Of a stretch of 38,958 nt of DNA, positions 1-38,958 are shown piece after piece (within the stretch, counting starts at the first letter, position 1; every line of letters starts with the position of its first letter). The stretch spans positions 1-38,958 of IMG/VR virus record IMGVR_UViG_3300023184_000274; one strand, 5' to 3'. This DNA is from a virus. The notes beneath the pieces were generated by a model, which was given only the letters and a program-made list of their open reading frames with translations, searched no databases and had not been told where the DNA came from. The position numbers and the translations under genes were made by a program.

Positions 1-139
1 CGCTTAACAATTTTTAGTCTGTTGCTAATCGGTAACCGTTACTAATGCAATTCGTAACGAAACTATTTTTTAGTCTGCACCATTAGTCCGGTGCAATAAC
101 GCAACACAACAACACGCGACTAACTCACTCGCCTAAGTT
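1..139. repeat. Terminal direct repeat, left copy
   Basis: Bases 1-139 match 38820-38958 with an offset of 38819. Only three positions differ (127, 129 and 132 against 38946, 38948 and 38951), all within the last 13 bases. This is either the overlap left by assembling a circular or circularly permuted genome, or a true short terminal redundancy. The sequence alone cannot tell these apart. Confidence 0.95.
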
Positions 140-307
140 GCAATAACACAACGCAACCAACATCACACCATTACTAACCGTTGCCCAATAGCAACACAAC
201 ACAACAACACTAACCGACAACATCAACAACACATAACCGTTGCTAATCCGTAACGCTCACTACTCACTAACCGTTACCCGATAATCCGTAACGCAATCGT
301 TGCGAAC

Positions 308-363
308 ACGCAACAACAACACAACAACACAACAACAATCCACCACCACCAATGATGATGATG
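308..363. repeat. Three successive trinucleotide repeats
   Basis: A run of CAA/ACA triplets (about 310-338) is followed at once by CCA triplets (340-350) and then ATG triplets (352-362). They are noncoding and lie between the iteron-like repeats. They may be slippage products or an easily melted segment. Confidence 0.75.
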
Positions 364-436
364 CCAATAAACAACACACACCAGACAGTCACCAATAAAC
401 AACAGCACAACATTTATTTATTTGGGTTTATTAACC

Positions 437-512
437 GTTGCCGATAGGCAACAACATAGGGGGGAGGGGGTGTGTTGCGAAAACGCAACAGGGTATGTTG
501 CCAAAAGGCAAC
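437..512. repeat. Cluster of 4-nt-loop palindromes with GTTGC arms
   Basis: Three perfect inverted repeats with four-base loops sit close together: GTTGCC-GATA-GGCAAC (437-452), TGTTGCG-AAAA-CGCAACA (473-490) and GTTGCC-AAAA-GGCAAC (497-512). A fourth of the same design, GTTGCG-AACA-CGCAAC, is at 299-314. The shared arm and constant loop length suggest binding sites for one dimeric protein, such as a replication initiator or terminase, rather than chance hairpins. Confidence 0.8.
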
Positions 513-707
513 CCGTCTGTATGACCCACCAGTGCTTAAAAGCGGGGACAGTACTATGTAATTACTCTCATGTAAATTTTTGTGAAGTCTTTGGTACTTA
601 AGGGTTTTTGGGTGTGTGTAAAAGTTTTTTTATTTTTTTTATTTTGTTTGCGTTACGGGGTCCGTGTAATGGGGTTAGTATATATGTAGGTTTATTTATT
701 ATATATT

Positions 708-751
708 GTTCCGCTTGTGCGGAACGTTATATGCACCACTTGGTGTGGTGC
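708..751. promoter_or_regulatory. Two tandem hairpins in the late-operon leader
   Basis: GTTCCGC-TTGT-GCGGAAC (708-725) and GCACCAC-TTGGT-GTGGTGC (733-751) are two perfect 7-bp stems, seven bases apart, ending 29 bases before the terminase start. They would fold at the 5' end of the late transcript, for example to stabilise it or to gate translation. No U-run follows, so they are not typical terminators. Confidence 0.6.
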
Positions 752-780
752 TTGTTTGATGTTTTGTTTATGGAGTTGTT

Positions 781-2658
781 ATGGTTGCTAAGGCGGGTGA
801 TTTACACCACACACGTGTCAAATTGGTTAAGGACCAGGATGAGGTCTTGCGTCTTGTTTCTGAGGGTATTGCACTGGAAACTGCTGTTGGTATGGTTGGG
901 CGTAAACGTGATGTCCTTCGTAACTGGTTTAAGGATGCCAAGTTTGCTGCGCGTTTGGAGACGGCGTCTACGCTTGGTTCTAAGACGGTAGCGTCTCAAC
1001 TTGATGTTGAGTCTGCTAAGGATTTGGATTTTGCTACGTTTTCTAAAGAGTTTTTGAACTCTGAGGTGTTTCCTCATCATCAGTCTTGGATTGATGTTTT
1101 GGAGGGTTCTGACCCTTCTTGGCTCCATGATGCTATGACTTATGAGTCTGGTCACCGTAATCGTCTTCTTATTAATGTTCCCCCTGAGCATGCTAAGTCT
1201 ACTGTTTTGACGGTTAATTATGCAACTTATATGATTGCTATGAACCCTAACATTCGTATTGTTATTGCGTCTCAGACTCAGACGCGTGCTAAGGAATTCC
1301 TTTATTCTATTAAGCAGAGGCTTACTGAGCCTCAGTGGGCTAAGTTCCATCAGGTGTATGGTCCGCCTGGGGGCTACAAGTCTACGTCTGACCAGTGGTC
1401 TCAGGACCGCATTTATTTGGAACGTACTTCTGGCGAGAAAGACCCTACGGTTCAGGCTCTTGGTATTGGTCAGCAGATTTATGGTACTCGTGCTGACTTG
1501 ATTATCCTTGATGATATTGTTACCACTACCAATGCCCACGAGTGGGAGAAGCAAATGAACTGGCTTCAGAAGATGGTTATTACTCGTCTTGGTAAGAATG
1601 GTAAACTTATTATTGCTGGTACACGTGTTGCGGCTACCGACTTCTATAAGGAGTTGCGCAACCCAGACCATTGGGCTGCAGGTGACTCTCCTTTCACCTA
1701 TCTAGCAATGCCTGCCGTGCTAGAGTTCGCAGATAAGCCTAAGGACTGGAAGTGTCTGTGGGAATGGTCTGACCGTCCTTGGGACGGTGATGAGGACGAA
1801 GAACCGAATAAGGACGGGTATTATCCCAAGTGGAACGGTCCCGAATTGAATCGCCGTCGCGGCGAAGTTTCCTCATCTACATGGGCACTGGTGTACCAGC
1901 AGCAAGATGTTCAGGAAGATGCAGTGTTCCCACCTATGGTGGTGAACGGTTGCATTAACCGTATGCGCAAACCTGGTCCACTTAACCCAGGTGCACCCGG
2001 TCACCCAGGCTTTGGCTCATGGAATATTATTATGGGTCTTGACCCTGCTATGGCAGGTAAAACTGCAGCCATCATGTATGCTGTTGATAAAGAATCAGGT
2101 TACCGTATGGTTCTTGATGCACACAACATGAGTGACCCAACACCTCGTAAGATTCGTAGTTTGATTGAGGAATGGGTTACACGTCATGGTCCACAAGAGT
2201 TACGCATTGAAATCAATGCCTTCCAGAAAGCCTTCTCATTAGATGAAGATTTACGACAATGGCTTGCCTCCCGTGGTTGCAAACTGTCAGAACAGTTTAC
2301 AGGTAAAAACAAGTGGGACACATCTTTTGGTGTCGCAGCAATTTCCAACCTCATGGGTACGATACGTGATGGAAAGTTCCAAGACGACAACCTACTTGAA
2401 TTACCCGACAACTGCAACGAACATACCAAAGCACTTGTCAATCAGTTAATAACCTGGTCAGCCAACACTAAAGGTCCAACAGACCTTGTTATGGCTTTAT
2501 GGTTCTGTGAGATTCGTGCACAGGAACTGGTACGCCAGGGAACAAACATTCAATACCATTTCAATAACCGTAATTTAACTGCACGCCAAGCGAGCAGACA
2601 AAACGTAGTCAACCTTAGCGAACTAGCATATGGTCGCGAAGAAACAATTTACATTTAG
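781..2658 (+). CDS. terL: Terminase large subunit
   Basis: This is the ATP-driven DNA packaging motor with its nuclease. The 625-residue protein has a terminase-type Walker A (NVPPEHAKST, residues 132-141), Walker B (LIILDD, 240-245) and the GTR coupling motif (280-282). An RNase H-like nuclease follows with acidic residues Asp421, Glu477 and Asp568. Residues 20-60 look like a helix-turn-helix, a part normally found on the small terminase subunit; no separate small subunit gene is seen, so DNA recognition may be fused here. A GGAG ribosome site lies 6 bases before the ATG. It is the first gene of the plus arm and is followed at once by the portal. Codon use drifts from T-ending in the first half to A/C-ending in the second. 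Confidence 0.95.
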   Translation: MVAKAGDLHHTRVKLVKDQDEVLRLVSEGIALETAVGMVGRKRDVLRNWFKDAKFAARLETASTLGSKTVASQLDVESAKDLDFATFSKEFLNSEVFPHHQSWIDVLEGSDPSWLHDAMTYESGHRNRLLINVPPEHAKSTVLTVNYATYMIAMNPNIRIVIASQTQTRAKEFLYSIKQRLTEPQWAKFHQVYGPPGGYKSTSDQWSQDRIYLERTSGEKDPTVQALGIGQQIYGTRADLIILDDIVTTTNAHEWEKQMNWLQKMVITRLGKNGKLIIAGTRVAATDFYKELRNPDHWAAGDSPFTYLAMPAVLEFADKPKDWKCLWEWSDRPWDGDEDEEPNKDGYYPKWNGPELNRRRGEVSSSTWALVYQQQDVQEDAVFPPMVVNGCINRMRKPGPLNPGAPGHPGFGSWNIIMGLDPAMAGKTAAIMYAVDKESGYRMVLDAHNMSDPTPRKIRSLIEEWVTRHGPQELRIEINAFQKAFSLDEDLRQWLASRGCKLSEQFTGKNKWDTSFGVAAISNLMGTIRDGKFQDDNLLELPDNCNEHTKALVNQLITWSANTKGPTDLVMALWFCEIRAQELVRQGTNIQYHFNNRNLTARQASRQNVVNLSELAYGREETIYI

Positions 2659-2665
2659 GATATAA

Positions 2666-4453
2666 ATGCTTTCAGTACAACAAATTTCGGATAAGGTGCA
2701 TGTTCTTAAGCAACGCTTTGCCGAACGTGATGGAGCAATGCAAGATATCCTTGCCGCACGTAAAGGTCAACTAGACTCTGTAGCACCAGACTTATTCCCT
2801 GAGGGTGTAAGCAAATCAATGGTAGCAAACTTTATTGATGTCGCTGCACGCGACATTTCAGAAGTATTAGCACCACTACCATCAATTAACTGCTCTACAG
2901 CAAACATGAATAATGACCGTGCAAAAAAGAAGGCTGACAAGAAAACAGTTATAGCCAACCATTACATGCAGTATGCTAAACTGCAATCACAAATGTATGT
3001 TGGTGCAGATTGGTATTTAACATATGGCTTCCTGCCAATTGTTATTGAACCAGATTTTAATTATGCTTTGCCACGAATCCGAGTGGAAAACCCTCTAGGT
3101 GCTTACCCAGAATATGACCGCCACGGACGACTCGTGTCTTACACTAAACGATACATAAAATCAGTACGTGAACTCATTGTCGAATTTCCCGAGTACGAGT
3201 CACAGATTTTAGGTCGCAATGGTCGTGACCAAGAACTAAACACGCAAATGGAACTCATCCGATACGAAGATGATGAACAAGTTGTTTTGTTCCTCCCAGA
3301 ACGTGGAGACATGGTACTGCTTAAAGCAGGAAACCCAATGGGTGAACTTATGGTTAAAGTTGCCCGCCGTCCAGGGATTGACCCAGATAATCCTCGTGGA
3401 CAATTCGATGATATTATTTACCCACAAATTGCACGTGCACGTTTTGCATGGTTAGCAATGGATGCTGCAGAAAAATCTGTCAATGCACCATTCGTTGTAC
3501 CTAACGATGTTGAAGAGTTTGCTTTTGGTCCTGACGCCATTTTGCGTTCAAGCAACCCTAACGGTATTGGTCGCGTACCATTACAAATACCACCAGGCGT
3601 ATTCCAGGAGCAGCAAACACTTGAATCCGAAATGCGCCTAGGTGCGCGTTACCCAGAAGGGCGGTCAGGAAGCATTGATGCAAACATCATTACAGGCTCT
3701 GGTGTACAGGCTCTACTCGGTGGTTTCGATACACAAGTTAAAGCAGGTCAACAAATCCTTCAAGAACTATTTGAAGATGTTATTGAATTCTGTTTCAAAA
3801 TGGATGAACGTCTTTTCGGCGGAACCAAAAAAATTATTGGTTCAGCAGGAGGAGCAGCATACGAACTTGAGTATGACCCAATTAAAGACATTGCTGGAGA
3901 CTACACTGTCCAAGCAAGATATGGTCTCATGGCAGGACTTGACCCCAACCGAGCGCTTATCTTTGCTTTACAGGCTCTCCAAGCAAATCTAGTATCACGC
4001 GACTTTGTTATGCGCGAACTGCCATGGCAAATGAATGTTTCTAATGAACAGGAAATCATAGATGTTGAATCAATGCGTAATTCCTTGTCCGGCTCACTGG
4101 CTTCCTTATCCGAAGCGATTCCTCAAATGGCTTCCCAAGGGCAAGACCCGTCAGACATTGTTGCTAAAATTGCTCAAGTAATTGATTTGCGCCGCAAAGG
4201 CAAAATGATTGAAGATGCAGTAAGTCAAGTATTTACTCCACCTCCACCAGCACCAGTTGCTGCCCCAGAACAACAAGCAATGCCACCAGAGCAAATGCTA
4301 GCAGCAATGGGTGGATTGTCACAGGCTGAAGTACCACCAACAGATATGAACCCTGTTCCTGCTGAAGCAGCGCCTACACAACAGGCTCAAGCACCATCTG
4401 GAGCAACTCCAGACATTAACTCTATTCTAGCGGCTATGGGTGGTGGAGCATAA
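2666..4453 (+). CDS. Portal protein
   Basis: This is likely the dodecameric portal at the capsid vertex through which DNA enters and leaves. The evidence is its place directly after the large terminase, its length (595 residues, usual for portals) and its general character: a helical N-terminal part, a central mixed region, then a long helical stretch (about 350-500). A low-complexity Pro/Gln/Ala/Met tail covers about residues 525-590. An AGGAT ribosome site precedes the ATG, which lies 7 bases after the terminase stop. I rely on position and overall likeness rather than a signature motif. Confidence 0.88.
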   Translation: MLSVQQISDKVHVLKQRFAERDGAMQDILAARKGQLDSVAPDLFPEGVSKSMVANFIDVAARDISEVLAPLPSINCSTANMNNDRAKKKADKKTVIANHYMQYAKLQSQMYVGADWYLTYGFLPIVIEPDFNYALPRIRVENPLGAYPEYDRHGRLVSYTKRYIKSVRELIVEFPEYESQILGRNGRDQELNTQMELIRYEDDEQVVLFLPERGDMVLLKAGNPMGELMVKVARRPGIDPDNPRGQFDDIIYPQIARARFAWLAMDAAEKSVNAPFVVPNDVEEFAFGPDAILRSSNPNGIGRVPLQIPPGVFQEQQTLESEMRLGARYPEGRSGSIDANIITGSGVQALLGGFDTQVKAGQQILQELFEDVIEFCFKMDERLFGGTKKIIGSAGGAAYELEYDPIKDIAGDYTVQARYGLMAGLDPNRALIFALQALQANLVSRDFVMRELPWQMNVSNEQEIIDVESMRNSLSGSLASLSEAIPQMASQGQDPSDIVAKIAQVIDLRRKGKMIEDAVSQVFTPPPPAPVAAPEQQAMPPEQMLAAMGGLSQAEVPPTDMNPVPAEAAPTQQAQAPSGATPDINSILAAMGGGA

Positions 4454-4454
4454 T

Positions 4455-4916
4455 ATGGCACGTGGCGGATACCGTAAACCAAATAATCCTGCTCCAGTTT
4501 CTGGTCCAGGTAAACTTTCACGACGCACCGATGGTGGTGCAGGTAGCAAACAGGCTTTAAGAGAAATTCCTTCTAACGGTCAGTATGGTTACCGTGCAGA
4601 AACTATGGCTGCTACACAGGGCGCTTCACTTGCTGGTGGTTCACAACCTACTACACAGATTGATGCAACTAAACGTGCAGCCAATATGGCTACACCTGTA
4701 ACACCAATTGATGCACCAACAGCATATCCTGGTCGTCCAGTAACTCATGGTTCTACTATGGGTCCTGGTCTTACGCCAGACTATGTTATACCTGACCGTT
4801 TTGCTATGATTAAAAAGTATGCTCCGCAACTTGATAGCATGGCTGCTCAGGATGACACACCACCAGAGTTTCAACAATTCTGGTCTTTTGTTAAGTCGGT
4901 AGCGGGTGGTCAGTAA
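4455..4916 (+). CDS. Small virion-associated protein, unknown function
   Basis: This 153-residue protein is Gly/Pro/Ala/Thr-rich, mostly unstructured in its first 110 residues (start MARGGYRKPNNPAPVSGPG), and ends in a short helical, acidic segment. The ATG at 4455 is preferred over an upstream GTG at 4440 because it follows the portal stop directly and has the GGTGGAG ribosome site. Proteins with the same NPAPVSGPG opening are, as I recall, common after portal genes in phages of environmental actinobacteria, but their role is not known to me. A head or neck function is inferred only from position. Confidence 0.75.
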   Translation: MARGGYRKPNNPAPVSGPGKLSRRTDGGAGSKQALREIPSNGQYGYRAETMAATQGASLAGGSQPTTQIDATKRAANMATPVTPIDAPTAYPGRPVTHGSTMGPGLTPDYVIPDRFAMIKKYAPQLDSMAAQDDTPPEFQQFWSFVKSVAGGQ

Positions 4917-5077
4917 TGGCACTCTCTCACGACATTGCAGCATTCTCCAACCTTCTTGGTGTTGAGAACGCTCATGTAATTTTTCCATTCGCTTTAACTG
5001 ATTGGCAAACCACGGAAGACCGTGATGCTTTCATTAACGAACTATTGACATTAAACGATAATCAGAAAATTGGGTAG
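4916..5077 (+). CDS. Small hypothetical protein (53 aa)
   Basis: The frame starts in a TAATG overlap with the previous stop and ends 3 bases before the next gene, so it fills the gap exactly and is very likely translated by coupling. The product (starts MALSHDIAAFSNLLGVENAH) is a mildly acidic, probably helical protein without cysteines or membrane segments. I do not recognise it. Its place between portal and the giant virion protein suggests a structural or assembly role. Confidence 0.65.
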   Translation: MALSHDIAAFSNLLGVENAHVIFPFALTDWQTTEDRDAFINELLTLNDNQKIG

Positions 5078-5080
5078 ATA

Positions 5081-8000
5081 ATGGGTCTGCAAAATCCACT
5101 AAACTACATCTTTGACAACCAGAATAATCCATTCGAACAGGCAAAGAATGCTGTAGGAGACGCTGCTCAAACAGCATTGGATTCTTCTTTTGGCAAAGGT
5201 GTATTGCGTGCTGCAGAACGCCCATTAAATGCTTTAATGTATTTGGCAAAGCCATATCGTGATTATGTTGCTCCTGCTTTAACATCAGCATTACTTGAAC
5301 TTAATAGTAACTATCGTGCACAAAACAAAGACCTTAGTTTTACTGAACAGTTAAAGCATGGCTTTGATATGTCTAAGCAGAGTGTTGATGGTCAGGCTGA
5401 ATGGCGACGCAACATTTCCCCTGGTCGTGCACTAGTTGGTCTTATTGGTGATTACACTCCAGGTCGTCAAGGTGTAGATAAACTTAACTGGGAAAACTCT
5501 AAACAAGTTAATGACTTCTTTACTTCTGGTTCTGCACAGTTCTTCTCTGGCATCTCAGATGTAGGTTTTAATATTCTTGACCCTGTGGCTGCTGCTGCAG
5601 CGAAGGGAACATCATACGCTCGCAAGACACTTATTGAGCGTCCGCTTGCTGTACAAAAGTTTACTAACAAACCACTTGTTGAACCAGAAACACTTCATTT
5701 AGAGTTGCAGAATGCTGCAAGCAATCCTGGACAAAACACTGCTGCTGAACAAATTTTTAGTCTTGTTGAAAAAAATCCAGATGATGTTACAACCATTTCT
5801 AACTATGGTTTTGTACGTCACTCAACTGACCCTGCACGTTTAGCAACTGCTATTTCTACTGCATACAAACAGGGTGGTCGTCAGCAGATGGCTGACCTTG
5901 TTAGTGCTGCCCTGGGTCACAAACCTTCATACGATAAAGTTATGGCTCAAAGTGGAGAACTCCACGCACAGTTACAAGTCCTTAATGGAACAACTGATAA
6001 AGTAACTAAAGACTTAACTGAACTCAAGCAAGTTGTTATTAGTAAAGATGATGTTGATGGTTTAAAACTTTCTGAAAAAATTGCCGCAGAAAAAGAATAC
6101 CAAAAACAACTTAATGTTCTTGATGAAGAAGCAGCCAAAATTAATAAGGCTCTTATTCCTTCACAGTTCATTGCTGAACGTGAAAGCCCTATTACTTCAA
6201 CTTGGTCAAAGTTTGCTTCTATTGAACGTGCACGTGTTGCAGCAGCAGAGGCAAATACTAAAGGTTTAATTGTTGAAGTTAATCCTTCAAAGGGTTTTAG
6301 TTTTGCTAAAGAAGTTGCAAAGAGTGATTCTGTTAAAGGAATTCCACAGCCACTTATTCGCTATCTCACTTGGTTGAGTCCTGATACTCAAGTTCGTGAA
6401 GCACCCGCTGGTATTGCATTCCTTGGTGGTGCAGGTGGAGACCGCTCATATCTTGAAGTTGATGCACGTATTCGTCGTATTGCTAAACTTGCTGGTATTG
6501 CTCCAGAAAAGCAAATGTCTTTACGCAACGAATACCGCACACTTATCAGCAAGTCTGACCGCAATTTCTTTTTAGAAAAATTGCAAGAAGATAGCGTACG
6601 ATGGTTACTTCAAAAACATTATGGTCAAGACCTTAGTGGCATGAATAAAAACCAACTTGAATCTATGCAAGTTTTTGCTCGTGAATTGATTAATGGTACT
6701 CGTCGTGCACAGTCACGTGAAATTGCAAAAACATTAGATAAGAATTACACCGTTGTTGATGGTTTTTCTGGCGACTACGTTTCACACGCATACTTAAACG
6801 ACCTTGTAGAAAAAAGTGCAATGGAACGTGCCATCACTGATGGTCGCACTGTTGTAACAGAAGCAGACCGCGCTGCAGTTCGTAAGTCAATGCAAGAGAA
6901 TCCATTGTTTGAAACACAAGTTCCAAACATTCACTTTAGTTATGACTTTAAATTGTGGGACCAGATTATGTCTGAGAATCCACAAATGATTGGCAATGTT
7001 GTTAAGGCTATTGTTGAACACAACTGGACACCAACTGATGTTTACCAAGCAATGACAAAGGCTGAAACCTCTGCTATTGATGGAACCACAGGTCTAGGTA
7101 GAGGCGTTACAAGTAATGCCAAACTTATGGTTGACGTTGTGCAAGAAGGTCTAGATGGATTCTACACTTACTTGTGGAAACCAGTAACCCTAATGAGTTT
7201 AAAGTACACTAGCCGTAACGTTGGCGAAGGTTGGCTTCGCCTAATTGCATGTATGGCTGACTATAGTGTAAGTCATGGATATTTCTGGACTGACATGTTT
7301 AAGTCTGGTGTAATGCCAGACAAGGGTGTATTTGACCGCACAGTAAATAATCGAATTTACCGTAAAAAACTAAAGGCTTCTTCTAAGCGTTTTGATGATG
7401 TTAACAATAGCATGCTTGAAACAGAAGGTTTGCTAAAGAAGCAACTTGGTACTATCACTGAACCAGGTAAAAATGCTCTTTACAGTTTACGTAAAAAAAT
7501 GGATGACGACGTTCGTAAAGAATTGTTTAAATCAAAAGATGGCGTAACTATGTGCATTGAATGGATGAAACAACCATTTAGTAAACTTGAAGGATACAAG
7601 CCAACTAAAAACATTGAAGCAGACAAAGCAGCAACTTTCCTGCGTGACAATGTAGGCAAAGAATTGTTTACCCCTGTTGTGCCTGATGGTCCTACTGGTG
7701 AATTTATTACTGCTTTAGCATCTGGAGACTACGCTTTAGCAATGACTATTGCTGATGTCACTAACAGTGTTGATGTTGCAAAAGCACTTTCAGACTACGG
7801 TCTTGTAGTTAAAAAGGCTTTAGAAGATGTTAATACTCTTTCAGAGACCGGTGCAGCAACTGTAGATAACGCTATTCGTGCATCTAAGTTTGGTTTAGAC
7901 CGTTTAGCGCATCATATTGATTTAACTAGTAGTCTTCTGATTAAACGTGGTGGTCTACGTGACGAACTTATGGCTGTTTCTAAAGAAGGTGCTGTCGGTG

Positions 8001-10609
8001 GAAAGATTGTAAAGTCTTACACTAAGAAAGAGCATGTAGAAATTCATCCAGGTGTATTCATTGACCAGTCTTTGGCTGGTCGTCACGATGATATGCTTCG
8101 CAATGCTACAAGTTCTCGTGCATCTACTACTGGTGTGTTGTCTGATGACCGTCGTTTGACCTCTCATGGCTTCCTAACTGCTGGTTTTTCTCGTCGTATT
8201 GTTTCTCGTGCAGAAAAAGATTGGGCTAATGCCCATGCTGACTACGTAAACAATGTTATTATGCGTGATGCTGTAAGCCGTCGCCTTGTATCTGACATTG
8301 CCAATGGTCTTTCTGAGAAGGAAGCCGTAGATAATGCCATGAAGTGGGTATCTGAAGGCTCTGATGCAGCACTGCGCTGGAAAAATGAAGTTCGTCAAAA
8401 CATTGTTAACCGTGGCGAAGCCATGAGTTCAGAATTTTACAACACTAATAACTTAATTAATGAAGCATTGCTCCAGATTACACAGCATTTACCTAAATAC
8501 AATGCTGAAACTGGTGCAGAGTATGTTGGTTTGCATGAAAAAGCATTAAATGGTTTAACTATTGAAGACTCTCTAGGTCTTTCATATAGTAACCGTCATG
8601 ATGTTATGGCAACTAAAGAAATCTCTGACTTGCGTATTAATAATCTTTACAAGAATGCTATTTCAAAGATTTTCAACTTTGTTGGAACCATGCCAGAAGA
8701 CCACTTAGTGCGTCACCCATTCTTTAACATGGTTCATGATAACGAAGCCAAGTCAATTGCAAGACGTATGGAAGCAGAAGGCAAGCGTCGTGGCATGTCT
8801 GAGCAGCAAATCAATGCTTGGATTCTTTCACGTAAAGATGCTATTAAAGAGACTGCAACTAATCGTGCATACAAAGAATTGATGACTAAACTTTACAGCG
8901 TTGAACGTTACACCGACCCAGGTCGCTTCATGCGCTTCTTAACACCATTCTACATGGCGCATCAGAACTCTAGTCGTTTCTGGTTAGGTCAAACTTTACG
9001 CAACCCACAGGTTGCTGTATTCTTGGCTAAAGCATACAATGCACCATATCGTTCTGGTTATGTTCAAGATGAACAAGGTAATCTTGTTTCTGCTGGTCAC
9101 CCTTGGGAAAGTGACTCATCAACTGATTCTATTGTTTTTGGTTTACCAAAAATTCTTCGTGACTTTACTGGTAAAGAAAATATTAGAACTTCACCAAATG
9201 GTTTAGATATTATTACACAGGGTCAGTACCCTGTAATGCCAACTCTTGGTGGTCCTATCATTCAGCCAATTCTTGGTGCTGCTTTACAGAAGGCTGCACA
9301 AAGCGACGGTTTGAGTAAGTTCATTGCTAGTACTACTGGTATGACTTTTGATGAATTCACTAATCATTTTGTTATGCCTTTCTATGTTCGTGAAGGTTCA
9401 ACAAGTGTTGGTGGCTCTATTGTCGCTAATGCTGTTCCTTTAAATAGTTGGATGACTTCTGCCTTGGCTTCTGTGTCAGGTGGAGAAGTTGGTCTTCCGG
9501 GCGTGCGTAATGTTTGGAACACTCGCTACGAAGAAGCATTGAAACAGGTTCAAGAAGAAGCCCTCCTTAATGGTGGCAAACTTGACCCAGAACAACAACG
9601 CATTAAGGCAACTGCAATTACTCGCAAGTCACTTGCTTTTGAAGCAGTGTCTGCTGGTATTGGTCCTGTGGCTGCATTTAAAACTGATTCTGAAACTTTG
9701 CGTAGACTTCGTGCACGTCAACAACAGTTGATTGCTGCACGTGGTTACAATGAAGGCAATGTTGCTTTTGTTCAAGAAATTGAAAGCAAAGGTTTTGACA
9801 ATGCTGCTGGTATGGTTTCTATTTTAAAGTCTTCATCTGTTGAAAACCGTTATGGCTTTATTTCTAATAGTGCAACCATTTCTGGCATCAATGCTAACAT
9901 GAAGTCTTTGAGTCAAGCAGATACATACTATCCAGACAACCCATTCTTTGCTGAACTATTTAATCGAACTGAAACTAACACTAGCAACCGTAATGCTATT
10001 CTTGGTGATGCAATGTATAGTATCAAGATTAATGGCAAGCCTTTAAAGTCTCGTAATCAAACTCCACAAGAGGCTGAGTATCAACGTCAACTTCGTGCTG
10101 GTTGGGCAGACTACTTTAACTACATTGATTTCTTAAATGCTACTGCAGAAAAAGAAGGCATTGAAGTTGGTTCTAAAGAATATAAATTCCGTTATGGTCC
10201 AGCAAAAAAACAAGTTGAAGAATTTGTTGGTTCAAAATATCCACAATGGGCTACTCGTCCAGATAAAGTTACTTTGCATAAAAGTGATGCTTTTGTTGCT
10301 ATTGCTAATCATTTTATTAATGATAAACAATTTATGAATACTGTTGGAAAAAATAATGATGCAATTCAAGGTCTCCAGCAATATATGAATTGGCGCAACA
10401 CAATTGTTCGAATGTTCCAAGCAAATGTTGCAGCCACTGGTTATACAACTTTAGATGCTCAGGCTAATGAGCGTTTTGCTTTAATGCGTGATTATGTTGC
10501 AAAAATGGCATACACAAAACATAAAGGCTTTAAACAAATGTATGACCGTTATCTTGCAGATGACGAATTGAATTCTATTGACCCTACACTATCACAAGCA
10601 GGTAAATAA
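5081..10609 (+). CDS. Giant virion-associated protein (1842 aa)
   Basis: At 1842 residues this one gene takes up about 14 percent of the genome. It is largely helical, with stretches rich in Gln, Asn and Lys, and shows no enzyme motif I can name. Around residue 1280 there is a segment (RFMRFLTPFYMAHQNSSRFW) like the aromatic stretch I associate with large polyvalent phage proteins, and around residue 710 another Arg/aromatic patch. Since no tape-measure gene is seen after the capsid gene, this is the best candidate for an internal protein ejected with the DNA, comparable to the large core proteins of podoviruses. It sits unusually between portal and scaffold. The function is inferred from size and position; a structural role is fairly sure. 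Confidence 0.7.
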   Translation: MGLQNPLNYIFDNQNNPFEQAKNAVGDAAQTALDSSFGKGVLRAAERPLNALMYLAKPYRDYVAPALTSALLELNSNYRAQNKDLSFTEQLKHGFDMSKQSVDGQAEWRRNISPGRALVGLIGDYTPGRQGVDKLNWENSKQVNDFFTSGSAQFFSGISDVGFNILDPVAAAAAKGTSYARKTLIERPLAVQKFTNKPLVEPETLHLELQNAASNPGQNTAAEQIFSLVEKNPDDVTTISNYGFVRHSTDPARLATAISTAYKQGGRQQMADLVSAALGHKPSYDKVMAQSGELHAQLQVLNGTTDKVTKDLTELKQVVISKDDVDGLKLSEKIAAEKEYQKQLNVLDEEAAKINKALIPSQFIAERESPITSTWSKFASIERARVAAAEANTKGLIVEVNPSKGFSFAKEVAKSDSVKGIPQPLIRYLTWLSPDTQVREAPAGIAFLGGAGGDRSYLEVDARIRRIAKLAGIAPEKQMSLRNEYRTLISKSDRNFFLEKLQEDSVRWLLQKHYGQDLSGMNKNQLESMQVFARELINGTRRAQSREIAKTLDKNYTVVDGFSGDYVSHAYLNDLVEKSAMERAITDGRTVVTEADRAAVRKSMQENPLFETQVPNIHFSYDFKLWDQIMSENPQMIGNVVKAIVEHNWTPTDVYQAMTKAETSAIDGTTGLGRGVTSNAKLMVDVVQEGLDGFYTYLWKPVTLMSLKYTSRNVGEGWLRLIACMADYSVSHGYFWTDMFKSGVMPDKGVFDRTVNNRIYRKKLKASSKRFDDVNNSMLETEGLLKKQLGTITEPGKNALYSLRKKMDDDVRKELFKSKDGVTMCIEWMKQPFSKLEGYKPTKNIEADKAATFLRDNVGKELFTPVVPDGPTGEFITALASGDYALAMTIADVTNSVDVAKALSDYGLVVKKALEDVNTLSETGAATVDNAIRASKFGLDRLAHHIDLTSSLLIKRGGLRDELMAVSKEGAVGGKIVKSYTKKEHVEIHPGVFIDQSLAGRHDDMLRNATSSRASTTGVLSDDRRLTSHGFLTAGFSRRIVSRAEKDWANAHADYVNNVIMRDAVSRRLVSDIANGLSEKEAVDNAMKWVSEGSDAALRWKNEVRQNIVNRGEAMSSEFYNTNNLINEALLQITQHLPKYNAETGAEYVGLHEKALNGLTIEDSLGLSYSNRHDVMATKEISDLRINNLYKNAISKIFNFVGTMPEDHLVRHPFFNMVHDNEAKSIARRMEAEGKRRGMSEQQINAWILSRKDAIKETATNRAYKELMTKLYSVERYTDPGRFMRFLTPFYMAHQNSSRFWLGQTLRNPQVAVFLAKAYNAPYRSGYVQDEQGNLVSAGHPWESDSSTDSIVFGLPKILRDFTGKENIRTSPNGLDIITQGQYPVMPTLGGPIIQPILGAALQKAAQSDGLSKFIASTTGMTFDEFTNHFVMPFYVREGSTSVGGSIVANAVPLNSWMTSALASVSGGEVGLPGVRNVWNTRYEEALKQVQEEALLNGGKLDPEQQRIKATAITRKSLAFEAVSAGIGPVAAFKTDSETLRRLRARQQQLIAARGYNEGNVAFVQEIESKGFDNAAGMVSILKSSSVENRYGFISNSATISGINANMKSLSQADTYYPDNPFFAELFNRTETNTSNRNAILGDAMYSIKINGKPLKSRNQTPQEAEYQRQLRAGWADYFNYIDFLNATAEKEGIEVGSKEYKFRYGPAKKQVEEFVGSKYPQWATRPDKVTLHKSDAFVAIANHFINDKQFMNTVGKNNDAIQGLQQYMNWRNTIVRMFQANVAATGYTTLDAQANERFALMRDYVAKMAYTKHKGFKQMYDRYLADDELNSIDPTLSQAGK

Positions 10610-11577
10610 TGCCACCAATCTATCCAGGTACTAAAACGGTTAAAAAGAATGGTACAACTGCTGACCCTAATGTTGACCCTACTGGTGCTAATAATGGGCA
10701 AACAGATGCTGTTACCACTGCAGAACAAAACGATGCTTTAAACGCACGTTTTCCTGCGTTTGGTACAAGTAACTCACATAGAAGTAAAGATTCAAATTCT
10801 GGAAGCAGTTTCAGCATAACGCCTAAAGAAACCGCTTATTCTCAACTTGACCAGACCATGATTAAATTATTTGGTCGTCGTGCAACTGCAGAAGAAAAAT
10901 CAACATACTACAAATCTCTTAACATTGCAGAAAAACATTATGCAAGCGTTAGTAGTAGCACAAGTCGTAGTAGGGAAAATAAGGCTGGAGATGCTACTAT
11001 TTCCACTGGAACTAGTACATCAACCAACTACAATTTTGATAGCAATTCTTTTCTTTTTGAGTTCACTGCAAATCTTGCCAGCAACTATGTCAAAGAAGGT
11101 AAACCACTTGGTGGTATTGCTGGTCAAACATATGACAACCTTAAGTCATATGCCACTTCTATGGGTTTGTCTGACGATGATAAGACTATTATTAAAAATA
11201 CTCTTAAAGTTATGAAGGGCACAACTGACGAAACTGCTTTAAAAACAGAATATCGCAAGCGTGCAATTTCTTTGTATGGTGGTTTGGCTGAAAGTCTTAA
11301 GGGTGACCCAACTCTAACTGTTCGTGAAGCAGCAAGTGATTATATTAATATTATGTCAAATATGCTTGACATTAATACTAATAACATTTCACTTCATGAC
11401 CCAACACTATCTAAGGCTTTAAATGCTAATAAAGATGGTAAACCTTACACGATGAATCTTAACGAGTTTTCTTCATATCTTCGCGATGATTCACGTTTTC
11501 AATTTAGTACAACCGCTCATGAAGAAGCACGAACTTTGGCTTCTTCATTTGCTCAAGCCTTTGGATTTGGAGGTTAG
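10609..11577 (+). CDS. Virion protein, probably internal (322 aa)
   Basis: This gene starts in a TAATG overlap with the giant gene, so the two are probably translated together. The first 130 residues are Ser/Thr/Asn-rich and likely disordered; the rest is helical. Two motifs stand out: LFGRRATAEE near residue 87 and a C-terminal Ala-rich helix ending FAQAFGFGG. Such ends are, as I recall, seen in virion proteins next to large internal proteins. I know no function. It probably forms a complex with its neighbours inside the head or at the portal. Confidence 0.6.
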   Translation: MPPIYPGTKTVKKNGTTADPNVDPTGANNGQTDAVTTAEQNDALNARFPAFGTSNSHRSKDSNSGSSFSITPKETAYSQLDQTMIKLFGRRATAEEKSTYYKSLNIAEKHYASVSSSTSRSRENKAGDATISTGTSTSTNYNFDSNSFLFEFTANLASNYVKEGKPLGGIAGQTYDNLKSYATSMGLSDDDKTIIKNTLKVMKGTTDETALKTEYRKRAISLYGGLAESLKGDPTLTVREAASDYINIMSNMLDINTNNISLHDPTLSKALNANKDGKPYTMNLNEFSSYLRDDSRFQFSTTAHEEARTLASSFAQAFGFGG

Positions 11578-11579
11578 AA

Positions 11580-12548
11580 ATGGCAGAAAAAAAACGTGGA
11601 TACACTAATGCTGACCTTGCTGCAGCGAAAAAAAAGAAAGCAAAAGCAACTGCTGCTGCTCAGAAAAAAACGGCTGCTGCAAATGCGTTAGTTCCAGCAC
11701 AATCAGTTTTTATAAGTTATTTCTCTGTACTCTTTCCAGATGTCAATAAAGAAAAAGGCTGGTTAGGTAAACTTTATGCTTTAGCAAAACCTTTCTATAA
11801 ACAAGGTTTTAAAAATGAAGATATTCCTGACCTTCTTTTAACTTCAGATAAAGTACCCGCAGAATATAAGCAACGTTTTGCTGGTATTGAAGAACTTAAA
11901 AAGAAAAAGGCTGCTGGTCAAAACATTTCTCACATTCCTAGTGTTGCTGAATATTCTACAATGTCTAATGAGATGGCAAAAAAGTTAAAGCAGTATGGTC
12001 TTAATAGTCTTGCTAATGATGAAACTCTTGGTAAGATTATTGGTAATGATGTTGACCAAGTTGAACTTGGTGCTCGTCTAGATGATGCATTTTTTGCTAT
12101 TGATAATGCTGATAAATTTTTGAAGAAACAACTTGCAGATAGTTTTCCAACTTTAAGTCGTGCAGACCTTGCTAAGGCTCTTTTGACTGGTAGTGCCGGT
12201 GCTGTAGAGTTGAAGAAGAAAGTTGATGTTGCTGGCATTAAGGCTTCTGCTGCAGAGTTTGGTTTACAGAATCAAAAATCTGCCGAAGAACTTTACAAGA
12301 TGGGTGTTACTCGTGCTGATGCACGTAAAGGTTATGCTCAGAGTCAGCAAGAAATTTCTGGTCTACAAGCCGCACAGGAACAATTTGGCAAAACTGCTGA
12401 CATTGCTGCGGAACTTGAAAACGTTAATGTTACTGGAGGTAATTCTGGTGAAGTTAAACGTCTTCGTTCACAGGCTCGTGGACAGTACCAAGGCACGACT
12501 GGTGTTCGTGCAGAATCTTTGACCAAATCTAAAGTCGGTCAAATTTAA
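11580..12548 (+). CDS. Lys/Ala-rich virion protein (322 aa)
   Basis: The first 35 residues are almost all Lys and Ala, a likely DNA- or membrane-contacting tail. The rest is helical, and about residues 225-280 form a long Ala/Gln/Glu helix (motif MGVTRADARKGYAQSQQEI) typical of elongated phage core proteins. It lies 2 bases after the previous stop. With 5081-10609 and 10609-11577 it makes a three-gene block between portal and scaffold, which I read as an internal-core or ejection module. No catalytic motif is visible. Confidence 0.6.
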   Translation: MAEKKRGYTNADLAAAKKKKAKATAAAQKKTAAANALVPAQSVFISYFSVLFPDVNKEKGWLGKLYALAKPFYKQGFKNEDIPDLLLTSDKVPAEYKQRFAGIEELKKKKAAGQNISHIPSVAEYSTMSNEMAKKLKQYGLNSLANDETLGKIIGNDVDQVELGARLDDAFFAIDNADKFLKKQLADSFPTLSRADLAKALLTGSAGAVELKKKVDVAGIKASAAEFGLQNQKSAEELYKMGVTRADARKGYAQSQQEISGLQAAQEQFGKTADIAAELENVNVTGGNSGEVKRLRSQARGQYQGTTGVRAESLTKSKVGQI

Positions 12549-12670
12549 GTCTCAGGTAGGATTGACCGCCCCCTACCTTGTATTAGAGCGGTAGCAGAAA
12601 CCAACTAATCGTCCCCCTGATTAGAGTGCGGTCTGCGTCTCACACAAAATAGAAAGGGGAGAGTTGCGAT
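12549..12670 (+). promoter_or_regulatory. Leader of the scaffold-capsid unit
   Basis: This 122-base gap is one of the few in the plus arm. It holds two inverted repeats: GGTAGG (12555-12560) with CCTACC (12572-12577), and CTAATC (12605-12610) with GATTAG (12619-12624). Neither is followed by a U-run. The gap may carry a separate promoter or mRNA leader to raise scaffold and capsid expression; I cannot assign -35 and -10 boxes with confidence. Confidence 0.4.
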
Positions 12671-13177
12671 ATGAGCAACAACACACTAGAATGGAATGAC
12701 GACTTTGAGGATGATTTCTTAGAGGACGATTTCGACGAGCAGCCTACGCCTCGGCGTTCAACAGGTGATGACGTTGTTAAGAAACTGCGTCGTTCGGACC
12801 GTGCTAAAGAAAAACTCATCAAGGAGTTGCAATCAGAACTTGGTTCTTTGCGCAAGACCCAACGTGATTATTCTGTCAAGTCCACACTAGAAAGCAAAGG
12901 CATCAATCCTAAGATTGCAGCATTTATTCCACAGGACCTGGATGTTAATAGTTCAGATTTTGAGAATTGGCTCAATGAATATGGTGATGTCTTTGGAGTA
13001 ACACAGTCTGACCAGTCATCTCAACCTGGAATTAACCAGGCTGATTTGGCAACATTGCGTCAGATGGATATTGTTACTGCTGGTGCTTCGTCTCCAGACA
13101 GGGAAGAAGATTTAATGCTTCGTCTCAATCAGGCGGAGAGCGCTGATGATATCTTAAATATGATATATGGCGCTTAA
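12671..13177 (+). CDS. Capsid assembly scaffolding protein
   Basis: This 168-residue protein shows the usual marks of a scaffold: a very acidic N-terminus (DDFEDDFLEDDFDE, residues 10-23), a charged coiled-coil segment (about 30-68), and a place just before the capsid gene. The middle part (residues 74-111) carries the pattern GINPKIAAFIPQDLD often seen in phage scaffolds. It would line the procapsid and leave on maturation. A GGGGAG ribosome site lies about 9 bases before the ATG. Identity rests on position and composition. Confidence 0.78.
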   Translation: MSNNTLEWNDDFEDDFLEDDFDEQPTPRRSTGDDVVKKLRRSDRAKEKLIKELQSELGSLRKTQRDYSVKSTLESKGINPKIAAFIPQDLDVNSSDFENWLNEYGDVFGVTQSDQSSQPGINQADLATLRQMDIVTAGASSPDREEDLMLRLNQAESADDILNMIYGA

Positions 13178-13211
13178 TCGCAAATCAAACCAACTATTAA
13201 GGAATAATTAA

Positions 13212-14393
13212 ATGGCTAACGCTTATGTGTCCGTGGACACAGCATCCCTTGGTGGTACAGCAGGTTCTGCTGGTCTCGTTCAGAAGGCGTATGACCGCCT
13301 TGTAGAGTTTGCACTTCGTACTCAGCCACTGATTCGTTCAGTTGCTGACAAGCGTCCTGCAAACCTAACGAACCCAGGTTCTACTGTTAACTTCCAAATT
13401 TACAAAGACCTTGCTCGCGTAACTGGTACTCTTCAGGAAACTGTTGACCCAGATGCAGTGGGTATGTCTACTCCAACCAACGTTCCTGTAACGTTGAACG
13501 AGTATGGTAACGCAGTTCTAGTAACTCGTGCACTTAACTTGTTCTCGCTTGCAGACGTTGACCCTGCTGTCGCTAATATCATTGCATACAACATGGCTGA
13601 TTCTATTGACGAATTGGCTCAGTCTGCACTTGATGGTGGAACCAACGTAATTTACGGTGGAACCCAGACTTCACAGGCTGCTATCACAGGTTCAGATATT
13701 GTTACTGCTGCTAACATCCGCAAGGCTGTTGCTAAGTTGCGTGCTGCTAATGCTGTTGCTCGTAAGGGCAGCATGTACTGGTGTGGTATCCACCCAGAAG
13801 TATCACACGACCTCCGCAAGGAAACTGGTGCTGGTGCATGGCGTACTCCTCATGAGTACCAGACTAACGAAAACATTTGGGCTGGTGAAATTGGTGCATT
13901 CGAAGGTGCTTACTTCGTTGAAACCCCACGTCTAAAGGTTACCGGAACTGGTGCAACAATTGGTTCAGCAGTAACTGTTACTGCTGTGACCATTTCAGGT
14001 CAGGTTGCAACTGTAACCGCAGCGTCACATGGTTTCTCTGTTGGTGACATTGTTCTTCTTGCAGGAACAAGTGGTGGTAGTGCAACTCTTAATGCTGCAC
14101 AGGTTATCACCTCCGTTCCTACATCAGGTACATTCACGTTCACCACTGGTGTAACTGGAACAATCACAGTATCTTCAGGTACTGCAACTAAGAAGACCAA
14201 GGTCTACCGTACGTTCATCGCTGGTCAGCAGGCTCTTGCCGAGGCTGTTGCCGAAGAACCACACGTAGTTATTGGTCCAGTTGTTGACAAGTTGATGCGT
14301 CACCGCCCAATGGGTTGGTACGGTGTACTTGGTTTCTCACGTTTCCGTGAAGAGGCTTTGTACCGTCTTGAGACTGGTTCATCAATCGCTTAA
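13212..14393 (+). CDS. Major capsid protein, N4-gp56-like, with inserted beta domain
   Basis: The 393-residue protein matches my memory of the N4-gp56 capsid family: residues 95-140 (NEYGNAVLVTRALNLFSLAD and following helix), a YWCGIHPEVSHDLR segment near 189-202 and the GEIGAFEGAYFVETPR strand (225-240). The family ends with the stretch from about residue 330. Between the two lies an extra Thr/Val/Gly-rich domain (about 244-329) with the HGFSVGD and GTFTFTTG patterns of small beta domains in phage structural proteins, probably a surface knob. An AAGGAA ribosome site precedes the ATG. Codon use favours C- and G-ending codons more than the neighbours, as expected for a highly expressed gene. 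Confidence 0.9.
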   Translation: MANAYVSVDTASLGGTAGSAGLVQKAYDRLVEFALRTQPLIRSVADKRPANLTNPGSTVNFQIYKDLARVTGTLQETVDPDAVGMSTPTNVPVTLNEYGNAVLVTRALNLFSLADVDPAVANIIAYNMADSIDELAQSALDGGTNVIYGGTQTSQAAITGSDIVTAANIRKAVAKLRAANAVARKGSMYWCGIHPEVSHDLRKETGAGAWRTPHEYQTNENIWAGEIGAFEGAYFVETPRLKVTGTGATIGSAVTVTAVTISGQVATVTAASHGFSVGDIVLLAGTSGGSATLNAAQVITSVPTSGTFTFTTGVTGTITVSSGTATKKTKVYRTFIAGQQALAEAVAEEPHVVIGPVVDKLMRHRPMGWYGVLGFSRFREEALYRLETGSSIA

Positions 14394-14412
14394 TCTCAGT
14401 GATTAATCTTAT

Positions 14413-14434
14413 CCCCAGGATTTCGGTCCTGGGG
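14413..14434 (+). terminator. Strong hairpin after the capsid gene
   Basis: CCCCAGGA pairs perfectly with TCCTGGGG; the loop TTTCGG can close as a U-G pair around a UUCG tetraloop, an exceptionally stable fold. It lies 20 bases after the capsid stop. No U-run follows, so it may be a partial terminator or an mRNA 3'-end stabiliser that lets capsid mRNA exceed downstream mRNA. Confidence 0.6.
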
Positions 14435-14462
14435 GTAGGGTTAGTTTCTGAAAGGGAATCTA

Positions 14463-14711
14463 ATGTATAAATTTTCAACTCCATATATCGAAGAAGGTCC
14501 TGCTGGGACTGGTCGTCTATTTAGTCGATATCGTTTACGTAAAGGTGTTAGTGTATTTAAGTATGCTGGCGAATTTTATGAAATGCGTTATCCAACTAAT
14601 GATGATATAGCATCTGCTGATGTTTTCTATATGGGTGGACATGACCACATTATTGATGATGATGCTGCGCAAGATTTAATTAATGCTGGTTATGAAGTGA
14701 CGGCTTTGTAA
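14463..14711 (+). CDS. Small head/neck protein, unknown function (82 aa)
   Basis: The product starts MYKFSTPYIEEGPAGTGRLF and contains FYEMRYPTNDDIASADVFYMGG, a compact mixed alpha/beta protein without cysteines. It has an AAAGGGA ribosome site 5 bases before the ATG and overlaps the next gene by one base. Small proteins of this kind right after the capsid gene are often head-completion or decoration proteins, but I see nothing that decides this. Confidence 0.7.
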   Translation: MYKFSTPYIEEGPAGTGRLFSRYRLRKGVSVFKYAGEFYEMRYPTNDDIASADVFYMGGHDHIIDDDAAQDLINAGYEVTAL

Positions 14712-14992
14712 TGAATTTAGAAAATTTTGCATCTGTTGTTGGAATCATCTCAACAACTATAACTGTGGTAGTAATTTTAGGGAAATGGCTGGTGGTGTTA
14801 CCTTTGAAGAATTTTATTGAGGAACAGACCCACCCTATTCAACCTAATGCTAATGGCGGCAAGTCTCTAGCGGATGTTGCTAGGACAACTATTGAGATTA
14901 AAACAGCACTTGAGGGTTTGACCCACATAGTGGATAAAATTGAGGACCGTTTGGATACTCACATTGAGCAACATGTTAAGGGTGAAGCATAG
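14711..14992 (+). CDS. Membrane-anchored coiled-coil protein (93 aa)
   Basis: Residues 8-30 (VVGIISTTITVVVILGKWLV region) form one transmembrane helix. A short linker with HPIQPNANGGKSLADV follows, then a charged amphipathic helix to the end. The NGGKSL(A/R)D motif is one I recall from small membrane proteins of actinophages of the DUF2746 type. The topology (short outside N-end, one membrane helix, cytoplasmic coiled coil) would suit a lysis or superinfection role as well as a virion role. A holin-like gene is found elsewhere at 24533, so this one is left unassigned. Confidence 0.65.
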   Translation: MNLENFASVVGIISTTITVVVILGKWLVVLPLKNFIEEQTHPIQPNANGGKSLADVARTTIEIKTALEGLTHIVDKIEDRLDTHIEQHVKGEA

Positions 14993-15336
14993 TGGAAACT
15001 GGTAGTTACAACATTGTTGCCCGTCAAGGGTCAACCTTTAATTTAAACTTTGTTATTGATACTGATGGAACTGAATGGGTTCTTTCTGGCTATTCTGCTA
15101 GAATGCAGGTTAGGAAGTCTGTAGCGTCCACTACAGCCATTTTAAGCCTATCTGATGGCTCTGGTATAACTCTTAATCATACTCCTGGCTCTGTGGCTGT
15201 GACGGCTTCTGCAGCCACTATGGCAGCCCTTCCTGCCGGTACTTGGGTTTACGATATTGAACTGACTAGTGGTTCTGGTTTAACCTATGCTGTTCTTGAG
15301 GGTAAATTTATTATTAAACCTGAGGTGACTCGATAA
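14992..15336 (+). CDS. Beta-sandwich baseplate/fibre-type protein (114 aa)
   Basis: The gene starts with GTG in a TAGTG overlap with the previous stop. The opening pattern, RQGSTFNLNFVIDTDG then LSGYSARMQVRKS, is typical of small Ig-like proteins that form N-terminal modules of phage baseplate or fibre proteins (BppU-like). The rest is beta-strand-rich. Directly before the fibre gene, it probably helps attach or assemble the fibre. The assignment rests on pattern memory and context. Confidence 0.65.
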   Translation: METGSYNIVARQGSTFNLNFVIDTDGTEWVLSGYSARMQVRKSVASTTAILSLSDGSGITLNHTPGSVAVTASAATMAALPAGTWVYDIELTSGSGLTYAVLEGKFIIKPEVTR

Positions 15337-16643
15337 TGGCTACTAATTTAACTATTGACGAATCGGTAACTACTGTAAACATTAGTGGTGTTACTGAGAC
15401 TGCTCCAGCATATACTACTATTACTTTATCCAATGACCAAGGTGCACAAGGACCCACTGGTGCAACTGGTCCTACTAGTACAACACCTGGTCCTACTGGT
15501 AATGGTATTTCTAGCATAGTCCGTACTTCTGGTACTGGTGCTGCTGGCACTACAGATACTTTTACTATTACTTATACAAATTCTACTACCACTACTTTCC
15601 AAGTTTACAATGGTAGTAATGGAAATAATGGTACTGATGGTCGTAGTATAAATAGTATTTCTAAAACTAGTACTGCAGGTTTAGTTGACACCTACACAAT
15701 TACTTACAGCACTGGTTCACCTAGTACATTTACTGTTACTAATGGCAATACTGGTGCTACTGGTCAGGGTTATGCTGCCCAAGGTACTTGGTCAGGTTCA
15801 ACTGCTTATGTTCCTTATGATGTTGTTTACTGGGCAGGCAATTCTTGGCGATGCAAAACAGCAAATACTGGAAATAGTCCAGTCGCTGGAACTTATTGGG
15901 AACTTTTAACCCTCGGATTTAATGCCCAAGGCACTTACAGTTCAAGCACTACCTATAATCAGGGCGATGTTGTTAGTCATCAGGGCGGAAGTTATTACTG
16001 TTACAGCGATGGCACTGTTGGTCGAACACCAACAAATACTACATACTGGGCAGTAATAGCAAATAAAGGTGATACAGGACCAACTGGATTAACTGGTCCA
16101 GTCTATCCATCATTTGTATCACAAGGTTATTATCGAACACCACTGCAATATAGTGCTACTGCAACAGCACAAAACATTAATACAATTTTCTTTACACCAT
16201 TCTATGTAAGTGCTTCAACAACATTTGACCAGATTGGTGTTATTGCATCTACTGTTGCTGCATCCCCAACATGTACAGTTCGTCTTGGTATTTACAATGA
16301 TAGCAATGGTGTTCCTGGAACTTTGTCTCTTGATGCTGGAACCGCAACCCAAACAACAATTAGTGGTACTCCAACCTCTATTCCAATAACTATTAGTAAA
16401 ACTTTAACACCTGGATGGTATTGGTTGGCAGCCAAACAAGAAACTGGAAGTGCAGCAAATACTTTTATTTGTACTGCTGCTAGTTCAACTGTTAGTGGCT
16501 TGCAAAGAATGGCAACACCACCATTAGCATATGTAGCAAATGCTTTTACTCAAGCAGGATTATCTCCTGGCGCTTTTCCTTCAACTGCTACACCATCACT
16601 TAATGGTGGTGCAGTAATGATTACCTGGATAAGGGCACAGTAA
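15336..16643 (+). CDS. Tail fibre / receptor-binding protein with collagen-like and carbohydrate-binding modules
   Basis: The 435-residue protein has, in order: an N-terminal beta segment (1-33); a short Gly-X-Y collagen-like stretch (36-57); two repeats of a beta motif (about 57-93 and 104-137); two aromatic modules with the CBM5/12-like pattern (146-191 with YDVVYWAGNSWRC, 194-241 with GDVVSHQGGSYYC); a second collagen-like stretch (244-255); and a C-terminal beta domain (256-435), probably the receptor tip. Such fibres bind cell-surface glycans. Low-complexity ACT-rich coding in the first half reflects Thr/Ser/Gly repeats. A GAGG ribosome site precedes the ATG. Confidence 0.85.
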   Translation: MATNLTIDESVTTVNISGVTETAPAYTTITLSNDQGAQGPTGATGPTSTTPGPTGNGISSIVRTSGTGAAGTTDTFTITYTNSTTTTFQVYNGSNGNNGTDGRSINSISKTSTAGLVDTYTITYSTGSPSTFTVTNGNTGATGQGYAAQGTWSGSTAYVPYDVVYWAGNSWRCKTANTGNSPVAGTYWELLTLGFNAQGTYSSSTTYNQGDVVSHQGGSYYCYSDGTVGRTPTNTTYWAVIANKGDTGPTGLTGPVYPSFVSQGYYRTPLQYSATATAQNINTIFFTPFYVSASTTFDQIGVIASTVAASPTCTVRLGIYNDSNGVPGTLSLDAGTATQTTISGTPTSIPITISKTLTPGWYWLAAKQETGSAANTFICTAASSTVSGLQRMATPPLAYVANAFTQAGLSPGAFPSTATPSLNGGAVMITWIRAQ

Positions 16644-16753
16644 TGTCCAACTGTCGCACAGGATGCAAAACACAAGACCATGAATCTTACGGTGACTGCC
16701 TACAGGCATCAAATATTGCTATTGATAAAACTAGTCTGAAAGTAAAAATGTGA
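16643..16753 (+). CDS. Cysteine-containing micro-protein (36 aa)
   Basis: It starts in a TAATG overlap with the fibre stop and ends in an ATGTGA overlap with the next gene. The product begins MSNCRTGCKTQDHESYGDCL, with three cysteines and one histidine that could bind a metal. Similar CRTGCxTQDH openings occur, as I recall, in hypothetical proteins of actinophages. The function is unknown. Confidence 0.6.
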   Translation: MSNCRTGCKTQDHESYGDCLQASNIAIDKTSLKVKM

Positions 16754-17130
16754 CCCACAGCCATATAGCCAAAATAGTCCAATGGGGACTAGACGAAAAT
16801 ATTGACTACAAACCAATCCTATTTGGTTGCACTGACTGTGATGAAACATTTACAGAGTCACCAAGCAATGGCTTGGAAAGCAAACCACATGAACATACAA
16901 CTTATGTTCATGATTGCTTTACTTGCAAAATTGAAACCCTTCAACTATCTACTGGTGATGCTAATGGCAACATGGTTGCTGGTGGTTGGACTGCAAAGAA
17001 ATGGGATAGTGAACTTAACTTGTACGAAAGTGCACGCAAGCAGGGAATTCAACCTGATGGTACAAGTCGTAAAAAAGTTCAAGCAGCAATTGATGCTAGC
17101 AATGAGGTAGGAGTAGCGTATGGTGCGTAA
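16750..17130 (+). CDS. Zinc-ribbon-like small protein (126 aa)
   Basis: The start is a GTG overlapping the previous stop. Two cysteine pairs, CTDC (residues 27-30) and CFTC (56-59), with a His-rich spacer (HEHTTYVH) look like a zinc ribbon. The C-terminal part (KWDSELNLYESARKQGIQPD then KKVQAAIDASNE) is helical. It overlaps the next gene by 11 bases. I recall related proteins near tail genes in actinophages but no proven function. Confidence 0.65.
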   Translation: MTHSHIAKIVQWGLDENIDYKPILFGCTDCDETFTESPSNGLESKPHEHTTYVHDCFTCKIETLQLSTGDANGNMVAGGWTAKKWDSELNLYESARKQGIQPDGTSRKKVQAAIDASNEVGVAYGA

Positions 17131-17269
17131 ACCTAAAACTAAAATAGAAAAAGTTATGCATGAGTTCAAAGTGGGCAAATTGCATACGAGTTCCCAAAAG
17201 GGACCAGTTGTTAAATCAAGGAAACAAGCAATTGCCATTGCTTTAAATCAAAGCCGAAGGGGTAAATAA
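17120..17269 (+). CDS. DUF6496-like basic protein (49 aa)
   Basis: The short product contains the pattern KVMHEFKVGKLHTSSQKGP followed by VKSRKQAIAIALNQ, which I recognise as the DUF6496 family, small basic proteins of unknown role. It opens a run of tiny Lys/Arg-rich genes. It overlaps the previous gene by 11 bases and lies 2 bases before the next. Confidence 0.75.
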   Translation: MVRKPKTKIEKVMHEFKVGKLHTSSQKGPVVKSRKQAIAIALNQSRRGK

Positions 17270-17271
17270 TA

Positions 17272-17430
17272 ATGGCATACATTATGAATAGCAAGTTGAA
17301 GAAGACCGGTGCTGGTCGTCCAGGTTCGCCTAAACCTAAACCACCAATTGGTACAAAACCAAGAGGACCGAAGCCACGCATTATCGCTGCACCACCGCGT
17401 CGCAAACCATCAATACGTAGGGGTTACTAA
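17272..17430 (+). CDS. Pro/Lys/Arg-rich micro-protein without acidic residues (52 aa)
   Basis: Of 52 residues, 15 are Lys or Arg and none is Asp or Glu; about one in five is Pro. It is therefore extended and strongly cationic, suited to binding DNA. It overlaps the next gene in TAATG. No family is recognised. Confidence 0.6.
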   Translation: MAYIMNSKLKKTGAGRPGSPKPKPPIGTKPRGPKPRIIAAPPRRKPSIRRGY

Positions 17431-17633
17431 TGTTAAAAATGCAAAAATTTAAACCAAAGCCAAAACCAACAAATCCAACTATCCCTAACCGTCATAAAGG
17501 TATTGGGCATAATCAACCTTTGCCTAGGGTTAATTCTCCACGCATAAGGAAAAGTCCTGCTGGTGCAGGTAACCTTGCACAGAATCAAATGTTCACTCAA
17601 AAGAAGAGTGGCATGGGAAAGAGAAAATACTAA
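17430..17633 (+). CDS. Basic Pro-rich micro-protein (67 aa)
   Basis: The product starts MLKMQKFKPKPKPTNPTIPN, has 16 Lys/Arg and no Asp/Glu, and contains HKGIGHNQP near the middle. It is likely unstructured. TAATG overlaps on both sides show tight coupling within the basic cluster. The GIGHNQPP-type motif is one I recall from small phage or bacterial proteins without known role. Confidence 0.6.
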   Translation: MLKMQKFKPKPKPTNPTIPNRHKGIGHNQPLPRVNSPRIRKSPAGAGNLAQNQMFTQKKSGMGKRKY

Positions 17634-17773
17634 TGGCTAAAACAACAGTATGGGAAAAGGCTACCAACGAACGTTACGTATCTAAGGCTGCTGAACGCAA
17701 ACACGAACGCAGTGAAGGTATGTCTGAACGCCGTAAAGAATATGGTAAGTCATACAAGAAGGGTAAGAAGTAA
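17633..17773 (+). CDS. Highly charged helical micro-protein (46 aa)
   Basis: This 46-residue product (starts MAKTTVWEKATNERYVSKAA) is one charged helix with both Lys/Arg and Glu and ends in a Lys-rich tail. It overlaps both neighbours in TAATG. No family is recognised; the arrangement supports expression. Confidence 0.55.
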   Translation: MAKTTVWEKATNERYVSKAAERKHERSEGMSERRKEYGKSYKKGKK

Positions 17774-19038
17774 TGGGTTGGAATGATTTAAGTCAATCAC
17801 AGCAGAGTGCTTTTAAGGCTAAGAACTTTAATAAAAACATTCGTGTTTCTGAGCAGACAATTCAGAAACTACGTGCTGGTAAAACTTTTGAAAACAATAT
17901 TGCTGCATACAAGAGAACTGGTGGCAACGCTCAAACTCTTGAAGGCATGAACCGTTTCTACGGCAAGGCTCGTGTTAGTGGTGCTCTAGGTAACAGTCTA
18001 CGCAACACTAGTATAGGTAAAAGCAAGCCACCTACTGCACAGCATGCAACTAATGGTAACACTAAGCCAAAAACTAATCCCACCATTTTGAAAACCCCTA
18101 AAGCACCTAAACCTAATGGTCCAGGTTTCAACATTGGACGAAGCACAGGAAACTTTATCAAGAATGAACTTCTTGGTGTTGATGACTTTAGTAAACTTCG
18201 TGGTGAAATGAAACAGCACCGCTATGGTGCTATGGCTAAATCTGCTCTTGCAGGTTCTTTGGAACTTGGTACTACTGCTGCCGCTATTTTTGGTTCTGTA
18301 TTCACTGGTGGTGGAACTCTTGCTGCTGAGGTTGGTGCTAAATCTGCCATGCTTGCTGCACGTCAAGTTGGTAAGGAAGCCTTGAAGACTGGTGTGAGCA
18401 AGGCTGTAGGTAAGGCTAGCCTTAAGGGTGCTGCTAAAACTGCTGCTACTGGTTCACTAAAAGGTGGCGCTAAGAATGTTGGCAAGACTGCACTTAAAGT
18501 TGTTCGTCCTATTAAGGCAACCAAGACTGCTGTTCGTGGTGCTGTTTCTGTTGTTCGCAAGCAGGCTCTAAAGAACAATACCGGTATGACTGCTTCGCGT
18601 GCTATTGTGCGTCAGTCTACTGAGGCTTCTGCTAAGGCAGCCGAGAAGGCTGCTGCTTCTACCGCAGCATCTAAGACTGCCCAGCAGTCTGCTAAGAATG
18701 TTGCTAAAAAGTATAGCAGTAAACTAACTCATGCTGGTAAAAGGACTACAGCAGCGGGTAAGGCTGGTGCTATTCGTAGTGCTAATGCTACCGCTAAGAG
18801 GGCTATAGCAACTGGTGCTAAAGACCGTGCTGCAGCAATGAGTGCAAAGAATGCTTCTACTGCCGCTAATGCGGTTGTTAAGAAGGCGGTTACTGACCGT
18901 GCAAAGAAGGTTGCTGCTGTTAAGGCACGCAACAAGGTAATAAAGAAAGGCATTAGACGTTCGCAGGTTGCGCATGTTGGTGCACACTATGGTACTGAAG
19001 GCTGGTACTCTACATCAAACAAGAAGGGTAAGAAATAA
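17773..19038 (+). CDS. Histone H1-like Lys/Ala-rich virion protein (421 aa)
   Basis: Three parts can be seen. Residues 1-68 form a compact helical domain (motif NIRVSEQTIQKLRAGKTFEN). Residues 78-130 are a basic Pro/Asn linker. Residues 157-187 (SALAGSLELGTTAAAIFGSV) are Gly/Ala-rich and hydrophobic and could insert into a membrane. From about 190 to the end the chain is a long series of Ala/Lys repeats like the tail of histone H1. It could condense the genome in the head or be ejected with it. The bias creates long chance frames on the other strand, which I left out. Confidence 0.65.
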   Translation: MGWNDLSQSQQSAFKAKNFNKNIRVSEQTIQKLRAGKTFENNIAAYKRTGGNAQTLEGMNRFYGKARVSGALGNSLRNTSIGKSKPPTAQHATNGNTKPKTNPTILKTPKAPKPNGPGFNIGRSTGNFIKNELLGVDDFSKLRGEMKQHRYGAMAKSALAGSLELGTTAAAIFGSVFTGGGTLAAEVGAKSAMLAARQVGKEALKTGVSKAVGKASLKGAAKTAATGSLKGGAKNVGKTALKVVRPIKATKTAVRGAVSVVRKQALKNNTGMTASRAIVRQSTEASAKAAEKAAASTAASKTAQQSAKNVAKKYSSKLTHAGKRTTAAGKAGAIRSANATAKRAIATGAKDRAAAMSAKNASTAANAVVKKAVTDRAKKVAAVKARNKVIKKGIRRSQVAHVGAHYGTEGWYSTSNKKGKK

Positions 19039-19040
19039 TA

Positions 19041-19352
19041 ATGGCAACTAAGAATCAAATCGCCAAGGCTGCTATGGAAAAAGCAGGCTGGAAGGCTCGG
19101 GGAGCATACCCTAAGCCTCAAGCAGGAACTGGTAAGCCACGTGGTTTTACCAATGCACAGTTAGTTAAGAAGGCTACCGCTAAGGCTGCTGGCAATAAGA
19201 CTGGTGCTAAGTACAAGCAGATTGCTATGAAGGCTGTCGGTGCTGCTGGTGGAGACCGTTATACGGTTCCTAAGGGTTATGAAGCAATCGCCAAGGCTGC
19301 TATCAAACGTGCTAAAGAGAAAAAAGCAGCATACAAAAACTACCGAGGTTAA
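19041..19352 (+). CDS. Lys/Ala-rich small protein (103 aa)
   Basis: About a quarter of the residues are Lys or Arg and only a few are acidic. The product starts MATKNQIAKAAMEKAGWKAR and ends in a KRAKEKKAAYKNYRG tail. It resembles the C-terminal half of the preceding protein in composition, so the two may share a nucleic-acid-binding role. It lies 2 bases after the previous stop. Confidence 0.6.
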   Translation: MATKNQIAKAAMEKAGWKARGAYPKPQAGTGKPRGFTNAQLVKKATAKAAGNKTGAKYKQIAMKAVGAAGGDRYTVPKGYEAIAKAAIKRAKEKKAAYKNYRG

Positions 19353-19354
19353 TT

Positions 19355-19624
19355 ATGGCTGGTATTCGTACTCCATATCATCCAGTAGAAATTACTCCTG
19401 GAAAAAAACCAAAGAAAATTAAAAACAATACTGCCCGCCTTTATGACATGGAACAACTCGGTCCATATTTTAATGGTGTTGGTGGAAGACTGTTAACTAA
19501 AAGAGAACAGACTATACGTAAAGAAGATTTCGGTGTAGCACAATCTAAACGAAATCTTGACGCATGGTATTCTTCTAATGAATACAAAAATAATGTCGGC
19601 AAGTATAGTAAAAATACTCGATAG
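19355..19624 (+). CDS. Small basic protein, unknown (89 aa)
   Basis: The product starts MAGIRTPYHPVEITPGKKPK and carries a charged helical middle (LLTKREQTIRKEDFG). It is net positive but less extreme than its neighbours. It begins 2 bases after the previous stop. I do not recognise it. Confidence 0.6.
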   Translation: MAGIRTPYHPVEITPGKKPKKIKNNTARLYDMEQLGPYFNGVGGRLLTKREQTIRKEDFGVAQSKRNLDAWYSSNEYKNNVGKYSKNTR

Positions 19625-19639
19625 CAAAGGAAAACAATA

Positions 19640-19888
19640 ATGCCAACAAAGAAACCAAAACCTCTTATGACAGCAGCACAGTATGCTCAATTAAGAAAGA
19701 GTGGATATCGCGGTGCAGGTGCTGCCCCTTTAACTCGCGCACAAGAACTAAGTAACTTGAAGCAAGTTAATGTTGAGCGTCTTCAGAAATTGAAAGCAGA
19801 CCATGCTGCTGCACGTGCAAAGATTAATGCTAAGTACGCAAGTCGCAAAAAGGCTTTTAACAAGACAAGACTGCCACGAGGCAAGTAG
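19640..19888 (+). CDS. Basic coiled-coil small protein (82 aa)
   Basis: A good AAAGGA ribosome site lies 8 bases before the ATG. Residues 33-72 form a basic amphipathic helix, possibly a coiled coil (LKQVNVERLQKLKADHAAAR), and the ends are Lys/Arg-rich. It is a further member of the basic cluster, without known family. Confidence 0.6.
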   Translation: MPTKKPKPLMTAAQYAQLRKSGYRGAGAAPLTRAQELSNLKQVNVERLQKLKADHAAARAKINAKYASRKKAFNKTRLPRGK

Positions 19889-19893
19889 CAGTT

Positions 19894-20172
19894 ATGATTG
19901 ATTCTCGTCTAAAACGTGCAGGTGTATCAGGCTATAATAAGCCTAAGCGTACACCTAATCACCCAACTAAGTCACATGTTGTTGTGGCTAAAGTTGGTAC
20001 ACAGATTAAGACGATTCACTTCGGTCAACAAGGTGTGTCTGGCTCCCCCAAGAAAAAGGGGGAGTCAGCAGCCTATGCTGCTCGTAGGCATTCGTTTAAA
20101 GCAAGGCATGCAAAGAACATCGCTAAGGGCAAAATGTCTGCAGCGTATTGGGCTGATAAGGTGAAATGGTAA
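19894..20172 (+). CDS. Conserved basic phage protein with FGQQG and SFKARH motifs (92 aa)
   Basis: The sequence MIDSRLKRAGVSGYNKPKRT, then KTIHFGQQGVSGSP, SFKARHAKNIAKGKM and SAAYWADKVKW is a pattern I recall from a family of small proteins shared by phages of very different hosts (a DUF, possibly DUF6321; the number is from memory). Its wide spread argues for a real, general function, perhaps DNA-related. It overlaps the next gene in TAATG. Confidence 0.72.
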   Translation: MIDSRLKRAGVSGYNKPKRTPNHPTKSHVVVAKVGTQIKTIHFGQQGVSGSPKKKGESAAYAARRHSFKARHAKNIAKGKMSAAYWADKVKW

Positions 20173-20408
20173 TGGCTTCTGGTCTACAATTAAATTTAAA
20201 TCGTGTTATTGGTCGCACAGGTAATGACCCTTTTCTTGATGCACAGGGTGCAGCAAATGTTTGGGCTAACACTAATGGTCTTGACCTGCTTGGTGCATTG
20301 AATGCTAAGGCAGGAACTAATGGTCTTGGTCTTAATGCTGTGTGTGATTTATTATCAAGTGCCAATAATCTTGATGCAGATGGTGCATCAGAGTTTTTCA
20401 CTGCTTAG
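20172..20408 (+). CDS. Repeat-containing small protein (78 aa)
   Basis: Unlike its neighbours this product is not basic. It shows about three degenerate 16-19-residue repeats built on the pattern GLDLLGALNAKAGT. I chose the ATG at 20172, which forms the TAATG overlap used throughout this cluster, over one 6 bases upstream. Similar Leu/Gly/Ala repeat proteins are, as I recall, frequent in actinophage tail regions; a structural role is likely but unproven. Confidence 0.65.
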   Translation: MASGLQLNLNRVIGRTGNDPFLDAQGAANVWANTNGLDLLGALNAKAGTNGLGLNAVCDLLSSANNLDADGASEFFTA

Positions 20409-20416
20409 GGAATTAA

Positions 20417-20689
20417 ATGGCTGTTGCTAAAAAGAAAGTTTACGGACCCTATAAGGGTAGTAAAGCAAATGGTGGACGTAAGATTTATGTTATTAAAACT
20501 GGTCAGAAAGCCACCTCAACTAACGCTGCTCGTTTAGATTATAAGCGTGCTACTGGTAAGTCTTTGTCTAAGAAGACTCATGTTGACCACAAGGACAACA
20601 ATTACAAAAATGGTAGTGTTCGTAATCTTCGTGCTATGAGTGCGTCTAAGAATATTGGTAAAGGTAACCAGAATAGGAAGAAGAAGTAA
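20417..20689 (+). CDS. Small HNH-type endonuclease
   Basis: Residues 55-79 (THVDHKDNNYKNGSVRNLR followed by Asn79) fit the HNH metal-finger nuclease core: His-Val-Asp-His, a central Asn-rich turn, then Asn-Leu-Arg and a late Asn. The N-terminal 50 residues and the last ten are very basic, which suits DNA binding. At 90 residues it is a minimal single-domain enzyme. HNH proteins that help packaging usually lie beside the terminase; this one lies between the basic cluster and the connector gene, so it may be a homing-type intruder or a specialised packaging nuclease. Confidence 0.72.
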   Translation: MAVAKKKVYGPYKGSKANGGRKIYVIKTGQKATSTNAARLDYKRATGKSLSKKTHVDHKDNNYKNGSVRNLRAMSASKNIGKGNQNRKKK

Positions 20690-21600
20690 TGGCTACATTA
20701 AGTTCTATGATTGATGAAGTTTCTCGTAAACTTTCTGGTTTCACTTTACATCAAGACCGTCAAACATATTTGACACAGGCAGTAACTGCAACTACTAGTA
20801 GCAACCCTACTATTATAAATATTAAGTCTGCTGAAAATATTTCTAATGGTGTTATCCAGATTGATAATGAATTGATTTGGGTTGACAACTTTGACCGGAC
20901 TAATCATACTTTGGAGATTCCTCCTTATGGTCGTGGCTATAATGGTACACAGGTTTCATCACATAAGGCTGGGGCTAAGGTAATTATTTCCCCAACATTC
21001 CCTGCCCTTGATATCAAGAATGCTGTCAATGAAACTATTTATGATGTGTTCCCTGGACTATTTGCTGTAAAGAATTATACTTTTAGTTACAATCCAGCAA
21101 AGAGTACTTATGCTCTTCCTGATGATGTTGAAAACATTTTGTCACTTTCGTGGCAGTCAACTGGTCCTAGTCGCGAATGGTACTCTATTCGTAACTGGCG
21201 TTTGGATACCACAGCAAATGCTGCAACATTTGATACTAATAAAACTTTGAGTGTTTATGATAACATTCTTCCTGGTCGTACTGTTCAGGTAACTTATGCT
21301 TCACAACCACAACCTTTAGATAATTCTTCTGATGAGTTTTCTACTATTAGTGGTTTGAATGATTCTGCTAAGGACGTTATTGTTCTTGGTGCAGCGTATC
21401 GTTTGTCTGCTTTTATTGACCCTGGTCGTCTAGTGTTTGGTTCTGCTGAGGCAGACCAAAACTCTCAGATTGCTGGTCGTGCCTATGGTGCAGGTACTGC
21501 TGCTTCTAAATATCTTTTGGCTTTATATCAGCAACGTTTACAGCAAGAAGTAAACAAGATGCAAAGTCGCTATCCAATTCGTCTACATTACACGAGGTAA
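20689..21600 (+). CDS. Head-tail connector / tail adaptor protein
   Basis: The 303-residue protein starts with a short helix, then a beta part with IDNELIWVDNFDRTNHTLEI and PPYGRGYNGTQVSSHKAGAK, which I associate with phage adaptor or tail-tube-end proteins, then helical and mixed regions. It overlaps the HNH gene by one base. Position before two long tail proteins supports a role joining the portal to the tail. Confidence 0.68.
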   Translation: MATLSSMIDEVSRKLSGFTLHQDRQTYLTQAVTATTSSNPTIINIKSAENISNGVIQIDNELIWVDNFDRTNHTLEIPPYGRGYNGTQVSSHKAGAKVIISPTFPALDIKNAVNETIYDVFPGLFAVKNYTFSYNPAKSTYALPDDVENILSLSWQSTGPSREWYSIRNWRLDTTANAATFDTNKTLSVYDNILPGRTVQVTYASQPQPLDNSSDEFSTISGLNDSAKDVIVLGAAYRLSAFIDPGRLVFGSAEADQNSQIAGRAYGAGTAASKYLLALYQQRLQQEVNKMQSRYPIRLHYTR

Positions 21601-21603
21601 TTA

Positions 21604-22482
21604 ATGGGAAATCGTAATTATTCATCAACTGTTACAGAGCGTACACTTGCTGCTGCTATGGATAACAGTCAAGCAACAATGCAACTTAATGTTATTTCTG
21701 GTGTACCAACATTCCCATTCACTATGGTCATTGCTCCTGATACTACTGCTGAAGAGATTGTAACTGTTACTGGTATTTCTGGTAGTGGTGGGGATACTTT
21801 CACTGTTACTCGTGGACAAGATGGTACTACTGCCGTTGCTCATGGTTTAACAACTGATAGTGTTTCTACTAAAGTTCGTCACATGATTACTGCTCGTGAT
21901 TTGCAGGAAGCACAAGACCACTTTGATGACACTACTAGTGTTCATGGTATTGCAGATACTTCACTTTTATTAACTACAACCAACACCAAGATTGTTACAA
22001 ATAAAACTTTTACTTCTGCAGTTCTTGATGCCAACTCTACCATTGGTGGTGTTTCTGGAACCACCCTTGCTGCGAATCAAAGTTCTTGGTCTTCTTGGAC
22101 TCCGACTTGGAGTGGAACTGGTGTTAATGCTACTGGTGCATCAAGTCCGACATACAAATATTGTGTTATTGGTAAGACTGTTCATTTTAGAATTTATGTA
22201 ACAAAAGGTACTTCAAATTTTGGTACTGCAGATTTAGCATTCTCAACACCAACAGGATACACTCCAGCAACAACCACTGTTGGAATTGCTATGTTTAATA
22301 ATGGTTCTTTGCGTTATCCTGGGATTGCGGTTATTAGTTCTTCTGGAACTATAACCCCAATTGTAAATCCTGATGTTGCTGGAACGGCAAACTATGGAAG
22401 AAGTCCTACAAATACTACAGTCCCATTTGCTTGGGGAACTAGTGACTCAATGATAATTACAGGAACATACGAGGCTGCCTAA
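21604..22482 (+). CDS. Minor tail / fibre-base protein
   Basis: The N-terminal half has a pattern common in actinophage tail proteins: EEIVTVTGISGSGGDTFTVT, then RGQDGTTAVAHG, then TARDLQEAQDHFDDTTSVHG, then TNKTFTSAVLDA. From about residue 165 a separate beta domain (WTPTWSGTGVNATGASSPTY and on) follows, like the C-terminal sandwich of fibres that bind receptors. The 292-residue length suits a small fibre or a fibre adaptor. It shares a stop-start overlap with the next gene. Confidence 0.72.
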   Translation: MGNRNYSSTVTERTLAAAMDNSQATMQLNVISGVPTFPFTMVIAPDTTAEEIVTVTGISGSGGDTFTVTRGQDGTTAVAHGLTTDSVSTKVRHMITARDLQEAQDHFDDTTSVHGIADTSLLLTTTNTKIVTNKTFTSAVLDANSTIGGVSGTTLAANQSSWSSWTPTWSGTGVNATGASSPTYKYCVIGKTVHFRIYVTKGTSNFGTADLAFSTPTGYTPATTTVGIAMFNNGSLRYPGIAVISSSGTITPIVNPDVAGTANYGRSPTNTTVPFAWGTSDSMIITGTYEAA

Positions 22483-24533
22483 TGGTTAATAAAGATATCA
22501 CAGAAGATATTCCCTATAACTTATCTTACACTGCTGATGTTAAAAAGTGGGAACCAAGTAATGCAGCCTACGATATCTCTATTAATACTACGCCATTCTT
22601 TTTAAGAATTGATAACCAAACACCTTATGTTCGTGAAAGTGCTCCTTTTAAGAAGGACCAGTTTGATGCTTCTAATACTCCAGGAGAACAGTCTTTAACT
22701 GGTTGGTGGTTGCGTTCTCAAACATCTTGGCATGAGGGTGCTGGTATTAATTACTTTGAACCTGGTGTTGAGCCTACTGCTGGCTTTAGGTTTAAAGATT
22801 CTCGTGGTATTGATTGTTGGAACATTGGCGAACTCAGTATGCTTCCACAAGTATACTATGGTTACTCTCCTGGTACAGCAAATTTTCATGGTTGTGAAGC
22901 CAATGATGGTTCTAATGATTGCATTGTTCTTGGTAGCAATGATGGTTCTTTGCGTAAGTTAAAAATTGCTGGCGATGACACCAGCATGTCTAATACTGTG
23001 TATACTTCTGGTGGTGCTGCTACAACAATAACTGGTCATGGTGGGGCAACTACATACCCAATATTATCTGTTACTACTGATGGTACACATTACTATGCTG
23101 TATGCAGTACATGTATCCACAAGGGAACTATTAATACTAATGATGATGTTGTTTTATATCGTCATTCATCATCTGCTGTGTCTTCTGCTTTTATTAAACA
23201 TACTAAAGGTAATCTTATTTTTAGTTCAACCAATGTTGTCTATTCTTTGCGTACTAAACCTGGAAGTTTAGCCTCTGGTGGTAGTGATACTAATGGTAAC
23301 CATACTGGTTCTGCAGAATTAACATTAACAAGTAATAATACTATTGGTGGTACTGTTTCTGTTTTGTTTTCTCATTCTAATGAGAATTGGAATTGGGTTG
23401 ATGCAACTAGTAGTGCAAGTAGTATTTTTATTGCTGGTCGTGCTAATGGTCACAGTGAAATCTATGCTATTGGCTATGATGATGTAGCCAATGTTGCTGA
23501 TTTTGCTGGTGCACAAATGGCTATAAAACTTCCATTTGGCGAAGTAGTTAATCGCATTGAATATCGTTTAGGCTCACTAATAATCGCTACCTCTAAAGGT
23601 ATTCGTATTGCTCAACAGAATGTTTATGGTGACCTTATTCTTGGTCCATTAACATTCCGTAGTGAGGTTAACACAGAATGCAATGGCATCACTACTAAAG
23701 ATAACTATGCCCTTGTTTCTGCACAGGCTACTGGTCCTAATGGGATTAAAAATGCTATTCTTGTTAGAGTTGATTTATCAAATAAGTTTGATGATGGAAC
23801 ATATCCTTGGGCATATGATTTAGAATATCGTTCATCAACAGGAAATTCGACTCTTTCTACTGAAGTATTTAATATTAATAATCAAATAGCAATGGTTCTT
23901 GATGAAAATGGTGTTGGTGAAATACAAATAGAACACACCACCAAAAAAGTAACTTCTGGATATATTGACACTGGTATTATCCGTTATGCTACTGTTGAGC
24001 CAAAATTCTTTAAGTATATGAAAATTAATGGAAACATTAATGCTAATGATTTTATCAACATTCAATCCTTTAATGAGGCTGGGGTGTTTACTAATATTGA
24101 TACCATCACTCAAGAGTCAATTAATACTGACGTAGGTTTGACTAGTATTAAAGCACCTCGTGAGGCTGCAGGATTTAGATTTACTTTCACCAACGGCACT
24201 CCATACACTACTGTACCAGTAATGACATCGTATCAGTTGAAATCATTACCTGCTTCTAAGCGTCAACGCATCATTCAACTTCCTTTATCTTGTTTCGATA
24301 TTGAAATGGATAGATACAATTCATCTGCTGGTTATGTAGGCAAAGCCTACGACCATCTAATGGAGTTGGAAGCGATGGAAGAACTTGGTGACATTGTTTC
24401 GATTACAGACTATCGTATTGATGAAACATATGATGCCATCATTGAGAGTGTTAGTTTTACTAACGAGTCCTCTCCAGACAAAATCAACAATGGTTTTGGC
24501 GGTAATCTTATCGTCACAGTTAGGAAACTATAA
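22482..24533 (+). CDS. Large minor tail protein, beta-propeller-like
   Basis: This 683-residue, beta-rich protein has many Gly/Asp turns and repeated blocks around residues 130-420 that could form a propeller. Near residue 65 it has the segment DQFDASNTPGEQSLTGWWLR followed by GAGINYFEPGVEP, a signature I recall from minor tail proteins of actinophages. The C-terminal third is mixed. It probably forms the tail tip or nozzle. It overlaps the holin gene by one base, placing tail and lysis genes in one unit. Confidence 0.75.
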   Translation: MVNKDITEDIPYNLSYTADVKKWEPSNAAYDISINTTPFFLRIDNQTPYVRESAPFKKDQFDASNTPGEQSLTGWWLRSQTSWHEGAGINYFEPGVEPTAGFRFKDSRGIDCWNIGELSMLPQVYYGYSPGTANFHGCEANDGSNDCIVLGSNDGSLRKLKIAGDDTSMSNTVYTSGGAATTITGHGGATTYPILSVTTDGTHYYAVCSTCIHKGTINTNDDVVLYRHSSSAVSSAFIKHTKGNLIFSSTNVVYSLRTKPGSLASGGSDTNGNHTGSAELTLTSNNTIGGTVSVLFSHSNENWNWVDATSSASSIFIAGRANGHSEIYAIGYDDVANVADFAGAQMAIKLPFGEVVNRIEYRLGSLIIATSKGIRIAQQNVYGDLILGPLTFRSEVNTECNGITTKDNYALVSAQATGPNGIKNAILVRVDLSNKFDDGTYPWAYDLEYRSSTGNSTLSTEVFNINNQIAMVLDENGVGEIQIEHTTKKVTSGYIDTGIIRYATVEPKFFKYMKINGNINANDFINIQSFNEAGVFTNIDTITQESINTDVGLTSIKAPREAAGFRFTFTNGTPYTTVPVMTSYQLKSLPASKRQRIIQLPLSCFDIEMDRYNSSAGYVGKAYDHLMELEAMEELGDIVSITDYRIDETYDAIIESVSFTNESSPDKINNGFGGNLIVTVRKL

Positions 24534-24751
24534 TGAAAAAGAAATTCTTAAAATGGTTAGCCACTAGTCCTATTGCTACAGCAGTAAAGATTGGTGCTGG
24601 TGCTGGACTTGTTTGGCTTCTAGATAATGCTAGTGGCTTGAACCTTGGTCCGGTATTGACCCCATTCATTATTGCTGCAGTTACAGTAGCAATCAACTTT
24701 GTTAATCCACAAGACAACCGTTACGGAGTCGGCAATGGCGTATCCAGTTAA
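24533..24751 (+). CDS. Holin-like small membrane protein
   Basis: The 72-residue protein has a Lys-rich N-terminus, then two hydrophobic segments (about residues 13-31 and 39-57) joined by a short turn, and a polar tail. This is the topology of class II holins. It lies immediately before, and overlaps, the endolysin gene. It would open the membrane so that the signal-less endolysin can reach the wall. Confidence 0.78.
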   Translation: MKKKFLKWLATSPIATAVKIGAGAGLVWLLDNASGLNLGPVLTPFIIAAVTVAINFVNPQDNRYGVGNGVSS

Positions 24752-25154
24752 AACCCCTAAAGTAACTTGTGAGTATGGCGTTAAAGGTCCACAGTGGCAG
24801 TCTGGCTGGCATCAAGGTGTAGACTTTGGGGAAACCCTGGGCACGCCAGTGTATGCTGTTGCTGATGGTATTGTGACTTCTGTTGGTGCACAAGGACCTG
24901 CTCTTGGTAAGTTCTCACCAACTATTAAACATAAGTTCCGTTTCAAAACCTATTACTGTACTTATGCACATGTTAAGAAGTCTTATGTTAAGGCTGGAGA
25001 CATTGTTAAGATGGGTCAGCATATCGCTGATGTAGGTATTGAAGGTAATGCTCATACTGGTTCTCATCTACATTTTGAGGCTCAACCTACGCCATTCTGG
25101 CAAGTCGGCAAAGGTGTTAATCCTAAATGGATTTTCAAATATAAAGGCAAGTAA
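24735..25154 (+). CDS. M23-family peptidase endolysin
   Basis: This 139-residue enzyme has all zinc ligands of the LytM/M23 family: His26 and Asp30 (HQGVD), His79 (YAH) and the HLH motif at 111-113. It would cut peptide cross-bridges in peptidoglycan. No signal peptide or cell-wall binding domain is present. I chose the ATG at 24735, which has a GGAG ribosome site 6 bases upstream, over a start at 24699 deeper in the holin gene. It is the last gene of the plus arm. Confidence 0.9.
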   Translation: MAYPVKTPKVTCEYGVKGPQWQSGWHQGVDFGETLGTPVYAVADGIVTSVGAQGPALGKFSPTIKHKFRFKTYYCTYAHVKKSYVKAGDIVKMGQHIADVGIEGNAHTGSHLHFEAQPTPFWQVGKGVNPKWIFKYKGK

Positions 25155-25167
25155 AGAAATTAAAAAA

Positions 25168-25203
25168 CCCCCCTTGGATTTTTCCTTGGGGGGTCTTTTT
25201 TTT
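25168..25203. terminator. Bidirectional terminator between the convergent arms
   Basis: CCCCCC (25168-25173) pairs with GGGGGG (25188-25193), extended by GGA/TCC around an internal TT/TT mismatch. A T-run follows at 25195-25203 for the plus strand, and an A-run at 25162-25167 gives a U-run for the minus strand. It ends both arms. Confidence 0.9.
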
Positions 25204-25205
25204 AT

Positions 25206-25448
25206 TTAATTATACCAATGCCAACGTGGTTCGTTAATCTTCTTCTTGTAGATATCCCACTGGTGCTTATCCTTTTTATTAGGAAATGGTTTCTTTAGAC
25301 TAGCATCGAACTGGTCAATGGAATCATTGAGTCGTTTCTGTGCCAATGCTTTTGCAGCAGTTAGTTCTACCGTCAAAGTATCAATCTTTTCTAAAAGAAA
25401 ATCAATAATCTTTTCGTATGTGTCTTCGGTTAATTTACTCATTGCCAT
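25206..25448 (-). CDS. Small helical protein, unknown (80 aa)
   Basis: This is the last gene of the minus arm. The product starts MAMSKLTEDTYEKIIDFLLE; residues 1-50 are one long amphipathic helix, probably a coiled coil, and the end is basic and aromatic (EPRWHWYN). The start at 25448 has an AAGGAG site 4 bases upstream and overlaps the sigma-like gene, so the two are coupled. It could be a partner of that factor, which is only a guess from position. Confidence 0.65.
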   Translation of the reverse strand: MAMSKLTEDTYEKIIDFLLEKIDTLTVELTAAKALAQKRLNDSIDQFDASLKKPFPNKKDKHQWDIYKKKINEPRWHWYN

Positions 25449-26094
25449 CTTTCTCCTTATCTTTTTCTGGTGGGAAACCACCAAGTGTTCTAACCATTTT
25501 GTTTAATGCTCGGTTAGCCTGCATCATTGCAGCCCTAGCCGTTGACTTCTCTGGAAGTAACTCTTGATGAAGTGTAACCCCATCAATGTCGTTACCATAG
25601 AACTGTTCCACTAGTTCACGGTCTTTAACTTCCAGAGTGTCCAAAGCCTTTTGAATGTCTGCTTTGTAAGCCATCCAATCATTTGACTCTGCTGGTGCTT
25701 TAGGTGTTTTACCACCTAAACTTAATGCACTTTCTAAGCGACTCCAGTCGCCAGCAATAATAGAAGGTAGTAGTAGTTTGATGAATTCTTTTTTGTAAAA
25801 GAATACATCTTCTGTACTATAACCTTCGATGTTTGCTTTCTCTTTGAAACAATAGTCGTATGCTGCATTTCGTAAAGACCTTGCAACTAGACGGTCACGT
25901 TCTTTCATATCAGGGAACTCTTGTTCCCATTCACCAAGTTTACGTGTATGGGTAGCGAACCATAGCCATAGTTCTTGGGCTATGTCTTGTCTGTCCACCA
26001 TCCCATATTTCCGATGATACTCTTTCGATATCTGATGTACCATTGGTGCATAGTCTTCGACTGTTGACTCACTAAACGTTTCTTCACCACTCAT
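25435..26094 (-). CDS. Sigma-70-family-like transcription factor
   Basis: Residues 13-90 resemble sigma region 2 (QDIAQELWLWFATHT, then RLVARSLRNAAYDYCFKEKA) and residues 145-205 resemble region 4 (LDTLEVKDRELVEQFYGNDI, then a helix-turn-helix-like STARAAMMQANRALNKMV). At 219 residues it has the two-domain size of a group IV factor. It may redirect host RNA polymerase to the late plus arm. The start at 26094 has an AAGGAAC ribosome site; an upstream ATG at 26127 lacks one. The gene overlaps the phosphoesterase gene by 11 bases. Confidence 0.75.
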   Translation of the reverse strand: MSGEETFSESTVEDYAPMVHQISKEYHRKYGMVDRQDIAQELWLWFATHTRKLGEWEQEFPDMKERDRLVARSLRNAAYDYCFKEKANIEGYSTEDVFFYKKEFIKLLLPSIIAGDWSRLESALSLGGKTPKAPAESNDWMAYKADIQKALDTLEVKDRELVEQFYGNDIDGVTLHQELLPEKSTARAAMMQANRALNKMVRTLGGFPPEKDKEKDGNE

Positions 26095-26842
26095 ACACTG
26101 TTCCTTCAACGACGAATGAACGTCCATTAATGGGTACTGTCACAGGTGTTACATTGCCTCTACGTTGATATAAAATTGTGAACCCTTGCTGCCAATTAGC
26201 ACCAGTCTGTCCGAGATAGGACGCTTGTGCCAAGTCCATGAGATGTCCCACCTCAACACCGTAGAGTCGGTGCTTAATACTACCACCGAATCCAGTGTGC
26301 TCATGTTGTATACCTTGTTTATGCGTGTGTCCGCAGATAACTGAAGACCCAATTTGCTTAGCCAAGGTAAGAGCCGTACCACCAGGTTGTTTGTTGGCAC
26401 GACCTTCATCGCCATGAGCGAGTACCCACCCAGGGGTGAAGGCATAGAACTTATCGTGATATGTAATCTCGTTTTCAGCATACCGAAGCAGTTTGCTATA
26501 CTCAAGGTCCCGTAAAGATGCGAGCGCGGGCGCATATCTTGAGACGTAGTTTTGGATTCTATCGCCATGGTTACTCCTAATAGTGTGGAATGGTTTATCA
26601 CCGAGGGCTTCTTTGAAGCCAACCATGATTTTAGTTGTCTTGTCCAGACCTTTCTGGAGAGTCCCTTCGAACTCCCCAGCCAAGCCTTTGTTCCAACGTG
26701 ATGGTTCTGGACTGTCAGCCTCATCACCTACACAGAATAACTCATCTGGTTGATACTCTGCTACAAAGTTCATAACAGCCTTGACAGCACGAGGGTCATG
26801 GTAGGGGATTTGCATATCTGGTATTACCACTATGCTTTTCAT
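26084..26842 (-). CDS. Calcineurin-like metallophosphoesterase
   Basis: All signature motifs of the fold are present: PDMQIPYHD (residues 8-16), VGDEAD (38-43), SNHGDR (90-95), LAHGDE (141-146) and CGHTHK (170-175). These supply the di-metal ligands. Length is 252 residues. Placed with primase and nuclease genes, it could act on DNA as an exonuclease or on nucleotides or RNA ends; the sequence does not decide which. An AGGTGA ribosome site lies in the end of the upstream gene. Confidence 0.88.
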   Translation of the reverse strand: MKSIVVIPDMQIPYHDPRAVKAVMNFVAEYQPDELFCVGDEADSPEPSRWNKGLAGEFEGTLQKGLDKTTKIMVGFKEALGDKPFHTIRSNHGDRIQNYVSRYAPALASLRDLEYSKLLRYAENEITYHDKFYAFTPGWVLAHGDEGRANKQPGGTALTLAKQIGSSVICGHTHKQGIQHEHTGFGGSIKHRLYGVEVGHLMDLAQASYLGQTGANWQQGFTILYQRRGNVTPVTVPINGRSFVVEGTVYEW

Positions 26843-27388
26843 CTAGTCACCTGAGTCCCATTTGCCTTGCAACACTAGCATGCCAATTAGTCCATAGTTG
26901 GCAATGTCTAGGAATGTATCATAGAGTGATTCATTCTTTGGGTCATTACCTGTCTTGGTCAGATTAGATAGTCGTGCAACCTTGTCATGCAAGCGTACCA
27001 CTAGACCGTTGACTGCACCACCAGGCGCATCAGCAATGTTAGAAGGACCATAGTCTTCGTGCTTTCTGAGAAGCACATCAACTGCTTCATCTGCCACATC
27101 ATTGACGTTCCAGTAGAATGAGTCTACACTTTTGGTACTAGTACTGTTAACAGCAAGTTTTGCTGTTGGTCTGTCGTCACAGCAATCACATTCATCCCCA
27201 GATTGCTTATCAACCTTACTGCTATTTCCAGTGTCTCCTTGTTTTCCATTTGTCGCCTTTGTACCGCTTGCCTTGAACCATAAGGGTTCATCAATTTCTA
27301 GCCACAGTTTCTTATCTGTAACCTTTTCACCATTACTACCGTACTCTTCAAAGAACTCGTCCCAAAAAAGGTTTTTAATGTTTGACAC
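26843..27388 (-). CDS. DUF1599 / nucleotide-modification-associated protein with extra N-terminal region
   Basis: The C-terminal part (about 95-178) matches what I know as DUF1599, also called nucleotide modification associated domain 1: RKHEDYGPSN (108-117), GLVVRLHDKVARL (128-140) and ESLYDTFLDIANY (153-165). The N-terminal 60 residues are acidic and aromatic, and a low-complexity linker with CDCC (67-70) joins them. The domain is of the helical kind seen near phage DNA-base modification genes. No base-hypermodification enzyme is seen here, so its substrate is open. Confidence 0.78.
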   Translation of the reverse strand: MSNIKNLFWDEFFEEYGSNGEKVTDKKLWLEIDEPLWFKASGTKATNGKQGDTGNSSKVDKQSGDECDCCDDRPTAKLAVNSTSTKSVDSFYWNVNDVADEAVDVLLRKHEDYGPSNIADAPGGAVNGLVVRLHDKVARLSNLTKTGNDPKNESLYDTFLDIANYGLIGMLVLQGKWDSGD

Positions 27389-27389
27389 T

Positions 27390-28004
27390 TTATGCTACTT
27401 TCTGCAGAAAATATTCTGCACCGTTAATTAAATAGGTTGAGTTAACATCATGTCCTTCGGACATGTTGATTACTGTTACTCCGCTGACTTCTTGGGAGAC
27501 TTTTTTGGCGAAGTCTTGACCTGGCTGGTCACCGTCGGCGAAGATAAAGACTTTTTCAAAATCTTGAAGTAAACGGCTGTAATGCCTTTTCCAATTGTTC
27601 GCACCAGGTACGCCAATCGCTGGGATACCGCATTTATAGTTGAGTGTAATTGCATCTATTTCTCCTTCTGTTACTGCTATATAGTTTTCTGCTGTTAACA
27701 ATGCGTTCACATTGTATAACCTTGTCTGAGTACCTGGCATTCCCATGTACTTAGGTTCTTGTGGTCCAACGGAACGGAATCGAATATCTACCACACCTGA
27801 TGGTGTGATGTAAGGTATCGATAACCTTCCAGTGAACTGTTCATGTCCCGGTAGAGGTTCTGCGACGTAACCGAGGCGGACTGTATCCGCGTCTGTTAGA
27901 GATAATCCCCGACTGGCTAGATACTCTTCTGCTAGACCGATTGACTGCTGGTAGTGCCCTACCGCTTTCTCTAACGATTCTCTCTGCGATGATGTAAGCC
28001 TCAC
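27390..28004 (-). CDS. DnaG-like primase, TOPRIM catalytic part
   Basis: Residues 112-118 (TEGEIDA), 131-134 (GVPG) and 155-162 (FADGDQPG) are the TOPRIM metal-binding motifs that catalyse RNA primer synthesis. An N-terminal stretch with EEYLASRGLS (26-35) matches the region after the zinc finger in DnaG. The usual start would be the zinc domain, but here that is a separate frame (27841-28221). The GTG at 28004 has its own GAAGGAG site 9 bases upstream, so it is probably made as a second protein. The C-terminal helicase-binding domain of DnaG is absent. Confidence 0.85.
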   Translation of the reverse strand: MRLTSSQRESLEKAVGHYQQSIGLAEEYLASRGLSLTDADTVRLGYVAEPLPGHEQFTGRLSIPYITPSGVVDIRFRSVGPQEPKYMGMPGTQTRLYNVNALLTAENYIAVTEGEIDAITLNYKCGIPAIGVPGANNWKRHYSRLLQDFEKVFIFADGDQPGQDFAKKVSQEVSGVTVINMSEGHDVNSTYLINGAEYFLQKVA

Positions 28005-28221
28005 GATATTCTACTCCTTCCTGTTCCATTATTATTTTGTAGGTGTCACCTTTAGTGCCGCAACCAAAACAGTTGAATGCTTGGTATTCCAGATTCACAG
28101 TCGCCGAGGCATGGGTATCGTCGTGAAATGGGCAACGTATTTTGTACCACCCGATTCTTTCTGAACCAACGTCTCCGCCGTAGTTTTCTATGATTGCAAC
28201 AATACTGTGCTTTTCGCTCAT
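27841..28221 (-). CDS. Primase zinc-finger part (CHC2)
   Basis: Cys30, His33, Cys51 and Cys54 form the CHC2 zinc ribbon by which DnaG primases read the template; the surrounding GWYKIRCPFHDD and FNCFGCGTKGD are typical. After about residue 85 the frame continues for some 40 residues of Ser/Arg-rich, non-DnaG-like sequence that overlaps the TOPRIM gene by 164 bases. This looks like a natural split of a primase gene. A +1 frameshift would join the two parts. An AAGGAG site precedes the ATG. Confidence 0.82.
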   Translation of the reverse strand: MSEKHSIVAIIENYGGDVGSERIGWYKIRCPFHDDTHASATVNLEYQAFNCFGCGTKGDTYKIIMEQEGVEYREAYIIAERIVRESGRALPAVNRSSRRVSSQSGIISNRRGYSPPRLRRRTSTGT

Positions 28222-28231
28222 CTATCACTCC

Positions 28232-28567
28232 TTAATAACCTGCCTGTTCAATTAGAGTGAACCATAATGCTACAGGAAATGTAGCGTACCATTCCCCAAC
28301 ATTTGTTGTTCCTTTTTTCTTGTGTATCACTACACCTGTTTCTGCTTTATCGTTCTGTATTTCTACTTCTAGTTCTTTGAGCCATTTGGACAACTCCATA
28401 CGTTCACAGTTCTTTACCTCAATAACCACATTGCCCATGCCAGCAATGTCGCCCCTGTCAGCAGAACCGTTGAGGCTTCTACGTTCAACGTGTTTCCTAC
28501 CTTTCGATTGTAGCCAGTTGACTACTGCTGTTTCTGCAGCAGTGCCTTTCTGTTTTGCTTTACTCAT
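28232..28567 (-). CDS. PD-(D/E)XK nuclease, Holliday-junction-resolvase-like
   Basis: The 111-residue protein shows a small archaeal-resolvase-like pattern: KGTAAETAVVNWLQSKG (7-23, Glu12), RRSLNGSADRGDI (29-41, Asp40) and VVIEVKNCE (47-55, Glu50 and Lys52). These are the metal and catalytic residues of the PD-(D/E)XK fold. It likely resolves branched DNA before packaging or in recombination. It overlaps the methyltransferase gene by 8 bases and has a GAGGA ribosome site. Confidence 0.82.
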   Translation of the reverse strand: MSKAKQKGTAAETAVVNWLQSKGRKHVERRSLNGSADRGDIAGMGNVVIEVKNCERMELSKWLKELEVEIQNDKAETGVVIHKKKGTTNVGEWYATFPVALWFTLIEQAGY

Positions 28568-29087
28568 TTATATCCTCAAGTTCTCGTATAACTATTTGCT
28601 TTGGTAAAAAATTCCAGCAATAGTAACTACTAGAAAAAGTAATTTTATTATTAGCCCTTCCGTCTGGGCTATTGAACTTCATACGCTTATCAAACATAAG
28701 AAGTTGCAATTCTTTTTCCTTAAATAGTTTCTTTGGTGCTGAATCATTTAGCCAAGTGTTAGACATAATCAAAGCAAATGGTTTATTGAAAGATAATGCT
28801 CGTTCAAAGTATGCCCTTTTATTGGTAAACGGTGGATTAGATACTATCATATCCCATTCGAATTCAGGTTCAAAGTTAAGGAAATCTTGACCAATAGAAA
28901 TGTGGCTATAGATTACCTTGTTTGTTTTTGAAATCTGTTTTACGAATTCACTTTCTTCGGTATCAAAAGGACACCAGACAATTTTATCTTTAGGAATAAA
29001 TTCTAGAATTGGCTTTACACCATTTGCTGGTGTATAGCATTCATCATTATTTCCCTTTGGATAAAGAATGTCTTTACTTTTACTCAT
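28560..29087 (-). CDS. N6-adenine DNA methyltransferase-like protein
   Basis: The catalytic motif SNPPF (residues 83-87) is that of N6-adenine methyltransferases. The expected cofactor motif is altered to CPFDTEESEF (39-48), as in small phage Dam-like enzymes. At 175 residues it lacks a separate target-recognition domain, so specificity may be low. It could protect phage DNA from host restriction. RNA methylation is a possible alternative. It has a stop-start overlap with a very small upstream frame. Confidence 0.75.
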   Translation of the reverse strand: MSKSKDILYPKGNNDECYTPANGVKPILEFIPKDKIVWCPFDTEESEFVKQISKTNKVIYSHISIGQDFLNFEPEFEWDMIVSNPPFTNKRAYFERALSFNKPFALIMSNTWLNDSAPKKLFKEKELQLLMFDKRMKFNSPDGRANNKITFSSSYYCWNFLPKQIVIRELEDINE

Positions 29088-29151
29088 CTGCTTCCAACTT
29101 TTCTTTAAGAACTTTGGTAACTTTAATCATGTCTTCCGTCTGATTACACAT
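29080..29151 (-). CDS. Candidate micro-gene (23 aa)
   Basis: The ATG forms a TAATG overlap with the candidate membrane peptide upstream, and the stop overlaps the methyltransferase ATG. The product, starting MCNQTEDMIKVTKVLKEK, would be one charged helix. Precise coupling on both sides is the only evidence. A longer reading from an ATG at 29199 in the same frame is possible but lacks a ribosome site. Confidence 0.4.
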   Translation of the reverse strand: MCNQTEDMIKVTKVLKEKLEADE

Positions 29152-29222
29152 TACCAAATACCTTCTTCCAGAAGGATTACAACAAGTACGCCAAGGCATA
29201 GGATGATTGTAAATATTCCCAC
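29151..29222 (-). CDS. Candidate single-span membrane micro-peptide (23 aa)
   Basis: A GTG start at 29222 lies 10 bases after a GAGGAGG ribosome site within the end of the ATPase gene. The product is nearly one hydrophobic helix (MGIFTIILCLGVLVVILL) with a short acidic end. Many phages code for such peptides, but length alone makes the call weak. Confidence 0.4.
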   Translation of the reverse strand: MGIFTIILCLGVLVVILLEEGIW

Positions 29223-29224
29223 TA

Positions 29225-30007
29225 TTAGCGTACCTCCTCAAGGTCAGCAAGATACATGTACTCTGGGTTAAAGTTCAGCCACACTGGTGAGTTACCACCA
29301 GGGTCAGCCTTACCATAACGGTTCTTTACAGAAGCAACACCCATCAGTCCGGTCTGTTGACCGACAGTCAAGATTAGTGCTGGCAACTGGTTCACCATAC
29401 CCTGTACAGCGGCACGAGGTGGACAAGGGTCAGAGTTGTAAGACTCCTTAGTGTGATGTAGTACGAGTACTGCAGCGTTCGTGTCACGAGCCAAGAACTT
29501 TAGTTCCTTCATCGCTCCACGCATACCACTGAACTCTTCTCCACCATCCATAGCCACGTCCATAAGGTTGTCTACCACGATTAGTTCTGGTGGACGACCA
29601 AGCATTTCCTCTATAGCAGTCACTTCATCATCCAAGTCACCTAAGTTGGGTGAGGAGTCGAAAGACCAATAGATGTGATTTGCTAGGGCTAACTTTTGTT
29701 TAGCCCCTTCTGGGTCGTTGGCTATAATCTTTTCTGCTTCTGACTGTGACTCACCTGTTAGCATTGAGTAGAGTCGCATTGCCATTGTGTGTGCATTAGT
29801 ATCTGCGGACAGATACAGAGTGGGTACACGCATTCGTAGAGCCATTGCTAATGCCAGTGTGGACTTGCCCGCTCCTGGCTCTCCAGCAATCATGGAGAGT
29901 TCGGAACGACGCAAGGTCACTTGGTTATTCTCAAAGGTACGAAAAACACTTGGCAACGGTTCTCCACCGATTTCAGGTCTACCTACGGACCTAGTTAGTG
30001 TTTTCAT
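29225..30007 (-). CDS. RecA/DnaB-like ATPase, probable replicative helicase
   Basis: The 260-residue protein has a Walker A motif GEPGAGKST (42-50), Walker B LIVVDN (142-147) and a sensor-type LVLHHTKE (181-188), all typical of the DnaB/RepA branch of RecA-fold ATPases. No N-terminal primase-interaction domain is present, so it is a minimal helicase core. It lies with the split primase and nucleases in one operon. An AAGGGGA site precedes the ATG. Confidence 0.83.
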   Translation of the reverse strand: MKTLTRSVGRPEIGGEPLPSVFRTFENNQVTLRRSELSMIAGEPGAGKSTLALAMALRMRVPTLYLSADTNAHTMAMRLYSMLTGESQSEAEKIIANDPEGAKQKLALANHIYWSFDSSPNLGDLDDEVTAIEEMLGRPPELIVVDNLMDVAMDGGEEFSGMRGAMKELKFLARDTNAAVLVLHHTKESYNSDPCPPRAAVQGMVNQLPALILTVGQQTGLMGVASVKNRYGKADPGGNSPVWLNFNPEYMYLADLEEVR

Positions 30008-30015
30008 TTATCCCC

Positions 30016-30459
30016 TTAGATAGAATTCCATTCGGCATCTTTACGAGTCAACCAGATAGGTTGGCATTGGTCTGCTGTACCCTTAGGGGTTGGACAGAAC
30101 AAGCCTTTCCATTCACCCTTTTGACCTGTACCCTTACGCCCTGTCATTGGACCGTGGTTACACATTCGTGCACCAACAGAGACAGAATTAGTTTGTGGCG
30201 GAGGCACTGGTGCGAAGCCAGCAGTTGGTGTTTCACTGATTACTGTGCCACCTAGACTATCCTGAATGATAGCGATTGGGTCTGGTGTTGTTGTCTTGAT
30301 ACCAGTGATGATTTCTTCTAGCCCAGCAACAGAGCCAGCCAAATCAAGTGCGATAACACTTGCAATGTTGGCATCTAGTTCCTCGGCTGTGTCTGCCCTG
30401 ACAGTGAAGATTGTTCCAAGTTTGGTCTTCACATTGATTACATATGTTTTTTCTGACAT
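30016..30459 (-). CDS. Unknown protein with C-terminal zinc-binding pattern (147 aa)
   Basis: An AGGAGG site 4 bases before the ATG at 30459 fixes the start; the ATG overlaps the nuclease stop. The N-terminal 75 residues form an alpha/beta domain, followed by a Pro/Thr linker (about 75-100). The end has Cys and His residues (ARMCNHGPMTG, GLFCPTPKG, DQCQPIW) that could bind zinc. Position between nuclease and helicase suggests a DNA-binding or single-strand-binding role. I do not recognise the family. Confidence 0.68.
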   Translation of the reverse strand: MSEKTYVINVKTKLGTIFTVRADTAEELDANIASVIALDLAGSVAGLEEIITGIKTTTPDPIAIIQDSLGGTVISETPTAGFAPVPPPQTNSVSVGARMCNHGPMTGRKGTGQKGEWKGLFCPTPKGTADQCQPIWLTRKDAEWNSI

Positions 30460-31112
30460 TAGTCCTCCTTCTTGAACCACTTGCATTTATCTGTTAGGTC
30501 ACAAATCTTACAGTTATTTAGATTGGGTAAGAAGATGTGAGCCTTTCTGGCTCGGTCAAATTCTGATACCATTTCTTCTATTCGTTCTAGGCTATAGAAA
30601 TCTAGGTTGACTAGCGGTGATGTTGCACCACTGCGAGCCATCCAGTAAGTCCCATACTGGGGACGGACACCTAGTTCTTTCTCTATCCCAGCAGCATAGA
30701 ATGCTAACTGTAAGTCTGATGATGGGGTTCGTTGTCCTGTCTTCAAGTCTAGGATAACTAACTCACCCTCTGGGGTAACCATTACTCGGTCAATGTGCAT
30801 CTGAACTGTGACCCCACCAAGAGTGGGCTTGAGTCCTAGTTCGATTGCTGGCTTACCGGTATCTGTGTCTACCCAAATGTCCCAGCCATGTGACCCTGTA
30901 CGCCACTCCACCCACTTCTGTAGCATGTCGCGACCTGCGGTGTCCCACCAATCACCATTCTCTTTATCTGGGTTAGCCTTAGAGGCTCTACCCCCTGCCC
31001 TCCAGAGTGCCTCTTCCTGCCCCGTAGAAGCACGCTGACGGCTTTTCTCTGCTTCCCATGCATCTTTCCACACACCATCTAGGAAATCTGGGGATAATGA
31101 AGTTTTACTCAT
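30459..31112 (-). CDS. Cas4/AddB-like nuclease, catalytic C-terminal part
   Basis: This carries the PD-(D/E)XK core: Glu91, Asp108 (HIDRVMV), LDLKTG (121-126) and Gln135 (DLQLAFYA), plus three C-terminal cysteines, Cys201, Cys204 and Cys210 (CKICDLTDKC). In Cas4 and AddB such cysteines hold an iron-sulphur cluster with a fourth from the N-terminus. That N-terminal part is coded by the separate upstream gene 31109-31315. The two overlap in ATGA, and this ATG has its own GAGGAG site 8 bases upstream. It probably works as a two-chain exonuclease in recombination. Confidence 0.82.
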   Translation of the reverse strand: MSKTSLSPDFLDGVWKDAWEAEKSRQRASTGQEEALWRAGGRASKANPDKENGDWWDTAGRDMLQKWVEWRTGSHGWDIWVDTDTGKPAIELGLKPTLGGVTVQMHIDRVMVTPEGELVILDLKTGQRTPSSDLQLAFYAAGIEKELGVRPQYGTYWMARSGATSPLVNLDFYSLERIEEMVSEFDRARKAHIFLPNLNNCKICDLTDKCKWFKKED

Positions 31113-31315
31113 TTGCCACTCTCCTCAAAGTATGCTTGGTCAAAGACCTCTGATGCTGTATGAACAGCCGACCCACCAGCCAACCACCAAGAAGCAGACC
31201 CAGACTCCTGCACTACCCTAGACAGGTAGTACTTGAAGCCACAGTCAAGCCAAGTCGTGAACGCTGAATAACTAACATGTTCGGGTAACTCAAACCCATC
31301 AATAACTATCGACAT
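31109..31315 (-). CDS. Cas4/AddB-like nuclease, N-terminal part
   Basis: The 68-residue product starts MSIVIDGFELPEHVSYSAFT and has TWLDCGFKYYLSR (Cys25, first iron-sulphur ligand) and GGSAVHTASE (47-56, the active-site His52 motif), both normal for the N-terminus of Cas4/RecB-type nucleases. It ends just where the rest of the enzyme should follow, and the next frame supplies it. A GGAGGAGG site 4 bases before the ATG fixes the start over one at 31351. Confidence 0.8.
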   Translation of the reverse strand: MSIVIDGFELPEHVSYSAFTTWLDCGFKYYLSRVVQESGSASWWLAGGSAVHTASEVFDQAYFEESGK

Positions 31316-31430
31316 ATATCCTCCTCCGAATACTCTACCACATAAACCCAAGAAACACCGTAGACCTTAGGGTAACGGCGTGTCGCAGACACATGTGGCT
31401 ATAATTAAATTACTTAGTAATTAGTTAATA

Positions 31431-31452
31431 GTTAGCCCCCTTAGGGGCTAAC
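31431..31452 (-). terminator. Hairpin between two minus-strand units
   Basis: GTTAGCCCC pairs perfectly with GGGGCTAAC around a 4-base loop. It lies between the 31485-31805 gene and the nuclease gene. The U-run is weak (TATTAAC follows on the minus strand), so it may be a leaky terminator or an attenuator in the leader of the nuclease operon. Confidence 0.55.
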
Positions 31453-31466
31453 ATACTAACTACAAT

Positions 31467-31484
31467 GGTATACTATAGTATACC
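31467..31484. promoter_or_regulatory. 18-bp perfect palindrome, putative operator/promoter
   Basis: GGTATACTATAGTATACC abuts the stop codon of the gene to its right and stands about 150 bases upstream of the nuclease operon. It contains TATACT on the plus strand and TATACT on the minus strand. It is one member of the palindrome family at 33720, 35856, 37353, 37533, 37671 and 38556. Confidence 0.7.
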
Positions 31485-31805
31485 CTATCTGGTATCAAAA
31501 AGAGTCGGCTCATCCGACTCAAACATTTTAGAAGGAGCATGAACCTTAAGCAACATACACTTGTCACTGCTATCAATCCTTCTAATACTACCAGCCTCAG
31601 CATCTTTCAATGCTAAGTTCTCGGACTCATAAGGTCCATAAATAAAATTGACGCCAGCATGACGGACAGCAAGAACATACAACTCCCTGTCCCTACGCAT
31701 GCTATCAATCATCTTCCAGATTTCGGTAGCGAGGCTATCCACATCATTATGCTCACGACTAAGACATTCAACTAGAGCCTCCAACTCCTTCTTCCGTGTC
31801 CTCAT
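31485..31805 (-). CDS. Unknown small protein (106 aa)
   Basis: The product starts MRTRKKELEALVECLSREHN, a charged helix, and then has a beta-rich part with VNFIYGPYESENLALKDAEA. A GGAGGAG site lies 4 bases before the ATG, inside the previous gene, which it overlaps by 38 bases. No family is recognised. It is the last gene of its unit, ending against the 31467 palindrome. Confidence 0.65.
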   Translation of the reverse strand: MRTRKKELEALVECLSREHNDVDSLATEIWKMIDSMRRDRELYVLAVRHAGVNFIYGPYESENLALKDAEAGSIRRIDSSDKCMLLKVHAPSKMFESDEPTLFDTR

Positions 31806-32028
31806 CCCACTCCTCCTTAACTAGGTTCTTGTAGATACCCATAACGAACTCGCTGTCATACTCCTCACTCCTGCCATACTTCCAAAGGTTAGATGGTGAA
31901 ATCCACTCACCACTAACATCATCATAAGCAACACCACCTAACCTGAAGGCAGACTGATGGTCAATAGAATACCTAATGACCCCATCTTTATCTACTTCAC
32001 CAACAACAACAGCATAATGTTTAATCAT
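31768..32028 (-). CDS. Unknown acidic protein (86 aa)
   Basis: The product starts MIKHYAVVVGEVDKDGVIRY and ends in an acidic tail (EEWDEDTEEGVGG). The start has an AGGAG site 7 bases upstream. It overlaps both neighbours. I do not recognise it; small acidic proteins in phage early regions are sometimes inhibitors of host proteins, which is only a general possibility. Confidence 0.65.
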   Translation of the reverse strand: MIKHYAVVVGEVDKDGVIRYSIDHQSAFRLGGVAYDDVSGEWISPSNLWKYGRSEEYDSEFVMGIYKNLVKEEWDEDTEEGVGGSS

Positions 32029-32182
32029 AATCTACTCCTAACTCAGCGAACAAATCGCTGTTAACCTCATCAGAGATGTCAATTTCAGCCACCTCACCGA
32101 ACAATTCCTTAATCCTATCTAAGGCTTCTATCTTACTATCAGCCTCAACTCGTAAAGTTAATGATACACTGTATACATCCAA
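32021..32182 (-). CDS. Small ferredoxin-like-fold protein with TTG start (53 aa)
   Basis: A TTG start at 32182 has an ideal AAGGAGG site 6 bases upstream, and the frame fills the gap between the neighbours, ending in an 8-base overlap with the next ATG. The product (starts MDVYSVSLTLRVEADSKIEA, then LDRIKELFGEVAEI) alternates strand, helix and strand and is acidic. The function is unknown. Confidence 0.62.
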   Translation of the reverse strand: MDVYSVSLTLRVEADSKIEALDRIKELFGEVAEIDISDEVNSDLFAELGVDYD

Positions 32183-32183
32183 C

Positions 32184-32390
32184 CTATACCTCCTTGTTCC
32201 ATTCGGCTAACACATCATCAGCCTTATCTGCTTGTAGAGCCAACCATTCATAATAGCATGTCACTACTACAAAACGCTTGACGCTTTCATTCGCCACGCC
32301 GTTCCACCAATCAATAGCATCTTTGATAAAGTTTGGTGACATAGATTGTATCTCCTTGATACGCTCATAGTCGTCCTCATTCCAGTCCAT
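32184..32390 (-). CDS. Unknown small acidic protein (68 aa)
   Basis: The product starts MDWNEDDYERIKEIQSMSPN and is Trp-rich, acidic and helical. Two ATGs compete; the second, at 32390, stands 6 bases after AGGAGG, while the first abuts it, so I chose the second. It overlaps the WhiB gene by 14 bases, in one unit with it. Confidence 0.65.
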   Translation of the reverse strand: MDWNEDDYERIKEIQSMSPNFIKDAIDWWNGVANESVKRFVVVTCYYEWLALQADKADDVLAEWNKEV

Positions 32391-32850
32391 CGGCATCCTC
32401 CTCTACATTTAGTGAAGCAAAAATCTTAGCCAACGCACGAGCATCAGCATCAGAGAACTGATAGAACTTACTATCACTCAACTTGATACCCAACTTTTTG
32501 CGTAGGCGTTTACGGTCACCAGGATTAGTACCACCCCAGAAACCAAACTCCTCATTGAGTAGGGCATGACCGAAACACCTTGCAACGAAAGGACAATCGT
32601 GACACACATTAATTAGTGTGGCATCTAACCTAGAGTAAGTAGGGTACGGCAAGCGTATCTGACGCATGGTAGAAGGACGCTCACCACCCTCTACATACCA
32701 TGGCTCACTAGTTTCATCAGCCTCATAATAGAAAGCCTCAAGACCTACCTGAGCACAGGTCTGTGTACCGTCATAGTCTGGCAAACCAACAACATCCTCA
32801 AGGTCAATCGTGACCCAGTGATAGATAGGATGCTGTACAACCCTACTCAT
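32377..32850 (-). CDS. whiB: WhiB-family iron-sulphur transcription factor
   Basis: Four cysteines in the WhiB order, Cys32, Cys83, Cys86 and Cys92 (NVCHDCPFVARC), hold the 4Fe-4S cluster. The turn GFWGG (103-107) and the basic helix DRKRLRKKL (112-120) complete the family signature. WhiB proteins occur only in Actinobacteria and their phages and act by binding the main sigma factor. The 157-residue length includes an aromatic insert between Cys32 and Cys83. The AAAGGA ribosome site lies within the repeated element at 32853-32868. Confidence 0.93.
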   Translation of the reverse strand: MSRVVQHPIYHWVTIDLEDVVGLPDYDGTQTCAQVGLEAFYYEADETSEPWYVEGGERPSTMRQIRLPYPTYSRLDATLINVCHDCPFVARCFGHALLNEEFGFWGGTNPGDRKRLRKKLGIKLSDSKFYQFSDADARALAKIFASLNVEEDADGLE

Positions 32851-33070
32851 TGCTATCCTTTAGTATAGTGATTGTTGGATTCCAAGCACGCAAATCAGTA
32901 TAGTGTACCTGTCCTGATTTTTCGCGACGCTCAAAGTTAGGTAAGTCTTCTTCAAAAATCTCACCATCAAACAATTGTTCGTATAACTTTCTTGCTTCAT
33001 CCAAGTTCTCGGCATCAAACAAAATGTTACCGTGACTTTCTTCTATGTAATAGATACGGAACTTAGCCAT
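32843..33070 (-). CDS. Unknown small acidic protein (75 aa)
   Basis: The product starts MAKFRIYYIEESHGNILFDA, followed by a helix with DEARKLYEQLF and an acidic part. It ends in TITILKDSNE, which is coded by the repeated element. The ATG at 33070 has a GGAGG site 8 bases upstream and is preferred to one at 33103. It overlaps both neighbours by 8 bases. Confidence 0.68.
   Translation of the reverse strand: MAKFRIYYIEESHGNILFDAENLDEARKLYEQLFDGEIFEEDLPNFERREKSGQVHYTDLRAWNPTITILKDSNE
32853..32868 (-). repeat. TATACTAAAGGATA element before whiB
   Basis: On the minus strand this reads CTATACTAAAGGATAG. It codes Ile-Leu-Lys-Asp at the end of the upstream gene and carries the AAAGGA ribosome site of whiB. 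Other copies are at 35344, 36550 and 36856. Confidence 0.8.
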
Positions 33071-33398
33071 TACTACCACCTCCATAGTTCTCATCAGCAG
33101 CACGCTGCTCTAACTGTATCTCTGCCAAACTTTCGGCATCACCCTCACGGATGTCCGGTCCATCATCAATCTCCCCCACCTCATCTGGTGCAGTGCCATA
33201 GATGATGTCACCATTCTCATCAAGGAACATAATCGCATCAAGTGATTGCGGTATGTCCACGCCAAGCAAACTCTTAACCACACCAATTAACTGTGGCAAA
33301 GTAGGCTCAACCTCCTTAAAGAACTGTTGCTTAACCTGTGCCACATCATAGTTAATGACGAGCATTGTTACTACTTTCTCTGGTAATTTGTTAGTCAT
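33063..33398 (-). CDS. Unknown acidic protein (111 aa)
   Basis: The product starts MTNKLPEKVVTMLVINYDVA; residues 15-50 are helical and the last 40 residues are acidic (EIDDGPDIREGDAESLAEI) with a Gly-rich end. An AGGAGG site lies 4 bases before the ATG. No family is recognised. Confidence 0.66.
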   Translation of the reverse strand: MTNKLPEKVVTMLVINYDVAQVKQQFFKEVEPTLPQLIGVVKSLLGVDIPQSLDAIMFLDENGDIIYGTAPDEVGEIDDGPDIREGDAESLAEIQLEQRAADENYGGGSNG

Positions 33399-33406
33399 GT
33401 TTCCTC

Positions 33407-33697
33407 CTAGTTGGGTGGTAGTTGGTCGAATGCTTTACTGCATTCTTCTTCTAGACTTCGTGTTATTCTGTGCAGTATCGAAGCGTTAACAGAGAATGCA
33501 ATCTTGCCATCGATAACTACATTAGCATTGTATCCTGACATTCTGTTAATGTAAGAAACACTACTGTTCCATGAGTCACGCTCAGGAACGATACGCTCGC
33601 TCTCGTTCTCGATAGCCGAAAGCACAACACGAACATCATGCTTGCGAGCCTTCGATAACTTTAGGAACTTATACTCGGTCAAAAATAATCTAGCCAT
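33407..33697 (-). CDS. Unknown small protein (96 aa)
   Basis: The product starts MARLFLTEYKFLKLSKARKH and has an alpha-beta-alpha look with an ANVVIDGKIAFSVNASI strand pair. It is the first gene of its unit: an AAGGAG site precedes the ATG and the palindrome 33720-33735 lies just upstream. I do not recognise it. Confidence 0.66.
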   Translation of the reverse strand: MARLFLTEYKFLKLSKARKHDVRVVLSAIENESERIVPERDSWNSSVSYINRMSGYNANVVIDGKIAFSVNASILHRITRSLEEECSKAFDQLPPN

Positions 33698-33719
33698 GTT
33701 ATTCTCCTTATCTGTTAGG

Positions 33720-33735
33720 GTATACTATAGTATAC
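33720..33735. promoter_or_regulatory. 16-bp palindrome, putative operator/promoter
   Basis: GTATACTATAGTATAC lies 22 bases upstream of the 33697 start and 2 bases from the stop of the amidotransferase gene. It shares its core with 31467-31484. The setting is the same in both cases: directly after one unit and before the next. Confidence 0.7.
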
Positions 33736-33736
33736 T

Positions 33737-34612
33737 TTATTGTAGGTATTCGTTGATGTTAGCAGGAAGGTTCTTGCGTGCAACCTCTGGAGTGTAGCAC
33801 ATGCAATCAGTGAAGTGTTCTACACAGTCAAGACAAGTGTTGCACACATCACAGATACCAGCAGTCAAGTCGTCAATCGTCAAGTTCTTTAGACATGTAA
33901 GACAATGTATTTCTTCTGAAACATCTGACAGTTTAACATACTCATCATTAGGGTCATTCCACCAGTTACCATTACCGACAGTAGTACCAGACCATGCTTG
34001 CTCGTCCCATGCATTAGGCACATAGCCACTAGCAGTGTAGCCCTTGTATGGCGTATAAGAATACTTGTAAGTGGAGTTAGACCACCAGATGTCGCCATCC
34101 CAATCACCCATGTGTTCATTGAGAATGTACACAGAGTCACGCAACTCTGGTGCATTAGTAAGGATAGCAACCTTACTAGCACCAATGAAGTTCTCAAGGT
34201 TTTGGAAACCAGACTTGGTATCTAACTGCTCAAGACCAACAGAACCAAGAATGTCCTCAGCAAAGATACGAGTATCAGACCTATCGTCACCCTTGCGTGG
34301 CGTGATAGGCATGATGCCATTGTGGGCTAGCACAGTATCGTAACGACCATCAACGCGGAACGGATGATTGTTCTCAAGCGTAGTAGTGCCATGCGTAGTG
34401 TAGCGTGCATGGAACATACCGACAGGGTTCTTGCTCTTAGACATCTCATCTAAGAAACGCTCAATCAAACGCTCGTGCTTCATGCTACGACCAGTGACGA
34501 TACGGTCACCATGATTGACAGCGAAACCAAAACCGTCAGGGTTGTTCTCGCTAGCATTGAATAAGAAATCGCGATTAGGCATCTCGCCTAAAGTAACCAT
34601 TAGTAGACACAT
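33737..34612 (-). CDS. Class II glutamine amidotransferase-like enzyme with cysteine-rich tail
   Basis: Starting at 34612 (GGAG site, 6-base spacing) the protein begins Met-Cys, so removal of Met exposes Cys2 as the N-terminal nucleophile. Other family marks are NPDGFGF (24-30), FHARYTTHG (67-75), NNHPF (81-85), LAHNG (95-99) and RSDTRIFAE (111-119). Such domains release ammonia from glutamine. The last third holds eight cysteines (237, 240, 254, 257, 260, 263, 270, 272), probably two zinc sites. It starts one base after the stop of the amidoligase-like gene, suggesting that it feeds ammonia, or transfers an amide, in the same pathway. The product and target are unknown. Confidence 0.85.
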   Translation of the reverse strand: MCLLMVTLGEMPNRDFLFNASENNPDGFGFAVNHGDRIVTGRSMKHERLIERFLDEMSKSKNPVGMFHARYTTHGTTTLENNHPFRVDGRYDTVLAHNGIMPITPRKGDDRSDTRIFAEDILGSVGLEQLDTKSGFQNLENFIGASKVAILTNAPELRDSVYILNEHMGDWDGDIWWSNSTYKYSYTPYKGYTASGYVPNAWDEQAWSGTTVGNGNWWNDPNDEYVKLSDVSEEIHCLTCLKNLTIDDLTAGICDVCNTCLDCVEHFTDCMCYTPEVARKNLPANINEYLQ

Positions 34613-34613
34613 G

Positions 34614-35831
34614 TTATTCTCCAATCTGTCCAGTAGTCTGGAACTCTGTTATGTATTCATTTAGTGTTGTGTATGTATCGCTATGAGTGGATACCCATTT
34701 AGCGAATTGTTCCCAATCGAAAGACTTACCAGTAATGACATCTTTAGGAGTCATGAACTCTGTGTATTTTACACAAGCATCCACTAACTCCATAGACATC
34801 ATCAGTCTACGGCGATTGAGAGAACCGTTAAAGATACGCACCTCTAGGGTCGGTGTGTTCTGCACATTAACGGCAGAGTACCTATCGGTACTGTATTGAC
34901 GGCGTATACGCCGACCAATGTTCTTGAGATTACCCCTATCGAAGGATGCCCAACGAGAACCACTACGACCAGCAAGTGCCTCAAAGAAGGTCTGATTGCG
35001 AGTAATAAGGTTGATGAAGTAGCCCTGATGTGACTCGCTACGGAAACCGTCACGCGACACATGAATGTGCAGACCGGTAGTATCTGGACTCCACGACTCA
35101 AACCCACTACTCTCCAAGTCCTCAAGGACACTAAACGGGAAGTGTTCCTTGACCCAACTAAGGGTCATGGGGTGAGTGACAATCTCGAAACCATGGTTGA
35201 TAGAGCCATCACTCTTGAGATAGAACAGTTCATCATGACTATTGAATAAGTCACAGCCTGTCTTGATACTGCCAGAGATGCACTCAACCTCAATCTCCAG
35301 ACCGAGATAAGCAATCTGGCGATAGTGACGAGCAATGAACCTGCTATCCTTTAGTATAACGGGAGCATTATTGAACTCGTCAAGCGTGTGATAGAAGATA
35401 GGGGTAGGGCGATAGTCATAGTTCATGATGCGGTGGTCGGTACAGTTATGGTAATCATCATCTTCACGAGAATAATGGTCACAACTATCACACCATTCGT
35501 AATACATGTCTATGCAAGAAGAGCAAACTAGACGGTCATGACGGTCACGAGAACAATCATCACGGTCAGACCAATCATCACACTCATAACACATCACGAA
35601 ATAGTCACGAGTACAACGATTACAATGCATACCATTGCCATTATCAGCATGACCATAGCCACTGTTTATGTTAAAGTTACCTTCACAGTGTGGACACACA
35701 CCATGACAACTACTGCAAACTCTGCCAGAGTTACCAGTGTAACCAAGTTCATCGTCACCAACATGTTCGTTGTGACAACCTACACAGCCCCAACTATCTG
35801 GAACTGCTTCTTCATTGTTAATGTCGGGCAT
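34614..35831 (-). CDS. Amidoligase-like enzyme with multi-zinc-ribbon N-terminus
   Basis: The first 135 residues hold seven CxxC pairs (Cys16/19, 39/42, 46/49, 70/73, 81/84, 103/106, 114/117), a string of zinc ribbons. From about residue 173 a glutamine-synthetase-fold ligase of the Amidoligase_2 type follows: YLGLEIEVE (175-183), YLKSDGSI (204-211), GFEIVTHPMTL (214-224), GLHIHVSR (253-260) and TLEVRIFNG (328-336). Such enzymes join an amine to a carboxylate with ATP. Paired with the amidotransferase it forms a self-contained cassette. The 405-residue gene has an AGGAGG site and the 35856 palindrome upstream. Substrates might be a host protein, wall peptide or small metabolite. Confidence 0.85.
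   Translation of the reverse strand: MPDINNEEAVPDSWGCVGCHNEHVGDDELGYTGNSGRVCSSCHGVCPHCEGNFNINSGYGHADNGNGMHCNRCTRDYFVMCYECDDWSDRDDCSRDRHDRLVCSSCIDMYYEWCDSCDHYSREDDDYHNCTDHRIMNYDYRPTPIFYHTLDEFNNAPVILKDSRFIARHYRQIAYLGLEIEVECISGSIKTGCDLFNSHDELFYLKSDGSINHGFEIVTHPMTLSWVKEHFPFSVLEDLESSGFESWSPDTTGLHIHVSRDGFRSESHQGYFINLITRNQTFFEALAGRSGSRWASFDRGNLKNIGRRIRRQYSTDRYSAVNVQNTPTLEVRIFNGSLNRRRLMMSMELVDACVKYTEFMTPKDVITGKSFDWEQFAKWVSTHSDTYTTLNEYITEFQTTGQIGE
35344..35359 (-). repeat. TATACTAAAGGATA element inside the amidoligase gene
   Basis: On the minus strand this reads TTATACTAAAGGATAG and codes Val-Ile-Leu-Lys-Asp-Ser at residues 158-163, between zinc ribbons and catalytic domain. No gene starts after it, unlike the other three copies. 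Confidence 0.78.
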
Positions 35832-35855
35832 CTAAACCTCCTAAAGGTTTTGTAA

Positions 35856-35871
35856 CTATACTAAAGTATAG
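35856..35871. promoter_or_regulatory. 16-bp palindrome upstream of the amidoligase cassette
   Basis: CTATACTAAAGTATAG has CTATAC/GTATAG arms and a TAAA spacer. It lies 25 bases before the amidoligase ATG and could overlap its -10 region or be a repressor site. The bases 35841-35850 and 35861-35871 recur with equal spacing at 38541-38571. Confidence 0.72.
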
Positions 35872-35959
35872 TGCTTGTGGATTTTTATTCAGTTGTAATG
35901 CAGAAGACATACCTGTCGTCTGCAACTCTAGTTTAGCACACTTAGATAAGTTGCTCAAC

Positions 35960-36151
35960 TTAGAAAACATTTAACTCAATGATAGAATGAAGATAGAAAC
36001 TATCCATCTCGTTAAGTTCTTTAGCATAGGCAGATGCTTTTTCCTGCGTAGTGAAAATAGCAGAACCAAGTTTCCAATCCCATAGCGTGGAAGGGATAGG
36101 TAGACTCGCATCAGTAAAGATGATAGCCCATACAGTGAATTGTGACTTCAT
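35960..36151 (-). CDS. Unknown small protein (63 aa)
   Basis: The product starts MKSQFTVWAIIFTDASLPIP and contains STLWDWKLGSAIFTTQEKASAYAKE in two short parts, a strand-helix arrangement. The ATG at 36151 stands 7 bases after AAAGGAG; a second ATG at 36157 is too close to that site. It is the last gene of a chain of small coupled genes. The function is unknown. Confidence 0.62.
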   Translation of the reverse strand: MKSQFTVWAIIFTDASLPIPSTLWDWKLGSAIFTTQEKASAYAKELNEMDSFYLHSIIELNVF

Positions 36152-36153
36152 AA

Positions 36154-36306
36154 TCATGCTCCTTTGGTTAGTGTGAAATTTGGATTGCGTTGTTGGAACT
36201 CCCACTTTAATTCGTCATAGATAGGATTATCCATACCGGTATCGTGGAAATTAGGGACAGCATTACCCCTAAAAACCCTTGCTATTGCTGAAAAAATTTG
36301 CTTCAT
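36154..36306 (-). CDS. Small unknown protein (50 aa)
   Basis: The product starts MKQIFSAIARVFRGNAVPNF and ends with a charged part (DELKWEFQQRNPNFTLTKGA). It begins in an ATGA overlap with the preceding stop and has a GGAG site 7 bases upstream. The first 14 residues form an amphipathic, possibly membrane-touching helix. No family is known to me. Confidence 0.58.
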   Translation of the reverse strand: MKQIFSAIARVFRGNAVPNFHDTGMDNPIYDELKWEFQQRNPNFTLTKGA

Positions 36307-36416
36307 AGTAGTTCTCCAATCTTAACGATAATAATAGCCAATAGATGTAGACCTAGTAACGCCCCTACCCCTAACGATAGGGACGCTACTATTAGACCAC
36401 GGTTAGTGAGTTTCAT
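36303..36416 (-). CDS. Small membrane protein (37 aa)
   Basis: After MKLTNRG comes a long hydrophobic helix (LIVASLSLGVGALLGLHLLA, then IIIV) and a short charged end. An AGGAGG site lies 6 bases before the ATG, and both ends overlap neighbours. It would be a single-span inner-membrane protein of unknown role. Confidence 0.58.
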   Translation of the reverse strand: MKLTNRGLIVASLSLGVGALLGLHLLAIIIVKIGELL

Positions 36417-36523
36417 TAGTTTCCTCCTGAGTTAATGTATGCAATTTGCAAAGCAAACATGCCAAAGAACCAAACCGTTATAGCACCCAATAAGAGTGCA
36501 AACTTGATGTCATCTTTATTCAT
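36416..36523 (-). CDS. Small membrane protein (35 aa)
   Basis: The product starts MNKDDIKFALLLGAITVWFF and spans the membrane once before a short polar tail. It overlaps the upstream gene by 8 bases and the downstream membrane gene in TAATG. Two small membrane proteins side by side may act as a pair. Confidence 0.57.
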   Translation of the reverse strand: MNKDDIKFALLLGAITVWFFGMFALQIAYINSGGN

Positions 36524-36692
36524 TATCATCACCACCTTCAACATCAGTGCTATCCTTTAGTATAGCGTCAACATGGATACGAACATTACGCTTTTGTGAT
36601 GCACGCTTATCGCGAGAGCGTACACTCTCACGCTTAACAATGTAAGTAGGCGTATCCGCATACTTACTCCAAACATTAGTTGATTTGCTCAT
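36516..36692 (-). CDS. Small basic-to-acidic protein (58 aa)
   Basis: The product starts MSKSTNVWSKYADTPTYIVK, has a basic middle (RESVRSRDKRASQKRNVR) and an acidic end after the repeated element (AILKDS). It begins in a TAATG overlap and has an AAGGAG site about 7 bases upstream. The basic middle could bind nucleic acid. Confidence 0.6.
   Translation of the reverse strand: MSKSTNVWSKYADTPTYIVKRESVRSRDKRASQKRNVRIHVDAILKDSTDVEGGDDNE
36550..36565 (-). repeat. TATACTAAAGGATA element in the 36516-36692 gene
   Basis: On the minus strand it reads CTATACTAAAGGATAG, codes Ile-Leu-Lys-Asp-Ser near the C-terminus of its gene, and stands 27 bases before the next ATG (36523). Confidence 0.78.
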
Positions 36693-36850
36693 TACTTATC
36701 TCCTTCTTTAATGATTGACCAAATTGTAGCATGAAGCGAAGTACAAAAATACAACGCACCACTAGGTGATTGCTCAGTAAGCAACTCAAACTCATTAGAC
36801 ATGCTGAGTTCAGTATCACACTCATCATAACTGCATACAGGTTTAGACAT
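36692..36850 (-). CDS. Small cysteine-containing protein (52 aa)
   Basis: The product starts MSKPVCSYDECDTELSMSNE, with Cys6, Cys11 and Cys36 as possible metal ligands. An AAAGGA site 8 bases upstream of the ATG is supplied by the repeated element at 36856. It overlaps its neighbours at both ends. No family is recognised. Confidence 0.6.
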   Translation of the reverse strand: MSKPVCSYDECDTELSMSNEFELLTEQSPSGALYFCTSLHATIWSIIKEGDK

Positions 36851-37109
36851 TGCCGTTATCCTTTAGTATAGCCTGAACGGTTAAGCGTTCCTTGATTTCA
36901 TCACGCCAAGCAGTAATAGTTTCATCATCTGGCATCTCGCCAAACTCTTCCACAATACCATCAACCTTGATGCCAACCAAATAATCAAGACGCTTGTCTA
37001 AATCGTAAGATACGGACAATTTGCCAAACTCCTGACGGAATTCGCCACGCTTGGCTAAAGATTTATACGGAGTAGAAACTTGCACTACCCAAAAAGCATT
37101 ATCTGCCAT
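36843..37109 (-). CDS. Unknown small protein (88 aa)
   Basis: The product starts MADNAFWVVQVSTPYKSLAK and ends in a helix with RDEIKERLTVQAILKDN, the last part coded by the repeated element. It lies 2 bases after the previous stop. It looks like an alpha/beta protein; I do not recognise it. Confidence 0.64.
   Translation of the reverse strand: MADNAFWVVQVSTPYKSLAKRGEFRQEFGKLSVSYDLDKRLDYLVGIKVDGIVEEFGEMPDDETITAWRDEIKERLTVQAILKDNGNV
36856..36871 (-). repeat. TATACTAAAGGATA element with ribosome site for the next gene
   Basis: On the minus strand it reads CTATACTAAAGGATAA, codes Ala-Ile-Leu-Lys-Asp-Asn at the end of its gene and gives AAAGGA 8 bases before the ATG at 36850. Confidence 0.8.
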
Positions 37110-37111
37110 GA

Positions 37112-37336
37112 TTACAGCCCCAATCCTTTTAAGTCGGAAACGAATTGGTTATAGTGCTGAATACAGCCCTTGCTTATTCCTGCCAAAACAATTTCGTAGA
37201 ATGGCATCTTAAACCACGCTTCTGTATGTTCTGCTAAAAGCAAAAACAGTTCTTGGTTTAACTCATGTTGAGAGATTAAACCTTTCGTATAATTCTCAAC
37301 TATCTTTGCAGATAGTTCACTTAATGACTTACTCAT
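37112..37336 (-). CDS. Unknown helical protein (74 aa)
   Basis: The product starts MSKSLSELSAKIVENYTKGL and is almost fully helical with one Cys. It is the first gene of its unit: an AAAGG site lies 7 bases before the ATG and the palindrome 37353-37368 is 16 bases upstream. The function is unknown. Confidence 0.65.
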   Translation of the reverse strand: MSKSLSELSAKIVENYTKGLISQHELNQELFLLLAEHTEAWFKMPFYEIVLAGISKGCIQHYNQFVSDLKGLGL

Positions 37337-37352
37337 TTCTTAACCTTTCCGA

Positions 37353-37368
37353 CTATACTAAAGTATAG
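37353..37368. promoter_or_regulatory. 16-bp palindrome before the 37336 gene
   Basis: CTATACTAAAGTATAG, identical to 35856-35871. Its closeness to the ATG (16 bases) means it overlaps the 5' leader or core promoter of the unit. Confidence 0.72.
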
Positions 37369-37532
37369 CCTAAGCAACGAACCGACTAGCAGACTATCTG
37401 AAATGTCCCCCATTGCCTACGGCAATTCTACCACAGATACAGAAGTTACTCTACTTAGAAAACCCTTGCAAATAAAGGGCATTTAACGCATTTAGGTACA
37501 GACAGGCACAGATAGATACAAAACAATTTACG

Positions 37533-37548
37533 CTATACTTTAGTATAG
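37533..37548. promoter_or_regulatory. 16-bp palindrome in the early regulatory gap
   Basis: CTATACTTTAGTATAG is the same element in the opposite orientation, flanked by ACAGATAGATACA repeats on both sides. Confidence 0.7.
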
Positions 37549-37612
37549 CAACATGCAATGACAGATAGATACAGATACACACAGAAACATTTACGAACAG
37601 ATACAGAAAAAG

Positions 37613-37645
37613 TTTGTGGCGGGTGGGGGGTGGGGTTTGTGGCGG
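37613..37645 (+). other. G-rich tract, possible quadruplex
   Basis: Runs of three to six G separated by single T bases (GGCGGGTGGGGGGTGGGG in the core) could fold as a G-quadruplex on the plus strand. Few tracts of this kind occur in this AT-rich genome. Confidence 0.45.
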
Positions 37646-37670
37646 AACGCCCACCGCGTAGGTGCTGGCA

Positions 37671-37686
37671 CTATACTTTAGTATAG
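37671..37686. promoter_or_regulatory. 16-bp palindrome beside the early terminator
   Basis: CTATACTTTAGTATAG lies just beyond the terminator of the 192-residue gene, 3 bases from its U-run. It could start the next unit after the terminator. Confidence 0.7.
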
Positions 37687-37689
37687 GGC

Positions 37690-37716
37690 AAAAAAAAACC
37701 CCCGATTTCTCGGGGG
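37690..37716 (-). terminator. Intrinsic terminator of the first early gene
   Basis: On the minus strand CCCCCGA-GAAA-TCGGGGG is followed by a run of nine T. It is a perfect 7-bp stem with a GNRA-type loop and makes the 37756-38334 gene a single-gene unit. Confidence 0.93.
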
Positions 37717-37720
37717 TTCT

Positions 37721-37743
37721 AAAACTCTAGCGTGTGATGTGTC
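37721..37743. repeat. Inverted repeat, left copy, after the first early gene
   Basis: AAAACTC followed by TAGCGTGTGATGTGTC. The second part is the exact reverse complement of 38382-38397, and the first part matches GAGTTTT at 38400-38406 after a 2-base bulge. It lies between the stop codon and the terminator. Confidence 0.9.
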
Positions 37744-37755
37744 GGGTAACTTAGA

Positions 37756-38334
37756 TTAGTCTAAGTCTGTGGTGTTGTCGGACATTTCTCGGACAGTTTC
37801 TAATGCATTCTCCAACATGCCCTCCAGTTCGCTTGGGTGCATCTTGCCATCTTCCACGTAACCGAGCATTTTGTCTAATTGCTCTTTTGCTAGTTCCCAT
37901 TTCTGACGAGGTGTACCTTTACCGCCAGATGTTTTCTTCGTAGGTGCTACTAGAGCATTTAGAGCGGTGACTTTTTCTGCACTTTTCAGATTTGGATTTT
38001 CTGTAATCTTCTTAAGTGCGGTAATCGTTAAACCGCTTTTTTTGGTATTGCGAAGAGCATCTTGTAATGTGCTGTAATCGTAGGTGCTGTCTAGTTTCGT
38101 GACTTTAGCCACGATTACATCACGCCCAACCTGACTATCGCCAACCTTAATTCCAAATTCGGCAAATAGTGCGGATATTGTTTTGTTGTCGTAAGTTGCG
38201 GACAATTTACGAGCAACGTCTGCTCTACGCTTTTCTGCGTTAGCCAAAACCGTATCAACACTCTTAGTAATTTCGGTTAAGTCAATTCGGGCATCTTCTA
38301 ACGAGTAGTGCTTTTTTATTGTTTTATTTGTCAT
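37756..38334 (-). CDS. Unknown early protein flanked by inverted repeats (192 aa)
   Basis: This is the first gene of the minus arm. The 192-residue product starts MTNKTIKKHYSLEDARIDLT and is helical, with a charged N-terminal half, a Ser/Gly/Lys linker near residue 134 (KKTSGGKGTPRQK) and an acidic helical end. It has no clear enzyme motif; helix-turn-helix-like stretches occur near residues 52-70 and 100-125, so a DNA-binding regulator is possible. It stands alone between a long noncoding leader and a strong terminator, and a 23-bp inverted repeat brackets it. The ribosome site (GAGAAAAAG) is weak. Confidence 0.75.
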   Translation of the reverse strand: MTNKTIKKHYSLEDARIDLTEITKSVDTVLANAEKRRADVARKLSATYDNKTISALFAEFGIKVGDSQVGRDVIVAKVTKLDSTYDYSTLQDALRNTKKSGLTITALKKITENPNLKSAEKVTALNALVAPTKKTSGGKGTPRQKWELAKEQLDKMLGYVEDGKMHPSELEGMLENALETVREMSDNTTDLD

Positions 38335-38381
38335 TTTCTTTTTCTCATTTCTATGAATAGTTTTTTAAGTGTTGTGAAAAT

Positions 38382-38406
38382 GACACATCACACGCTATGG
38401 AGTTTT
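38382..38406. repeat. Inverted repeat, right copy, before the first early gene
   Basis: GACACATCACACGCTA (38382-38397), then TG, then GAGTTTT. It lies about 50 bases upstream of the start of the 37756-38334 gene and matches 37721-37743 in inverted orientation. Confidence 0.9.
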
Positions 38407-38478
38407 TAATTTACAGTAGAGCCGAGTCGGGGTTCGCGTGTCCGTCTGCCGATTTCGTCCTACGGACAGTTTACACCA

Positions 38479-38496
38479 TAGAGAAAAGTTTCTCTA
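38479..38496. repeat. 8-bp perfect inverted repeat
   Basis: TAGAGAAA-AG-TTTCTCTA. The loop is too short for a good RNA hairpin, so a protein-binding palindrome is more likely than a folded RNA. Confidence 0.55.
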
Positions 38497-38555
38497 CTTA
38501 TGCGACACGCTAACTATAGCAAGGGTAATTTACCTAGTGCCTAAAGGTTTCCCCG

Positions 38556-38571
38556 TCGTACTAAAGTATAG
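38556..38571. promoter_or_regulatory. Imperfect palindrome of the TATACTAAAGTATA family
   Basis: TCGTACTAAAGTATAG matches the right arm and spacer of the family exactly, with two changes in the left arm. It lies upstream of the first early gene. With 38541-38550 it forms a module also seen at 35841-35871. Confidence 0.62.
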
Positions 38572-38660
38572 CGACAGTTTAAGTTTCAATTACTTTATTC
38601 GGTTAGATGTCCCGTTGCTTATTCACACTAAGTGCTAATTCGCAACACGCATACACACGC

Positions 38661-38860
38661 CCAACAATTCCAACCGCGTTGCTATTTTGTAACGCATCAA
38701 CACTCGCAAAATAATTTTCATCACTAGCAACCTTGTTGCGATTTTGTAACGCTTGATTGCTCACTAAACAATTTTCACTAATTGCTAGCGTGTTGCTAAT
38801 TTGTAACGCGTAACCAATACGCTTAACAATTTTTAGTCTGTTGCTAATCGGTAACCGTTA
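38661..38860. repeat. Degenerate tandem repeats, iteron-like
   Basis: About four units of 48-59 bases share an AT-rich AACAATTTT-type start and a core like GTTGCTAATTTGTAACGC. The cores lie at 38676-38695, 38735-38752, 38792-38810 and 38840-38856. In each core GTTGC faces GTAAC(GC) as an imperfect palindrome. The array runs into the terminal repeat, and related cores go on at 21-59 and 239-293. This is the usual look of an origin or partition-type array. Confidence 0.75.
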
Positions 38861-38958
38861 CTAATGCAATTCGTAACGAAACTATTTTTTAGTCTGCACC
38901 ATTAGTCCGGTGCAATAACGCAACACAACAACACGCGACTAACTCGCGCGGCTAAGTT
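38820..38958. repeat. Terminal direct repeat, right copy
   Basis: This is the second copy of bases 1-139, with three differences near its end at 38946, 38948 and 38951. Confidence 0.95.

Follow-up and report, generated by a model that had tools for sequence, protein, structure and literature searches.

Paired genes for an amidoligase and a class II glutamine amidotransferase (GATase) are already known from the Marvin-group mycobacteriophages and from OM43 phages. In the Marvin group (Marvinvirus), e.g., gp105/gp106 of Marvin and gp108/gp109 of Tesla, the same two families occur in the same order and on the same strand as at the locus studied here. The OM43 phages MEP401 and MEP402 encode an amidoligase (PF12224) and a GATase (PF13522), and the corresponding report, with reference to Iyer 2009 and to the Marvin paper, relays the suggestion that the pair either changes the cell wall against superinfection or makes metabolites (PMC10580990). 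Another arrangement is the 'peptidoglycan modification cassette' of phiEco32, LUZ24, and RIO-1, in which an amidoligase adjoins a class II GATase (gp18-gp19 in LUZ24 and gp84-gp83 in phiEco32). For RIO1-like podoviruses, this was described as a seven-gene cassette common to phiEco32 and LUZ24, with the same cell-wall hypothesis (PMC5498523). According to a study on S. aureus, MurT and GatD are co-transcribed and responsible for peptidoglycan amidation (PMC3267633). This two-gene amidation system provides a model for glutamine-fed two-protein amidation. MurT is Mur-ligase-like, and GatD is a class I-type amidotransferase.

The window, i.e., the whole stretch of DNA that was analyzed, is a virus record of 38,958 bases with a G+C content of approximately 42%. 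Its plus strand encodes a terminase, a capsid protein, and an M23 peptidase, and the right arm, which is oriented on the minus strand, includes genes for a DnaB-like ATPase and a WhiB homolog. The terminase is closest to those of two unannotated Caudovirales records and of Streptomyces phages; judged from these relatives and the WhiB homolog, the host of the phage is probably actinobacterial. Rfam and tRNA scans of the whole window yielded no matches. The right arm also encodes the pair, with the following features:

34614..35831, minus strand: Amidoligase_2/GS-like carboxylate-amine ligase, 405 aa (Pfam, AlphaFold)
35837..35842, minus strand: ribosome-binding site of the ligase, AGGAGG (read from the sequence)
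35481..35786, minus strand: predicted N-terminal zinc-ribbon array of the ligase, residues 16-117, seven CxxC motifs (sequence)
34632..35315, minus strand: GS/GCS-like catalytic core of the ligase, approximately residues 173-400 (alignment of 213 pairs)
33737..34612, minus strand: class II (Ntn) glutamine amidotransferase, 291 aa, nucleophile Cys2 (Pfam, PDB profile, fold)
33797..33904, minus strand: C-terminal eight-Cys tail of the GATase, residues 237-272 (alignments)

The two proteins of the Marvin-group pair are approximately 33% and 34% identical to those of the window, and Tesla likewise combines a ligase carrying CxxC motifs with an eight-Cys GATase tail. However, the Marvin-group genes are separated by an 81-base gap, the C-terminus of their ligase is longer, and five CxxC motifs were counted in the Tesla ligase compared to seven in the window ligase. 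MEP401 and MEP402 resemble the window pair in gene order, overlapping genes, and a Cys2 GATase but differ in having a longer ligase with few CxxC motifs and a GATase devoid of the four-CxxC tail. The phiEco32/LUZ24 cassette differs in its ligase, which lacks CxxC motifs, in its longer GATase, and in the further ligases and the cyclotransferase encoded alongside. Neither LUZ24 gp18 nor phiEco32 gp84 was found by the profile of the window ligase family (A3), and no COOH-NH2 ligase, ATP-grasp protein, or gamma-glutamyl cyclotransferase was recognized among the subset of window ORFs scanned. The window phage carries a predicted zinc-bearing version of the pair with no recognized larger cassette. 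According to the preliminary description of this locus, no function is known for a phage pair of this kind; this holds insofar as the published functions are hypotheses and the literature searched contained no experimental function, but the pair itself has been annotated and discussed in print.

An amidoligase with an N-terminal cysteine array

Both reading frames lie where they had been placed before, with the ligase running from 35831 to 34614 and the ATG of the GATase following its stop by one base, at 34612. The earlier assignment of the first gene product to the Amidoligase_2-like GS-fold enzymes was borne out by Pfam (PF12224; 24.9 bits at a cut-off of 22), and all 65 members of the ligase alignment match this family. 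The ligase model, which like that of the GATase is an AlphaFold single-chain model, has a mean pLDDT of 87.7. Its best match in the PDB is YbdK, followed by glutamine synthetases, with PafA and Dop lower down and a fold match to glutamate-cysteine ligase that is weaker than that to YbdK; since the TM-scores are low (approximately 0.3), these matches support a common fold but not close kinship. CTCF and casein kinase, which appeared as PDB sequence matches of the ligase profile, were weak and have been discarded.

The core is characterized by the pattern G177-x-E179-x-E181, D208-x-S210, H255-x-H257, R260, N322, and E330-x-R332, which was followed through 213 aligned ligase-GATase pairs (113 from phages and 100 from genomes). 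G177, E179, E181, H255, H257, N322, E330, and R332 are identical in all 213 pairs, D208 and S210 are kept in 212, and R260 is kept in 210. The identical residues E179, E181, and E330 correspond to the ATP/metal-binding Glu of a GS/GCS fold. Loss of catalytic Glu or His residues had been named beforehand as the observation that would speak against the assignment; in the ligase, these residues are intact throughout the aligned pairs.

The N-terminal part contains the seven CxxC motifs noted earlier (CVGC, CSSC, CPHC, CNRC, CYEC, CSSC, and CDSC), whose Cys residues are fully or almost fully conserved across an alignment of 65 sequences. This array is modeled as confidently folded short strands (pLDDT approximately 90) and is predicted to bind zinc. 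The number of CxxC motifs in the N-terminal half of the ligase is mostly seven or eight in phages and mostly ten in genomes. In both the ligase and the GATase, the highest mean hydrophobicity over 19 residues stays below 1.0, too low for a membrane helix.

A probable GlmS-like glutaminase

The listed start of the GATase is a TTG at 34624, 12 bases upstream of the ATG at 34612; since Cys at position 2 requires the latter, we use it as the start. The motifs NPDGFGF and LAHNG, Cys2, and the eight-Cys tail are all present, in agreement with the preliminary description. Its class II assignment is supported by a narrow pass for GATase_4 (23.6 bits, cut-off 23) and by profile matches to GlmS and PurF in the PDB, the alignment reaching up to HNG, but not by GATase_6 (20.3 bits, under the cut-off of 27). 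The model has a mean pLDDT of 79.7 with a low-confidence stretch at approximately residues 188-229, and its fold matches are, in order, GlmS, PurF, and EgtC. Judged from profiles and model, the protein is assigned to the class II amidotransferases, where the glutaminase domain of GlmS is closest.

Cys2 is present in all 213 aligned pairs, and R70, T73, G75, N81, H83, H97, N98, G99, and D113 are kept nearly everywhere among them. Cys2, Arg70, Thr73, Gly75, His83, Asn98, Gly99, and Asp113 are the residues that a glutaminase is expected to have. His74 is less constant, with another residue in about one in four chromosomal GATases. The eight Cys residues of the tail are invariant in a 69-sequence phage alignment and present in approximately 95% of the 213 aligned pairs; the tail, like the ligase array, is predicted to bind zinc.

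Linkage of the two genes in viral and bacterial loci

Single-protein scans of viral contigs gave almost no matches, and alignment-based searches were needed. One search with the ligase and one with the GATase each matched approximately 600 stretches in IMG/VR, from which the best 80 were evaluated; the contigs of the two sets overlap, and the sets do not sample the most distant relatives. Within these limits, the GATase gene lies directly downstream of the ligase gene in 76 of the 80 best ligase loci, which are all of the readable ones (76/76), the remaining 4 ending 0-82 bases from the ligase. Conversely, a ligase precedes the GATase in 75 of the 80 best GATase loci (75/75 readable), and the other 5 begin at the GATase or approximately 150 bases or less from it. 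It had been proposed that the two genes never co-occurring elsewhere would count against the pair; these loci show the opposite. Order and strand are constant, and the genes mostly overlap or lie a few bases apart (gaps mostly from -32 to +37 bases). This near-absolute linkage supports the view that ligase and GATase form one putative functional unit, inherited almost inseparably.

Among distant relatives, a ligase followed by a GATase was also found in an Acinetobacter phage and in two human-gut records, the one of the latter that was counted (L006) having a GATase without a zinc tail. In a C. difficile phage, the ligase adjoins an RlaP-like gene instead of a GATase. In a Bifidobacterium phage, the gene preceding the GATase (L242:2598-3440) resembles the C-terminal part of an amidoligase (TIELRTF), and the pair may be present there with a mis-annotated or broken ligase.

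Near-inseparable inheritance of the pair extends to bacterial chromosomes. One genome scan revealed 71 loci, nearly all of them actinobacterial, mostly from Nocardia but also from Actinokineospora, Amycolatopsis, Kutzneria, and others. Two or three divergent ligase-GATase pairs are arranged in tandem at 38 of the genome loci (within L087-L157), mostly in Nocardia; in the first 15 of these 38, the ligases of tandem copies are approximately 47-58% and the GATases 51-66% identical. Ligase and GATase distances are correlated with r = 0.91 over 214 pairs, the highest value from 500 permutations being 0.04, and at tandem loci the nearest ligase and the nearest GATase belong to one pair in 98% of the comparisons (2836 of 2886). 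At the level of sequence, the distance correlation and the cognate tandem partners show co-inheritance as a unit, which by itself does not amount to contact.

Some chromosomal pairs are located near genes for Prim-Pol, SSB, DprA, TrwC relaxase, integrases, conjugation coupling proteins, and DUF4192. These replication, integrase, and conjugation genes suggest that the chromosomal pair resides in part on mobile elements, the neighbors surveyed being a sample that includes many proteins without a known family. A family of 138-aa proteins that match no Pfam entry is typically encoded downstream of the pair and was found at 42 genome loci (e.g., L120:9872-10285). Three Nocardia loci (L101, L134, and L135) contain, near paired copies, an extra ligase without a detected GATase, followed in L101 by a DUF3085 protein. 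At three Pseudonocardia loci (L136, L146, and L157), the ligase match lies within one frame spanning almost the whole locus of 16.6-16.7 kb, possibly a giant multidomain protein; these loci were excluded.

Possible functions of the pair

A unit maintained so strictly in different phages and on actinobacterial chromosomes must have a selectable role. Since a GS-fold ligase is tied to a GlmS-like glutaminase, a glutamine-fed amide synthetase is the simplest reading, and we lean towards the view that the two proteins are subunits of such an enzyme acting on a macromolecule, rather a protein than a free metabolite. From the families, folds, residue conservation, and near-obligate pairing, we infer a complex in which the GATase would hydrolyze glutamine by means of Cys2 and hand over the ammonia, and the ligase would activate a carboxylate with ATP and form the amide. 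In both proteins, the Cys arrays, which are probably zinc ribbons, would hold the partners together and/or dock on the macromolecular substrate, and the phage, as well as the related chromosomal loci, would benefit during takeover or conflict. Sequence, fold, and linkage support this putative chemistry, to which the target adds a further step of interpretation. The active-site pattern of the ligase, conserved in 213 pairs, its GS/YbdK fold, and the best profile and fold matches of the GATase, GlmS and PurF, argue for an amide synthetase. Both GlmS and PurF channel ammonia. On the other side stand the presence of EgtC, a gamma-glutamyl hydrolase, among the GATase fold matches, the chromosomal ligases without a detected GATase, and the variability of His74, which affects roughly one in four chromosomal GATases, and the correlation of r = 0.91 would also be expected from simple co-inheritance. 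More speculatively, and in this specific form rather doubtfully, the pair could be a zinc-ribbon-guided protein-modifying system common to phages and actinobacterial mobile elements, in which the glutamine-fed ligase amidates or tags a specific host protein and tandem paralogous pairs are aimed at different targets.

The main rival is the published one, according to which the pair acts on peptidoglycan precursors or peptide side chains, by amidation or some other change, and would exclude superinfecting phages or tune lysis. It was put forward for the phiEco32/LUZ24/RIO-1 cassette (PMC5498523) and repeated for the OM43 phages (PMC10580990), MurT/GatD is a precedent (PMC3267633), and the window phage encodes an M23 peptidase. 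However, the ligase of the cassette has no CxxC array and escapes the profile of the window ligase family, neighboring genes of the cassette were not recognized among the window ORFs scanned, and the pair is often found in tandem at actinobacterial loci, some of them near replication or conjugation genes, where superinfection exclusion is less obvious. Zinc ribbons would be compatible with a cell-wall role, because MurT carries one. Overall, we regard such a role as a serious but minority possibility, which can be tested directly in M. smegmatis, whose cultivable Marvin-group phages have the same pair. It appears unlikely that the ligase joins an amino acid such as glutamate to an amine and that the Ntn protein later hydrolyzes the gamma-glutamyl bond, as do EgtA and EgtC in ergothioneine synthesis. 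The fold that the ligase has in common with YbdK and, more weakly, glutamate-cysteine ligase would fit, as would EgtC among the GATase fold matches, and Pfam GATase_4 also covers EgtC-like proteins; but the best sequence and fold matches of the GATase are GlmS and PurF, not EgtC, and the glutamine-binding residues Thr73, His83, and Asp113 are conserved. We consider it very improbable that the amide is formed on a modified phage DNA base or on host tRNA or rRNA, with zinc ribbons binding the nucleic acid. The Cys arrays on both enzymes are consistent with this, as is the occurrence of the pair in phages and partly near Prim-Pol, SSB, TrwC, and DprA, where DNA could gain from modification, whereas no base-modifying partner gene was recognized near the pair, an EcoRI-methylase-like protein (28560-29087) remaining under the Pfam cut-off. 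Known anti-phage defense proteins (PADLOC) gave no match at E <= 1.

Palindromes in the right arm

The preliminary description had taken the pair for a self-contained transcription unit flanked by palindromes. The two palindromes exist, at 33720-33735 and 35855-35872, but they are two of approximately 8 copies of a 16-18-base palindrome (ACTATACTWWAGTATAGT-like) that extend through the right arm from 31468 to 37687, compared to 0.1-0.3 copies expected by chance. Because the family is dispersed, the argument for a separate unit falls, and the reading of the pair as a transcription unit bounded by these palindromes is rejected.

35855..35872: palindrome ACTATACTAAAGTATAGT, upstream of the ligase, member of the dispersed family
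33720..33735: palindrome GTATACTATAGTATAC, between the GATase and the next gene, member of the dispersed family, with an exact copy at 31468
31468, 32852, 33720, 35855, 36549, 37352, 37532, and 37670: sites of the palindrome family
32377-32850: WhiB homolog (PF02467, 31.7 bits), with a palindrome at the gene start

Several copies sit directly upstream of minus-strand genes, and the family resembles an operator or promoter element of a phage-specific kind. Three related phages (L008, L010, and L011) have their own, different palindromes, with three to six copies each within the few kilobases examined (AGTATCTTACAAGATACT six times, TATTCTTGTCCAAGAATA four times, and a AAGTATCCTTTGGGATACC-like sequence three times), one of them just upstream of the ligase; these are possibly fast-diverging operators with phage-specific regulators.
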